NCBI GenBank assembly: GCA_020052095.1
Contig: JAGVPT010000236.1
Coordinates: forward strand, 1-45,958
Direction: 5' to 3'
DNA length: 45,958 nucleotides
DNA from: Bacteroidota bacterium
GTDB lineage: Bacteria; Bacteroidota; Ignavibacteria; UBA10030; UBA8401
The translations under genes and the position numbers were made by a program. Positions 1 through 45,958 of this stretch are shown piece by piece (the first letter of the stretch is position 1; every line of letters starts with the position of its first letter). The notes below the pieces were generated by a model. That model saw only the letters and a list, made by a program, of their open reading frames with translations, was not told the DNA's origin and ran no database searches.

Positions 1-95
1 CATACACAGGCTAGAATCGCTTGGACTCAAAGTCACTGTGCAGGAACTCAACGAAGCCGCATAGTTCAAAGATAAGTGTATTTTCATAGCAGTTA
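1..95 (+). repeat. Left copy of a 95-bp terminal inverted repeat, probable insertion sequence 3' end
   Basis: These 95 bases are identical, base for base, to the reverse complement of 45861-45955. One frame (2-63, + strand) is open from the window edge and stops with TAG at 61-63; its residues read ...LESLGLKVTVQELNEAA. This resembles the C-terminus of a transposase followed by about 32 bp of non-coding IS end. I infer the family only loosely and cannot name it. Identity stops abruptly after base 95, which should be the junction of the element with chromosomal DNA. It could also be another repeated gene at which assembly stopped. Confidence 0.6.
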
Positions 96-2958
96 CTTAT
101 TTTGTTCACTTCTTCTCATCCTCGACCTCGGTTGTTCCGGCTTAACGCCCACAGCGGGCAGGCCGATAAATGCAGAGGAACAACGAAGTCGACTCCTAGG
201 ACCACGAGCTGACTGGGTGGAATCGACTCTCCAGCGTTTGACGCTTGAAGAAAAAGTTGCGCAGTTGATCGTTGTCTGGACGCCGGGGAGTTACTCTTCG
301 CATGAATCGCAGCGGTGGCAAGATCTGGAGCGGCTTGTAGTGGGGCGCAAGCTCGGCGGTTTTGTTTTTTCAATCGGCGACGTGTACGAGTACGCGGTGC
401 AGGCGAACAAGCTCCAGAGGCTCTCCGATGTCCCGCTCCTTTTTGCCGCCGACTTGGAGTACGGTCCGGCAATGCGTGTCCGCGGCTCGACGAGGTTTCC
501 CCACGCGATGGCGATCGGCGCAACGCGCACTGTCCGCTATGCGTACGAGGTCGGAAAAGCGACGGCGGAAGAAGCGCGGTCACTCGGCATCGTTCAGAAT
601 TATGCCCCCGTTGCCGACGTTAACAACAATGAGAAAAATCCGGTGATCAACATCCGTTCGTATGGCGATGATGTGAAATTGGTATCGGACATGGTCTCCG
701 CTTTCGTTAAAGGGACGCAGGACGCCGGCGTGATCGCAACTGTCAAACATTATCCCGGACACGGAGATACCGATGTCGACACTCACCTTGATTTGCCGAC
801 GATTACTTACAACAAAGAAAGATTTGAAAAAATCGAACTTGCGCCGTTCAGGGAAGCCTTCAAGGCCGGTGCACTGTCGGTAATGGTCGGCCATATCTCT
901 GCCCCAGCATTCGATTCCGTGAGCGGAATTCCCGCCACCGTCTCTCCGCGCGTCACAACCAACTTATTGAGAGACCAAGAAGGATTTCAGGGATTGGTCG
1001 TGACCGATGCGTTGGGGATGAGGGGAATATCATCGAAGTACGCGCCGGCCGAGGCCGCGGTGCTAGCGCTCAAAGCCGGAAACGACTTACTTCTTATGCC
1101 CGTCGATGCAGATGTCGCTATCGATGCAATCATTGCCGCTGTGAAGCGTGGAGAAATTTCGGAGGAGCGCATTACGGCATCCGTTCGAAAATTATTGCAG
1201 TATAAAAAATGGGCCGGGCTTGATACAAACAGATATGTCGATATCGAGAAAGTATACGACGCCGTAGGTTCACGATCACACCAGTTGCTGGCAAAAGAGA
1301 TTGAAAGGAAGGCTGTCACTATCCTTGGGAACAATAACGGTATCCTCCCGCTTTCAAAATCCGGAAACAAGATGATTCTCGACCTCGCTTTTGCCGATAC
1401 CGAAGACCCATCCATCGGGAAAGGATTCAACGGCGAGTTGATGGAACGATATGCGATTGTCGATTTCATGAAAATCGATCCCCGGAGCAACGCGATGGAG
1501 TACGATGCAGCGCTTGCTAAAGTCGCAACTGCAGATATCGTCCTCATCCAACTGCAGTACTTCGTTCGATCCGGCGAAATGACCGGTTTCCTCTCGAAGG
1601 AAATGAAAGAGTTCATTCCCAAAGTTCTTGCGATGGGGAAGCCATGCGTGGTGATATCCTTTGGAAATCCGTATCTCGTGGCGGATTTCCCAAAGGTCGA
1701 TGCGTATGTCTGCACTTATGGAGGCGGGGACGTAAGTGAAGAAGCCGCTGCCCAGATAATTTTCGGAGAGGAATCGGCATCCGGAAAACTTCCGATATCA
1801 ATCCCCGGCGCGTTTCAATTTGGTGACGGTGTCGAATATCCGAAACAGGCGCTTCGGGAAGGAAGGCCGGAAGAAGCAGGAATTGATTCGAAGATGCTTT
1901 CCAAGGTCGACGACGTTGTTGCTCAGGCGATCAGCGACTCGGCATTTCCCGGCGCCGTCCTCCTTGTCGCAAGAGATGGAATCGTCGTTCACAACGAGGC
2001 GTACGGCGCGTACACCTACGAACCATCGTCGAAACTCATCGGCAATACCACAATCTATGATCTTGCTTCCGTGACAAAGGTAACCGCCACAACGAGCGCG
2101 GTCATGCGGTTGTATGATGAAGGAAAATTTAGATTGGAAGATCCGATTGTTAAATACATTCCGGCGTTCGGACAGAAGGGGAAAGAGAAAATCACCGTTT
2201 ACAATCTTATGGTGCACAACAGCGGGTTGCCTGCGTGGAGAACATTTTACACATTCTGCAGCGAGCCGCAATGCGTACTCGATTCCATTTTTTCCACAGA
2301 ACTGGTGTATAAAACTGGCGACTCGACCGTCTACAGCGACCTTGGACTAATCACGATTGGAAAAGTGATCGAAAAAGTGAGCGGAACGACATTGGACAAA
2401 TATGTCGATTCGGTTTTCTTTAAGCCGCTCGGGATGAAGAGTACCATGTATAGTCCGCCGGCGAAATTGATTCCCCATATCGCGCCGACCGAAGTCGACA
2501 ACTATTGGAAGAAGACCGGCATCGCTGTGCGCGGAAGAGTCCACGATGAAAATGCAGCCACACTAGGCGGCGTGTCGGGGCATGCCGGACTATTTTCCAC
2601 CGCCTCTGACCTGGCAATTCTTCTACAGATGGAGCTGAACGGGGGAACGTACGGCGGCCAGCGCTACTTGAAAGAAGAAACGATCAGTATGTTCACGAAG
2701 CGTCAATCCGAAAAGAGCACGCGGGGCATCGGCTGGGATACAAGGAGCCTCAAAGGATACAGCTTCGTCGGTTCGCAATTTTCCGATAAGTCCTTCATCC
2801 ACACAGGATTTACCGGGACATCTGTCGCCGTTGACCCAACGCGGAATCTGATCGTTGTGTTTTTGACGAATCGCGTTTATCCCACTCGCAACAACTCGAA
2901 GCTGTTCGATGTGCGACCGAAAGTGCACAATGCCGTCGTCAACGCCTTAACAAAATGA
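76..2958 (+). CDS. NagZ-like GH3 beta-N-acetylhexosaminidase fused to a beta-lactamase-type serine hydrolase; N-terminus disrupted
   Basis: This is a 960-residue two-enzyme fusion, probably exported and acting on cell-wall fragments. Residues about 45-380 are a GH3 barrel. It has the NagZ signature KHYPGHGDT (from K224), which carries the His-Asp general acid/base region, and nucleophile Asp311 in TDALGM. A GH3 C-terminal alpha/beta domain follows to about 590. Residues about 620-960 are a class C beta-lactamase/PBP4*-like domain with SxxK (S665-K668), Y753-S-D and an H909-T-G box. The fusion is a known FCB-group architecture. The start is odd: the only upstream start is GTG at 76, inside the 95-bp repeat. 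The first seven codons are therefore foreign, with the junction inside codon 7. The following hydrophobic stretch, ending at Cys20, looks like the remnant of a lipoprotein signal peptide that lost its own Met and positive charges. Whether this chimera is expressed is unknown. Confidence 0.85.
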   Translation: MYFHSSYLFCSLLLILDLGCSGLTPTAGRPINAEEQRSRLLGPRADWVESTLQRLTLEEKVAQLIVVWTPGSYSSHESQRWQDLERLVVGRKLGGFVFSIGDVYEYAVQANKLQRLSDVPLLFAADLEYGPAMRVRGSTRFPHAMAIGATRTVRYAYEVGKATAEEARSLGIVQNYAPVADVNNNEKNPVINIRSYGDDVKLVSDMVSAFVKGTQDAGVIATVKHYPGHGDTDVDTHLDLPTITYNKERFEKIELAPFREAFKAGALSVMVGHISAPAFDSVSGIPATVSPRVTTNLLRDQEGFQGLVVTDALGMRGISSKYAPAEAAVLALKAGNDLLLMPVDADVAIDAIIAAVKRGEISEERITASVRKLLQYKKWAGLDTNRYVDIEKVYDAVGSRSHQLLAKEIERKAVTILGNNNGILPLSKSGNKMILDLAFADTEDPSIGKGFNGELMERYAIVDFMKIDPRSNAMEYDAALAKVATADIVLIQLQYFVRSGEMTGFLSKEMKEFIPKVLAMGKPCVVISFGNPYLVADFPKVDAYVCTYGGGDVSEEAAAQIIFGEESASGKLPISIPGAFQFGDGVEYPKQALREGRPEEAGIDSKMLSKVDDVVAQAISDSAFPGAVLLVARDGIVVHNEAYGAYTYEPSSKLIGNTTIYDLASVTKVTATTSAVMRLYDEGKFRLEDPIVKYIPAFGQKGKEKITVYNLMVHNSGLPAWRTFYTFCSEPQCVLDSIFSTELVYKTGDSTVYSDLGLITIGKVIEKVSGTTLDKYVDSVFFKPLGMKSTMYSPPAKLIPHIAPTEVDNYWKKTGIAVRGRVHDENAATLGGVSGHAGLFSTASDLAILLQMELNGGTYGGQRYLKEETISMFTKRQSEKSTRGIGWDTRSLKGYSFVGSQFSDKSFIHTGFTGTSVAVDPTRNLIVVFLTNRVYPTRNNSKLFDVRPKVHNAVVNALTK

Positions 2959-2973
2959 ACATGGGAAACAGTA

Positions 2974-4530
2974 ATGGCACTCTCAAAATTTAAGAACGAA
3001 CCACTTACCGATTTCTCCAAGCCGGCGCAACGAAAGGCAATGGAGAAAGCTTTGGTGAAAGTCCGGTCGGAATTTTCGAAAGAATATCCGATTGTCATCG
3101 GCGGCGAAGAGATCCGGACGAACGAAAAGTTCAACTCCTTTAATCCGTCGAAACCGAGCCAGAGCGTTGGTGTATTTCAGAAAGCGAATGTTGATCTGGC
3201 GAACAAAGCTGTCGAGGTTGCAGCAGCGAAATTTGAAGAATGGAAATGGACCGAACCGAAGAAACGCGCAGAGTATCTTTTCAAGGCTGCAAAGCTCATG
3301 CGTAATCGGAAACACGAATTCAGTGCAGTGATGGTGTACGAGGTAGGGAAGACGTGGCCCGAAGCGGACGCCGACACCGCGGAAGCCATTGATTTTCTTG
3401 AATTTTACGGCAGGGAAATGCTGCGCCTCTCAGGTCCGCAGCCGGTGACGAAAATCCCGACTGAAAAAAGTGAACTGCACTACGTTCCGCTGGGAGTGGG
3501 CGTTGTTGTTCCACCGTGGAATTTTGCCCTCGCGATTCTTGCCGGAATGACATCTGCGGCTGTGGTTGCTGGGAACACCGTCGTGTTGAAACCCTCAAGT
3601 GATTCACCCCTCACTGGCTGGAAATACTTTTCCCTGATGCGAGAGGTAGGAGTGCCGGCAGGCGTTATCAATTTTATTACTGGTTCTGGCGGCGCGGTCG
3701 GCGATACCATGGTTGCTCATCCGAAAACTCGGTTCGTCTCCTTCACCGGCTCGAAAGAAGTTGGTATACACATCTACGAACTTGCCGCAAAAGTCCAGCC
3801 GGGACAGAAATGGTTGAAACGGGTTGTTGCAGAGATGGGGGGCAAGGACTCGATCGTCATCGATGACCAGACTGATCTTGATGCCGCTGCGCAAGCGACG
3901 GTTGCCTCCGCATTTGGATTCCAGGGCCAAAAATGTTCCGCCGCCTCTCGCGCCATTGTCGTCGACAAGGTCTATGACAAATTTATCAACCTGGTGAAAG
4001 AGAAAGTTGGTGCAATCAAGGTCGGTCCATCTGACGATCCGTCGAATTATATGGGACCGGTTGTCAATCGGGGTTCACGCGACAAGATCAATGCATACGT
4101 GGAGAAAGGCCTAAATGAAGGGGGGAGATTAGTTGCCGGCGGAGGGAAAGTCGAAGGTGAAGGGTTTTTTGTTCAACCGACGGTCATTGCCGATGTAGAG
4201 CCTGGAGCGACGATTTCGCAAGAGGAAATCTTCGGACCCGTCCTTGCGGTAATCAGGGTGAAGGATTTTGACCATGCTCTCGAGATCGCGAACAACACCG
4301 AATACGGATTGACCGGCGGTGTCTGGACGAAGGACAGGAAGAAAATTGAGAAGGCGAAGAAAGTATTTCACGTGGGCAATTTCTACGTGAATAGGAAAAT
4401 CACCGGCGCACTTGTGGGAGTGCATCCGTTCGGCGGTTTCAATATGTCCGGGACCGATTCAAAGGCAGGTGGCAAGGATTACTTGTTGCTCTTCATGCAA
4501 GCGAAAGCGATTTCGGAAAAGATCAAATAA
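2974..4530 (+). CDS. pruA: L-glutamate gamma-semialdehyde (1-pyrroline-5-carboxylate) dehydrogenase
   Basis: It oxidises glutamate semialdehyde to glutamate with NAD+, the second step of proline breakdown, in the cytoplasm. The 518-residue length and N-terminal extension fit the stand-alone P5C dehydrogenase family of the ALDH superfamily. Visible landmarks are the PPWNFALAI cofactor-pocket segment, FTGSKEVG, the general base E287 in AEMGGKDS and the catalytic Cys321 in GQKCSA. The start ATG has GGGAAA a few bases upstream and lies 15 bp after the preceding stop. No proline dehydrogenase gene is present in the window, so the partner must be elsewhere. A related ALDH with another substrate is less likely because the DSIVIDD and GQKCSAASR context is typical of PruA/PutA. 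Confidence 0.9.
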   Translation: MALSKFKNEPLTDFSKPAQRKAMEKALVKVRSEFSKEYPIVIGGEEIRTNEKFNSFNPSKPSQSVGVFQKANVDLANKAVEVAAAKFEEWKWTEPKKRAEYLFKAAKLMRNRKHEFSAVMVYEVGKTWPEADADTAEAIDFLEFYGREMLRLSGPQPVTKIPTEKSELHYVPLGVGVVVPPWNFALAILAGMTSAAVVAGNTVVLKPSSDSPLTGWKYFSLMREVGVPAGVINFITGSGGAVGDTMVAHPKTRFVSFTGSKEVGIHIYELAAKVQPGQKWLKRVVAEMGGKDSIVIDDQTDLDAAAQATVASAFGFQGQKCSAASRAIVVDKVYDKFINLVKEKVGAIKVGPSDDPSNYMGPVVNRGSRDKINAYVEKGLNEGGRLVAGGGKVEGEGFFVQPTVIADVEPGATISQEEIFGPVLAVIRVKDFDHALEIANNTEYGLTGGVWTKDRKKIEKAKKVFHVGNFYVNRKITGALVGVHPFGGFNMSGTDSKAGGKDYLLLFMQAKAISEKIK

Positions 4531-4609
4531 GCGGATATTAGGTTGTTCGTTTTCAAATTAGTGCACCTCCGCTACTGGTACTGTTTCTAATATTAGATCT
4601 TGAAATTTT

Positions 4610-4683
4610 ACCGCAGAGGACGCAAAGGGCGCAGGGAAGTTTTTATAAAAATATTGAGAAATCTTTGCGTTCTCAGCGAACTT
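4610..4683. repeat. Dispersed ACCGCAGAGGACGCAAAGG-type repeat with degenerate inverted partner
   Basis: The left arm 4610-4637 reads as the intergenic word also found at 33117-33147, 43051-43182 and inside dnaG. The right arm about 4662-4683 is a degraded reverse-complement version (CTTTGCGTTCTCAGCG), so the transcript could fold back. It occupies the pruA-pckA spacer together with a second word-like stretch at 4728-4761 (TCATTGATCATTACTCATT and neighbours). Confidence 0.6.
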
Positions 4684-4779
4684 TGGGGTGAATACGTTTT
4701 TGAAAAATACAATATAATACTAGGTATCAATTGTTCATTGATCATTACTCATTAATCATTGTCCGTTGAGGAACTGAAG

Positions 4780-6372
4780 ATGGAGATGGGAGCAGGCACG
4801 CACACTCTCGATGCGTTGGGGCTAAAGAATTTAGGGAACATTTACTGGAACTTGTCGACACCCGCGTTGTACGAAGAAGTCGTGCGCCGTCGTGAAGGGT
4901 CGATTTCGCATCTCGGTCCATTGGTAGTTCATACGGGGCATCACACAGGCCGATCGCCGAACGACAAGTTTATTGTGAAGGAGAATTCGAGCCAGGATAA
5001 AATCAATTGGGGGAAGATCAACCGTCCGTTCGAAGAGGGAAAATTCAACGCGCTGTTTGCGCGGCTGAGTGCGTATTTGCAGGGGCGAGATGTGTTTGTC
5101 CAGGATCTCTTTGGCGGCGCGAATCCAAAGCATCAGATTCCCGTTCGCATAGTCACGGTTTACGCGTGGCACAACCTCTTCGCGCGCGACCTCTTGATTC
5201 AGCCTGTCGCGCCGGTCCGGCACAATTCACCTAATACGTTTACCATCATTGACGCGCCGCATTTCCACGCCGTCCCGGAAATTGACGGCACTGACTCCGA
5301 AGTGTTCATCGTCATCAACTTTGCGAAACGGATTGTGATCATCGGCGGGACAAGTTATGCGGGTGAGATCAAGAAATCCGTTTTCACAATCCTGAATTAT
5401 TTGCTTCCAAACGTGAACGTCTTCCCGATGCATTGTTCGGCGAATATGGGGAAGGCGGGTGACACGGCCCTCTTTTTCGGATTATCGGGAACAGGGAAGA
5501 CGACGCTTTCGGCTGACCCGGAACGTGCATTGATCGGCGACGATGAACATGGATGGAGCGGGGAGGGCATTTTCAACTTTGAGGGAGGTTGTTACGCCAA
5601 AGTTATTCGACTCTCACCGACCGCCGAGCCTGAAATTTATCAAACTACGAGAATGTTTGGAACGGTGCTCGAAAATGTTATCATGGATTCCGACTCGCGC
5701 CAGATAGATCTGGATGACGGATCGCTCACCGAGAACACGCGTGCTGGATATCCACTTACGCATATTCACAATCACGTCGCCTCCGGCATGGGAGGTCATC
5801 CGAAAAACATTATCATGCTCACCTGCGACGCATTCGGCGTGATGCCGCCGATATCGAAGTTGACGTCGGATCAGGCGATGTACCATTTTCTCTCCGGCTA
5901 TACGGCCAAGGTGGCGGGGACGGAAAAAGGGGTTGGCAAAGATCCGCAAGTTACTTTCAGCACATGCTTCGGCGCACCGTTCATGCCTCAGCATCCCACG
6001 GTGTACGCAAACTTGCTCGGCGAAAATATGAAGAAGCACCAGGTCACAACATGGCTTGTGAATACCGGATGGAGCGGCGGCCCCGCCGGCGTTGCGTCAC
6101 GAATGAGAATTGCGTACACCCGCGCGATGGTGAACGCCGCGCTCTCGGGGAAGCTTGATGGCGTGGAGACCACGGAAGAGCCCTTCTTCGGACTCCGAAT
6201 TCCCAAGAGCTGTCCGGATGTTCCGGCTGAAGTACTGAATCCGCGAAACACGTGGAAAGTGCCGTCGGAGTACGATGCAAAAGCCAAGGAGCTCGTCGGA
6301 CGATTTAAGAAAAATTTCGAGGATTTTGCGTCGTATGTTGAAGAAGGTGTGAAGAATGCAGGGCCGCGGTGA
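4780..6372 (+). CDS. pckA: ATP-dependent phosphoenolpyruvate carboxykinase
   Basis: It interconverts oxaloacetate + ATP with phosphoenolpyruvate + CO2 + ADP, the entry to gluconeogenesis (or the reverse, anaplerotic step). The 530-residue protein shows HTGHHTGRSPNDK near the N-terminus. The kinase-1a P-loop is GLSGTGKTTL (K240), and the metal-binding kinase-2 motif is LIGDDEHGW (D254, D255). These identify the ATP-type rather than the GTP-type enzyme. I chose ATG 4780 because GAGGA lies eight bases upstream; a TTG at 4759 would add seven residues but has no ribosome site. Together with ppdK at 21374 it gives the cell two routes around pyruvate kinase. Confidence 0.95.
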   Translation: MEMGAGTHTLDALGLKNLGNIYWNLSTPALYEEVVRRREGSISHLGPLVVHTGHHTGRSPNDKFIVKENSSQDKINWGKINRPFEEGKFNALFARLSAYLQGRDVFVQDLFGGANPKHQIPVRIVTVYAWHNLFARDLLIQPVAPVRHNSPNTFTIIDAPHFHAVPEIDGTDSEVFIVINFAKRIVIIGGTSYAGEIKKSVFTILNYLLPNVNVFPMHCSANMGKAGDTALFFGLSGTGKTTLSADPERALIGDDEHGWSGEGIFNFEGGCYAKVIRLSPTAEPEIYQTTRMFGTVLENVIMDSDSRQIDLDDGSLTENTRAGYPLTHIHNHVASGMGGHPKNIIMLTCDAFGVMPPISKLTSDQAMYHFLSGYTAKVAGTEKGVGKDPQVTFSTCFGAPFMPQHPTVYANLLGENMKKHQVTTWLVNTGWSGGPAGVASRMRIAYTRAMVNAALSGKLDGVETTEEPFFGLRIPKSCPDVPAEVLNPRNTWKVPSEYDAKAKELVGRFKKNFEDFASYVEEGVKNAGPR

Positions 6373-6385
6373 GAATAACGAATGG

Positions 6386-6480
6386 AGAATGACGAGTGCT
6401 GAATGACGAATGCCGACTGACAAACGGCGAATGCCGAATTGCGCAGAATCGTGCTTTCACTCGTCATTCGGCATTCGTAA
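6386..6480. repeat. Intergenic word-like repeat GAATGACGAATGCCGA with inverted arms
   Basis: The pckA-sucC spacer is built from variants of GAATGACGAATGCCG on one side and their reverse complement (TCATTCGGCATTCGT) on the other. 6406-6420 pairs with 6464-6478 at 14 of 15 positions, giving a potential hairpin of about 70 bases. No protein is encoded. It may act as a transcript-end structure or be a non-autonomous repeat. Confidence 0.55.
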
Positions 6481-6535
6481 ATCGTAATTATTATTTGGAT
6501 AAGAAGTATCACCTTAATGATCGGGAGGAGTTTCG

Positions 6536-7699
6536 ATGAAGATTCACGAGTATCAAGGCAAAGAGATTCTGCGAAAATTTAACGTAGCGATTCCGCAGGG
6601 CGGTGTGGCTTTCTCTTCTGACGAAGCCGTTGCGGCAGCTAAACGATTGGGCGGAAATGTTTGGGTCGTCAAGGCACAAATACATGCCGGCGGCAGAGGA
6701 AAAGGAGGGGGTGTCAAAGTTGCCAAGAGCATCGAAGAAGTCCGCTCCCTCGCCGCGCAATTTCTCGGAATGCGGCTCGTGACTCATCAAACGGGTCCGG
6801 AGGGGAGAATCGTGAAGCGCCTCCTTGTGGAGCAAGGGATCAACATTGCAAAGGAAATGTATGTCGGCGTCACGCTCGACCGGACGACGGCGATGAACGT
6901 GGTGATGGTGTCGACCGAAGGGGGAGTTGAGATCGAAAAGGTCGCCGCAGAATCTCCTGAGAAGATTGTGAAAGCGCACGTGGCGCCATCTGTTGGGCTG
7001 CAGCGATTTCAGGCGCGCAGTCTGGTGTTTTCGCTCGGACTGACCGGCGAAGCATTCAAGAATGGAGTAAAATTCTTGCTCGCGCTTTACAAGGCATATG
7101 AATCAACCGACGCGTCGCTCGCGGAGATCAATCCACTGGTGGTCACAAAAGAAGGGAACGTACTGGCGCTCGACGCGAAGATCAATTTTGATGACAATGC
7201 GCTCTACCGGCATCCGGAGTTTGCAGAACTGCGCGATCTGAATGAGGAAGAGCCTTTGGAAATCGAGGCGTCGAAATCAAATTTGAGCTACATCAAACTC
7301 GATGGGAATGTCGGCTGTATGGTGAACGGCGCCGGGCTTGCGATGGCGACGATGGACATCATCAAGCTGGCCGGAGGTGAACCGGCGAATTTTCTCGACG
7401 TTGGCGGCGGCGCAAATGCTCAGACGGTGGAAAGCGGCTTTAAGATTATTCTCGCCGACAAAAACGTGAAAGCAATTCTGATCAACATTTTCGGCGGTAT
7501 TGTGCGATGTGACCGTGTCGCGACCGGCGTTGTCGAGGCTGCAAAGAAAGTCGAAGTAAAAATCCCGATCGTTATTCGCCTTGCCGGCACGAATGCCGAC
7601 CTCGCGGCGGAGATCCTGAAAAACTCCGGCATGAGTTTCCTTGTGGCCGGGAATTTGAAGGATGCGGCCGAGAAAGTGACGAACGCCTTAGCGGCGTAG
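6536..7699 (+). CDS. sucC: Succinyl-CoA synthetase (ADP-forming) beta subunit
   Basis: This is the TCA-cycle subunit that binds nucleotide and works with SucD to convert succinyl-CoA to succinate with ATP formation. The 387-residue size is typical. The N-terminus [12 protein letters not shown] and the [15 protein letters not shown] segment belong to the ATP-grasp fold. LDVGGGAN and [10 protein letters not shown] (from N317) near the C-terminus are SucC hallmarks. A strong GGGAGGAG site precedes the ATG by about seven bases. No sucD is adjacent; the next gene, gatB, starts 23 bp downstream and is probably co-transcribed. Confidence 0.95.
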
Positions 7700-7722
7700 G
7701 AATTGTTGCAATAAAGAACAGT

Positions 7723-9180
7723 ATGGCGATGAACGAAAAATACGAAGCGGTAATTGGTCTCGAAGTGCACGCACAGCTCCTGACCAATTCAAAGGCCTTT
7801 TGCGGCTGCACCACGAAGTTCGGGAATACCCCCAACTCGAATGTCTGTCCCGTGTGCCTCGGAATGCCGGGAGTTCTGCCGGTGCTCAACAAGAATCTGG
7901 TGGAATTCACCCTGAAGATGGGACTCGCAACACATTGCCGCATCGCTCCGAAATCGATCTTCGCCCGGAAGAATTATTTTTATCCTGATCTGCCGAAGGG
8001 GTATCAGATATCTCAGTATGAGGAGCCGATCTGCCAGAATGGATATATCGATGTTGAGCTGAAGGACGGTTCGACCAAACGCATTGGCATTACACGCATC
8101 CATATGGAAGAGGACGCCGGCAAATCCATCCACGACATGGATGTCGATACCCTCGTTGATGTTAACCGTTGCGGAGTGCCATTGATGGAGATCGTCAGCG
8201 AACCTGATATGCGCACCTCGCACGAAGCATATCAATATCTCTCGGCGATCAAACAAATCGTCACATATCTTGGGATCTGCGACGGCAACATGGAAGAGGG
8301 AAGTCTTCGCTGCGATGCAAACGTCTCTGTGCGCCGTACAGGCGAGAAGCAATTTGGAACGAAGACGGAAGTAAAGAACATGAACTCCTTTCGAAATGTT
8401 GAGCGGGCGCTCGAGTACGAAATCAATAGACAAATAGCCGTGATCGAAGACGGGGGATCTGTTGTCCAGGAAACGCTACTCTGGGATGCGGACAAAAATG
8501 TCGCTGTCTCAATGCGGAGCAAGGAGGAAGCGCACGATTACCGTTACTTCCCGGAACCCGACCTCGTCCCCGTGCTTGTCGACCAGACGTGGATTGCAAA
8601 CGTGAAGTCCGCCCTCCCCGAGTTGCCGGCGGAGCGCCGCAATCGTTTTGTGGACACGTTCAGTCTCCCGAAATACGATGCCGACATCCTGACGCTCGAA
8701 AAGGAACTGGCGGACTATTATGAAGAGGCCGCCGCAAAGTTGGCAAAGAAAGACTCCGAAAGTTACAAGTCAATCAGCAACTGGGTGATGACCGACGTTC
8801 TTCGAGTAGTGAACGAGGAACATGTCAAAGTCAACGACTTTCCCATCTCACCGGAAAATCTTGCGGCCATGGTAAACCTCATTGGGGAAGGCGTTATCAG
8901 CGGAAAAATTGCGAAAGAAGTATTCGAGGAGATGCTGAAGACAAAAGAACATCCGAGAACAATTGTCGATCAAAAAGGACTTGTCCAAGTCTCCGACGCG
9001 GGCGCGCTCGAAAAGATCATCGATGAAGTGCTCGCAAACAATTCCGATCAGCGTGAAAAATATCGGAGTGGAAAAACACAGCTATTTGGATTTTTCGTCG
9101 GGGAAACTATGAAGGCGACGAAGGGGAGAGCGAATCCAAAAATTGTCAACGATATTCTCAAAAGAAAACTCGGCGAGTAA
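7723..9180 (+). CDS. gatB: Aspartyl/glutamyl-tRNA amidotransferase subunit B
   Basis: This is the subunit of GatCAB that binds misacylated Glu-tRNA(Gln) or Asp-tRNA(Asn) and phosphorylates the acyl group before amidation. The N-terminal signature [13 protein letters not shown] is followed by the zinc ligands Cys27, Cys29, Cys42 and Cys45 (FCGC...CPVC). [13 protein letters not shown] lies mid-protein. The C-terminal 150 residues form the helical GatB/YqeY tail that holds tRNA. Length 485 is normal. The ribosome site is weak, and a second ATG at 7729 is equally possible. gatA and gatC are not in the window. Confidence 0.95.
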
Positions 9181-9255
9181 ATAATCCTCGATCGTAATCT
9201 GATTTTCAATCGACCCTTGCCCTCATCATCAACAATCAGGTAGAAAGAACAACTC

Positions 9256-10005
9256 ATGAGAAACAAAGTCATTGCGGGAAATTGGAAAATGAACAAAGAT
9301 GTTTTTGAGACCGCCGATCTCATCAACGGACTTAAAAAATCAGTTGCCGCAAAAAATGTGGAGGTGATCGTTTGCCCCCCCTTTACATCCCTCGTTGTCG
9401 CGCAGCAACTGTTAAAAGGGAGCACCATCAAGCTTGGCGCTCAGGACGTCTCGGTTCATGACGACGGTGCATATACCGGAGAAGTCTCTGTTACAATGCT
9501 GAAATCTGTCGGCTGCGAGTATGTTATTGTTGGACACTCCGAGCGTCGGCAATACTTTCACGAATCGAACGAGCTTATCAATCAAAAAGCAAAAAAAGTG
9601 CTCGCTGCATCCATGAGAGTGATCATCTGCGTAGGTGAAACCCTTGAAGAGCGAGAAAAGGAAATCACGGATAAGGTCATCACGGCACAGATAAAAGGAG
9701 TGCTCGCAGGATTGTCCGAATCCGATTTAGAAAGAGTCATCATCGCGTACGAACCTGTGTGGGCGATCGGAACCGGCAAAAATGCTACTCCACGGCAAGC
9801 GGAAGATGTACATCAACTGATACGAAAACTCGTGGGGCAGATCTATTCATGGAATGTTGCCGAAAAGATAATTATTCAATATGGTGGCAGCGTAAAACCG
9901 GAAAATGCCAAAGAATTGTTGTCACAAGATGATATTGACGGCGCGCTTGTTGGAGGCGCGTGCCTGAAGCCCGATTCGTTTGCCGGGATAATCAGCCCGA
10001 TCTGA
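9256..10005 (+). CDS. tpiA: Triosephosphate isomerase
   Basis: It interconverts dihydroxyacetone phosphate and glyceraldehyde 3-phosphate in glycolysis and gluconeogenesis. The 249-residue barrel has all active-site residues: N9/K11 in AGNWKMN, H94 in VGHSERR and E166 in AYEPVWAIGTGK. The phosphate-binding GGSVKPEN lies near the end. It is preceded by a 75-bp spacer after gatB and followed by a clear terminator-like hairpin, so it probably ends the transcript. Confidence 0.97.
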   Translation: MRNKVIAGNWKMNKDVFETADLINGLKKSVAAKNVEVIVCPPFTSLVVAQQLLKGSTIKLGAQDVSVHDDGAYTGEVSVTMLKSVGCEYVIVGHSERRQYFHESNELINQKAKKVLAASMRVIICVGETLEEREKEITDKVITAQIKGVLAGLSESDLERVIIAYEPVWAIGTGKNATPRQAEDVHQLIRKLVGQIYSWNVAEKIIIQYGGSVKPENAKELLSQDDIDGALVGGACLKPDSFAGIISPI

Positions 10006-10063
10006 GGATGCTTATTTGCTTCTGGATTTCGGGCTGGGTTCTTCAGTTCTACATCCTTAAAAC

Positions 10064-10104
10064 GCCCTAAATCACTGTAGTTCAGGGATTTAGGGCACTT
10101 TTAT
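10064..10104 (+). terminator. Probable rho-independent terminator after tpiA
   Basis: A perfect 10-bp stem (GCCCTAAATC 10064-10073 with GATTTAGGGC 10087-10096) with a 13-base loop is followed by the T-rich ACTTTTATTTT. Confidence 0.75.
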
Positions 10105-10109
10105 TTTGA

Positions 10110-10140
10110 TTGCTTTTCGGGCTGTTATGTATTATATTTG
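10110..10140 (+). promoter_or_regulatory. Bacteroidota-type promoter for the GH2-like/smc/lpx operon
   Basis: TTG at 10110-10112, a 20-bp spacer and TATATTTG at 10133-10140 match the -33 TTG / -7 TAnnTTTG consensus established for Bacteroidota. It sits just downstream of the tpiA terminator and about 60 bp before the next start codon. Confidence 0.6.
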
Positions 10141-10200
10141 CGCAGAAAAGGGACTTGCGTTGCCTAGATTTGAGGGAGCGCTGGTGTTTATTTCACATTA

Positions 10201-12816
10201 TTGAGTCCATTATTGCAAACTTCACTGCATCGCTTTCTCCTCGCTCTTGTTTGTCTCCTAGCAATCTCCGCCAATTCGTTTTCCAGAAAGCAATTTTATG
10301 AAAATGGGTCAAAATCGCGCCCCGAAACGCTCAATTTTGCCTCCTCTAGCCGTTCTATTGTTGATTTATCGGGCAATTGGAGTTGCTCTACCGACGAAGG
10401 GGTGACCTGGACTGACGTTCTTGTCCCTTCAGCATCGAATTTTGAAGGCAAAGTGATATTTACGAAGAAGTTTGATCTTTCCAGCAGCCTTCTCACCTCC
10501 TACAGTTTCAAATTTGTTGCGTACGGCATGAATTACATGGCCGAGGTGTTTCTCAATGAGATTTTTGTCGGAAAACACGAAGGCGGTTACACCTCTTTCT
10601 CCTTTCTCGTTCCGGAAAACACGCTTCAAGTCGGCAATGAAAATTTCATTCGCGTCGTCGTAGATAATACGTTGAATGCAAAAAGCACATTGCCCCTTCG
10701 CCAACAAGTCGGGGGTTGGAAGAACTATGGGGGAATTCTGAGGGACATTTTCTTGGTTGCGACTCCCGTTGTCTGGATCGATGATGTTCTCGTTGAGACG
10801 GAGAGCATCGACCCGAAGATCGTGAAGCTTTCCGTGCAGGCAGTCGTATCGGCGCGGGATATTTCGAAGCTGACTTTCGCAAACCATACCGGTCCTGCGA
10901 TAATGAGTTATGCTGTAGAAATCTCCGAGAAGGCAACCGGCGCGATAACCGGAAAATCGACACCTCTGTTCTTCTCCCCGGAAGCGAACAAAGATATGAC
11001 GCTGCAGACAACCGTTGTGATTCCTACTGCCAAGCTATGGAGCCTTGATCAGCCAAACCTCTACATGGTTCGGACAACTGTCAGCACCGTCGACGGAAAA
11101 GTAGTAACGCTTGTCGATGAGGTCAAATTGCAGACCGGGATCAGGACCATCGGCAAGGAGAAGCAGAATATTCTGTTTAACGGTGCGCCCGTGACGCTTC
11201 GTGGGGTAACGTGGACAGAGGATTCGCCGGATCATGGCGGCGCGTTGAGTTACGAGCAGATGGAAAAGGACATTGCACTTATAAAAAATTTGGGCGCGAA
11301 TACCGTGCGGTTCGCTTTTCATCCACCTCATCCGTTCCTGCTGCAATTGTGCGACCAGTACGGGCTTCTGGCGATTGAAGAAATCCCGTTATACGAGATT
11401 CCTGCGGATATTCTTACGGGCGAAAATTATCGGACGCTTGCAGAAAATTATACGCGCGAAATGATCCGGCGGGATAGGAATCATCCGTCAATCATCGGGT
11501 GGGGCCTCGGCGACGGTTTCGAGGCGAGCAACGCGCGCACCGCGGCAGTGATTGAGCAGTTACACGGCGTTGTAAAATCCATGGACAAACGGCTGACCTA
11601 TTTCATTGCGATGTCGCCGGAGAATACTCCGGCATCTTCCATTGTCGACATCGCCGGCGTGCGTTTGTCGAACCCTGATGTGAAAGAATTCAAAGCTCTG
11701 CTCGCACGATGGAAACAGTCTCACCCTGCGCAACCCGTGATCGTCGGACGGTACGGCAAAGCAATCGAAACCGGAAATCGGAACGGCTACAGCGATCCGA
11801 TGTCGCAGGAAGCTCAGGCGCGGTATCTTTTTCAGCGGTACGATGCGTTGAAAGAATCGGCGATCGCCGGCGGCTTTGTGTGGGGATTTGCGGACTGGCG
11901 CGGAGACCGTCCGATGTTGTCCGTCAAATCGGAGAATCCCGATCTTTATTCGTACGGCATCGTCGAATACAATCGCGAAAAGAAAGTCGCGTACGATGTT
12001 GTGCGTTCGATGTTTCTCGGCGAAAAAATTGCGGCGCTTCCCATCGGAACACATTCGGTGTCGTCACCCGTGGCGTATGTTCTATTGGGATTGCTTCTGT
12101 TGATCATTTTTGCATGGTTCCTTAACAGCAACCGGCGTTTCCGCGAAAGCGTCAATCGCGCCTTATTGCGCCCGTACAATTTCTACGCCGACATTCGCGA
12201 CCAGCGAATCTTGTCCAACTTTCACACTGCGTCGCTCTCGGCCGTTGTCGCCGTCACTTTCGCGATTGTCGTCTCGAGCATTGCGTACCATTTTCGCTAC
12301 AGCACAGTGCTCGATTATGCGCTCACGCAATTGATCTCTTCCGATTCACTTAAGGGCGCGATCATCGAGCTCATCTGGCATCCGATCGAATGCATCGCCT
12401 ACGGCGGGCTGGTCTGCTTTGCGTGGATGTTTGTTGTAACGGCGCTCGTGCAATTCTTTTCGCTCTTCGTGCGTGCGAAAGTGTTCCTGTTTCATTCGTA
12501 CTCTGTCGCGGTCTGGTCGGCGCTGCCGATGGTTGTCTTCATCCCACTGGGAATGATTTTATACAGGGTGATGGAAAGCGACGTGTATGTGATACCGGTG
12601 CTCGTGATCTTCAGCGGGGTGATGATCTGGATCTTCTTCCGAACGCTCAAAGGTGTTTCAATCGTCTACGATATTTCTTCTGTCAAGATTTATGCACTGG
12701 GGATCATCGCACTTGCTATCGTAGGTATTGTGTCGTACGGGTATTTCGATTATGCGCATTCCGCCACAGCGTACATTCGTTTCATGATCAGCACGGTTAT
12801 TCCAGCAGCGAACTGA
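10201..12816 (+). CDS. Glycoside hydrolase family 2-like membrane protein lacking both catalytic glutamates
   Basis: This 871-residue protein has a signal peptide (residues about 8-27) and a GH2-type region. The region comprises a jelly-roll sugar-binding domain (about 45-190), an Ig-like domain (about 195-310) and a barrel (about 320-610, starting TLRGVTWTED). Residues about 624-860 form roughly six membrane spans; the arrangement recalls Yip1-type domains, but I am unsure. The canonical acid/base motif W-S-L-G-N-E is W434-G-L-G-D438-G439. The nucleophile motif E-Y-G is R517-Y-G. Both catalytic Glu are therefore missing, although the surrounding fold motifs (RDRNHPS, FVWGFADWRGDRP) are kept. 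I infer a carbohydrate-binding or structural role rather than hydrolysis. The start is TTG with no good ribosome site; no ATG occurs for over 100 codons. smc begins 16 bp later. Confidence 0.7.
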   Translation: MSPLLQTSLHRFLLALVCLLAISANSFSRKQFYENGSKSRPETLNFASSSRSIVDLSGNWSCSTDEGVTWTDVLVPSASNFEGKVIFTKKFDLSSSLLTSYSFKFVAYGMNYMAEVFLNEIFVGKHEGGYTSFSFLVPENTLQVGNENFIRVVVDNTLNAKSTLPLRQQVGGWKNYGGILRDIFLVATPVVWIDDVLVETESIDPKIVKLSVQAVVSARDISKLTFANHTGPAIMSYAVEISEKATGAITGKSTPLFFSPEANKDMTLQTTVVIPTAKLWSLDQPNLYMVRTTVSTVDGKVVTLVDEVKLQTGIRTIGKEKQNILFNGAPVTLRGVTWTEDSPDHGGALSYEQMEKDIALIKNLGANTVRFAFHPPHPFLLQLCDQYGLLAIEEIPLYEIPADILTGENYRTLAENYTREMIRRDRNHPSIIGWGLGDGFEASNARTAAVIEQLHGVVKSMDKRLTYFIAMSPENTPASSIVDIAGVRLSNPDVKEFKALLARWKQSHPAQPVIVGRYGKAIETGNRNGYSDPMSQEAQARYLFQRYDALKESAIAGGFVWGFADWRGDRPMLSVKSENPDLYSYGIVEYNREKKVAYDVVRSMFLGEKIAALPIGTHSVSSPVAYVLLGLLLLIIFAWFLNSNRRFRESVNRALLRPYNFYADIRDQRILSNFHTASLSAVVAVTFAIVVSSIAYHFRYSTVLDYALTQLISSDSLKGAIIELIWHPIECIAYGGLVCFAWMFVVTALVQFFSLFVRAKVFLFHSYSVAVWSALPMVVFIPLGMILYRVMESDVYVIPVLVIFSGVMIWIFFRTLKGVSIVYDISSVKIYALGIIALAIVGIVSYGYFDYAHSATAYIRFMISTVIPAAN

Positions 12817-12832
12817 ACGGATTGAGGGAATC

Positions 12833-15800
12833 ATGTATTTGTCGAAGTTGGAAGTTGTTGGATTTAAATCGTTCGCGAACAAAGTCAATTTGAAGTTCGA
12901 TGCGGGGATTACGGCCATTGTCGGCCCTAACGGCTGCGGAAAGACGAATGTCGTGGACGCGATCCGCTGGGCGCTGGGCGAGCAGCGTCCGAGCACATTA
13001 CGCAGCGATAAGATGGAAGACGTTATCTTCAACGGGACAAAAAACCGAAAGCCCATCGGTATGGCAGACGTCTCACTCACCATCGAAAACACCAAAGGGA
13101 TCCTCCCCACCGAATACTCTGAAGTCACCATTACGCGCCGCGTGTACCGCTCCGGCGAGAGCGAATACTATCTCAACAAAACACTCTGCCGCCTGAAAGA
13201 CATCAAAGATCTTTTCATGGATACTGGCATGGGATCGGACGCGTACTCGGTGATCGAACTCAAGATGGTCGAGACAATTCTCAGCGACCGCACGGATGAA
13301 CGCCGACGCCTTTTTGAGGAAGCCGCGGGCGTCACAAAATATAAGCACCGTAGAAAAGAGGCATATCGGAAACTCGAAACCGTCCAACTTGACCTTGTCA
13401 GGGTTAATGACGTAGTAAAGGAAATACAAAAAGCGGTGAATTCGTTGGAACGACAGGCGCAAAAGGCGGAAAAATACAACGACTTGTCCCAGCAGTTGCG
13501 CGCCTTGGAAGTGAATCTGTTAGAACGGGACTTTGCCGCTATCGCCGCAAAAATTGGGCCCCTCAAGCGCGAACTTGCGGGGGCTCGGACGGAAAAAGAG
13601 AGGATTGACAAAGAACTTTCAAGCAAGGAAACGCTTCTCGATCTCCTCCGCACAGAAATGGAAGAACTGGAGTCGAACCTCACAGGCGCGCAGACCGAGG
13701 TCGCTGAACAGCAGCAGCGAATCAACGGAGTACAACAACGGCGCATCTCGTCGAGCGAGCGGAAGAAATCGCTTGCGATTGCGATCGAGCGCTACGAAAA
13801 AGATAAGGTCGAACTGCATCGCCAGCAAGAGGAACTGCAGTCGCGGTCGAAAGAATTGCGTGCGTCGATCGAACAGACGCACGAAAAAGTAGAAGAGGCC
13901 GAGCGGTTCTACGCGGAAAAGAAGGAAGAGCTCGACGCGTTCACGGTTCAGCTCGATGGGAAAAAAGCCGACGTGAAGAAGCTCCAAGACCACATCATGG
14001 AATTGCTCAACGAGATTTCGTTGAAACGCCAACAGCATGAACGGACAAAAGCGCGGGTCGAGAACATTCACGGCAGAATCGATTTCTCCACCGAGGAGAA
14101 TGCGATCTACAAGAATGAGGTCGGAACAAATACCGAATTGGTGAATCAACTGAGCGCCGAAGACCGCGAACTGCGGCGCCGGTTTGCCGAAGCAGAAGTG
14201 CGGGTCCATCAGATGGAATCGTACAAAGGGACGCTGGAAAAGGAAATCGAATCCCTGCGCAATCAGGAGTTTGAAGTCCGCGGCGTGCTCGACCGTCGCC
14301 GTGCCCGTCTTGAATTTCTCAGAGGTTTGGTTGAAAGCTACGACGGATTTTCTGAGGGGGCGAAATATCTTATTATGAACGATGAGTGGAAGGCCAACGT
14401 TCAGACAACGGTGGCCGACGCCGTGTCGACAAATGGACAGTACCGCGTTGCGATTGAATCAGCGCTCGGCGAGATGGCGAGTTTCATCGTAGTGAAAAAT
14501 ATTGACGAGGCGTACCGCGGCATCGAAGTCCTGAAGAAAAATCAAAAGGGAAAAGCGACATTCATTTGCCTAGACCGTATTCCCGCACTCCGGAGTACGC
14601 GGCGGCCGATTGCGGGCGACGGCGTTCTTGGGTGGGCACGAGACGTGATCACATGCGATCCGGCGTATACTGGCCTGTGCGATTATATTTTTGACAACAC
14701 GCTGCTCGTGAAAGATGTCAGCGCAGGCTCTCGCTATATCAACGACGAGTCTTTGCTGAAGTGTGTCACGATCGACGGCGAAGTTGTGACTGGTCAAGGT
14801 GTGTTGAAGGGAGGGAGCATCCGCGCCGACGATGGTGGGATGATCGGCAAGAAAAGCCAGATCGTGGAACTCGAGACCGAAACAACGACACTCGGGGTGT
14901 CGCTCGCGAAACTCCGGAAGGACGTTGCCGCCAAAGAGCAGGCGCTGACGAAGGTCGAAGTGAAGACGCTGGCGGGAAATGCAAAACGCATCGAGCAGCA
15001 GATGACGGGGGTCGAAATGCGGATCGCGCAGATCGAGTTCGAGAAAAAACGCATCAATGAAAATATCCAACGTAATTCCTCGGAGAGTGTGAAGCTGTCT
15101 GCGGAAGCGGAGGAACTTCAAAAAGAATTGAACGTGCTTATCCCGGAGATCGAGCGCGTCGAAAAAGAGAAGTCGGCCACAGAACAGAATTCCGGCGCCG
15201 CAATAAGTGAAATGGAAACAATGGAAGTGCTCTGGACCGAGTATTCCGACGTAACGAACAAGGCGCATGTTGCCCTTCTGACGCTGGAGAATGAAGAAAA
15301 AAAGCTCGCACGCGAGCTCGAGTACACACGCGAGACGGTCGAGAATATCGTTGCGACGCTTGCGCAACGGGACCGCGATATCGCCGAAGCGAAGGTCGAG
15401 ATCGAGCGGCTCGCCGGAGAACTTCTGGAAACGGAATCCGAGCTTCAACAGTTGAGCGCGGGCCTACAGACAATGATCGACAGGAAGAAGAGCGTGGACT
15501 CGGACTACAACGCCAAACGCAATCAGACCCACGCGATCGAACTGAAGATCAAAGATGAACGCCGGTTGCACGACGATTCACTCGGCGTCACGCACGAACT
15601 TGAAATCAAGCTCTCCGAGCTGACAATGAAGTCGGAGAACCTCGTGACGCGCGCCCGTGAAGAGTACGGGTTCATCCTCGAATTGAAAGAATATGCCGAT
15701 GCACAGGAATTCGACATCGACGCATGGCGCGATGAAGCGCATGCGCTGAAGGAAAAAATCGCGGCGCTCGGACCGGTGAACTTTGCGGCGTTCGATGAAT

Positions 15801-16384
15801 TCAAGAGCGAAAAAGAACGGCTGGAGTTCATTTCGACGCAGCGTGACGACCTGGTCGAAGCCGAGGAGACCTTGCTTTCGACGATCGAGGAAATAAATAA
15901 CACGGCTCAACGGACGTTCGCGGAGACGTTTGGAAAAATCAGGGAAAACTTCATCGCAACATTCAAGAGCCTGTTCGATGAGGGGGACGATTGCGATCTG
16001 CGTCTTGAAGAAGGAGTCGATCCGCTGGAAGCGCGCATCGAAATTATTGCCAAGCCGCGTGGTAAGCGCCCAACGTCGATCGATTTGCTCTCGGGCGGAG
16101 AGAAAACCCTTACGGCGATCGCGCTCCTCTTTGCGATCTATCTCGTGAAGCCGAGTCCTTTCTGTATTCTAGACGAAGTTGATGCGCCGCTCGACGATTC
16201 CAATATTGACCGGTTCTCGCGCATTCTCAGGAAGTTCAGCGATAATACACAGTTTATTGTCGTCACGCATAACAAGCGAACGATGGAATCGGCCAATGCA
16301 ATGTACGGCGTAACGATGGAAGAGGAAGGCGTCTCGAAACTCGTGTCGGTCCGATTCAATGAAAATTCAATAGCGCAGAACTGA
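12833..16384 (+). CDS. smc: Chromosome segregation ATPase SMC
   Basis: This is the condensin ATPase that compacts and separates chromosomes with ScpA/ScpB. The 1183-residue protein has Walker A GPNGCGKT (K37) in the N-terminal head and a long coiled coil. A hinge lies at about 500-660, followed by a second coil and the C-terminal head with ABC signature LLSGGEKT (S1087) and Walker B ILDEVDAPLDD (D1114, E1115). ATG is preceded by GAGGGAA. The stop overlaps the next start by one base (TGATG), so the two are translationally coupled. scpA and scpB are not in the window. Confidence 0.97.
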   Translation: MYLSKLEVVGFKSFANKVNLKFDAGITAIVGPNGCGKTNVVDAIRWALGEQRPSTLRSDKMEDVIFNGTKNRKPIGMADVSLTIENTKGILPTEYSEVTITRRVYRSGESEYYLNKTLCRLKDIKDLFMDTGMGSDAYSVIELKMVETILSDRTDERRRLFEEAAGVTKYKHRRKEAYRKLETVQLDLVRVNDVVKEIQKAVNSLERQAQKAEKYNDLSQQLRALEVNLLERDFAAIAAKIGPLKRELAGARTEKERIDKELSSKETLLDLLRTEMEELESNLTGAQTEVAEQQQRINGVQQRRISSSERKKSLAIAIERYEKDKVELHRQQEELQSRSKELRASIEQTHEKVEEAERFYAEKKEELDAFTVQLDGKKADVKKLQDHIMELLNEISLKRQQHERTKARVENIHGRIDFSTEENAIYKNEVGTNTELVNQLSAEDRELRRRFAEAEVRVHQMESYKGTLEKEIESLRNQEFEVRGVLDRRRARLEFLRGLVESYDGFSEGAKYLIMNDEWKANVQTTVADAVSTNGQYRVAIESALGEMASFIVVKNIDEAYRGIEVLKKNQKGKATFICLDRIPALRSTRRPIAGDGVLGWARDVITCDPAYTGLCDYIFDNTLLVKDVSAGSRYINDESLLKCVTIDGEVVTGQGVLKGGSIRADDGGMIGKKSQIVELETETTTLGVSLAKLRKDVAAKEQALTKVEVKTLAGNAKRIEQQMTGVEMRIAQIEFEKKRINENIQRNSSESVKLSAEAEELQKELNVLIPEIERVEKEKSATEQNSGAAISEMETMEVLWTEYSDVTNKAHVALLTLENEEKKLARELEYTRETVENIVATLAQRDRDIAEAKVEIERLAGELLETESELQQLSAGLQTMIDRKKSVDSDYNAKRNQTHAIELKIKDERRLHDDSLGVTHELEIKLSELTMKSENLVTRAREEYGFILELKEYADAQEFDIDAWRDEAHALKEKIAALGPVNFAAFDEFKSEKERLEFISTQRDDLVEAEETLLSTIEEINNTAQRTFAETFGKIRENFIATFKSLFDEGDDCDLRLEEGVDPLEARIEIIAKPRGKRPTSIDLLSGGEKTLTAIALLFAIYLVKPSPFCILDEVDAPLDDSNIDRFSRILRKFSDNTQFIVVTHNKRTMESANAMYGVTMEEEGVSKLVSVRFNENSIAQN

Positions 16385-17109
16385 TGAAAGAGCAGCTTTC
16401 CTACATCGTCTTCACCGATTTCGACGGAACGGTAACACGCACCGATATCGGCGACGCGATGTTCACAATGTTCGGCAATAGAAAAAAGTGCGCCGAAGCG
16501 TTTCATGATTCCCTCAAAGGAAGAATTCCAGCCCAAGAAAGCTGGCGCCGTTCGTGTGAGACCGTCGAGTCGCTCTCGCGGAGTGCATTCGCTTCGTTTG
16601 TTGCACCGCAGAATATCGATCCGGGATTTCATGGTTTTGCAGAATATTGCGCAGCGAGATCGATTCCGATAAACATATTGAGCGATGGCTTTGACGTGTA
16701 CATCGATCAGATCCTGCGTCGCGAAGAATTGAACTATCTTCATTTCTACTCGAATCAGCTTGTATTTGAACCGGATGGGAAAATCAGTCCGCGGTTTCCT
16801 TATACCGACGCCGAGTGCATTGAATGCGCAAACTGCAAGCGAAATCATCTGCTGACGAAGTCGGGTGATGATCAGGTGATCGTCTATATCGGCAACGGTC
16901 ATTCAGACCAATGTCCGGTGCGCTACGCCGACATCGTTTTTGCGAAGGCCGCGTTGCTCTCGCATTGCGAGCGCGAGAATATCACCTATCACCGATTTGA
17001 GACGTTCCACGATGTTCTTGCGAAATTCCGAGCGATCGTCGAAGGAGAACGCCCCCGCAAACGGCGGACGGCAGAATTGGCGCGCAAAGAAATTTTCATG
17101 CAAGGCTAA
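16384..17109 (+). CDS. HAD-superfamily phosphatase, MtnX/phosphoserine phosphatase-like
   Basis: This is a 241-residue cytoplasmic hydrolase of the HAD IB group. Motif I is FTDFDGTVT, with nucleophile D12 and acid/base D14. Motif II is the serine of NILSDG, and motif IV is GNGHSDQCPVRYAD. The ECANCKRN segment resembles MtnX-type phosphatases of methionine salvage, but no other salvage gene is nearby, so the substrate is open. It starts inside the smc stop codon and is followed after three bases by the next gene. Confidence 0.75.
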   Translation: MKEQLSYIVFTDFDGTVTRTDIGDAMFTMFGNRKKCAEAFHDSLKGRIPAQESWRRSCETVESLSRSAFASFVAPQNIDPGFHGFAEYCAARSIPINILSDGFDVYIDQILRREELNYLHFYSNQLVFEPDGKISPRFPYTDAECIECANCKRNHLLTKSGDDQVIVYIGNGHSDQCPVRYADIVFAKAALLSHCERENITYHRFETFHDVLAKFRAIVEGERPRKRRTAELARKEIFMQG

Positions 17110-17112
17110 GAC

Positions 17113-17697
17113 GTGGATCTCAGACAGAAGATGTTTGAAATACGGGGCTACACGCCGATCCCCTTCATTGTTCTGATGCTTGTGTACGCCCGACCGACGA
17201 CGTTCTCCCTCGTTGTCGGATTTTGCCTCGCGTTGGCCGGGGAGGCGATCCGTTTTTGGGGCGTTGCAGTTGCGGGGACTGAAACGCGCACAACGGGGCC
17301 TGTTGGAGGGACGCACTTATTCACTGACGGACCTTTCGCCTATGTTCGCAATCCACTGTACGTCGGCAATATGATGATGTACGTCGGCGTCGGCATTATG
17401 TCGAATGCATTGATGCCATACCTCGTTATGCTCGCATACGGATTTTTTGTGGTTCAGTACACGATAATCGTAACAAAAGAAGAAGAGTATTTGGAACGCG
17501 CGTTTGGCGAAGAATACGAGCGCTATGTTCAAAATGTGCCGCGGTTTATGCCGCGGCTGACACCGTATGTCGGCCAACACTCGTTTCACCGGGAACCGGA
17601 TGTCTCGCGCGGATTGCAGTCGGAAAGGCGCACGCTGCAGGCGTTTGCGGCGTTGACCATCGCCAACGTTGTCCTCTTTTTTTTGAGACAAGGCTGA
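17113..17697 (+). CDS. Isoprenylcysteine carboxyl methyltransferase-family membrane protein
   Basis: This 194-residue integral membrane protein has about four to five hydrophobic segments. Its C-terminal half has the ICMT/PEMT signature DGPFAYVRNPLYVGN, then EEEYLERAFGEEYERY. This motif binds S-adenosylmethionine in the family. In bacteria these enzymes are usually predicted to methylate lipids or prenyl compounds; the substrate here is unknown. The start is GTG, three bases after the preceding stop, and lpxB begins four bases after its own stop. It is clearly part of the smc-lpxB transcript. Confidence 0.75.
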   Translation: MDLRQKMFEIRGYTPIPFIVLMLVYARPTTFSLVVGFCLALAGEAIRFWGVAVAGTETRTTGPVGGTHLFTDGPFAYVRNPLYVGNMMMYVGVGIMSNALMPYLVMLAYGFFVVQYTIIVTKEEEYLERAFGEEYERYVQNVPRFMPRLTPYVGQHSFHREPDVSRGLQSERRTLQAFAALTIANVVLFFLRQG

Positions 17698-17701
17698 GCA
17701 C

Positions 17702-18832
17702 ATGGTCCAGCGAGTAATGATGATTGCGGGCGAAGCTTCCGGCGATGCACACGGGGCCGGGGTCGTGAGGGAATTGAAAAAACGACAGCCGTCAATCGAG
17801 ATTTTCGGCATCGGCGGTGAAAAGATGAAGCAGGCTGGGATGGCGTTGACGTATCATGTGCGCGAATTGTCGTTCATGGGATTCATCGAGGTCCTGAAAC
17901 ACCTGCCACTCATCAGGTCCGTCGAACGGACGATGGAGCAACTTATCGTGTTGAAGAAGCCCGATGTTGTCGTGTTGATCGACTATCCGGGTTTCAATTT
18001 GAGATTTGCGCGTAAAGCGAAGAAGCACGGCGTGAAAATTGTCTATTACATCAGTCCTCAAGTGTGGGCATGGAAGAAGGGAAGGGTGAAAAAAATGCGC
18101 GGCGTCGTCGATGCGATGCTCGTTGTGTTTCCTTTCGAGGAGGAGATTTATCGCAAGAACGGGATCGATGTGCAATTTGTCGGACATCCATTACTCGAGG
18201 AACTGACGGTCGAGTTTACACGCGATCAGTTTTGCAAACGATTCGGCGTCGACCCGCGGAGGAAAATTTTGGCGTTAATTCCGGGAAGCCGGCGCCAGGA
18301 GATCGAAAATATATTTTCGGTGATGGCTCGGGCTGCGGGTCAGCTCCAGCGCGATGAACAGTGCGAAGTCGTCGTCGCCGTTGCGCCCCATCTCCATCAA
18401 AAGTTGTTCGAGATGCATTTGCCTCCCGGCGTCTCGCTTCATTTTGTCGAGAACGCGACGCACGAGGCCATGAAGTATGCCGACCTCGCAATTGTCACAT
18501 CGGGGACCGCAACGCTCGAGACGGCATGTTTTGAAACGCCGATGGTGGTTGTCTATCGAACGTCGTGGCTTACGTACGCGATTGCGCGTGCGCTCGTTCG
18601 AATCAAAAACATCGGCCTGGTGAATATTGTCGCTGGAAAGAGAATTGTGCCGGAACTTGTTCAGGGCGATGTAACAGTTTCAAAGATCGTTGCGATCGCA
18701 TCGGAACTCTTCCACAATGCAGACCGTCGTGACGGGATGAAAAGAGATCTCTCGGTGGTGCGAGGTTTGCTCGGTGCGAAGGGGGCGTCTGCAAACGTTG
18801 CGGCCGCGATTCTCGCAATGAACCCGGCGTGA
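17702..18832 (+). CDS. lpxB: Lipid-A-disaccharide synthase
   Basis: This peripheral membrane GT19 glycosyltransferase joins UDP-2,3-diacylglucosamine to lipid X to form the lipid A disaccharide. The 376-residue protein begins with the family motif AGEASGDAHGA. It continues with LIDYPGFNLRFA, ISPQVWAWKKGRV and FVGHPL, then the nucleotide-binding region IPGSRRQEI and VTSGTATLETA. The stop overlaps a GTG that could start the next gene. With lpxK two genes later, this shows a lipid A-based outer membrane. Confidence 0.95.
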   Translation: MVQRVMMIAGEASGDAHGAGVVRELKKRQPSIEIFGIGGEKMKQAGMALTYHVRELSFMGFIEVLKHLPLIRSVERTMEQLIVLKKPDVVVLIDYPGFNLRFARKAKKHGVKIVYYISPQVWAWKKGRVKKMRGVVDAMLVVFPFEEEIYRKNGIDVQFVGHPLLEELTVEFTRDQFCKRFGVDPRRKILALIPGSRRQEIENIFSVMARAAGQLQRDEQCEVVVAVAPHLHQKLFEMHLPPGVSLHFVENATHEAMKYADLAIVTSGTATLETACFETPMVVVYRTSWLTYAIARALVRIKNIGLVNIVAGKRIVPELVQGDVTVSKIVAIASELFHNADRRDGMKRDLSVVRGLLGAKGASANVAAAILAMNPA

Positions 18833-18846
18833 CAAAGGATCACGCC

Positions 18847-19542
18847 ATGGCAAAGAGAGTACTCAATTGGCTCGCGAAAAATATCCTCTGGATTGCAGCG
18901 TGGTTGTTATGCGCCTCGCTGCGGATAAAGAAAAGCAATGCCTCGTTCTTTGAAGATATTCAACACAGCCAGAAACCATCGGTCATCGGCTTCTGGCATG
19001 GCTCGATGCTTCTTGGATGGTTTCTTCATCGTCCGCGAAAGAACTTTCGCGTTGCCGCATTAGTGAGCCAGAGTGAAGACGGAGAAATACTTTCGGCAAC
19101 ATTGAAGCGCTGGGGCTATACAATGATTCGCGGTTCGAGCCACGTTGGCGGAAGAGAAGCTATGCGGTTGATGGTCGATGCAGTGTCGGAAGGCAATTCC
19201 CTCTGCATCACGCCCGACGGCCCGACGGGTCCGCGGCATGAGATGAAAATGGGGGCGGTCCGTGCAGCGCAGCGAGCAAACGTACCGTTGTTTTTGGTTG
19301 GTATCGCGGTCAAGGAGAAAACAAATTTGGAAAGCTGGGATCAATTTGAGATACCGATGCCGTTCGCGAAAGTGAGCGTCTGGTACAGCGACCCGATCAC
19401 CGTTCCACAAGAATTGCGCGATGAAGCGCTCGTGAATTTCTTGCGTTCGACCCAAATGCAATTGCAGGAGTTGAATTCGAAAGCCGGGCAATCACTGGCC
19501 GCGGCCGAAACAGGACTCTCTGGAAAACGAATGGCAGGATGA
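18847..19542 (+). CDS. DUF374-type lysophospholipid acyltransferase-like protein, probable lipid A acyltransferase
   Basis: This 231-residue protein has an N-terminal hydrophobic segment. The DUF374 motifs are GFWHGSMLLG, VSQSEDGE, RGSSHVGGREA and ITPDGPTGPRHEM. The His of FWHG and the PDGPTGPR loop correspond to the LPLAT catalytic and phosphate-binding blocks. Its position between lpxB and lpxK suggests that it adds a secondary acyl chain to lipid A or its precursor; this is inference from context. I chose ATG 18847, which has AAAGGA six bases upstream. A GTG at 18829 overlapping the lpxB stop would add six residues. The stop overlaps lpxK by four bases. Confidence 0.8.
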   Translation: MAKRVLNWLAKNILWIAAWLLCASLRIKKSNASFFEDIQHSQKPSVIGFWHGSMLLGWFLHRPRKNFRVAALVSQSEDGEILSATLKRWGYTMIRGSSHVGGREAMRLMVDAVSEGNSLCITPDGPTGPRHEMKMGAVRAAQRANVPLFLVGIAVKEKTNLESWDQFEIPMPFAKVSVWYSDPITVPQELRDEALVNFLRSTQMQLQELNSKAGQSLAAAETGLSGKRMAG

Positions 19543-20594
19543 AACCAGTTGCGGCATTAGTACCGTTATCGTGGATCTATGGATGCGGGGTAGTACTTAG
19601 AAATCTCTTTTTTGACCAGGAGATGTTTCATGCCGAGCATGTCGGCGTGCCGGTCATCTCGGTCGGCAATATTTCTGCGGGAGGAACCGGAAAGACTCCG
19701 GTTGTCGAATCGATAGCGAGGACTCTTGCGGAGAAGGGCATCCTCGCGGGAATCATCAGCAGAGGCTATAAGAGATCGACTCGTGGGTTGGTAGCGGTTT
19801 CAGATGGAAAATCATTGAAGGTGACGGCGCAGGAATCGGGAGACGAGCCGCACCAACTGGCAATGCATTTGCCGCAAACAGTTATCGTGGTGGATGAGCA
19901 GCGTGTGCGGGGCGCGAGATATGCGGTGAATAGCCTGGGCGTGCAGGCGATTATCCTCGACGATGGATTCCAGCACCGCGCGATCCACCGTGATCTGGAC
20001 ATAGTTGTCATCGATGCGTCGCGGTCGCCCTTCGCGATGCGTATGCTGCCGGCGGGATATCGTCGCGACACGTACAGTTCTTTGAAACGTGGGGACATCG
20101 TTCTTCTCACTAAGGTGAAGCAGACAACTACGGTCGACCGGCTCGAAGAGCGTATCAGAAAATTTTCCGATGCGAAGATTTTCACAAGCACGTTTAGCGT
20201 TGCTGCGTTTCGCAGGGCGAAGACGAAATTCAGTGTGAACCTCGAGAGCGTGAAAGGGAAGAAGGCCGTTGCATTTTGCGGCATCGGTCAGCCCGAGAGC
20301 TTTCGCGCAAGCCTCGAAGAGATCGGCGTCCATGTAGTCTCGCTGATGCCCTTTGAAGACCATCACTCGTATTCGAGATCCGACCTCGCGCGCGTAGCAA
20401 CTGAACAGGAGAAGTTGTCCGCGGAGTACATCGTTACGACGGAAAAGGACATGGCGCGGCTCTCCGGCTCGGCGTCGGGAGATTTCTTGGAAAAGAATCC
20501 GGTATTCTATGTCGAGATGAGGACGGAAATTCATCAACAGAAAGAATGGGATGCATTGATGCTTTCGACGATAAAAAAGAAAAACGGACAATGA
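19539..20594 (+). CDS. lpxK: Tetraacyldisaccharide 4'-kinase
   Basis: It phosphorylates the 4' position of the lipid A disaccharide at the inner membrane. The 351-residue protein has a hydrophobic N-terminus and an unusual P-loop, GNISAGGTGKTP (K52). The LDDGFQHR motif, with the catalytic Asp of the family, precedes VIDASRSPF. It starts in the ATGA overlap with the acyltransferase and ends in an ATGA overlap with the next gene, so expression is tightly coupled. Confidence 0.95.
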   Translation: MKPVAALVPLSWIYGCGVVLRNLFFDQEMFHAEHVGVPVISVGNISAGGTGKTPVVESIARTLAEKGILAGIISRGYKRSTRGLVAVSDGKSLKVTAQESGDEPHQLAMHLPQTVIVVDEQRVRGARYAVNSLGVQAIILDDGFQHRAIHRDLDIVVIDASRSPFAMRMLPAGYRRDTYSSLKRGDIVLLTKVKQTTTVDRLEERIRKFSDAKIFTSTFSVAAFRRAKTKFSVNLESVKGKKAVAFCGIGQPESFRASLEEIGVHVVSLMPFEDHHSYSRSDLARVATEQEKLSAEYIVTTEKDMARLSGSASGDFLEKNPVFYVEMRTEIHQQKEWDALMLSTIKKKNGQ

Positions 20595-21331
20595 AAATTG
20601 CTCTCACGAAAAATTCGTCGAACGAAGAGAAATTTGGGAAATACAAGAACTGGCTGCTGCGCTTTAATCCATTGATTGAGTTCTACGAATTATCGCATGA
20701 GCAGGGTCGGATGGATGACATTGACGGGTGCGATGGATTGCTCCTCACGGGAGGCGGCGATGTCCACCCGAATTCCTACGGAAACAAGGACGCACATGCC
20801 AACTCGAAGGAAACCGATGAACGGCGCGACAAATTTGAATTCAGTCTCATCGACCGGGCGCTCGCCGGTAAATTGCCGATCCTCGGAATTTGCCGCGGCA
20901 TGCAATCGATGAATGTACATCTCGGAGGGACCCTCCATGTTGATCTAGAATCCGCCGGTTTTGCGCGGCATACCGAAAAAGATGGGAAGGAAAATCGTCA
21001 TCAAGTGAAAATCGAATCGCGATCGTTTCTCGAAAGCGTTGCGGGAGTGGATTCGACCGAAGTGAATTCATCCCACCATCAGGGTGCCGACAAAGTGGGG
21101 ACGGGTTTGAGAGTCAGCGCGCGTTCGGAGGATGGCGTGATCGAGGCGATGGAATGGGCGGATCCGGAAGGAAAGCCGTTCCTCCTTCTGGTCCAGTGGC
21201 ATCCTGAACGGATGAAGGACACATATAATCCCCTGGCAGAAAAAGTCGGGAGGATTTTTTTGGAAGAAGTGAAAAAGCACCAAAGAACCAATCACTTTAA
21301 TGAAGTAAAAATAAAAACAATACTCACGTAG
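20591..21331 (+). CDS. Gamma-glutamyl-gamma-aminobutyrate hydrolase family protein (peptidase C26)
   Basis: This 246-residue class I glutamine-amidotransferase-like hydrolase probably cleaves a gamma-glutamyl amide (PuuD-type). Visible are LLLTGGGDVHPNSYG, the nucleophile elbow GICRGMQS (Cys101) and VQWHPERM supplying H204 and E206. I chose ATG 20591, which overlaps the lpxK stop as ATGA; a longer in-frame opening upstream lies within lpxK. It is the last gene of the operon that begins at 10201. A link to lipid A is not evident, so it may simply be a passenger. Confidence 0.8.
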   Translation: MKIALTKNSSNEEKFGKYKNWLLRFNPLIEFYELSHEQGRMDDIDGCDGLLLTGGGDVHPNSYGNKDAHANSKETDERRDKFEFSLIDRALAGKLPILGICRGMQSMNVHLGGTLHVDLESAGFARHTEKDGKENRHQVKIESRSFLESVAGVDSTEVNSSHHQGADKVGTGLRVSARSEDGVIEAMEWADPEGKPFLLLVQWHPERMKDTYNPLAEKVGRIFLEEVKKHQRTNHFNEVKIKTILT

Positions 21332-21373
21332 ACATACAATTCACTCTATAATTAAGAAGAAAGAATTAGAACG

Positions 21374-24106
21374 ATGGCTAAATATGTTTATTTCTTCGGC
21401 AAAGGAAAAGCCGAAGGCAAGGCGGAAATGAAAAGCCTTCTCGGCGGCAAAGGCGCAAACCTAGCGGAGATGACGAATATCGGGTTGCCGGTGCCGGCGG
21501 GTTTTACAATTTCAACGGAAGTCTGCACGTACTATTACGCGAATAAAAGGTCGTATCCGAAGTCGCTTCAATCAGAAGTGAAGAAAGCAATTGCGAAAAT
21601 TGAAAAGGCAATGGGGGCGACGGTGGGGGATGTGAAGAACCCGCTTCTCGTCTCCGTCCGCTCCGGTGCTCGCGCCTCCATGCCCGGGATGATGGATACC
21701 ATTTTAAACCTCGGCCTGAACGACGAAGTAGCCGAAGGCCTGGTGAAGAAAACAAACAATCCGCGGTTCGTCTACGATTCGTATCGTCGCTTTGTCCAGA
21801 TGTACGGCGACGTTGTGCTCGGGTTGAAGCCGGTGCACAAGGACGAGATCGATCCATTCGAAGTGATCATCGAAGCAAAAAAGAAGTCCAGAGGAGTCCA
21901 TCTTGACACGGAATTGACCGCGGACGATTTGAAAGACCTCGTCTCGCTCTTCAAGATAGCGATCAAAGATAAAACCGGGAGCGATTTTCCGCAGGATCCG
22001 ATGACTCAATTATGGGGCGCAATGGGCGCCGTGTTCGGTTCGTGGAACAACGACCGGGCGATCGCATACCGTAAAATGTACGACATCCCCGAATCGTGGG
22101 GCACAGCGGTCAATATTCAATCGATGGTGTTCGGCAACATGGGTGATGATTCCGGCACCGGTGTTGCGTTTACGCGTGATGCCGCGACGGGAGAAAATGT
22201 TTTTTACGGCGAATACTTGATGAATGCACAAGGCGAAGACGTCGTCGCAGGGACGCGCACGCCGCTTCCGATGTCCCAGCTCGCGAAAGACAATCCGACT
22301 ATCTACGGACAGCTTGATAAGATCCGGAAGAAACTCGAAAAACACTATCGCGAGATGAACGACATCGAGTTCACCATTCAACAAGGTAAATTGTACATGC
22401 TGCAATGCCGGACCGGAAAACGGACGGCGTTTGCCGCAATCCGCATTGCCGTCGATATGGTCGAAGAAAAGCTCATTACGGACAAAGAAGCATTGAAGAG
22501 AATTGACCCCGAGCAGCTGAACCAACTGCTTCGCCCCGTGTTCGATCTGAAAGAAAAGGAAAGTGCCGTAAAGAGCGGGCGGCTGCTCGCCAAAGGCCTG
22601 AACGCTGGTCCCGGCGCCGCAACGGGAAGAGTCGTGTTCAACGCACCGGATGCGGAAGCGTGGAAGAAACGGGGAGAACTCGTGATCCTGACGCGCATTG
22701 AAACGTCTCCCGAAGACATCAAGGGCATGGACGCTGCAGAAGGTATTCTCACCGCACGCGGCGGCATGACTTCCCACGCAGCACTTGTCGCGCGCCAAAT
22801 GGGAAAAGTATGCGTCGCCGGATGCGCGGCGCTCGATATCGACTACTCGACGCACACGATGAAAGTGAAAGGAAAATTGATCAGGGAAGGCGATTGGATT
22901 TCTCTCGACGGAACCACGGGCGAGGTGATTGAAGGGAAGGTCCCGACCAAGCCCTCCGAAGTCCTTCAGGTGTTGGTGGACAAATCTCTTGCTCCGAAAG
23001 AAGCTCCCATCTATCAAGAGTACGCGAAAATAATGGCATGGGCGGACAAGTATCGTCGATTGAAGATCAGGACCAACGCCGACCTACCGGACCAGGCGCT
23101 CAATGCTGTCGCGTTTGGCGCAGAAGGGATCGGGCTTTGCAGAACGGAACATATGTTCTTTGGTGAAGGGAAAATCGGTCCGATGCGTGAAATGATTCTG
23201 GCCGATACCGTACAAGAGAGGAAAGCCGCGCTTGCGAAACTCCTCCCGCTGCAGCGATCGGACTTCGAAGGTATCTTTGAGGCGATGAACGGGCGTCCGG
23301 TCACGATCCGCACCATCGATCCGCCCCTTCATGAATTCGTTCCACACGAAGAAGCAGCACAGCGCCAGCTCGCCGCACAGATCGGCATCACGTATGAGAA
23401 AGTGCATCACCGCGTTGAAAGTCTGCACGAATTCAACCCGATGCTTGGATTCCGCGGATGCCGTCTCGGGATCATCTTCCCCGAGATCACGGAGATGCAG
23501 TCGCGCGCGATTTTTGAAGCCGCGGCAAATATTCAGGCGAAGGGAATCAAGGTCGAACCCGAAGTGATGATTCCGCTCGTCGGAAACGTGAAAGAGCTGG
23601 AGCACCAGGAAAAGATCGTTCGACGCGTCGCAGATGAAGTGATGAAAGAAAAAGGAGTGAAGTTCAGATATCTTGTCGGCACGATGATCGAGATTCCGCG
23701 CGGCGCTATCACGGCAGATGAAATTGCCACCGTTGCGGAGTTCTTCAGCTTCGGCACTAACGATCTGACGCAGACAACGTTGGGCGTGAGCCGCGACGAT
23801 GCGGCCCGGTTCCTTGTTCCGTACGTTGAAAAGGAGATCTACCCGAAGGATCCGTTCGAAGTGCTGGATCGAGTCGGGGTCGGTGCATTGATGAAGATTG
23901 CGATCGAAAAAGGCCGCTCCGTGCGTTCCGATCTGAAAGTCGGAATATGCGGCGAACATGGCGGTGATCCGTCAAGCGTCGAGTTCTGCCATGAGATCAA
24001 CCAGAACTACGTGAGTTGCTCTCCGTTCCGTGTGCCGATCGCGCGGCTCGCTGCCGCACGCGCTGCGTTGAAAGACGCGCCGGCATCGAAGACGAAAAAG
24101 AAGTAG
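21374..24106 (+). CDS. ppdK: Pyruvate, phosphate dikinase
   Basis: It converts pyruvate + ATP + Pi reversibly to phosphoenolpyruvate + AMP + PPi. The 910-residue protein has the N-terminal ATP-grasp region ([30 protein letters not shown]). The swivelling phosphohistidine domain carries His468 in [11 protein letters not shown]. The C-terminal PEP barrel has [12 protein letters not shown] and [10 protein letters not shown] (Cys859). PEP synthase would lack the PGMMDT block and Pi site. The start ATG has a purine-rich AAGAAGAAAG region upstream. Together with pckA it supports gluconeogenic or pyrophosphate-linked glycolytic flux. Confidence 0.96.
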
Positions 24107-24203
24107 ACAGTGAACGGCAAACAGTAGACGGTAATCGGTTGTTGTGATTAGGCGAGGGTTTTCCTTTTTATACTGATTACTGTTTACTGATCACTGATGA
24201 CTG
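24107..24203. repeat. Intergenic inverted repeat of the ACAGTAAACAGTAA word family
   Basis: 24107-24138 and 24172-24203 are imperfect reverse complements (23 of 32 positions) built of CAGTAAACAGT-like words, with a 33-base spacer containing a T-rich run. It lies directly after the ppdK stop and may end transcripts or be a mobile hairpin. Related direct copies occur at 43767-43803. Confidence 0.5.
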
Positions 24204-24278
24204 TAAATAATTCACCCGCTCCCGTAAGAGCGCATGTTCCATTAAAGGGAATGTTTCCCCAGAAAGAAACAGATCACA

Positions 24279-25316
24279 ATGAAACTTTCGGACTTTAAAT
24301 ATCCTTTGCCGCGGAACCTCATCGCAAAGCATCCCGTGTCGCCTCGCGACCGGTCGCGGCTGATGGTATTGAATCGTGCTGATGAATCGATTGAAGAGAT
24401 GCATTTCTACGATATCGCAGCCTACTTCAAGAAGGGGGATTGTCTTGTCGTCAACGAGACGAAAGTATTTCAGGCGCGGCTGTACGGCCGCAAAGAAAAG
24501 ACGAATGCGAAGATCGAAGTATTTCTCCTTCGGCAACTGAATGCGGAGGATAATATTTGGGATGTCATCGTCGACCCTGCCCGGAAAGTACGCATCGGCA
24601 ATAAAATCTATTTCGACAATGGCAACTTGTCCTGCGAAGTGATTGACAATACCACCTCCCGCGGACGGACGGTTCGGTTTAATTATGAGGGAGATTTTTT
24701 CAAATTGATCGAAAAGATCGGAAAGACCCCTCTTCCGTATTATATCAAACGTGATCCGACTGAACGGGATAAAGCGGCGTACCAGACCGTGTACGCAAAG
24801 ACCATCGGTGCCGTTGCCGCTCCGACCGCGGGACTTCACTTCACCAAACCCCTGATTCGAAAACTGGAAAGGAAAGGCGTCAAGGTCGTTCCCGTGCTGC
24901 TTCATATCGGGCTGGGGACATTTCGCACCGTCGAAGTCGAGGACCTGACAAAGCACAAGATGGATTCGGAGTACTACGAAGTGAACGACCACGCTGCGAA
25001 TGTCGTGAACAGGGTAATCGATAATAGAAGCAATGTTTTCGTATGTGGCACAAGCTCGTGTCGCGCTCTTGAGTCGAGCGTGACAACCGACGGACATCTG
25101 AAGCCCAGCCGCGGTTGGACCGACAAATTCATGTTCCCGCCGTACGATTTCAAAATAGCCGATAAACTCATTACCAATTTTCATATGCCGGAGTCGACGC
25201 TGCTGATGCTGACGTCGGCGTTTGGCGACCACGACTTCATTATGCGGGCCTACAAGCTTGGCATAAAAAAGGGCTACCGTTTCTACAGCTACGGCGATGC
25301 CATGATGATTCTCTAA
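24279..25316 (+). CDS. queA: tRNA preQ1(34) S-adenosylmethionine ribosyltransferase-isomerase
   Basis: It transfers and isomerises the ribosyl group of SAM onto 7-aminomethyl-7-deazaguanine in tRNA, forming epoxyqueuosine. The 345-residue length is standard. Motifs include MKLSDFKYPLPRNLIA at the N-terminus, LVVNETKVFQARLYG, GAVAAPTAGLHFT, LHIGLGTFR and HMPESTLLML. It starts a run with the APC permease, ispD and def at short spacing. No other queuosine genes are present. Confidence 0.95.
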   Translation: MKLSDFKYPLPRNLIAKHPVSPRDRSRLMVLNRADESIEEMHFYDIAAYFKKGDCLVVNETKVFQARLYGRKEKTNAKIEVFLLRQLNAEDNIWDVIVDPARKVRIGNKIYFDNGNLSCEVIDNTTSRGRTVRFNYEGDFFKLIEKIGKTPLPYYIKRDPTERDKAAYQTVYAKTIGAVAAPTAGLHFTKPLIRKLERKGVKVVPVLLHIGLGTFRTVEVEDLTKHKMDSEYYEVNDHAANVVNRVIDNRSNVFVCGTSSCRALESSVTTDGHLKPSRGWTDKFMFPPYDFKIADKLITNFHMPESTLLMLTSAFGDHDFIMRAYKLGIKKGYRFYSYGDAMMIL

Positions 25317-25345
25317 GCATTCACTAATTCGTCAACCGTCGTCGT

Positions 25346-27205
25346 ATGTTTACCGAGCGCTTCCTTATCCTCGCCGTCATCAACGTAAGCTTGGCCGCGG
25401 GGTTTGCCTACCTCCTCACGCGAAAAAATCTCCTCGCCTATTTTTCCAACGGCCGATGGTGGTTGACGTGGCTTTCCATTGCGATCATTACGTTGATGGA
25501 CGAGCTGACGTCAATCTTCTATGCGCCGAGCGAAGCCTTCCGCTTCATCGGACTTCATGCGATCGTATACATTGCCGCTACGTCGATCTTAATGCGAATA
25601 CTTTCCACGCGAATGGTGGAGATTGCCGAAATTCTTGAGTCGCATGGAGTGAGGGGGGGAGGGGTGTACTCGTTTTCGTATCTCGTCCTTGGTCCGACCA
25701 TCTCCTTCATTGCCGTCGCATCAATTATCGTCGATTACGTATTGACAGCGAGCATCTCGACCGTGAGTGCCGTTGAAAACGGAATGTCATTCATCCGTCT
25801 CACAACATTCGACAAACTCGCCCTGCAGATGGGAATCGTGTGGCTTGTCGCCGGATTGAATATTCTTGGTATCAAAGAGAATGCAAAATTCACCTTCGGC
25901 ATTTTTGTCATAGCCGCTATCATACTCATCAACTTACTCTCAACAGGGATACTCCATTTGGATTCACAAGCCTGGGGAACACTCGGTTCTAGTTTCACGA
26001 GCGTGGCGCGGAGCTATGATGAAGGCAATTGGTTCAATATGTATTTTCTCATTATTGTTGGAATCTCAAGTTGTATCCTGGCGTACTCCGGTATTGAGTC
26101 GGTGGTGCAGACTGCAAGTTTGGTGAAATCGTGGAAAGACGTCGGCAGAGCATACATTTTTCTTGCGGTAACAACGGGACTCTTCACGCCCATCCTGGCA
26201 GCCATTGTTCTTTCTTCGAACATCAACTTCTCAGCACACGAAACAGACCTTATCACCTATTTTGCGCAAATTGTGGGTGGGATTCAATTTGGGTACGTCG
26301 TTGGAATTCTTGCAAGTGTTTTGCTGATGATGGCGGTGAACACAGCATTTGTGGCGTCGAGTGAACTCGTAGAGCGTGTTGCACACAGATACGGCTTTGG
26401 TTGGATTGTAAAACCCAACAAACGACAATCGTTGTACCGCGTTCATATCGGGAGCGCGCTTTTTTATTCTTTCATTATTATCATCACAGGCGGAAGCCAA
26501 AAAATCTTGGCTGAGATGTACGCGCTGGGCTTGTTGGCGAGTTTCACGATAAACATGGGATGTCTGCTTATTTACCGATATTTTCAAGGCACGAAGGATG
26601 TGCGCGCATACTCCACATCGCGTTCCGGAACATTGCTTCTCTTCACAGTCTTCCTCAGTTGCTTTCTCTACCTGGCGTATCATAAGCCGTACGGCACAGT
26701 GATGTGGGGTACCGTGACCGTTGCCTTCCTCGCCATAGGACTGAAGGTCGCAAAGAAGCGGGCTCCGGAAATTAAGCAAATCAAGCAGACTGATGTTCCC
26801 TTGAACATGATCTTTTCCATCGCGGAAAGCGACATGGAAAACGTCCACATCTATTTTCGGAGGCCGCAAGAAACTAGCGTCGAAGATAAATCGATGACGA
26901 CGGTGTTTATCAGCCTCTATTCACCGCGCCAGGGTATTCCCGAAAAGCTCGCACCAAATCATTACCGGTTTGCGAACCACGGACAAACCCTGTACGATGG
27001 CATGGTTGAAATATTATACGCGTTGGATTATGAGCTTCCCGACAAAAAGATCACAATCCACTTTGGCTGGCCCCTATCCTCGTGGATCGATCGGCTCTCC
27101 ATCGGAGTAATGGTCTTCAGTATCATGCGCCTTCCGAAAGTATTCCCGCGCTTCAATTTCGTGATCGAATATTTCGGCAAGTCAATTATTCCTGCACAGA
27201 AGTGA
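25346..27205 (+). CDS. APC-superfamily permease with a cytoplasmic C-terminal domain
   Basis: The 619-residue protein has about twelve hydrophobic segments in residues 1-475, arranged like amino-acid/polyamine/organocation transporters. GVRGGGVYSFSYLVLGP corresponds to the first broken helix region of the family. The last 140 residues are soluble and include AESDMENVHIYFRRP and VFISLYSPRQG; I do not recognise this domain. The substrate cannot be told from sequence. It starts 29 bp after queA, and ispD follows within a few bases. Confidence 0.75.
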   Translation: MFTERFLILAVINVSLAAGFAYLLTRKNLLAYFSNGRWWLTWLSIAIITLMDELTSIFYAPSEAFRFIGLHAIVYIAATSILMRILSTRMVEIAEILESHGVRGGGVYSFSYLVLGPTISFIAVASIIVDYVLTASISTVSAVENGMSFIRLTTFDKLALQMGIVWLVAGLNILGIKENAKFTFGIFVIAAIILINLLSTGILHLDSQAWGTLGSSFTSVARSYDEGNWFNMYFLIIVGISSCILAYSGIESVVQTASLVKSWKDVGRAYIFLAVTTGLFTPILAAIVLSSNINFSAHETDLITYFAQIVGGIQFGYVVGILASVLLMMAVNTAFVASSELVERVAHRYGFGWIVKPNKRQSLYRVHIGSALFYSFIIIITGGSQKILAEMYALGLLASFTINMGCLLIYRYFQGTKDVRAYSTSRSGTLLLFTVFLSCFLYLAYHKPYGTVMWGTVTVAFLAIGLKVAKKRAPEIKQIKQTDVPLNMIFSIAESDMENVHIYFRRPQETSVEDKSMTTVFISLYSPRQGIPEKLAPNHYRFANHGQTLYDGMVEILYALDYELPDKKITIHFGWPLSSWIDRLSIGVMVFSIMRLPKVFPRFNFVIEYFGKSIIPAQK

Positions 27206-27211
27206 GTGACA

Positions 27212-27901
27212 ATGTTCACGAGCGTTATCATACCGGCAGCGGGTTTCGGGGAACGCATGGGCGCGGCGGTGAGCAAGCAATTCCTATCCCTCCACGGTAA
27301 ACCGATCCTAGTGTACACGCTGGAACGCTTCCAGCGCTGCACTGCGGTTGACGAAATCATCGTCGCTGCGCAGCCTGCAACTCATGCTCAGATCGAATTT
27401 CTGATTAAGGAGTTTCATCTCTCCAAAGTATCGAAAATCGTGGAAGGTGGACGACGTCGTCAGGATTCTGTGAACAGCGCACTCCGGCATGTCAGCCCCA
27501 AATCGGACATCGTCGTTATCCACGATGGCGTCCGTCCATTCATTCAGCAAAAAGTCATCCTTGAATCTATTGAGCAGGCAAAGATGTTCTCAGCGGCCGT
27601 CGTAGCCGTGCGCGTCAAGGATACGGTGAAAGTCGGAAACGAAGAGGGACGTTTTCAGAAGACACTCGACCGCTCGGCGCTCTGGATGGCACAGACCCCT
27701 CAGACATTTCAGAAACAGCTCCTTCTCGATGCATACGAAAAAGCGAACCGCGAGAATATTGAGGCCACCGATGATGCCTCGCTGGTGGAATTGTTGAATG
27801 TTCATCCGGCGATTGTTCAGGGGAGCTTCGACAATATCAAAATCACGACGCCCGACGACCTGGATTTCGCGAATCTCATCGCGCGCCGGTTCAAAGACTA
27901 G
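27212..27901 (+). CDS. ispD: 2-C-methyl-D-erythritol 4-phosphate cytidylyltransferase
   Basis: It makes CDP-methylerythritol in the non-mevalonate isoprenoid pathway. The 229-residue Rossmann-like protein has IIPAAGFGERMG (R15) and K22 in VSKQF, matching the catalytic Arg/Lys of the family. HDGVRPFI, QTPQTFQ and ATDDASLVE follow. I prefer ATG 27212; GTG 27206 would add two residues. It lies six bases after the permease stop, with no ispF fusion or neighbour. Confidence 0.93.
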   Translation: MFTSVIIPAAGFGERMGAAVSKQFLSLHGKPILVYTLERFQRCTAVDEIIVAAQPATHAQIEFLIKEFHLSKVSKIVEGGRRRQDSVNSALRHVSPKSDIVVIHDGVRPFIQQKVILESIEQAKMFSAAVVAVRVKDTVKVGNEEGRFQKTLDRSALWMAQTPQTFQKQLLLDAYEKANRENIEATDDASLVELLNVHPAIVQGSFDNIKITTPDDLDFANLIARRFKD

Positions 27902-27919
27902 CGCTGATCGGGCTTTCCT

Positions 27920-28420
27920 ATGGCTGTGCGAAAAATACTCCTCCTCGGCAATCCCATCCTCCGCACACGCTGTTCGGCGGTGAAAGAATTCTCTTCGAAA
28001 GAAACACAAAGGACAATCGTAGACCTCCGTGACACGCTCGACGAATTTCGAAATCGCCATGGATTTGGGAGAGGTATTGCCGCACCGCAGATTGGTGCAA
28101 CGCCGAGTATCATTTTCATACGATTGGGTGGGCTCGACGCCGTCATCAATCCGAAGGTCATCAAGAGGAGCACACAAATGATTGAATTGTGGGACGACTG
28201 CTTCTCCTTTCCTGATATTCTCGTGAAGGTGAGGCGCCACAAAAGGATTGAAATTTCTTATGTCGATGAATCGGGAGAGCGAAAAACCCTAAAAGCAGCA
28301 GATGCTATTTCCGAATTGTTGCAGCATGAAATTGACCATATCAACGGCGTTTTGGCAATCGACCGGGCGATACGCAAACGAGACATAATACTCAGGAGTG
28401 AATTTCCAAGGTTGTCTTGA
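27920..28420 (+). CDS. def: Peptide deformylase, with divergent motif II
   Basis: It removes the formyl group from nascent N-terminal methionine. The 166-residue protein has motif I GRGIAAPQIG (Q57) and motif III QHEIDH (H136, E137, H140), which provide two metal ligands and the catalytic Glu. The usual motif II EGCLS is WDDCFSFPD here: the metal ligand Cys94 is kept but the Glu-Gly before it is Asp-Asp. This suggests a divergent, probably type III-like deformylase that could differ in substrate. It lies 18 bp after ispD. Confidence 0.85.
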   Translation: MAVRKILLLGNPILRTRCSAVKEFSSKETQRTIVDLRDTLDEFRNRHGFGRGIAAPQIGATPSIIFIRLGGLDAVINPKVIKRSTQMIELWDDCFSFPDILVKVRRHKRIEISYVDESGERKTLKAADAISELLQHEIDHINGVLAIDRAIRKRDIILRSEFPRLS

Positions 28421-28806
28421 TTTGGCAGTGCCTCATTTTGAGTGGACTTCTCGGCTCTCTTCTTTCTCTGATGCCAGACTGTGTAAAAAGTACTGCCAAA
28501 AATTTTCAGTGGGATTTTTTTTCAACTGAGCCGCCTATTTCAATTGTATCCGTTTTCGAATTGTTCGTTTTGTGTAACCTTTTCCCCACCGTGCTCACAT
28601 TTGCCAAATTCTCCATCGGGGAAAACTACTTTTTGCACAGTCTGCGAGAAAGAAAGTAACATCTTCTGTCAGGTTTCGATGGGCTGACCAACGAGACCCT
28701 CTCTTTGTCCCAAGGAAAGTGAGACGATTCCCTTGATTTTAACGCGGTGATTCTCTATTGTTGGCAAAGGAAGTACGCCATCTCTCACTCATTATAAGGC
28801 TGAACA
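28421..28806. other. 386-bp spacer without a convincing gene; contains an inverted-repeat element
   Basis: No supported coding region on either strand. An 80-codon opening from TTG 28417 has no ribosome site and no recognisable domain. The main structure is the inverted repeat listed separately at 28475-28644. The remaining 160 bases before plsY presumably hold its promoter, but no consensus is clear. Confidence 0.5.
28475..28644. repeat. MITE-like 170-bp segment with 18-bp terminal inverted repeats
   Basis: CAGACTGTGTAAAAAGTA at 28475-28492 and TACTTTTTGCACAGTCTG at 28627-28644 are reverse complements at 17 of 18 positions. The interior is AT-rich and without a domain. This could be a small non-autonomous element or the footprint of a structured RNA. 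Confidence 0.45.
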
Positions 28807-29484
28807 ATGGTTAATCTAGCCATCGTTATTGTACTGAGTTATATTGTGGGTTCAATTCCGACGAGCATTATCGCGTCGAAACTCGCGCGGGGTTTTGACA
28901 TTCGCCATCACGGGAGCGGAAACGCTGGCGGTACGAACGTGCTTCGCGTGCTCGGGTGGAAGATTGGCTTAGCTGTGATCTTGTTCGACCTTTTTAAGGG
29001 GGTGGTTGCTACCATTATTGTCGCCCGTTTGTTTTGGGATCCATCGCTACCGTTTCAGAATCGAACACCCTTCGAAGACTTCACCATTGTGCAAATTATC
29101 TGCGGCATTGCTGCTATCCTTGGTCATATCTGGACCCTGTTTGCGGGCTTTAAGGGAGGCAAAGGAGTGGCGACGGGAGCAGGTATGCTGCTTGCGTTGG
29201 CGCCGGTTGAGTTCGGTGTTGCTGTTCTGATTTTTGCCGCTGTGTTTTCGAGTTCCCGTTATGTTTCCCTCGGCTCGATTGCGGGCGCCGTTGCGTTCCC
29301 GATCACAATGTTCTTCCGTGAAAATGTTTTCAATGTCGACATTCAGGGTTATCACACTCTCATCTTTTTCGCGATCGGGACATCTCTTCTTCTTATCTAC
29401 TCACATCGGGAAAATATTAAACGGCTAATCCAGGGGACTGAGAGTAAGCTCACGAGTTTTCGAGGATCTTCCTCCCAAAAGTAG
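28807..29484 (+). CDS. plsY: Acyl-phosphate:glycerol-3-phosphate acyltransferase
   Basis: This is an integral membrane enzyme that acylates glycerol-3-phosphate at position 1 in phospholipid synthesis. The 225-residue protein has about five to seven hydrophobic segments and the three PlsY motifs: GSIPTS, HGSGNAGGTNVLR (phosphate-binding) and GFKGGKGVATGAG. It is followed 42 bp later by gpsA, which makes its substrate, a functionally sensible pair. Confidence 0.95.
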   Translation: MVNLAIVIVLSYIVGSIPTSIIASKLARGFDIRHHGSGNAGGTNVLRVLGWKIGLAVILFDLFKGVVATIIVARLFWDPSLPFQNRTPFEDFTIVQIICGIAAILGHIWTLFAGFKGGKGVATGAGMLLALAPVEFGVAVLIFAAVFSSSRYVSLGSIAGAVAFPITMFFRENVFNVDIQGYHTLIFFAIGTSLLLIYSHRENIKRLIQGTESKLTSFRGSSSQK

Positions 29485-29526
29485 CACGTTGTTCAGTCGA
29501 CCATTCCTCTATTAAGAAGGTTCGCC

Positions 29527-30528
29527 ATGCGTATCGCCGTACTAGGAGCCGGGAGCTGGGGAACAACTCTTGCGATCGTCCTCTCAGAGAACAAGCACGA
29601 CGTTTCGTTGTGGACGTACCGCCCAGAGCAGGCGGCGATGATGAAGGAGACACTTGAAAATCCTGCATTCCTTCCCGGCATTAAGATCCCGCAGCAAATT
29701 TGTATTCTCACCGACATTGAGGAAGCCGCGTACAAGAAGGATATGATTGTCTCTGCGGTGCCCTCCCAGTTTCTTCGTTCTGTGATTCAGCAAATTGCCC
29801 ATCACGAATTATCGGAGACGATTATCGTCAACGTCGCAAAGGGAATTGAAAATCATTCCCTCATGACAATGTCCGAAGTGATGTTGGATGTGCTCGAGCA
29901 CGAGAAACGGGCGAATCTTGCGATTCTCTCCGGGCCAAGTCATGCCGAAGAAGTCAGCCGACGGATGCCCACTGCAGTCGTGTCTGCCTCCTTTAATTTG
30001 AAAACATCGAAGATGGTAGCCTCGGCCTTCGGGACGCCGTACTTCCGCGTCTACGTGAACGATGATATTCGCGGCGTCGAACTCGGCGGTGCGCTGAAAA
30101 ATGTTATCGCCATCGGTGCGGGGGTCGTCGATGGCGCGGGATTCGGTGACAACACGAAGGCAGCGATCATCACCCGGGGCATCGCAGAGATGACGCGCCT
30201 TGGAGTTAAGATGGGTGCCCTGCCGCGGACATTCGCCGGGCTCTCCGGTGTGGGCGATCTGATCGTGACGTGTATGAGCAAACACAGCCGAAACCGGTAC
30301 GTCGGACAAGAAGTCGGCAAAGGACGGAAATTGAACGACGTGTTGAAGGAGATGGTGATGGTCGCGGAAGGTGTCGCGACGTGTCAATCGTCGGTCGATC
30401 TTGCAAAAAAACATCACATCGAGATGGCGATCTTTACCGAAGTACACAAAATTCTGTTCGAAGGGAAAAACGCTCATCAAGCCACAGAGGATTTGATGTC
30501 GCGGGAGGTGAAGGGGGAAACATCGTAA
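29527..30528 (+). CDS. gpsA: Glycerol-3-phosphate dehydrogenase [NAD(P)+]
   Basis: It reduces dihydroxyacetone phosphate to glycerol-3-phosphate for phospholipid synthesis. The 333-residue protein starts with the dinucleotide site VLGAGSWGTTLA. LSGPSHAEE, the active-site GGALKNVIAIGAG lysine region and GLSGVGDLIVTC follow. AAGAAGG lies about six bases before the ATG. With plsY it forms a two-gene unit. Confidence 0.96.
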   Translation: MRIAVLGAGSWGTTLAIVLSENKHDVSLWTYRPEQAAMMKETLENPAFLPGIKIPQQICILTDIEEAAYKKDMIVSAVPSQFLRSVIQQIAHHELSETIIVNVAKGIENHSLMTMSEVMLDVLEHEKRANLAILSGPSHAEEVSRRMPTAVVSASFNLKTSKMVASAFGTPYFRVYVNDDIRGVELGGALKNVIAIGAGVVDGAGFGDNTKAAIITRGIAEMTRLGVKMGALPRTFAGLSGVGDLIVTCMSKHSRNRYVGQEVGKGRKLNDVLKEMVMVAEGVATCQSSVDLAKKHHIEMAIFTEVHKILFEGKNAHQATEDLMSREVKGETS

Positions 30529-30584
30529 GCGCAACATCATCGATCAGTTTTTGTAATCCTCTCCACAATTTCGGAATCACTTCC

Positions 30585-32237
30585 ATGAAACTCCTCATAG
30601 TATTGCTTCTCTGCGCCTTATCAACCGCGATCGCCCAACTGCAGGCCGATATCGCATTCACGAACGGAAAGATCTGGACCGTCGATTCCTCAAAGCCGGA
30701 AGCCGAAGCGGTTGCCGTCTTCCAGGAAAAAATCGTTGCGGTCGGTGCGACAAAAGATATCATGAAATTCTGCGGCAGCGCGACGAAACTCGTCGATCTG
30801 AAGGGAAAACGCATGCTCCCCGGTTTCATCGACAATCATACCCACTTCATGAGCGGTGGGTTCCAATTACAAAGTGTCGACCTTCGATACACAAAGAACG
30901 AAGAAGAGTTTGCTACGATCATCAAGAAGCGGGCGGAAGAGCGTCCGGGAAAGTGGATTACCGGCGGCGATTGGGATCATGACAATTGGAAGAGCGCAAA
31001 CCTTCCCACAAAAGAAATGATCGACAAATACACAACGACGACTCCGGTGTTTGTCAATAGATACGACGGTCATATGGCCCTTGCAAACAGCTATGTGTTG
31101 AAGCTTGCCGGCATCACAAAGAACTCAACCGATCCCCCCGGAGGGACGATCGTGAAAGACCCAAAAACGGGGGAACCGACCGGGATTCTCAAAGATGAAG
31201 CAATGAGCGCCGCGTACCGTTTGATACCGGATGCCTCCGATGAAGACATGGTTGTCGCCGCAAAACTTGCACTTGCAGAAGCGAGAAAGCACGGCGTTAC
31301 AAGTATTCAGGATAATTCCTCCTCCGCCGACGTGAAGACGTATCGAATGCTGAAGGACGCAGGCGAATTGACGGCGCGGTTTCATTGCAGGCTCCCGATT
31401 TCCGAATGGCAGCACCTGGCAGCGAACGGAATTCGGGTTCCTTTCGGCGATGAGATGATTCGTCTCGGTTCGTTGAAAGCATTCGCGGACGGGTCACTTG
31501 GTTCTTCGACTGCGTTATTCTTCCAGCCTTTTACGTCCGACCCTACAACGCACGGGCTGGCGAGTGACATTTTGTTGGACGGACGTCTTGAAAAATGGGC
31601 GATGGCCGCCGACAATGCAAAGCTCCAGCTTTCCATCCACGCCATCGGCGACAGCGCAAATAGCCTGATGCTGGATCTATTTGAACGGATTGTCAAAGCG
31701 AATCCGAAATGGGACAGACGATTCAGAATTGAACATGCACAGCATATCGCTCCGAAGGATTTTGTCCGTTTTGCGAAGCTCGGCGTCATTGCATCTGTTC
31801 AGCCATATCATGCGATCGACGACGGACGGTGGGCGGAGAAGCGGATCGGTCATGAGCGATGCAAAACGACATACCCGTTCAGGACTTTTCTGGACAATGG
31901 AGTGAAGATGGGCTTCGGGAGCGATTGGACCGTTGCACCGATTAATCCGTTGCTTGGCATCTACGCCGCAGTCACGCGCCGCACAACCGACGGAGCGAAT
32001 CCGAACGGATGGTTCCCGGAACAAAAAATCTCGGTGAAAGAGGCGATAGAATGCTACACAATCAACAACGCATATGCTGTATTCGAAGAAAATGAAAAAG
32101 GGAGCGTAACGGTGGGCAAACTCGCCGACTTCGTCGTGCTCGGTGAAGATATCCTAACGATCGATCCTATTAAGATAGAAAACGTTAAAGTGGAAATGAC
32201 GGTCGTTGGCGGTGCGATTGTGTACGGGGCAAAGTAA
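30585..32237 (+). CDS. Secreted amidohydrolase (YtcJ-like, amidohydrolase 3 family)
   Basis: This 550-residue metal-dependent hydrolase has a cleavable signal peptide (residues 1-18), so it is probably periplasmic. The metal-binding HTH (H85, H87) lies in LPGFIDNHTHF. IHAIGDSAN, RIEHAQHI and the Asp of GFGSDWTVAP give the remaining ligands and acid/base. The substrate cannot be predicted; family members act on amides and cyclic ureides. I chose ATG 30585, which gives a clean signal peptide; the frame is open far upstream into gpsA. It ends at a terminator, convergent with tonB. Confidence 0.85.
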   Translation: MKLLIVLLLCALSTAIAQLQADIAFTNGKIWTVDSSKPEAEAVAVFQEKIVAVGATKDIMKFCGSATKLVDLKGKRMLPGFIDNHTHFMSGGFQLQSVDLRYTKNEEEFATIIKKRAEERPGKWITGGDWDHDNWKSANLPTKEMIDKYTTTTPVFVNRYDGHMALANSYVLKLAGITKNSTDPPGGTIVKDPKTGEPTGILKDEAMSAAYRLIPDASDEDMVVAAKLALAEARKHGVTSIQDNSSSADVKTYRMLKDAGELTARFHCRLPISEWQHLAANGIRVPFGDEMIRLGSLKAFADGSLGSSTALFFQPFTSDPTTHGLASDILLDGRLEKWAMAADNAKLQLSIHAIGDSANSLMLDLFERIVKANPKWDRRFRIEHAQHIAPKDFVRFAKLGVIASVQPYHAIDDGRWAEKRIGHERCKTTYPFRTFLDNGVKMGFGSDWTVAPINPLLGIYAAVTRRTTDGANPNGWFPEQKISVKEAIECYTINNAYAVFEENEKGSVTVGKLADFVVLGEDILTIDPIKIENVKVEMTVVGGAIVYGAK

Positions 32238-32262
32238 CACGACCAGAGAACCGACTCGCGGA

Positions 32263-32293
32263 GCGCTGTCGCGACCTCACAGCGCGCCTTTTT
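32263..32293 (+). terminator. Terminator after the amidohydrolase gene
   Basis: A 7-bp stem (GCGCTGT 32263-32269 with ACAGCGC 32279-32285) with a nine-base loop is followed by GCC and a T5 run. It lies between convergent genes. Confidence 0.6.
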
Positions 32294-32307
32294 CTCCTTC
32301 GAAAGCA

Positions 32308-33018
32308 TCAGCGACCTTCGTGAAGCTTAAACCTAAAGGGGATTGAAACCCACACGGCAACCGGGCCATTGTTCATCACTGCCGGGGTGAACACCCAATG
32401 CATCGCCGCGTCGAGTGCCGATTGATCGAACAGATCCGAATTGGATTTGAGTATTTCGGCTTTTTTCGCTTTTCCTTCTTTTGTTACCCAAATCCGAACC
32501 CACACCGTTCCTTCAATTCCCGCCCGCCGCGCAACCTCAGGATACGTTGGCGCCGGGGATACTACCGGAACGGGAAACTTTTCGACGGGCTTGAAAATAT
32601 CCGATGGAGTCTCTTCTTCAATTGTTCCGGGCACGACGATCATGCCGCCATCTCCCATCGTACTGTCACCAATGATAGAAGGTTGATCCAACTCCGTTTG
32701 CGCCGCGATGGTTACTTCAGGACTAATTTCAGCGTCCGGTATCGGAACGGGGATACCTGCCGACGGCCGCGCGGCGATTGAAACCTTAGGAACGGTCTGA
32801 AATTTGTTGATAGACGGCGGCTGACTCAGAATGACGTCGCGGTATCTATGGATAAGAATTGTCCGATCTTCTTCATCTGTCAGCGACGCAACAACATAAT
32901 AGCTCCCGATAACAGCGACGTGAATCAATCCTGCGATTACCAGGGCGCGGAGCGCAAATTTCGGATACGTGGTCCTCAACTCGAATGCACCGTACTTCAA
33001 AGCGGCTTGTTGAGTCAT
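32308..33018 (-). CDS. TonB-family energy-transducing protein
   Basis: The 236-residue protein has a short cytoplasmic tail and one membrane span (about residues 24-46, LVIAGLIHVAVIGSYYVVASL region). A proline-containing periplasmic linker follows. The C-terminal TonB fold (about 150-236) includes YPEVARRAGIEGTV and ALDAAMHWVFTPAV. It would couple the proton-motive force to outer-membrane transport; no ExbB/ExbD or TonB-dependent receptor is nearby. GGAGGG lies seven bases before the ATG. It is downstream of the VWA gene on the same strand, perhaps co-transcribed. Confidence 0.85.
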   Translation of the reverse strand: MTQQAALKYGAFELRTTYPKFALRALVIAGLIHVAVIGSYYVVASLTDEEDRTILIHRYRDVILSQPPSINKFQTVPKVSIAARPSAGIPVPIPDAEISPEVTIAAQTELDQPSIIGDSTMGDGGMIVVPGTIEEETPSDIFKPVEKFPVPVVSPAPTYPEVARRAGIEGTVWVRIWVTKEGKAKKAEILKSNSDLFDQSALDAAMHWVFTPAVMNNGPVAVWVSIPFRFKLHEGR

Positions 33019-33103
33019 GGTAAAACCCTCCTTGTAATTACGATTTGATGATCCTTAAACAGAATGAAGAGGGGCCCTGTCGAGCTTCAGAGTCACCGGG
33101 ACT

Positions 33104-33147
33104 CAGAGGGGCAAATCCCCTCTGCGTCTCGGCGTCTCTGCGGTGAA
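33104..33147. repeat. Small hairpin plus a copy of the ACCGCAGAGACGC dispersed repeat
   Basis: CAGAGGGG 33104-33111 pairs with CCCCTCTG 33117-33124 around a five-base loop. The right arm runs into the reverse-complement copy (CTCTGCGTCTCGGCGTCTCT...) of the repeat family seen at 4610 and 43051. It fills the spacer between the VWA gene and tonB. Confidence 0.5.
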
Positions 33148-33171
33148 CAAATTCGCGATGCATACTATCGC

Positions 33172-34521
33172 CTATTTGCTTTTCTGTGTTTGGTAATTAT
33201 CATATTGAATTGATTTCTTCGCCTTGCGCGCATCGCTTGCGCTGTCCTTCAGAATACTCTTATACGATTCCATCTTGAGCAATTGGGAACGGATTGCTGC
33301 GCCGCCCGCTCCGGCCTGACTTGCTGCGGGTGAAGCACCGAGCGACATTGCGGCCTCCCCCAAAGCCTTCTGAGCTTCTTCTGGATTGCCATCGTCCAAT
33401 GCCTTCATCGCTTGGTCAACATGCCGCGTCGACAGAGCAACGTCTGCTTTTCCCTGCGTTTCCATGTCACGATTTTTTTCGATCTCGGCGACATCTTTCG
33501 AATAGCGAATGACCGTGCTGAATGATGGAAATGCGTCAGTCCAATCTCTGCTTTCAAATCGCAGCACGCCGGTCGCCACGGTGAACGACTGCGACCCCTC
33601 CGGCACCGCAAGTTCGACCGTCACCTCGCGACGATCGTTCGAATAGAGATCTCCTATTGGAATGATATAACGAATACTTTCTGCCCGATACTCGCATCCG
33701 ATGATGTCATTGATACGCACTTGGTTCCCGAGCGTCAATTCAATCGAAGCATTCTGCGCGACGACGGACGAAAGCATGTTGAATTCCTTCCGCACAATCG
33801 AAGCCAGACTCGCTGGACGTTCGATGAAATAGTAATTTCCCCCGCCGTTTTCCGACAATCCGACCATAAGGTTCTCATTGTAGTCGAGTCCAACGCCCAT
33901 CGTCGTCAGTGAAATTGATTTTGCCCTGTACCGCCGCGCGATCCGATTCAACTCGTGCGCGTCGGTAATTCCCTGATTCGCCAATCCATCCGAGAGAAGA
34001 ATCACTCGGTTCACATATTCCCTGCCGACGTTTCGTTCCACTTGGCGAAATCCCTCCATCATTCCTCCCCCCAGGTTGGTGGAACCGCGGGGATAGATTC
34101 CGTGAACAATTTTTTTCAGGTCATTTTTATTACCTACACGGTATGCTTCGCGGAGGACATTAATGATGTCATCATAGATCACGATTGAGACCATATCCTC
34201 GCTCGTGAGTTGATCGATCAGTGAATAGAGCGCCTTCTTGGCATATTCCATTTTCCCCTGGTCTGCCATCGACCCGCTCCGATCCAGCACAATAGAGAGG
34301 TTCATCGGCCTTCGCTGAGGTGTGAGGGCGTCAGATGTGACAATAGAGAGGAGAAGAAAGGCTGTGCCCCCGCGATACGAAATTGTTGGACAATTGAGAC
34401 GTCCGTCCAACGTAATGCCTTGACGCGGAATACTGCACGACTCCGCGGCAATTGCCAGTGATACGGCAGGAACCAACGTTGCGCAGAGCACCTGCGCCAA
34501 AAATGCAAGAATGGTTTTCAT
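33172..34521 (-). CDS. Secreted von Willebrand factor A domain protein
   Basis: This 449-residue protein has a signal peptide (about residues 1-26) and a VWA domain (about 72-260). The metal-ion-dependent adhesion site is complete: D80-R-S82-G-S84, with a Thr in GSTNLGGGM and an Asp in LLSDGLANQG. A beta-rich region follows, then a C-terminal Ala/Lys-rich, helical stretch. I chose ATG 34521, which has AAAGGAGG eight bases upstream; an opening from 34578 would bury the signal peptide. It is transcribed divergently from the ECF sigma gene, so both may share regulation. Its partner is unknown. Confidence 0.8.
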   Translation of the reverse strand: MKTILAFLAQVLCATLVPAVSLAIAAESCSIPRQGITLDGRLNCPTISYRGGTAFLLLSIVTSDALTPQRRPMNLSIVLDRSGSMADQGKMEYAKKALYSLIDQLTSEDMVSIVIYDDIINVLREAYRVGNKNDLKKIVHGIYPRGSTNLGGGMMEGFRQVERNVGREYVNRVILLSDGLANQGITDAHELNRIARRYRAKSISLTTMGVGLDYNENLMVGLSENGGGNYYFIERPASLASIVRKEFNMLSSVVAQNASIELTLGNQVRINDIIGCEYRAESIRYIIPIGDLYSNDRREVTVELAVPEGSQSFTVATGVLRFESRDWTDAFPSFSTVIRYSKDVAEIEKNRDMETQGKADVALSTRHVDQAMKALDDGNPEEAQKALGEAAMSLGASPAASQAGAGGAAIRSQLLKMESYKSILKDSASDARKAKKSIQYDNYQTQKSK

Positions 34522-34619
34522 ACGAATATCCTCCTTTGTGGATTGAATAATGTGTTGGTTATTTGTAATTTCCTTCATTCACCTGTTGACCCTTAATATC
34601 ATTAACTGACGAAAGGTAA

Positions 34620-35183
34620 ATGGCTTCGACCTTCCATTTTCTTCATAGCGATGCCAGGATTCTTGACCTTATGCGGCGGGGCGATGAGGAAGCGTTAGTG
34701 ATATTATTTGATGCAAACCGTAGAGCGGTAACGTCGTATGTGAGGAACAACAGCGGAACGACGGACGATGCAGAAGATATGCTGCAGGAAGCGTTGATTG
34801 TCTTGTGGGAAAAGGTCCGTTCCGGGAATTTCCACTACGATGCAAAATTGAGCACATTTATTGTAGCGGTCGTGAAAAACCTCTGGCTCCGCCGTCTTGC
34901 CCGTCAGAGGAAGGAGTCTCCGGGTCCACTGGAGTTTGATAGAAGAGCAACCACCGATCCTTCCCCGCTTGACGATTTGATCGAGAGCGATCGGGCAAAA
35001 CAGGTGCGCGACGCGTTGGAAAAACTGGGCGATCCGTGCAGAAAATTGCTGCTGTTGTTTTATTGGGATGAATATTCGCTTGAAGAAATTGCTACGGCGA
35101 TGGGTTTTGCCAATGCGGAAACGGTGAAGTCGAAGAAGTACCAATGTAAAAAAGCGCTTGAACAGTATCTGACGAAAGAATGA
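34620..35183 (+). CDS. ECF-type RNA polymerase sigma factor
   Basis: This 187-residue sigma-70 family factor has only regions 2 and 4. Region 2 includes DDAEDMLQEALIVLWEKV, and region 4 has the helix-turn-helix YSLEEIATAMGFANAETVKSK. The C-terminal KKYQCKKALEQYL is typical of Bacteroidota-type ECF factors. GAAAGG precedes the ATG. A probable membrane anti-sigma factor follows 187 bp downstream, and a VWA gene is divergent 98 bp upstream, so this is likely a self-contained envelope-response unit. Confidence 0.88.
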   Translation: MASTFHFLHSDARILDLMRRGDEEALVILFDANRRAVTSYVRNNSGTTDDAEDMLQEALIVLWEKVRSGNFHYDAKLSTFIVAVVKNLWLRRLARQRKESPGPLEFDRRATTDPSPLDDLIESDRAKQVRDALEKLGDPCRKLLLLFYWDEYSLEEIATAMGFANAETVKSKKYQCKKALEQYLTKE

Positions 35184-35370
35184 GTGTGAACAAGCGCCAC
35201 CGGAAACAAATAGTCTTGCATTTGCACGGAATTGTTCATCCTGGGCAACCGGAACGCGTCTGCGCCGACCCAAAGGGTTCCTTCGGAAAGGCGCATGAGC
35301 CTATGGCTCAAAAGGATTGAGATGAAGTTGAAGGTACAATATTAATTTTCGAGAGTAGCGCTGGATAGTA

Positions 35371-36402
35371 ATGGATAATCAGGAAAACATACACTGGATC
35401 GATGACCCGGAATTGCTGGCGCGGTACGCTTTAGGTCATATAGAAGACGCCCATCGCCGATTGCTGGATGATCATCTCGCTGTATGCGATGCATGCCGGA
35501 ACGCCGTACGAAGGGAAACGGATCTCGCGTCCGGTATCCGTTTGGCAGGACGACAGCATCTCAGGGAGCGTTTGCGTGAACGCTTAAAAGCGGCAGAGCC
35601 GAATTTCCTACGACGATATCAATTTGCAAGTCTCGCTGCGGCGATTATCGTGATCTCCATCGGAATCGGGTTCTTCCGCTTCTATTTTGGCTCGTTTGAG
35701 TGGCCATCCAAGTTCTCGTCGAGAAAATATGTGCTGAGACAAAGCCCTCCCGATTCAAGCAAATCCACCGAAGAAATCGCCGACGCGAGCAAACCCGAAC
35801 CTGAAATGAAGTCCGGGAGTCAAGAGCCCTCTGCACTGTCCGACAATCTGGCTGCACGTGGCGCGGGAGGAAATCTGGAATCCGGATTGAGTGAAACAAA
35901 GAGCGTTGAGACCGCTTCCCCGCCTGAAGAACACGCGAGAGCAATTTGGCTACTCGGTACGATCACCGTGATCCGCGACGTACGAGGAGACGCCGGAATA
36001 AACCAGGCACTGTCGCCGGCGAGAACTGAGAAGAGTGCGAAGGAGAAATCGGATACGAAACACTATGCGGAGCGAACTCGCACGTTGACGATTCGAAAAG
36101 GCAGCACTTCGCAGTTGATCACTTTGTCCGAGCGTCCCGCGAGTTCGCTTCCTGAATCGCGGCTTTCGAGATACGATGCTGCGCGTTCCGTTCAGACACT
36201 CATTGAGCACACTCCAGCGGGATTGAGCATAACCATGTACCGTGATGTGCCTGCGGTGACGTCACATATTCGCGATGCGACGATCGAGCCGGTCACGGAC
36301 GATTCACTTGTCGTGACAATGGGGAACGAACGCATTGCGTACCGAATTCCTGGCGGATGGGCATCATCACCATCATCAAAGACGGACAATGAACGGCGTT
36401 AG
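35371..36402 (+). CDS. Probable zinc-type membrane anti-sigma factor
   Basis: The N-terminal ZAS-like segment has H35-x3-C39-x2-C42 within DDHLAVCDACRNAV. One membrane span lies at about 84-107. The 236-residue periplasmic part is Ser/Glu/Arg-rich and has no domain I recognise. This layout (cytoplasmic zinc finger, one span, sensor) is that of anti-sigma factors holding an ECF sigma at the membrane. The sigma gene just upstream is the obvious target. Ribosome site is weak; the spacer 35184-35370 shows no gene. Confidence 0.72.
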   Translation: MDNQENIHWIDDPELLARYALGHIEDAHRRLLDDHLAVCDACRNAVRRETDLASGIRLAGRQHLRERLRERLKAAEPNFLRRYQFASLAAAIIVISIGIGFFRFYFGSFEWPSKFSSRKYVLRQSPPDSSKSTEEIADASKPEPEMKSGSQEPSALSDNLAARGAGGNLESGLSETKSVETASPPEEHARAIWLLGTITVIRDVRGDAGINQALSPARTEKSAKEKSDTKHYAERTRTLTIRKGSTSQLITLSERPASSLPESRLSRYDAARSVQTLIEHTPAGLSITMYRDVPAVTSHIRDATIEPVTDDSLVVTMGNERIAYRIPGGWASSPSSKTDNERR

Positions 36403-36452
36403 TCATAGGAGAGCAATCTGACGTACTGCATGAAACTTCATTGGGGGAAACG

Positions 36453-38639
36453 TTGAGCATCCATAAAAGCGACGCACTTCAATATGTAAAAGGAATCGGT
36501 CCGAAGCGGGCTGCCGCGCTAAGGGAGATCGGCATCGATTCCATTCCCAAGCTTCTCTATTATCTTCCGCGAGATTACCTCGATCGTTCCCGTATCACGA
36601 AAATTAAAGACCTCTCCAGATTGGTCGAGGCCGGGAATGAAGTGACGGTGATCGGAACCGTTTTCCGTCAGCTTGTAAAACGCACGCGTCGAGGGAAACA
36701 AATGTTTTATCTGACGCTGAAGGACGAAACTGGTTATCTCACGTGCATATTTTTTGCCGGCGTTCAATGGTATCAAAATGCGTTCGAAGCGGGTGAAGTG
36801 CTCGCGGTATCTTCTGTTCCCGAATTGGACAAATTGAATCGTCCGCAATTCATTCATCCGGAATTCGACCGGTTGAAGGCAAAAGACGAGGAGGATGAAA
36901 CGGATTGGAATTCATTGCTTCACACTGGTGCGATCATTCCAAAATACCGTTCGAGCGAAGAGCTGCGCCAGGTGGGATTGGATAACCGCGGTTTCCGCAG
37001 GATTATTCGCAATGCGATTCGGGATAATCTCGCTTCCGTTATCGAACACCAGCCTCGTGAGATTCTGGATCGTCGCAGCCTTATGGATATCCATTCGACG
37101 CTTAAGCACATTCATTTTCCAAAATCGTACGATGAAAGAGATGCAGCACTCCAAAGGTTGAAATTTGACGAACTTTTTTTCTTTCAACTGTTGATGGCGT
37201 ATCGCCGGAGGGAGCTCAAAGGAGAGTTGAAGGGGATTTCGTTCAATGTTAAGAGCACATTGGCACGTACACTTCTGTCCTCTCTTCCTTTTGAGTTGAC
37301 CGATGCGCAAACGCGCGTAATCCGCGAGATCACCGACGATATGCAGCAATCCACGCCGATGAACCGATTATTGCAGGGGGACGTTGGGAGCGGGAAAACG
37401 ATTGTCGCGTTGTTTGCCATGCTCGTCGCGGTCGACAACGGATTTCAGTGCGCGTTGATGGCACCGACAGAGATTTTGGCGGAGCAGCACTTTTTCACAT
37501 TAAAAGAATTCCTGGCGAAATTGCCAGTAAATATCAGGCTGCTTGTCGGCGGGCAAAGGAAGAAATTGCGTGAAGATATTTTGGAGGACGTACGACATGG
37601 TTCGGCGCAGATAGTTATCGGCACTCATGCGCTCATTCAGGAACATATCGATTTCGCAAATCTCGGCTTGATCGTTATCGATGAACAACATCGGTTTGGC
37701 GTTGCCCAGCGTGCAATATTGCGCCAAAAAGGGAAAGAGAACCCCGACGTATTGGTGATGACTGCGACTCCGATTCCCCGCACGCTGTCACTTACATTGT
37801 ACGGAGACCTCGATGTTTCCGTTATCGATGAGCTCCCGAAAGGGCGAAAACCTGTAAAGACCGCAGTCCGCACCGAGAAGGAAAAAGCAAAAGTCTTCCA
37901 CTTTGTACAGGAAGAAGTCAAGCGAGGGCGTCAGGCGTATATTGTCTATCCTCTCATCGAAGAATCGGAAAAAGTCGACTTGAAGGCGGCGATGGCGGAA
38001 TTCAAAAAATTGAGTGACAACGATTTCTCGGAATTCCGACTCGGCCTGATGCACGGCAGGCTGGCCCCGGAAGAAAAAGATATGCTCATGCATAAATTTA
38101 AGTCTGGAGAGATTCATATTCTCGTTGCCACCACCGTAATTGAAGTGGGCATCGATATTCCCAACGCATCGATCATGATTGTTGAAAACGCGGAGAGATT
38201 CGGACTATCGCAGCTCCATCAATTGCGGGGGAGGGTGGGGAGGGGAGAAGAGCAGTCCTATTGCATTCTCCTGACCGACGACCTGGCTGAAAAGCGGGCA
38301 GTCCAACTTGCTACAAATCGCGCCGAAGCCATCAAACAAAATTCCGATATCAAGAAACGCCTGCAAACGATGGTCCAAACGAACGATGGATTTAAAATCG
38401 CCGAAGTCGACTTGGAATTGCGTGGTCCCGGAGATTTTTTTGGAACACGGCAAAGCGGGCTGCCGGCGTTTCAGGTGGCGGATATTGTTCACGACACCGA
38501 AATTCTTTTGCGCGCGCGACAAGAAGCATTCGACCTGGTTAAACGAGATCCGCAATTGCGATTGCCTCAACACGAACAGATCAGAAAACAATTTGAGCTT
38601 GTCTACAAAGATCTGCTTGCATACGTCAGAATCGGATAA
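36453..38639 (+). CDS. recG: ATP-dependent DNA helicase RecG
   Basis: It remodels stalled replication forks and Holliday junctions. The protein of about 728 residues has an N-terminal wedge with an OB fold (LQYVKGIGPKRA start). The helicase core has Walker A GDVGSGKT (K315), DEQH box (D410-H413), TATPIPRTL, and motifs V/VI in VIEVGIDIPNA and QLRGRVGRG. I prefer TTG 36453, which has GGGGGAAA just upstream; TTG 36441 would add four residues. It is followed immediately by the 20-bp tandem repeat array. Confidence 0.95.
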   Translation: MSIHKSDALQYVKGIGPKRAAALREIGIDSIPKLLYYLPRDYLDRSRITKIKDLSRLVEAGNEVTVIGTVFRQLVKRTRRGKQMFYLTLKDETGYLTCIFFAGVQWYQNAFEAGEVLAVSSVPELDKLNRPQFIHPEFDRLKAKDEEDETDWNSLLHTGAIIPKYRSSEELRQVGLDNRGFRRIIRNAIRDNLASVIEHQPREILDRRSLMDIHSTLKHIHFPKSYDERDAALQRLKFDELFFFQLLMAYRRRELKGELKGISFNVKSTLARTLLSSLPFELTDAQTRVIREITDDMQQSTPMNRLLQGDVGSGKTIVALFAMLVAVDNGFQCALMAPTEILAEQHFFTLKEFLAKLPVNIRLLVGGQRKKLREDILEDVRHGSAQIVIGTHALIQEHIDFANLGLIVIDEQHRFGVAQRAILRQKGKENPDVLVMTATPIPRTLSLTLYGDLDVSVIDELPKGRKPVKTAVRTEKEKAKVFHFVQEEVKRGRQAYIVYPLIEESEKVDLKAAMAEFKKLSDNDFSEFRLGLMHGRLAPEEKDMLMHKFKSGEIHILVATTVIEVGIDIPNASIMIVENAERFGLSQLHQLRGRVGRGEEQSYCILLTDDLAEKRAVQLATNRAEAIKQNSDIKKRLQTMVQTNDGFKIAEVDLELRGPGDFFGTRQSGLPAFQVADIVHDTEILLRARQEAFDLVKRDPQLRLPQHEQIRKQFELVYKDLLAYVRIG

Positions 38640-38640
38640 C

Positions 38641-38780
38641 CTCACGTACGTAGGGGGAGTCACGCGTACGTAGGGGGAGTCACGCGTATGTAGGCGGAGT
38701 CACGCGTACGTAGGCGGAGTCACGCGTACGTAGGCGGAGTCACGCGTACGTAGGCGGAGTCACGCGTACGTGGGCGGAGT
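38641..38780. repeat. Seven tandem copies of a 20-bp unit
   Basis: The unit is CACGCGTACGTAGGCGGAGT. It runs in exact 20-bp phase from one base after the recG stop. Copies 4-6 are identical; copies 1-3 and 7 differ at one to three positions (copy 1 starts CTCACG; copies 1 and 2 have GGGGG). The unit contains the self-complementary words ACGCGT and TACGTA. A 20-bp period cannot keep a reading frame, so it is not protein-coding. Confidence 0.95.
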
Positions 38781-38810
38781 CACGTGACTCCGCCTAGTGC
38801 ATATTTTTTT
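38773..38810 (+). terminator. Palindrome closing the tandem array, terminator-like
   Basis: The last repeat unit is followed by its own partial reverse complement, giving a perfect 22-base palindrome at 38773-38794 (arms GGCGGAGTCAC and GTGACTCCGCC). Nine bases later there is a T7 run. It could end recG transcripts, although the gap before the T run is longer than usual. Confidence 0.55.
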
Positions 38811-38934
38811 CTGCACATCGTCTGAGAAATAATTCTCGAGAAAATATTTTCCGGAAGCAAAAACTACCCCTCACAAGAAGTCTGCCACTCTGACAACTTC
38901 CATCCCAAAACAACGAGAAATAGCCACTTTTTTC
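38811..38934. other. Non-coding spacer with two short palindromes
   Basis: The stretch between the repeat array and the promoter has no gene. It holds GAGAA-ATAA-TTCTC and the palindrome GAAAATATTTTC, possible regulator or RNA-fold sites. Confidence 0.3.
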
Positions 38935-38964
38935 TTGACAACGTGTCTAAAAACGTTATATTTG
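38935..38964 (+). promoter_or_regulatory. Bacteroidota-type promoter of the ATP-grasp/GNAT/kamA operon
   Basis: TTGACA starts at 38935. After TTG come 19 bases and then TATATTTG at 38957-38964, matching the TTG / TAnnTTTG consensus. Transcription would start near 38970, about 80 bases before the first gene. Confidence 0.65.
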
Positions 38965-39048
38965 TAACAGGAGTTGAGAGTAAAAGTAGTCAACGTATCA
39001 GTCACCAGCATGAAAGGTATCGAAAATTTTCCTTTGGTACTCCCCTGA

Positions 39049-40125
39049 ATGGAAGTAGCTCTCGTCTACAACATGAAGAAGGAAGAAACAGATGCTGCGG
39101 ACAGCGGCACTGAACCTTCGAGTCAGAACATCACTGATGTCAGCACGCAAATAAAAGAGAACACACAAAGCGCTGATACGTACGCCGAGTGGGACACAGT
39201 AGAAACCATCAGCGCTATTCGCGATGCTCTTTCACTTCGTCACTCAATCTCGTTGATCGAAGCCGATGAGGATGCGTTTGAAAAAATTCGCAGGCTCCAA
39301 CCAGAAATTGTCTTTAATATCGCCGAAGGTCAATTTGGAGTCTCTCGCGAGGCTCAGATTCCGGCGATGCTTGAGTTGCTCAACATTCCGTATTCCGGTT
39401 CCGATCCGCTGACACTTGCCGTCTGTCTGGATAAATCCCGCGCAAAAGAAATCCTCTCGTATTACAAAATTCCAACGCCAAATTTTTTCGTGCTTTATTC
39501 GCTCTCCGACCTCTCGTCGTTGTCGGTCGAATACCCATGCATGGTCAAACCATTATGCGAAGGTTCGAGCAAAGGAATTTTCGATGCTTCGCTTGTCCGG
39601 ACTCCGCAGGAGTTGAACGCGCAGGTCGAGAATATTTTGGTATCGTACAACGAGCCGGTGATCGTGGAAGAGTTTCTGCCCGGGCGTGAATTTACCGTTG
39701 CAATGCTGGGCAACGCCGATGACGTGCAGGTATTGCCGGTTGTTGAGATCAAATTTGACTCTCTGCCGAACGGCGTCAATCCGATCTACTCGTTTGAAGC
39801 CAAGTGGATTTGGGATCAATCCTCGAATCCCCTTGATATTTTCGAATGTCCTGCCCGCGTCACTCCATCACTCCAAAATTCCATCGAAACCATATGTAAA
39901 GACGCATACAAAGTGCTGCGATGCCGCGATTGGTCACGCATCGACGTCCGTCTTGATAATACTGGTAACCCGAATATAATAGAGATAAACCCCCTTCCCG
40001 GCATTCTGCCAAAGCCGGAGGATAATTCATGTTATCCAAAAGCGGCCCGCGCTGCCGGTATTTCGTATGCTGAGATGCTAAACCGTGTTCTCGATTCGGC
40101 GTGCAGACGGTATGGCCTGCTATGA
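39049..40125 (+). CDS. ATP-grasp ligase, D-alanine-D-alanine ligase-like (paralogue 1)
   Basis: The 358-residue protein has the Ddl/carbamoyl-phosphate-type ATP-grasp fold. Residues PCMVKPLCEGSSKGI (nucleotide lysine and loop), IVEEFLPGREFTV, RIDVRLD and IIEINPLPG (metal ligands) are visible. The N-terminal GGxSxE motif, which in true Ddl provides the glutamate contacting the first D-Ala, is absent: the strand reads VALVYNMKKEET. The second substrate loop is FNIAEGQFG. I infer a ligase joining other amino acids or small carboxylates. It is the first gene of a four-gene operon ending with kamA. An in-frame 12-codon mini-ORF (39010-39048) stops directly before its ATG. Confidence 0.8.
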   Translation: MEVALVYNMKKEETDAADSGTEPSSQNITDVSTQIKENTQSADTYAEWDTVETISAIRDALSLRHSISLIEADEDAFEKIRRLQPEIVFNIAEGQFGVSREAQIPAMLELLNIPYSGSDPLTLAVCLDKSRAKEILSYYKIPTPNFFVLYSLSDLSSLSVEYPCMVKPLCEGSSKGIFDASLVRTPQELNAQVENILVSYNEPVIVEEFLPGREFTVAMLGNADDVQVLPVVEIKFDSLPNGVNPIYSFEAKWIWDQSSNPLDIFECPARVTPSLQNSIETICKDAYKVLRCRDWSRIDVRLDNTGNPNIIEINPLPGILPKPEDNSCYPKAARAAGISYAEMLNRVLDSACRRYGLL

Positions 40126-40192
40126 TGTGCACTAACTTGTTGAAAATGAACGATATACAGGAATGCTTATCTCACAATAACGGAGTGGCTGT

Positions 40193-41278
40193 ATGAGAAA
40201 AAAGCTGCATGTATCGGTCATTTTCAACGAACCGACAGTTCAAACCAAGGAAGGGAGAAAATTCATTTCTGAATCGGGGATGATTCAGGACGGGAGCGCA
40301 CTTGAAACGGCACGAGCAAACGGACTTGTTGATATGTCGGAGGTCGGCGTAGTGGAGGAGAGAGAGGATATCCAAACTGCACTGAATTCGCTCGGGTACC
40401 AGACTTCAATTTTCAATATGTCGAACAACGTAGACCGGCTTCTGGAATTCCTGAAGTCCGAGAAGCCCGACTTGATCTTCAATTTGGTCGAGTCGCTCGG
40501 CGAAGAGGCGGTCCACGAGATGCATGTCGCAGGTATCTATGAGATTTTAGAAATACCGTACACCGGCTCATCTCCCGTCACTCTCGGCACGTGCCTCAAC
40601 AAAGCTCGGACGAAGGAAATTCTCGCCCACCATGGAATTCCGACCGCGAAATTCATCGTCTGCAAACACGTCAACGAGATCAATGTGGATGATTTTGAGA
40701 TGGCGTTTCCTCTTATCGTGAAGCCGGCGAAAGAAGATGCCAGCGTAGGAATAGATAACGATTCCGTTGTCGATTCGCTGACTGCGTTAAAGAAAAGAGT
40801 GCGATTCATTTTTACCCGCTTCGACCAGCCGGCCATTGTCGAAGAATACATCGAGGGACGAGAACTCAACGTTGCCGTCTTAGGGAACGGAAAGCCGGTA
40901 GTGCTTCCCATTTCTGAAATTGATTTCTCCGGACTTCCTGCCGATTATCCAAAGATCGTAACATACGATGCGAAGTGGATGAACGGTACCGTCGAGTATG
41001 AGGGGACGAAGGGCTTGTGCCCTGCAGATCTTCCCCCGACAGTGGAGGCGCGCGTGAAGGATCTTGCGCTTCAGGCATACCACCTCATGGGATGCAGAGA
41101 TTATGCACGTATCGATTTTCGGCTGACAAAAAATAATAAGCCATTCGTGCTTGAAGTGAATCCGAATCCCGATATCTCGGACGACGCAGGATTCATTCGC
41201 TCCACGACAACGTACGGATATTCATTCAATGAGACGATCGGGAAGATTGTGGAATGCGCGCTGAAGCGAAATCCCTAG
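40193..41278 (+). CDS. ATP-grasp ligase, D-alanine-D-alanine ligase-like (paralogue 2)
   Basis: The 361-residue protein is a diverged paralogue of the preceding gene. The two share PY[ST]GS-P-TL, the CL-K-R-KEIL helix, FPLIVKPAKEDASVG (ATP-binding), IVEEYIEGRELNVAVLG, ARIDFRL and VLEVNPNPD. Like its neighbour it lacks the GGxSxE motif of real Ddl (start is VSVIFNEPTVQTKE). FNLVESLGEE replaces the usual substrate loop. Two adjacent non-identical ligases suggest either two successive couplings or a heteromeric enzyme. GGAG lies about eight bases before the ATG; the GNAT gene starts 25 bp later. Confidence 0.8.
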   Translation: MRKKLHVSVIFNEPTVQTKEGRKFISESGMIQDGSALETARANGLVDMSEVGVVEEREDIQTALNSLGYQTSIFNMSNNVDRLLEFLKSEKPDLIFNLVESLGEEAVHEMHVAGIYEILEIPYTGSSPVTLGTCLNKARTKEILAHHGIPTAKFIVCKHVNEINVDDFEMAFPLIVKPAKEDASVGIDNDSVVDSLTALKKRVRFIFTRFDQPAIVEEYIEGRELNVAVLGNGKPVVLPISEIDFSGLPADYPKIVTYDAKWMNGTVEYEGTKGLCPADLPPTVEARVKDLALQAYHLMGCRDYARIDFRLTKNNKPFVLEVNPNPDISDDAGFIRSTTTYGYSFNETIGKIVECALKRNP

Positions 41279-41303
41279 ACGACTCTCACTCTTCATCACG
41301 GTC

Positions 41304-41777
41304 ATGAGCATTCGGCCTCTCCGGCGCGAGGACAAAGATCCGATTCACGATCTTCTGAGAGCAACGGATGTATTCAGTGAAGAAGAGATTGGTGTCGCGA
41401 TTGAGCTGATCCAGATTAGTCTCGAAGATGAAAATCAAAAAGATTACGAAATTTTTTCTTATGTCGACAGCGAAGATCGGGTCGTGGGATATGTTTGTTT
41501 CGGTTCGACCCCGGCAACGCAGGGAACGTACGATTTGTATTGGGTCGCAGTTTCTCCGGCCGAGTATGGAAAAGGAATCGGGTCGCAGCTACTTGAGTTC
41601 GCGGAGGATCACATACGGGCAAAGGGTGCGCGCTTCTTGATCGCGGAGACGTCATCGACAGCAAAGTACGAAAAAACGCGGGCGTTTTACGAACGAAAAG
41701 GATTTGCCAAAGTAGCGCACGTGAAAGAATACTACAAGCCAGGAGATGATCTTATCATCTTCGGCAAATATCTATAA
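41304..41777 (+). CDS. GNAT-family N-acetyltransferase
   Basis: This 157-residue single-domain acyltransferase has the acetyl-CoA pyrophosphate loop at Y88-GKGIG-S and the C-terminal FYERKGF motif. It transfers an acetyl (or other acyl) group from CoA to an amine. In organisms making N-epsilon-acetyl-beta-lysine, a GNAT enzyme (AblB) acts after lysine 2,3-aminomutase. This protein precedes kamA by 21 bp but is much shorter than AblB, so equivalence is only a hypothesis. The true acceptor may be a product of the ATP-grasp pair. Confidence 0.8.
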   Translation: MSIRPLRREDKDPIHDLLRATDVFSEEEIGVAIELIQISLEDENQKDYEIFSYVDSEDRVVGYVCFGSTPATQGTYDLYWVAVSPAEYGKGIGSQLLEFAEDHIRAKGARFLIAETSSTAKYEKTRAFYERKGFAKVAHVKEYYKPGDDLIIFGKYL

Positions 41778-41798
41778 ACATCCCAGGTAGATTTATTT

Positions 41799-42956
41799 AT
41801 GGAACTCTGGCAGGAAATGTTGAGGGCGAGTGTAGACAGCGGGAAGGATCTGGTGGAACGCTTCAATTTTGATAAGGACCTCGCCGAAAAACTCAACACG
41901 CTCTTTCACATCCGCATTAATCCGTACTATCTCAGCCTCATCCGATATCCGGGCGACCCGATCTGGCTGCAGTGTATTCCCGACGCTCAGGAGTTAGTGC
42001 CGGACGATTTTCCTCTCGACCCGCTCAACGAGGAAGCAGACAGCCCCGTTCCGAGCATCACCCATCGCTACCCAGATCGCGTCTTGTTCCTGACGACAAG
42101 CCAGTGTTCGATGTATTGCCGGTTCTGCACACGGAAGAGAAAAGTGGGCGATTCCGGAAAGATCAGTATGAAATTTATTCAGACGGGACTCGACTACATC
42201 GCGGCTCATACGGAAATACGCGACGTTATTCTTTCCGGCGGCGATCCGCTGATGTTGACGGACGTTATGCTTGAGAAGATCGTGTCTGGTCTCCGCGCGA
42301 TTCCGCACGTGGAGATCATTCGCCTCGGGACAAAAATGCCGTGCGTGCTTCCACAACGCATCACGCTCAAATTGTGCAAAATGTTGAAGAAGTATCATCC
42401 GATCTACGTAAACACGCATTTCAATCACCCGTGGGAGTGTACGACGGAGGCCAAGCAGGCATGCGAGATGCTCGCCGATGCCGGCATTCCGGTCGGAAAT
42501 CAGGCCGTTCTTATGAAAGGCGTCAACGATGATCCGGATGTCATGTTAGAGCTGATGCGCAAGCTTCTGTTTATGCGCGTGCGGCCATATTATTTGTATC
42601 AGGCGGACATCACAAAAGGCGCGAACCATTTCCGTACCCCGGTGAGCGTCGGTTTGAACATTATGGACAAACTTCGCGGACACACGTCGGGACTTGCGAT
42701 TCCGGCGTATGTGATCGATGCGCCGGGAGGCGGCGGAAAGATTCCAATCCTGCCGCAATACGTGTTGGGACGAAACGGCAACAACATCATCCTCCGCAAC
42801 TACAAATACGACATTTACCAGTATCCAGATGTCGGGGAGGAGGAGAAGAAGCCCGAAGCGCAACTCGAAAGGCGCTACATGCGCAAGCGGACGAAGCCCG
42901 TACGAAAAAAGGTCTACGAATCGCAACCGACACGCGCCGAAGTGTCGTCGAAATAG
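41799..42956 (+). CDS. kamA: Lysine 2,3-aminomutase family radical SAM enzyme
   Basis: The family converts L-lysine to L-beta-lysine using a [4Fe-4S] cluster, SAM and pyridoxal phosphate. The 385-residue protein has the cluster motif C103-x3-C107-x2-C110, the PLP lysine K314 in DAPGGGGKIP, and LSGGDPLM. The two aspartates that hold the epsilon-amino group of lysine in the clostridial enzyme are kept (D270 in QADITKG, D307 in IDAPGGGG). This favours lysine over glutamate as substrate. The C-terminal 35 residues are very basic. It is the last gene of the operon, followed by a strong terminator. An EF-P beta-lysine role (EpmB-like) is less likely without epmA or efp nearby. Confidence 0.88.
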   Translation: MELWQEMLRASVDSGKDLVERFNFDKDLAEKLNTLFHIRINPYYLSLIRYPGDPIWLQCIPDAQELVPDDFPLDPLNEEADSPVPSITHRYPDRVLFLTTSQCSMYCRFCTRKRKVGDSGKISMKFIQTGLDYIAAHTEIRDVILSGGDPLMLTDVMLEKIVSGLRAIPHVEIIRLGTKMPCVLPQRITLKLCKMLKKYHPIYVNTHFNHPWECTTEAKQACEMLADAGIPVGNQAVLMKGVNDDPDVMLELMRKLLFMRVRPYYLYQADITKGANHFRTPVSVGLNIMDKLRGHTSGLAIPAYVIDAPGGGGKIPILPQYVLGRNGNNIILRNYKYDIYQYPDVGEEEKKPEAQLERRYMRKRTKPVRKKVYESQPTRAEVSSK

Positions 42957-42961
42957 AACTC

Positions 42962-42988
42962 AAAGTCCCGCCACAAGCGGGACTTTTT
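42962..42988 (+). terminator. Strong rho-independent terminator after kamA
   Basis: A perfect 10-bp stem (AAAGTCCCGC 42962-42971 with GCGGGACTTT 42977-42986), five-base loop, ending in a T5 run. It closes the four-gene operon five bases after the stop. Confidence 0.9.
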
Positions 42989-43050
42989 GTTGGATCAAGG
43001 AATGGGCGGCAGAGTGTGAGTATTCAGCGGCTTCAGCGACCAATAGGATG

Positions 43051-43182
43051 AAAAGATAACCGCAAAGGACGCGAAGGACGCAAAGGGATAAGGGGAGATC
43101 TATTAAGAAGACTTCATGATTCAAACGCACCGTGATCGGTGCTCTAATCATAATTTCTTTGCGCCCTTTGCGGTTATCTTTT
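43051..43182. repeat. 132-bp element bounded by inverted copies of the ACCGCAAAGG repeat
   Basis: 43051-43079 and 43154-43182 are reverse complements at 25 of 29 positions (18 continuous: AAAAGATAACCGCAAAGG). The left arm continues with GACGCGAAGGACGCAAAGG. The interior has no coding potential. It is the most complete copy of the dispersed repeat family in the window and has the form of a small MITE or a long hairpin. Confidence 0.65.
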
Positions 43183-43196
43183 AGCTGAGTAATAAC

Positions 43197-43785
43197 ATGG
43201 AGCTTGATTTGACTGCCAAGACAAGACTCATACTGTCGCTCTTCGGCTATACCCTTCTATTATATCTCTGGTTCCTTCTCCCATTCAATCTCTACGAACC
43301 GACGCGAACGTTTCATCTCCCCGGCCTTTTGTGGATTACCCATATCTTTATACTCTACATCCACGAGGCGGGGCATTTTTTTCTTCAGAATGTTCGGGGA
43401 GACGATGTACATTCTCGGCGGATCGATCATGCAGGTTCTCGTGCCATTTGTTTGGTTTCTTGTTGCGAAGAGGGAAGCATCGGCTCTCGCACCGGTGGCT
43501 TTGTTCTTCACCGGCGAAAGCACGGTCGACGTGAGCATTTATATCCGCGACGCCGAAACGAGAATTCTCCCCCTTCTTGGCGGAAGTCACTCAAAACACG
43601 ATTGGGCGACATTTCTTGGCCGGCTGGATATGCTCGGCTGGGGTGTCCCGCTTGGCAAGGTGTTCTTTTTTTCCGGATTGATCATTTCACTTGGCGCAAT
43701 TGCATGGGGAATAAATCTCTCGTTTCGCATATTCCAGCAACGCCGCCTCGAGGAGGTGCAATTTTCAGTAAACAGTAAACAGTAA
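43197..43785 (+). pseudogene. Frameshifted membrane protein with HEAGH zinc-peptidase motif (M50-like)
   Basis: Two reading frames join into one sensible protein of about 195 residues. Frame 1 from ATG 43197 gives two membrane segments and IHEAGHFF, an HExxH metal site. After the T7 run at 43376-43382 the sense moves to the frame containing MFGETMYILGGSIMQ and ends at 43785. It has two or three more hydrophobic segments and DVSIYIRDAE, a candidate third-ligand region. Removing one T restores the frame (HFFFRMFGE). This may be a sequencing error, a true mutation or slippage at the T run. The HEAGH within a membrane segment recalls site-2-protease-like M50 enzymes, but I cannot name a subfamily. 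The last codons lie in a CAGTAAACAGT repeat. Confidence 0.65.
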
Positions 43786-43893
43786 CCAGTAAACAGCAAA
43801 CATGAACAGTTTGTCCTGACCCAGACCGAGATGCTTGACTGAGGACCCAGGACCTCGGACTCAGGACTTCGGACTCAGGACCCTGGACTCTTC
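43767..43893. repeat. Two runs of word-like tandem repeats before dnaG
   Basis: 43767-43803 is a run of CAGTAAACAGTAA variants that forms the 3' end of the preceding gene. 43841-43893 is a run of GGACTCAGGACTTC variants (roughly 14-15-base period, degenerate). Neither is coding beyond the few codons noted. No promoter consensus is obvious before dnaG. Confidence 0.6.
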
Positions 43894-43928
43894 TTGTTTC
43901 TCACCTCCGATTTGGCTAAATTTTTCCC

Positions 43929-45821
43929 GTGAGAATCCCCGACGACAAAATACAAGAGATCCGCAATGCGACCGACATTGTGGAATACATCGGCACGTTC
44001 GTAAAGCTCAAGAAGCGCGGGAAAAGTTACCTCGGACTCTGTCCGTTTCATTCGGAAAAAACACCGTCGTTCAATGTCAGTCCAGATAAAGGAATGTATT
44101 ATTGCTTCGGCTGCAGCCGCGGCGGGGACGTGATTAAGTTTGTGATGGAATGGGAAAAAGCATCGTATGTGGAAGCGATCGAGATCCTTGCCGAACGTGC
44201 GGGGATTACGATCGTCCGAACGGAAGAATCAGACCAATCTGCGAGCGAGACCGAAAAACTCTACTCCGCCTGCACATTCGCCGCGAGGTCTTTTAACAAG
44301 AACATGATGAAAACGGAGGAAGGTGCCTTCGCGCTGAAATATTTTCAGTCGCGCGGGTTTTCCGATAAAACAATCACGACATTCGGACTCGGATATTCGC
44401 TGCGGGCATGGGATTCGTTAGTGAAGGGTGCGGGAGAGGAAGGGATCAAACCGGAGTATCTTGAAAAAGTCGGCTTGGCGCGGAAACGTGACGACGGCGG
44501 CTACTATGACGCCTTTCGAGGCCGGGCGATGTTCCCGATCTTCTCAACGACCGGAAGAGTGATCGCATTCGGTGCGAGAAAATTATATGACGACGATAGC
44601 ATTCAGGGGAAATATATCAACTCATCAGAAACCCCCATCTATCATAAGAGCAAAGTGCTGTACGGAATCTACCAGGCCAAAGAGGCGATCAGGGAAAAAG
44701 ATTCCGTCGTTCTCGTGGAAGGGTACGCCGATTTAATTTCAGTCTTCCAATCGGGGACGCATAACGTCGTTGCCTCGAGCGGGACCGCACTGACGGTCGA
44801 GCAGATTCAGCTCATTTCGCGATACACGAAGACCGTTATTTTTGTTTACGACGCAGATTCCGCCGGCGTGTCGGCTATGATCCGGGGCATCGACCTGATA
44901 CTGGAGAATAATCTCGATGTGCGCATTGCCGCTTTGCCGGAAGGGGAAGATCCCGATTCATTCGTAAAGAACAAAGGGGGCGATGCGTTTGAAGAGGCGC
45001 TTTCCAAGGCAGTCACGTTCATCGATTTTAAGGCAAGCGCCCTTGCGAGCGAAGGAAAGTTCAATTCGCCTGAAGGAAAGGCCGAGGCCGTTCGAACGCT
45101 GGTTCAGTCCATTGCCAAGATCAAGGACCCGCTGAAGCAGACGTTCTTCATAAAAGACGTGGCGGAAAAATACAAGCTTTATGAATCGGCGTTGATTAGC
45201 GAGCTGGAGAAATTTACCCGAAAGGTGCCGGATCGATACCTCAGTCCGGCGGCACAACGTGACCGGGGGAAAGAACTGACCGCCAAGGACGCAAAGAGCG
45301 CCAAGGAAGCGACGCTGCTGGAAATACCTCTTGAGGAAAAAGAATTGCTCTCCGTTGCATTCGAAGAACCGGCGCAGATGATCCCGTTTATTTTTACGTA
45401 CATCCATCCAGACGAGTTTTCCCACCCGTACACGAAAGAAATCGCACAGCTTCTCATCGATGAGTTCGACAGCAAAGGAGCCGTCGATGTAAACCATTTG
45501 ACGACGAGAGCTTCGAAGGAAGAGGTCAGAAAACTGATTTCAGAATTGTCCTTTACCCCGTACCAACTCGGCTCGCGCTGGGAAAAGGTCGGAGCGCGGC
45601 TGAGCGAAACCCGGACATCGGATCGGGCGGAGGGGGCGATCAAACGGATGAAGAAAAAAGTTTTGGAGCATGAACTTGCCGAAAATCAGCAACGCATGAA
45701 GGACGCCTCGTTAAGCGGAGAGGAGACAGTGCAATTTCTGCAACGGCATCAGGAAATTTTCAAGTCGCTTAAAGAAATAGAAAAAGCGCAGTTGGCGAAA
45801 CCGGGAGTCAATGAGCGATGA
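43929..45821 (+). CDS. dnaG: DNA primase
   Basis: It makes RNA primers for replication with DnaB. The 630-residue protein has the zinc-binding CHC2 domain (C38, H41, C59, C62) and the RNA polymerase core. The TOPRIM domain has E264 in VEGYADL and D308-A-D310-SAG. A C-terminal helicase-binding region follows the linker. GTG 43929 is the first start after an in-frame stop; no clear ribosome site is seen. Residues 451-461 (TAKDAKSAKEA) are encoded by a copy of the dispersed ACCGCAAAGGACGC repeat, inserted in frame in the linker between the core and the C-terminal domain, where insertions should be tolerated. Confidence 0.95.
   Translation: MRIPDDKIQEIRNATDIVEYIGTFVKLKKRGKSYLGLCPFHSEKTPSFNVSPDKGMYYCFGCSRGGDVIKFVMEWEKASYVEAIEILAERAGITIVRTEESDQSASETEKLYSACTFAARSFNKNMMKTEEGAFALKYFQSRGFSDKTITTFGLGYSLRAWDSLVKGAGEEGIKPEYLEKVGLARKRDDGGYYDAFRGRAMFPIFSTTGRVIAFGARKLYDDDSIQGKYINSSETPIYHKSKVLYGIYQAKEAIREKDSVVLVEGYADLISVFQSGTHNVVASSGTALTVEQIQLISRYTKTVIFVYDADSAGVSAMIRGIDLILENNLDVRIAALPEGEDPDSFVKNKGGDAFEEALSKAVTFIDFKASALASEGKFNSPEGKAEAVRTLVQSIAKIKDPLKQTFFIKDVAEKYKLYESALISELEKFTRKVPDRYLSPAAQRDRGKELTAKDAKSAKEATLLEIPLEEKELLSVAFEEPAQMIPFIFTYIHPDEFSHPYTKEIAQLLIDEFDSKGAVDVNHLTTRASKEEVRKLISELSFTPYQLGSRWEKVGARLSETRTSDRAEGAIKRMKKKVLEHELAENQQRMKDASLSGEETVQFLQRHQEIFKSLKEIEKAQLAKPGVNER
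45279..45308 (+). repeat. Copy of the dispersed repeat inside dnaG
   Basis: ACCGCCAAGGACGCAAAGAG and the ten bases after it match the word repeated at 4610 and 43059 with only scattered changes. It is read in frame as an Ala/Lys-rich peptide. Its base pattern is that of the intergenic family rather than of primase linkers. Confidence 0.65.
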
Positions 45822-45860
45822 GTAATGAGTAACAAGTCTTAAGTTACAAGTCTCTATTGA

Positions 45861-45955
45861 TAACTGCTATGAAAATACACTTATCTTTGAACTATGCGGC
45901 TTCGTTGAGTTCCTGCACAGTGACTTTGAGTCCAAGCGATTCTAGCCTGTGTATG
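45861..45955 (-). repeat. Right copy of the 95-bp terminal inverted repeat, probable insertion sequence 3' end
   Basis: Perfect reverse complement of 1-95, starting 39 bp after the dnaG stop. On the - strand the frame entering from the window edge (45954-45893) ends in the same ...VTVQELNEAA stop. Three further bases beyond the match lie at the window end. Both copies therefore point their presumed transposase 3' ends into the window. The spacer 45822-45860 is a run of ATGAGTAATGAGTAAC-like words. Confidence 0.6.
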
Positions 45956-45958
45956 AGA

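Follow-up and report, generated by a model that had tools for sequence, protein, structure and literature searches.

The window, by which we mean the whole 45,958-nucleotide stretch of DNA analysed here, contains a gene predicted to encode a GH2-derived pseudoenzyme joined to a Yip1-like membrane domain (Table 1). Because the region around its start (10170-10213) has no ATG or GTG start and no well-spaced Shine-Dalgarno sequence, with a purine-rich GAGGGAG lying about 23 bp before the TTG, the choice between positions 10201 and 10213 as the start is unsure. The gene order tpiA, GH2-Yip1, smc, HAD phosphatase, PEMT/ICMT methyltransferase, lpxB, DUF374 and lpxK (9256-20594 in the window) is kept in many relatives.

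Table 1. Features of the GH2-Yip1 gene and its neighbors in the window
Feature	Position	Strand	Details
tpiA	9256..10005	+	PF00121; upstream neighbor in 20 surveyed loci
GH2-derived pseudoenzyme with Yip1-like membrane domain	10201..12816	+	871 aa, TTG start; orthologues in 59 of 60 relatives
N-terminus, signal-peptide-like (residues 1-27)	10201..10281	+	hydrophobic segment 3-30; modelled helix 8-26, low confidence
GH2 N-terminal jelly-roll domain (residues 50-190)	10348..10770	+	PF02837 match 52-189
GH2 immunoglobulin-like domain (residues 191-312)	10771..11136	+	PF00703 match 194-315
GH2 TIM barrel (residues 313-606)	11137..12018	+	PF02836 match 321-602; structure match Z 39.5
D438-G439 instead of Asn-Glu, acid/base site	11512..11517	+	N-E in 14/14 active paralogues and 6/6 intact orthologues
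R517 instead of nucleophile Glu	11749..11751	+	E in 14/14 active paralogues and 6/6 intact orthologues
Membrane domain (residues 612-865), six predicted helices; 655-845 match Yip1	12034..12795	+	PF04893 in 26/31 orthologue domains
Charged segment following TM1 (RRFRES..RALLRPYNFYADIRDQR; RRFRES..RPYNFYADIRDQR), highly conserved	12133..12207	+	predicted cytoplasmic
smc	12833..16384	+	16 bp downstream of the fusion gene; SMC_N and SMC_hinge
HAD phosphatase, PEMT/ICMT methyltransferase, lpxB, DUF374 and lpxK cluster	16384..20594	+	domain matches, neighbor survey

All three GH2 domains are present in residues ~50-606 of the window protein. Pfam matches were found to Glyco_hydro_2_C (E=2e-29), Glyco_hydro_2_N (8e-8) and Glyco_hydro_2 (2e-7), and NCBIfam and PDB searches led to beta-galactosidases and beta-glucuronidases. 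An AlphaFold2 model built from 35 orthologues (mean pLDDT 87, pTM 0.83) superposes on the GH2 uronidase 6ncx over 527 residues at 2.3 Å and on Escherichia coli GUS (3k4d) over 521 residues at 2.0 Å (Z 37.7), which answers the structural check that the first-pass annotation had proposed. The jelly-roll, immunoglobulin-like and TIM-barrel domains are thus common to the window protein and the GH2 beta-glucuronidases and beta-galacturonidases (6ncx, 3k4d, 5uj6). Unlike these enzymes, the window protein lacks the catalytic Glu pair and the pocket His residues and is fused to a polytopic membrane domain.

The loss of the catalytic residues was first proposed from the window sequence alone, and alignment with 14 active GH2 paralogues from related genomes bears it out. 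The window protein has W434-G-L-G-D438-G439 where all 14 paralogues have Asn-Glu at the acid/base site, and R517-Y-G where all 14 have the nucleophile Glu. Both pocket His residues are also replaced, by T339 in the RHED motif and by F373 in the HYP motif. No other Glu takes the place of the catalytic pair; the conserved acidic residues close by, E394 and D565, are found just as consistently in the active paralogues (14/14) and are therefore ordinary GH2 residues rather than substitutes. The catalytic Glu pair is absent from the window protein while the predicted GH2 fold is intact.

Among 85 aligned orthologues, 57 have neither Glu, 15 retain only the nucleophile, seven retain only the acid/base and six retain both. 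The six with both (L086 and L124-L128) are species of one family, f20, and carry the full GH2 catalytic set: R-H-E-D, G-H-Y-P, N-E and E-Y-G. Their gene lies directly before smc, as in the inactive members, and they branch within the fusion family, a group with 100% support, apart from the paralogues. This shared locus and placement suggest that the ancestor of the fusion family was likely an active membrane-anchored GH2 enzyme. The f20 species offer a natural active control. Since some lineages keep only the nucleophile and others only the acid/base, the two Glu residues disappeared separately. How often this happened is uncertain, because the AU test does not reject a single clade of all inactive members (p 0.405); Dollo counts of 10 and 13 losses are contingent on a rapidly built tree in which some forks are open.

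It had been asked whether Gly439 and Arg517 are conserved in homologues, and they are not: position 439 is Gly in about half of the orthologues, and position 517 is Glu, Ser, Gly, Ala, Arg or Lys. Both catalytic positions vary widely among inactive members and positions 438, 439 and 517 show no newly conserved residue, evidence against a novel chemistry common to the group. The first-pass annotation had held that close homologues with Glu at either site would count against its reading. Formally, such homologues do occur, with Glu at 439 only (L031, L033, L035, L039 and L041) or with both Glu residues, at 38-43% identity to the window protein; the inspected orthologues of family f1, which are 44-71% identical to it, have none at either site. 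The Glu residues in the more distant homologues do not imply restored catalytic residues in the window protein. In three cases (L109 in G083, L009, and G021:C98), the orthologue is split across two or three frames or ORFs, reflecting either true decay or a sequencing or assembly error.

Purifying selection acts on the inactive ectodomain as strongly as on intact orthologues. Values of dN/dS for the GH2 region were mostly 0.04-0.10 in close pairs of inactive members, compared to 0.058-0.064 in intact pairs, and are approximate because they were computed by NG86 with dS > 1 in many pairs. These low values indicate that the GH2 fold is maintained in the inactive members. Together with the intact fold and the replaced catalytic pair and pocket His residues, this agrees with the earlier description of the protein as a pseudoenzyme. 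Within the clade of the window protein, the jelly-roll is the most conserved domain (0.70). The ratio of pocket-core to barrel-helix conservation is 1.36 in the active GH2 paralogues compared to 1.11 +/- 0.03 when 14 inactive members are drawn at random, suggesting that the pocket has partly lost its privileged conservation, although the active set is more diverse and so an imperfect control.

The predicted architecture, a secreted GH2 region followed by about six membrane spans, was anticipated by the first-pass annotation and fits the signal-like N-terminus and the six hydrophobic segments found after residue 615, which form helices in the predicted models (pLDDT 86.6 for the membrane domain). 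We describe this domain as Yip1-like. The best of the orthologue matches to the Yip1 profile reached 9.4e-7, and several orthologue domains score above the Pfam cut-off (for example, 36.0 bits in G002 and 30.0 bits in G006), whereas the domain of the window protein itself scores 18.8 bits, below the gathering cut-off of 28.6. A profile of the orthologue membrane domains matched the stand-alone Yip1 proteins of the same genomes weakly (E 9e-4, probability 23%). Neither NCBIfam nor a PDB structure search with the membrane domain alone (E < 0.001 or Z of 8) gave a match. The domain matches the profile of the Yip1 family (PF04893/COG2881) and some orthologues exceed its cut-off, but the other family members seen in these genomes are stand-alone proteins, and the fusion has a GH2 ectodomain and an extra first helix. 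The charged segment following TM1 ranks among the most conserved parts of the protein, with R653, N660, F661, D664, R666 and D667 invariant in both alignments (A1 and A2). Given the putative signal peptide and the presumed periplasmic location of the ectodomain, this segment would face the cytoplasm.

The GH2-Yip1 fusion is a single-copy core gene of the class. It was found in 59 of 60 related genomes, a few of the best matches being short or perhaps ordinary GH2 proteins. Searches with the membrane domain alone gave matches in 139 of 149 genomes of the class and in 85 of 296 genomes of the phylum, a sample that includes those of the class. The gene is normally present once per genome and also occurs in other classes of the phylum. 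In one contig scan, the named relatives were metagenome-assembled genomes labelled Ignavibacteriales, Ignavibacteriae, Ignavibacteriaceae, Bacteroidetes or plain bacterium. One genus, g47 of family f15, has the membrane part alone, directly before smc in all five loci examined (L104-L108), and the GH2 part was not found at another place in any of seven g47 genomes. Other genera of f15 have neither part, and smc was retained in all four of their genomes that were checked.

The adjacency to smc seen in the window extends across the family. Immediately 3' of the fusion gene, on the same strand, smc is found in 79 of 90 loci, with gaps mostly below 30 bp, and in two more loci the genes overlap in our estimate. 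The remaining nine loci, which lack a nearby smc, all lie within a single branch of the tree (L094, L095, L097-L099, L122, L087, L089 and L080). In this branch the nucleophile position is also very varied (Ala, Cys, Leu, Asn, Ser or Val). All loci sampled outside the class adjoin smc. With 39 loci in the neighbor survey, smc is the most constant neighbor; tpiA (20), the HAD gene (20) and lpxB (18) each occur about half as often. The gene had been described as the first of an operon with smc; the adjacency stands but the first place is doubtful, since only 195 bp separate the fusion gene from the end of tpiA, which precedes it on the same strand, and the fusion gene may therefore be internal to a larger gene cluster. 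The suggested link to lipid A genes found no support. Near the fusion gene, lpxB occurs in about one third of the surveyed loci, and it is retained in genera without the GH2 part. A lipid A connection of the GH2 part was rejected for lack of co-loss: every f15 genome tested has lpxB, indicating that the GH2 part was lost independently of lipid A synthesis.

The loss of catalytic residues from a protein that is nevertheless conserved across the class beside smc suggests that it is probably a binding or scaffolding part of the envelope rather than an enzyme. In the model we favor, and consider rather probable, the protein is a scaffold or receptor in the periplasm that lacks catalysis and is carried by a Yip1-like domain in the inner membrane, its gene being co-transcribed with smc. 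The window protein would have descended from a membrane-anchored GH2 beta-glycosidase whose catalysis is now gone. Its ectodomain, presumably folded in the periplasm and held by TM1, would bind a glycan or protein partner or act as a scaffold for it, and the six-helix Yip1-like domain, with its conserved charged segment on the predicted cytoplasmic side, may be the more constant functional part. If the gene is co-transcribed with smc, as the gene order suggests, the dose or timing of the fusion protein would be tied to chromosome handling and cell growth.

A more specific version, in line with the sugar-sensing role raised by the first-pass annotation, is that the old pocket acts as a dead lectin or sensor that binds an envelope sugar (peptidoglycan, lipopolysaccharide or exopolysaccharide) and reports through the membrane domain. 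Two pocket loops (518-535 and 371-377) are still well conserved in the clade of the window protein (0.79-0.81), as are the residues D565, N526, G529 and Y530 and the GH2 N-terminal domain. This conservation would fit retained ligand binding, but it could be structural instead. Since conservation favors the pocket core less than it does in active GH2 enzymes, inactive members vary freely at both catalytic positions and there is no co-loss with lipid A genes, we regard a sensor of this kind as possible but unlikely. Continued catalysis, through other residues such as D438, E394 or D565 or by a different reaction, is very unlikely. The conservation of E394 and D565 could be read in its favor, as could the 15 orthologues that keep the nucleophile and the seven that keep the acid/base, but E394 and D565 are just as conserved in the active paralogues, positions 438, 439 and 517 have gained no conserved residue, and both pocket His residues are lost as well.

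Adjacency to smc in several classes, even where the GH2 part is missing, together with a conserved charged segment predicted to face the cytoplasm, raises the idea that the fusion protein is an SMC partner that tethers or positions chromosome organisation at the membrane. We consider this improbable, because co-expression could also account for the adjacency, smc lies elsewhere in one clade and some f15 genera keep smc without the fusion gene; the adjacency may reflect function or expression only. A bolder proposal, to which we likewise give very little weight, is that GH2-Yip1 and SMC work together as one functional module: the periplasmic pseudoglycosidase would sense the state of the envelope, and the membrane domain would position or regulate SMC. 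If true, such a module would link envelope growth to chromosome segregation in the class. The least credible explanation is that a useful membrane domain carries with it a GH2 part that is a relic in decay. Its piecemeal loss of catalytic residues and its disappearance from genus g47 point in this direction, but a dN/dS near 0.05, reading frames that remain open in nearly all members and a jelly-roll as conserved as the membrane domain make it hardly tenable.

The working principle that we favor for the window protein, a non-catalytic ectodomain that binds or scaffolds at the membrane, may have analogues in other glycosidase folds. The 4F2hc and rBAT heavy chains (SLC3) carry a membrane-anchored GH13-like ectodomain, described as a "fake or orphan" glucosidase, that serves a polytopic partner (PMC8537225), and Klotho is a membrane-bound GH1-like glycosidase fold without the catalytic Glu that acts as a co-receptor (PMC10628560). 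The window protein would resemble the former as a glycosidase-fold ectodomain without catalysis on a membrane anchor, and the latter as a membrane-bound glycosidase fold lacking catalytic Glu; the likeness is one of principle and not of family membership. In contrast to the window protein, 4F2hc and rBAT are vertebrate GH13 proteins with a single TM and a separate transporter subunit, and Klotho is a GH1 protein with a single TM in animal signalling. No description of a GH2-Yip1 fusion was found in the literature searched on GH2 pseudoenzymes, on Yip1 with glycoside hydrolases or on GH2 proteins of Ignavibacteria.

One orthologous locus thus provides a natural series of forms, from fully intact through one Glu and no Glu to the ectodomain gone, so that the route by which an enzyme turns into a pseudoenzyme, and the reasons for it, can be put to a direct test. 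The fusion is also a lead on bacterial Yip1-like domains, about whose role little is known, and on a membrane gene whose pairing with smc has persisted.
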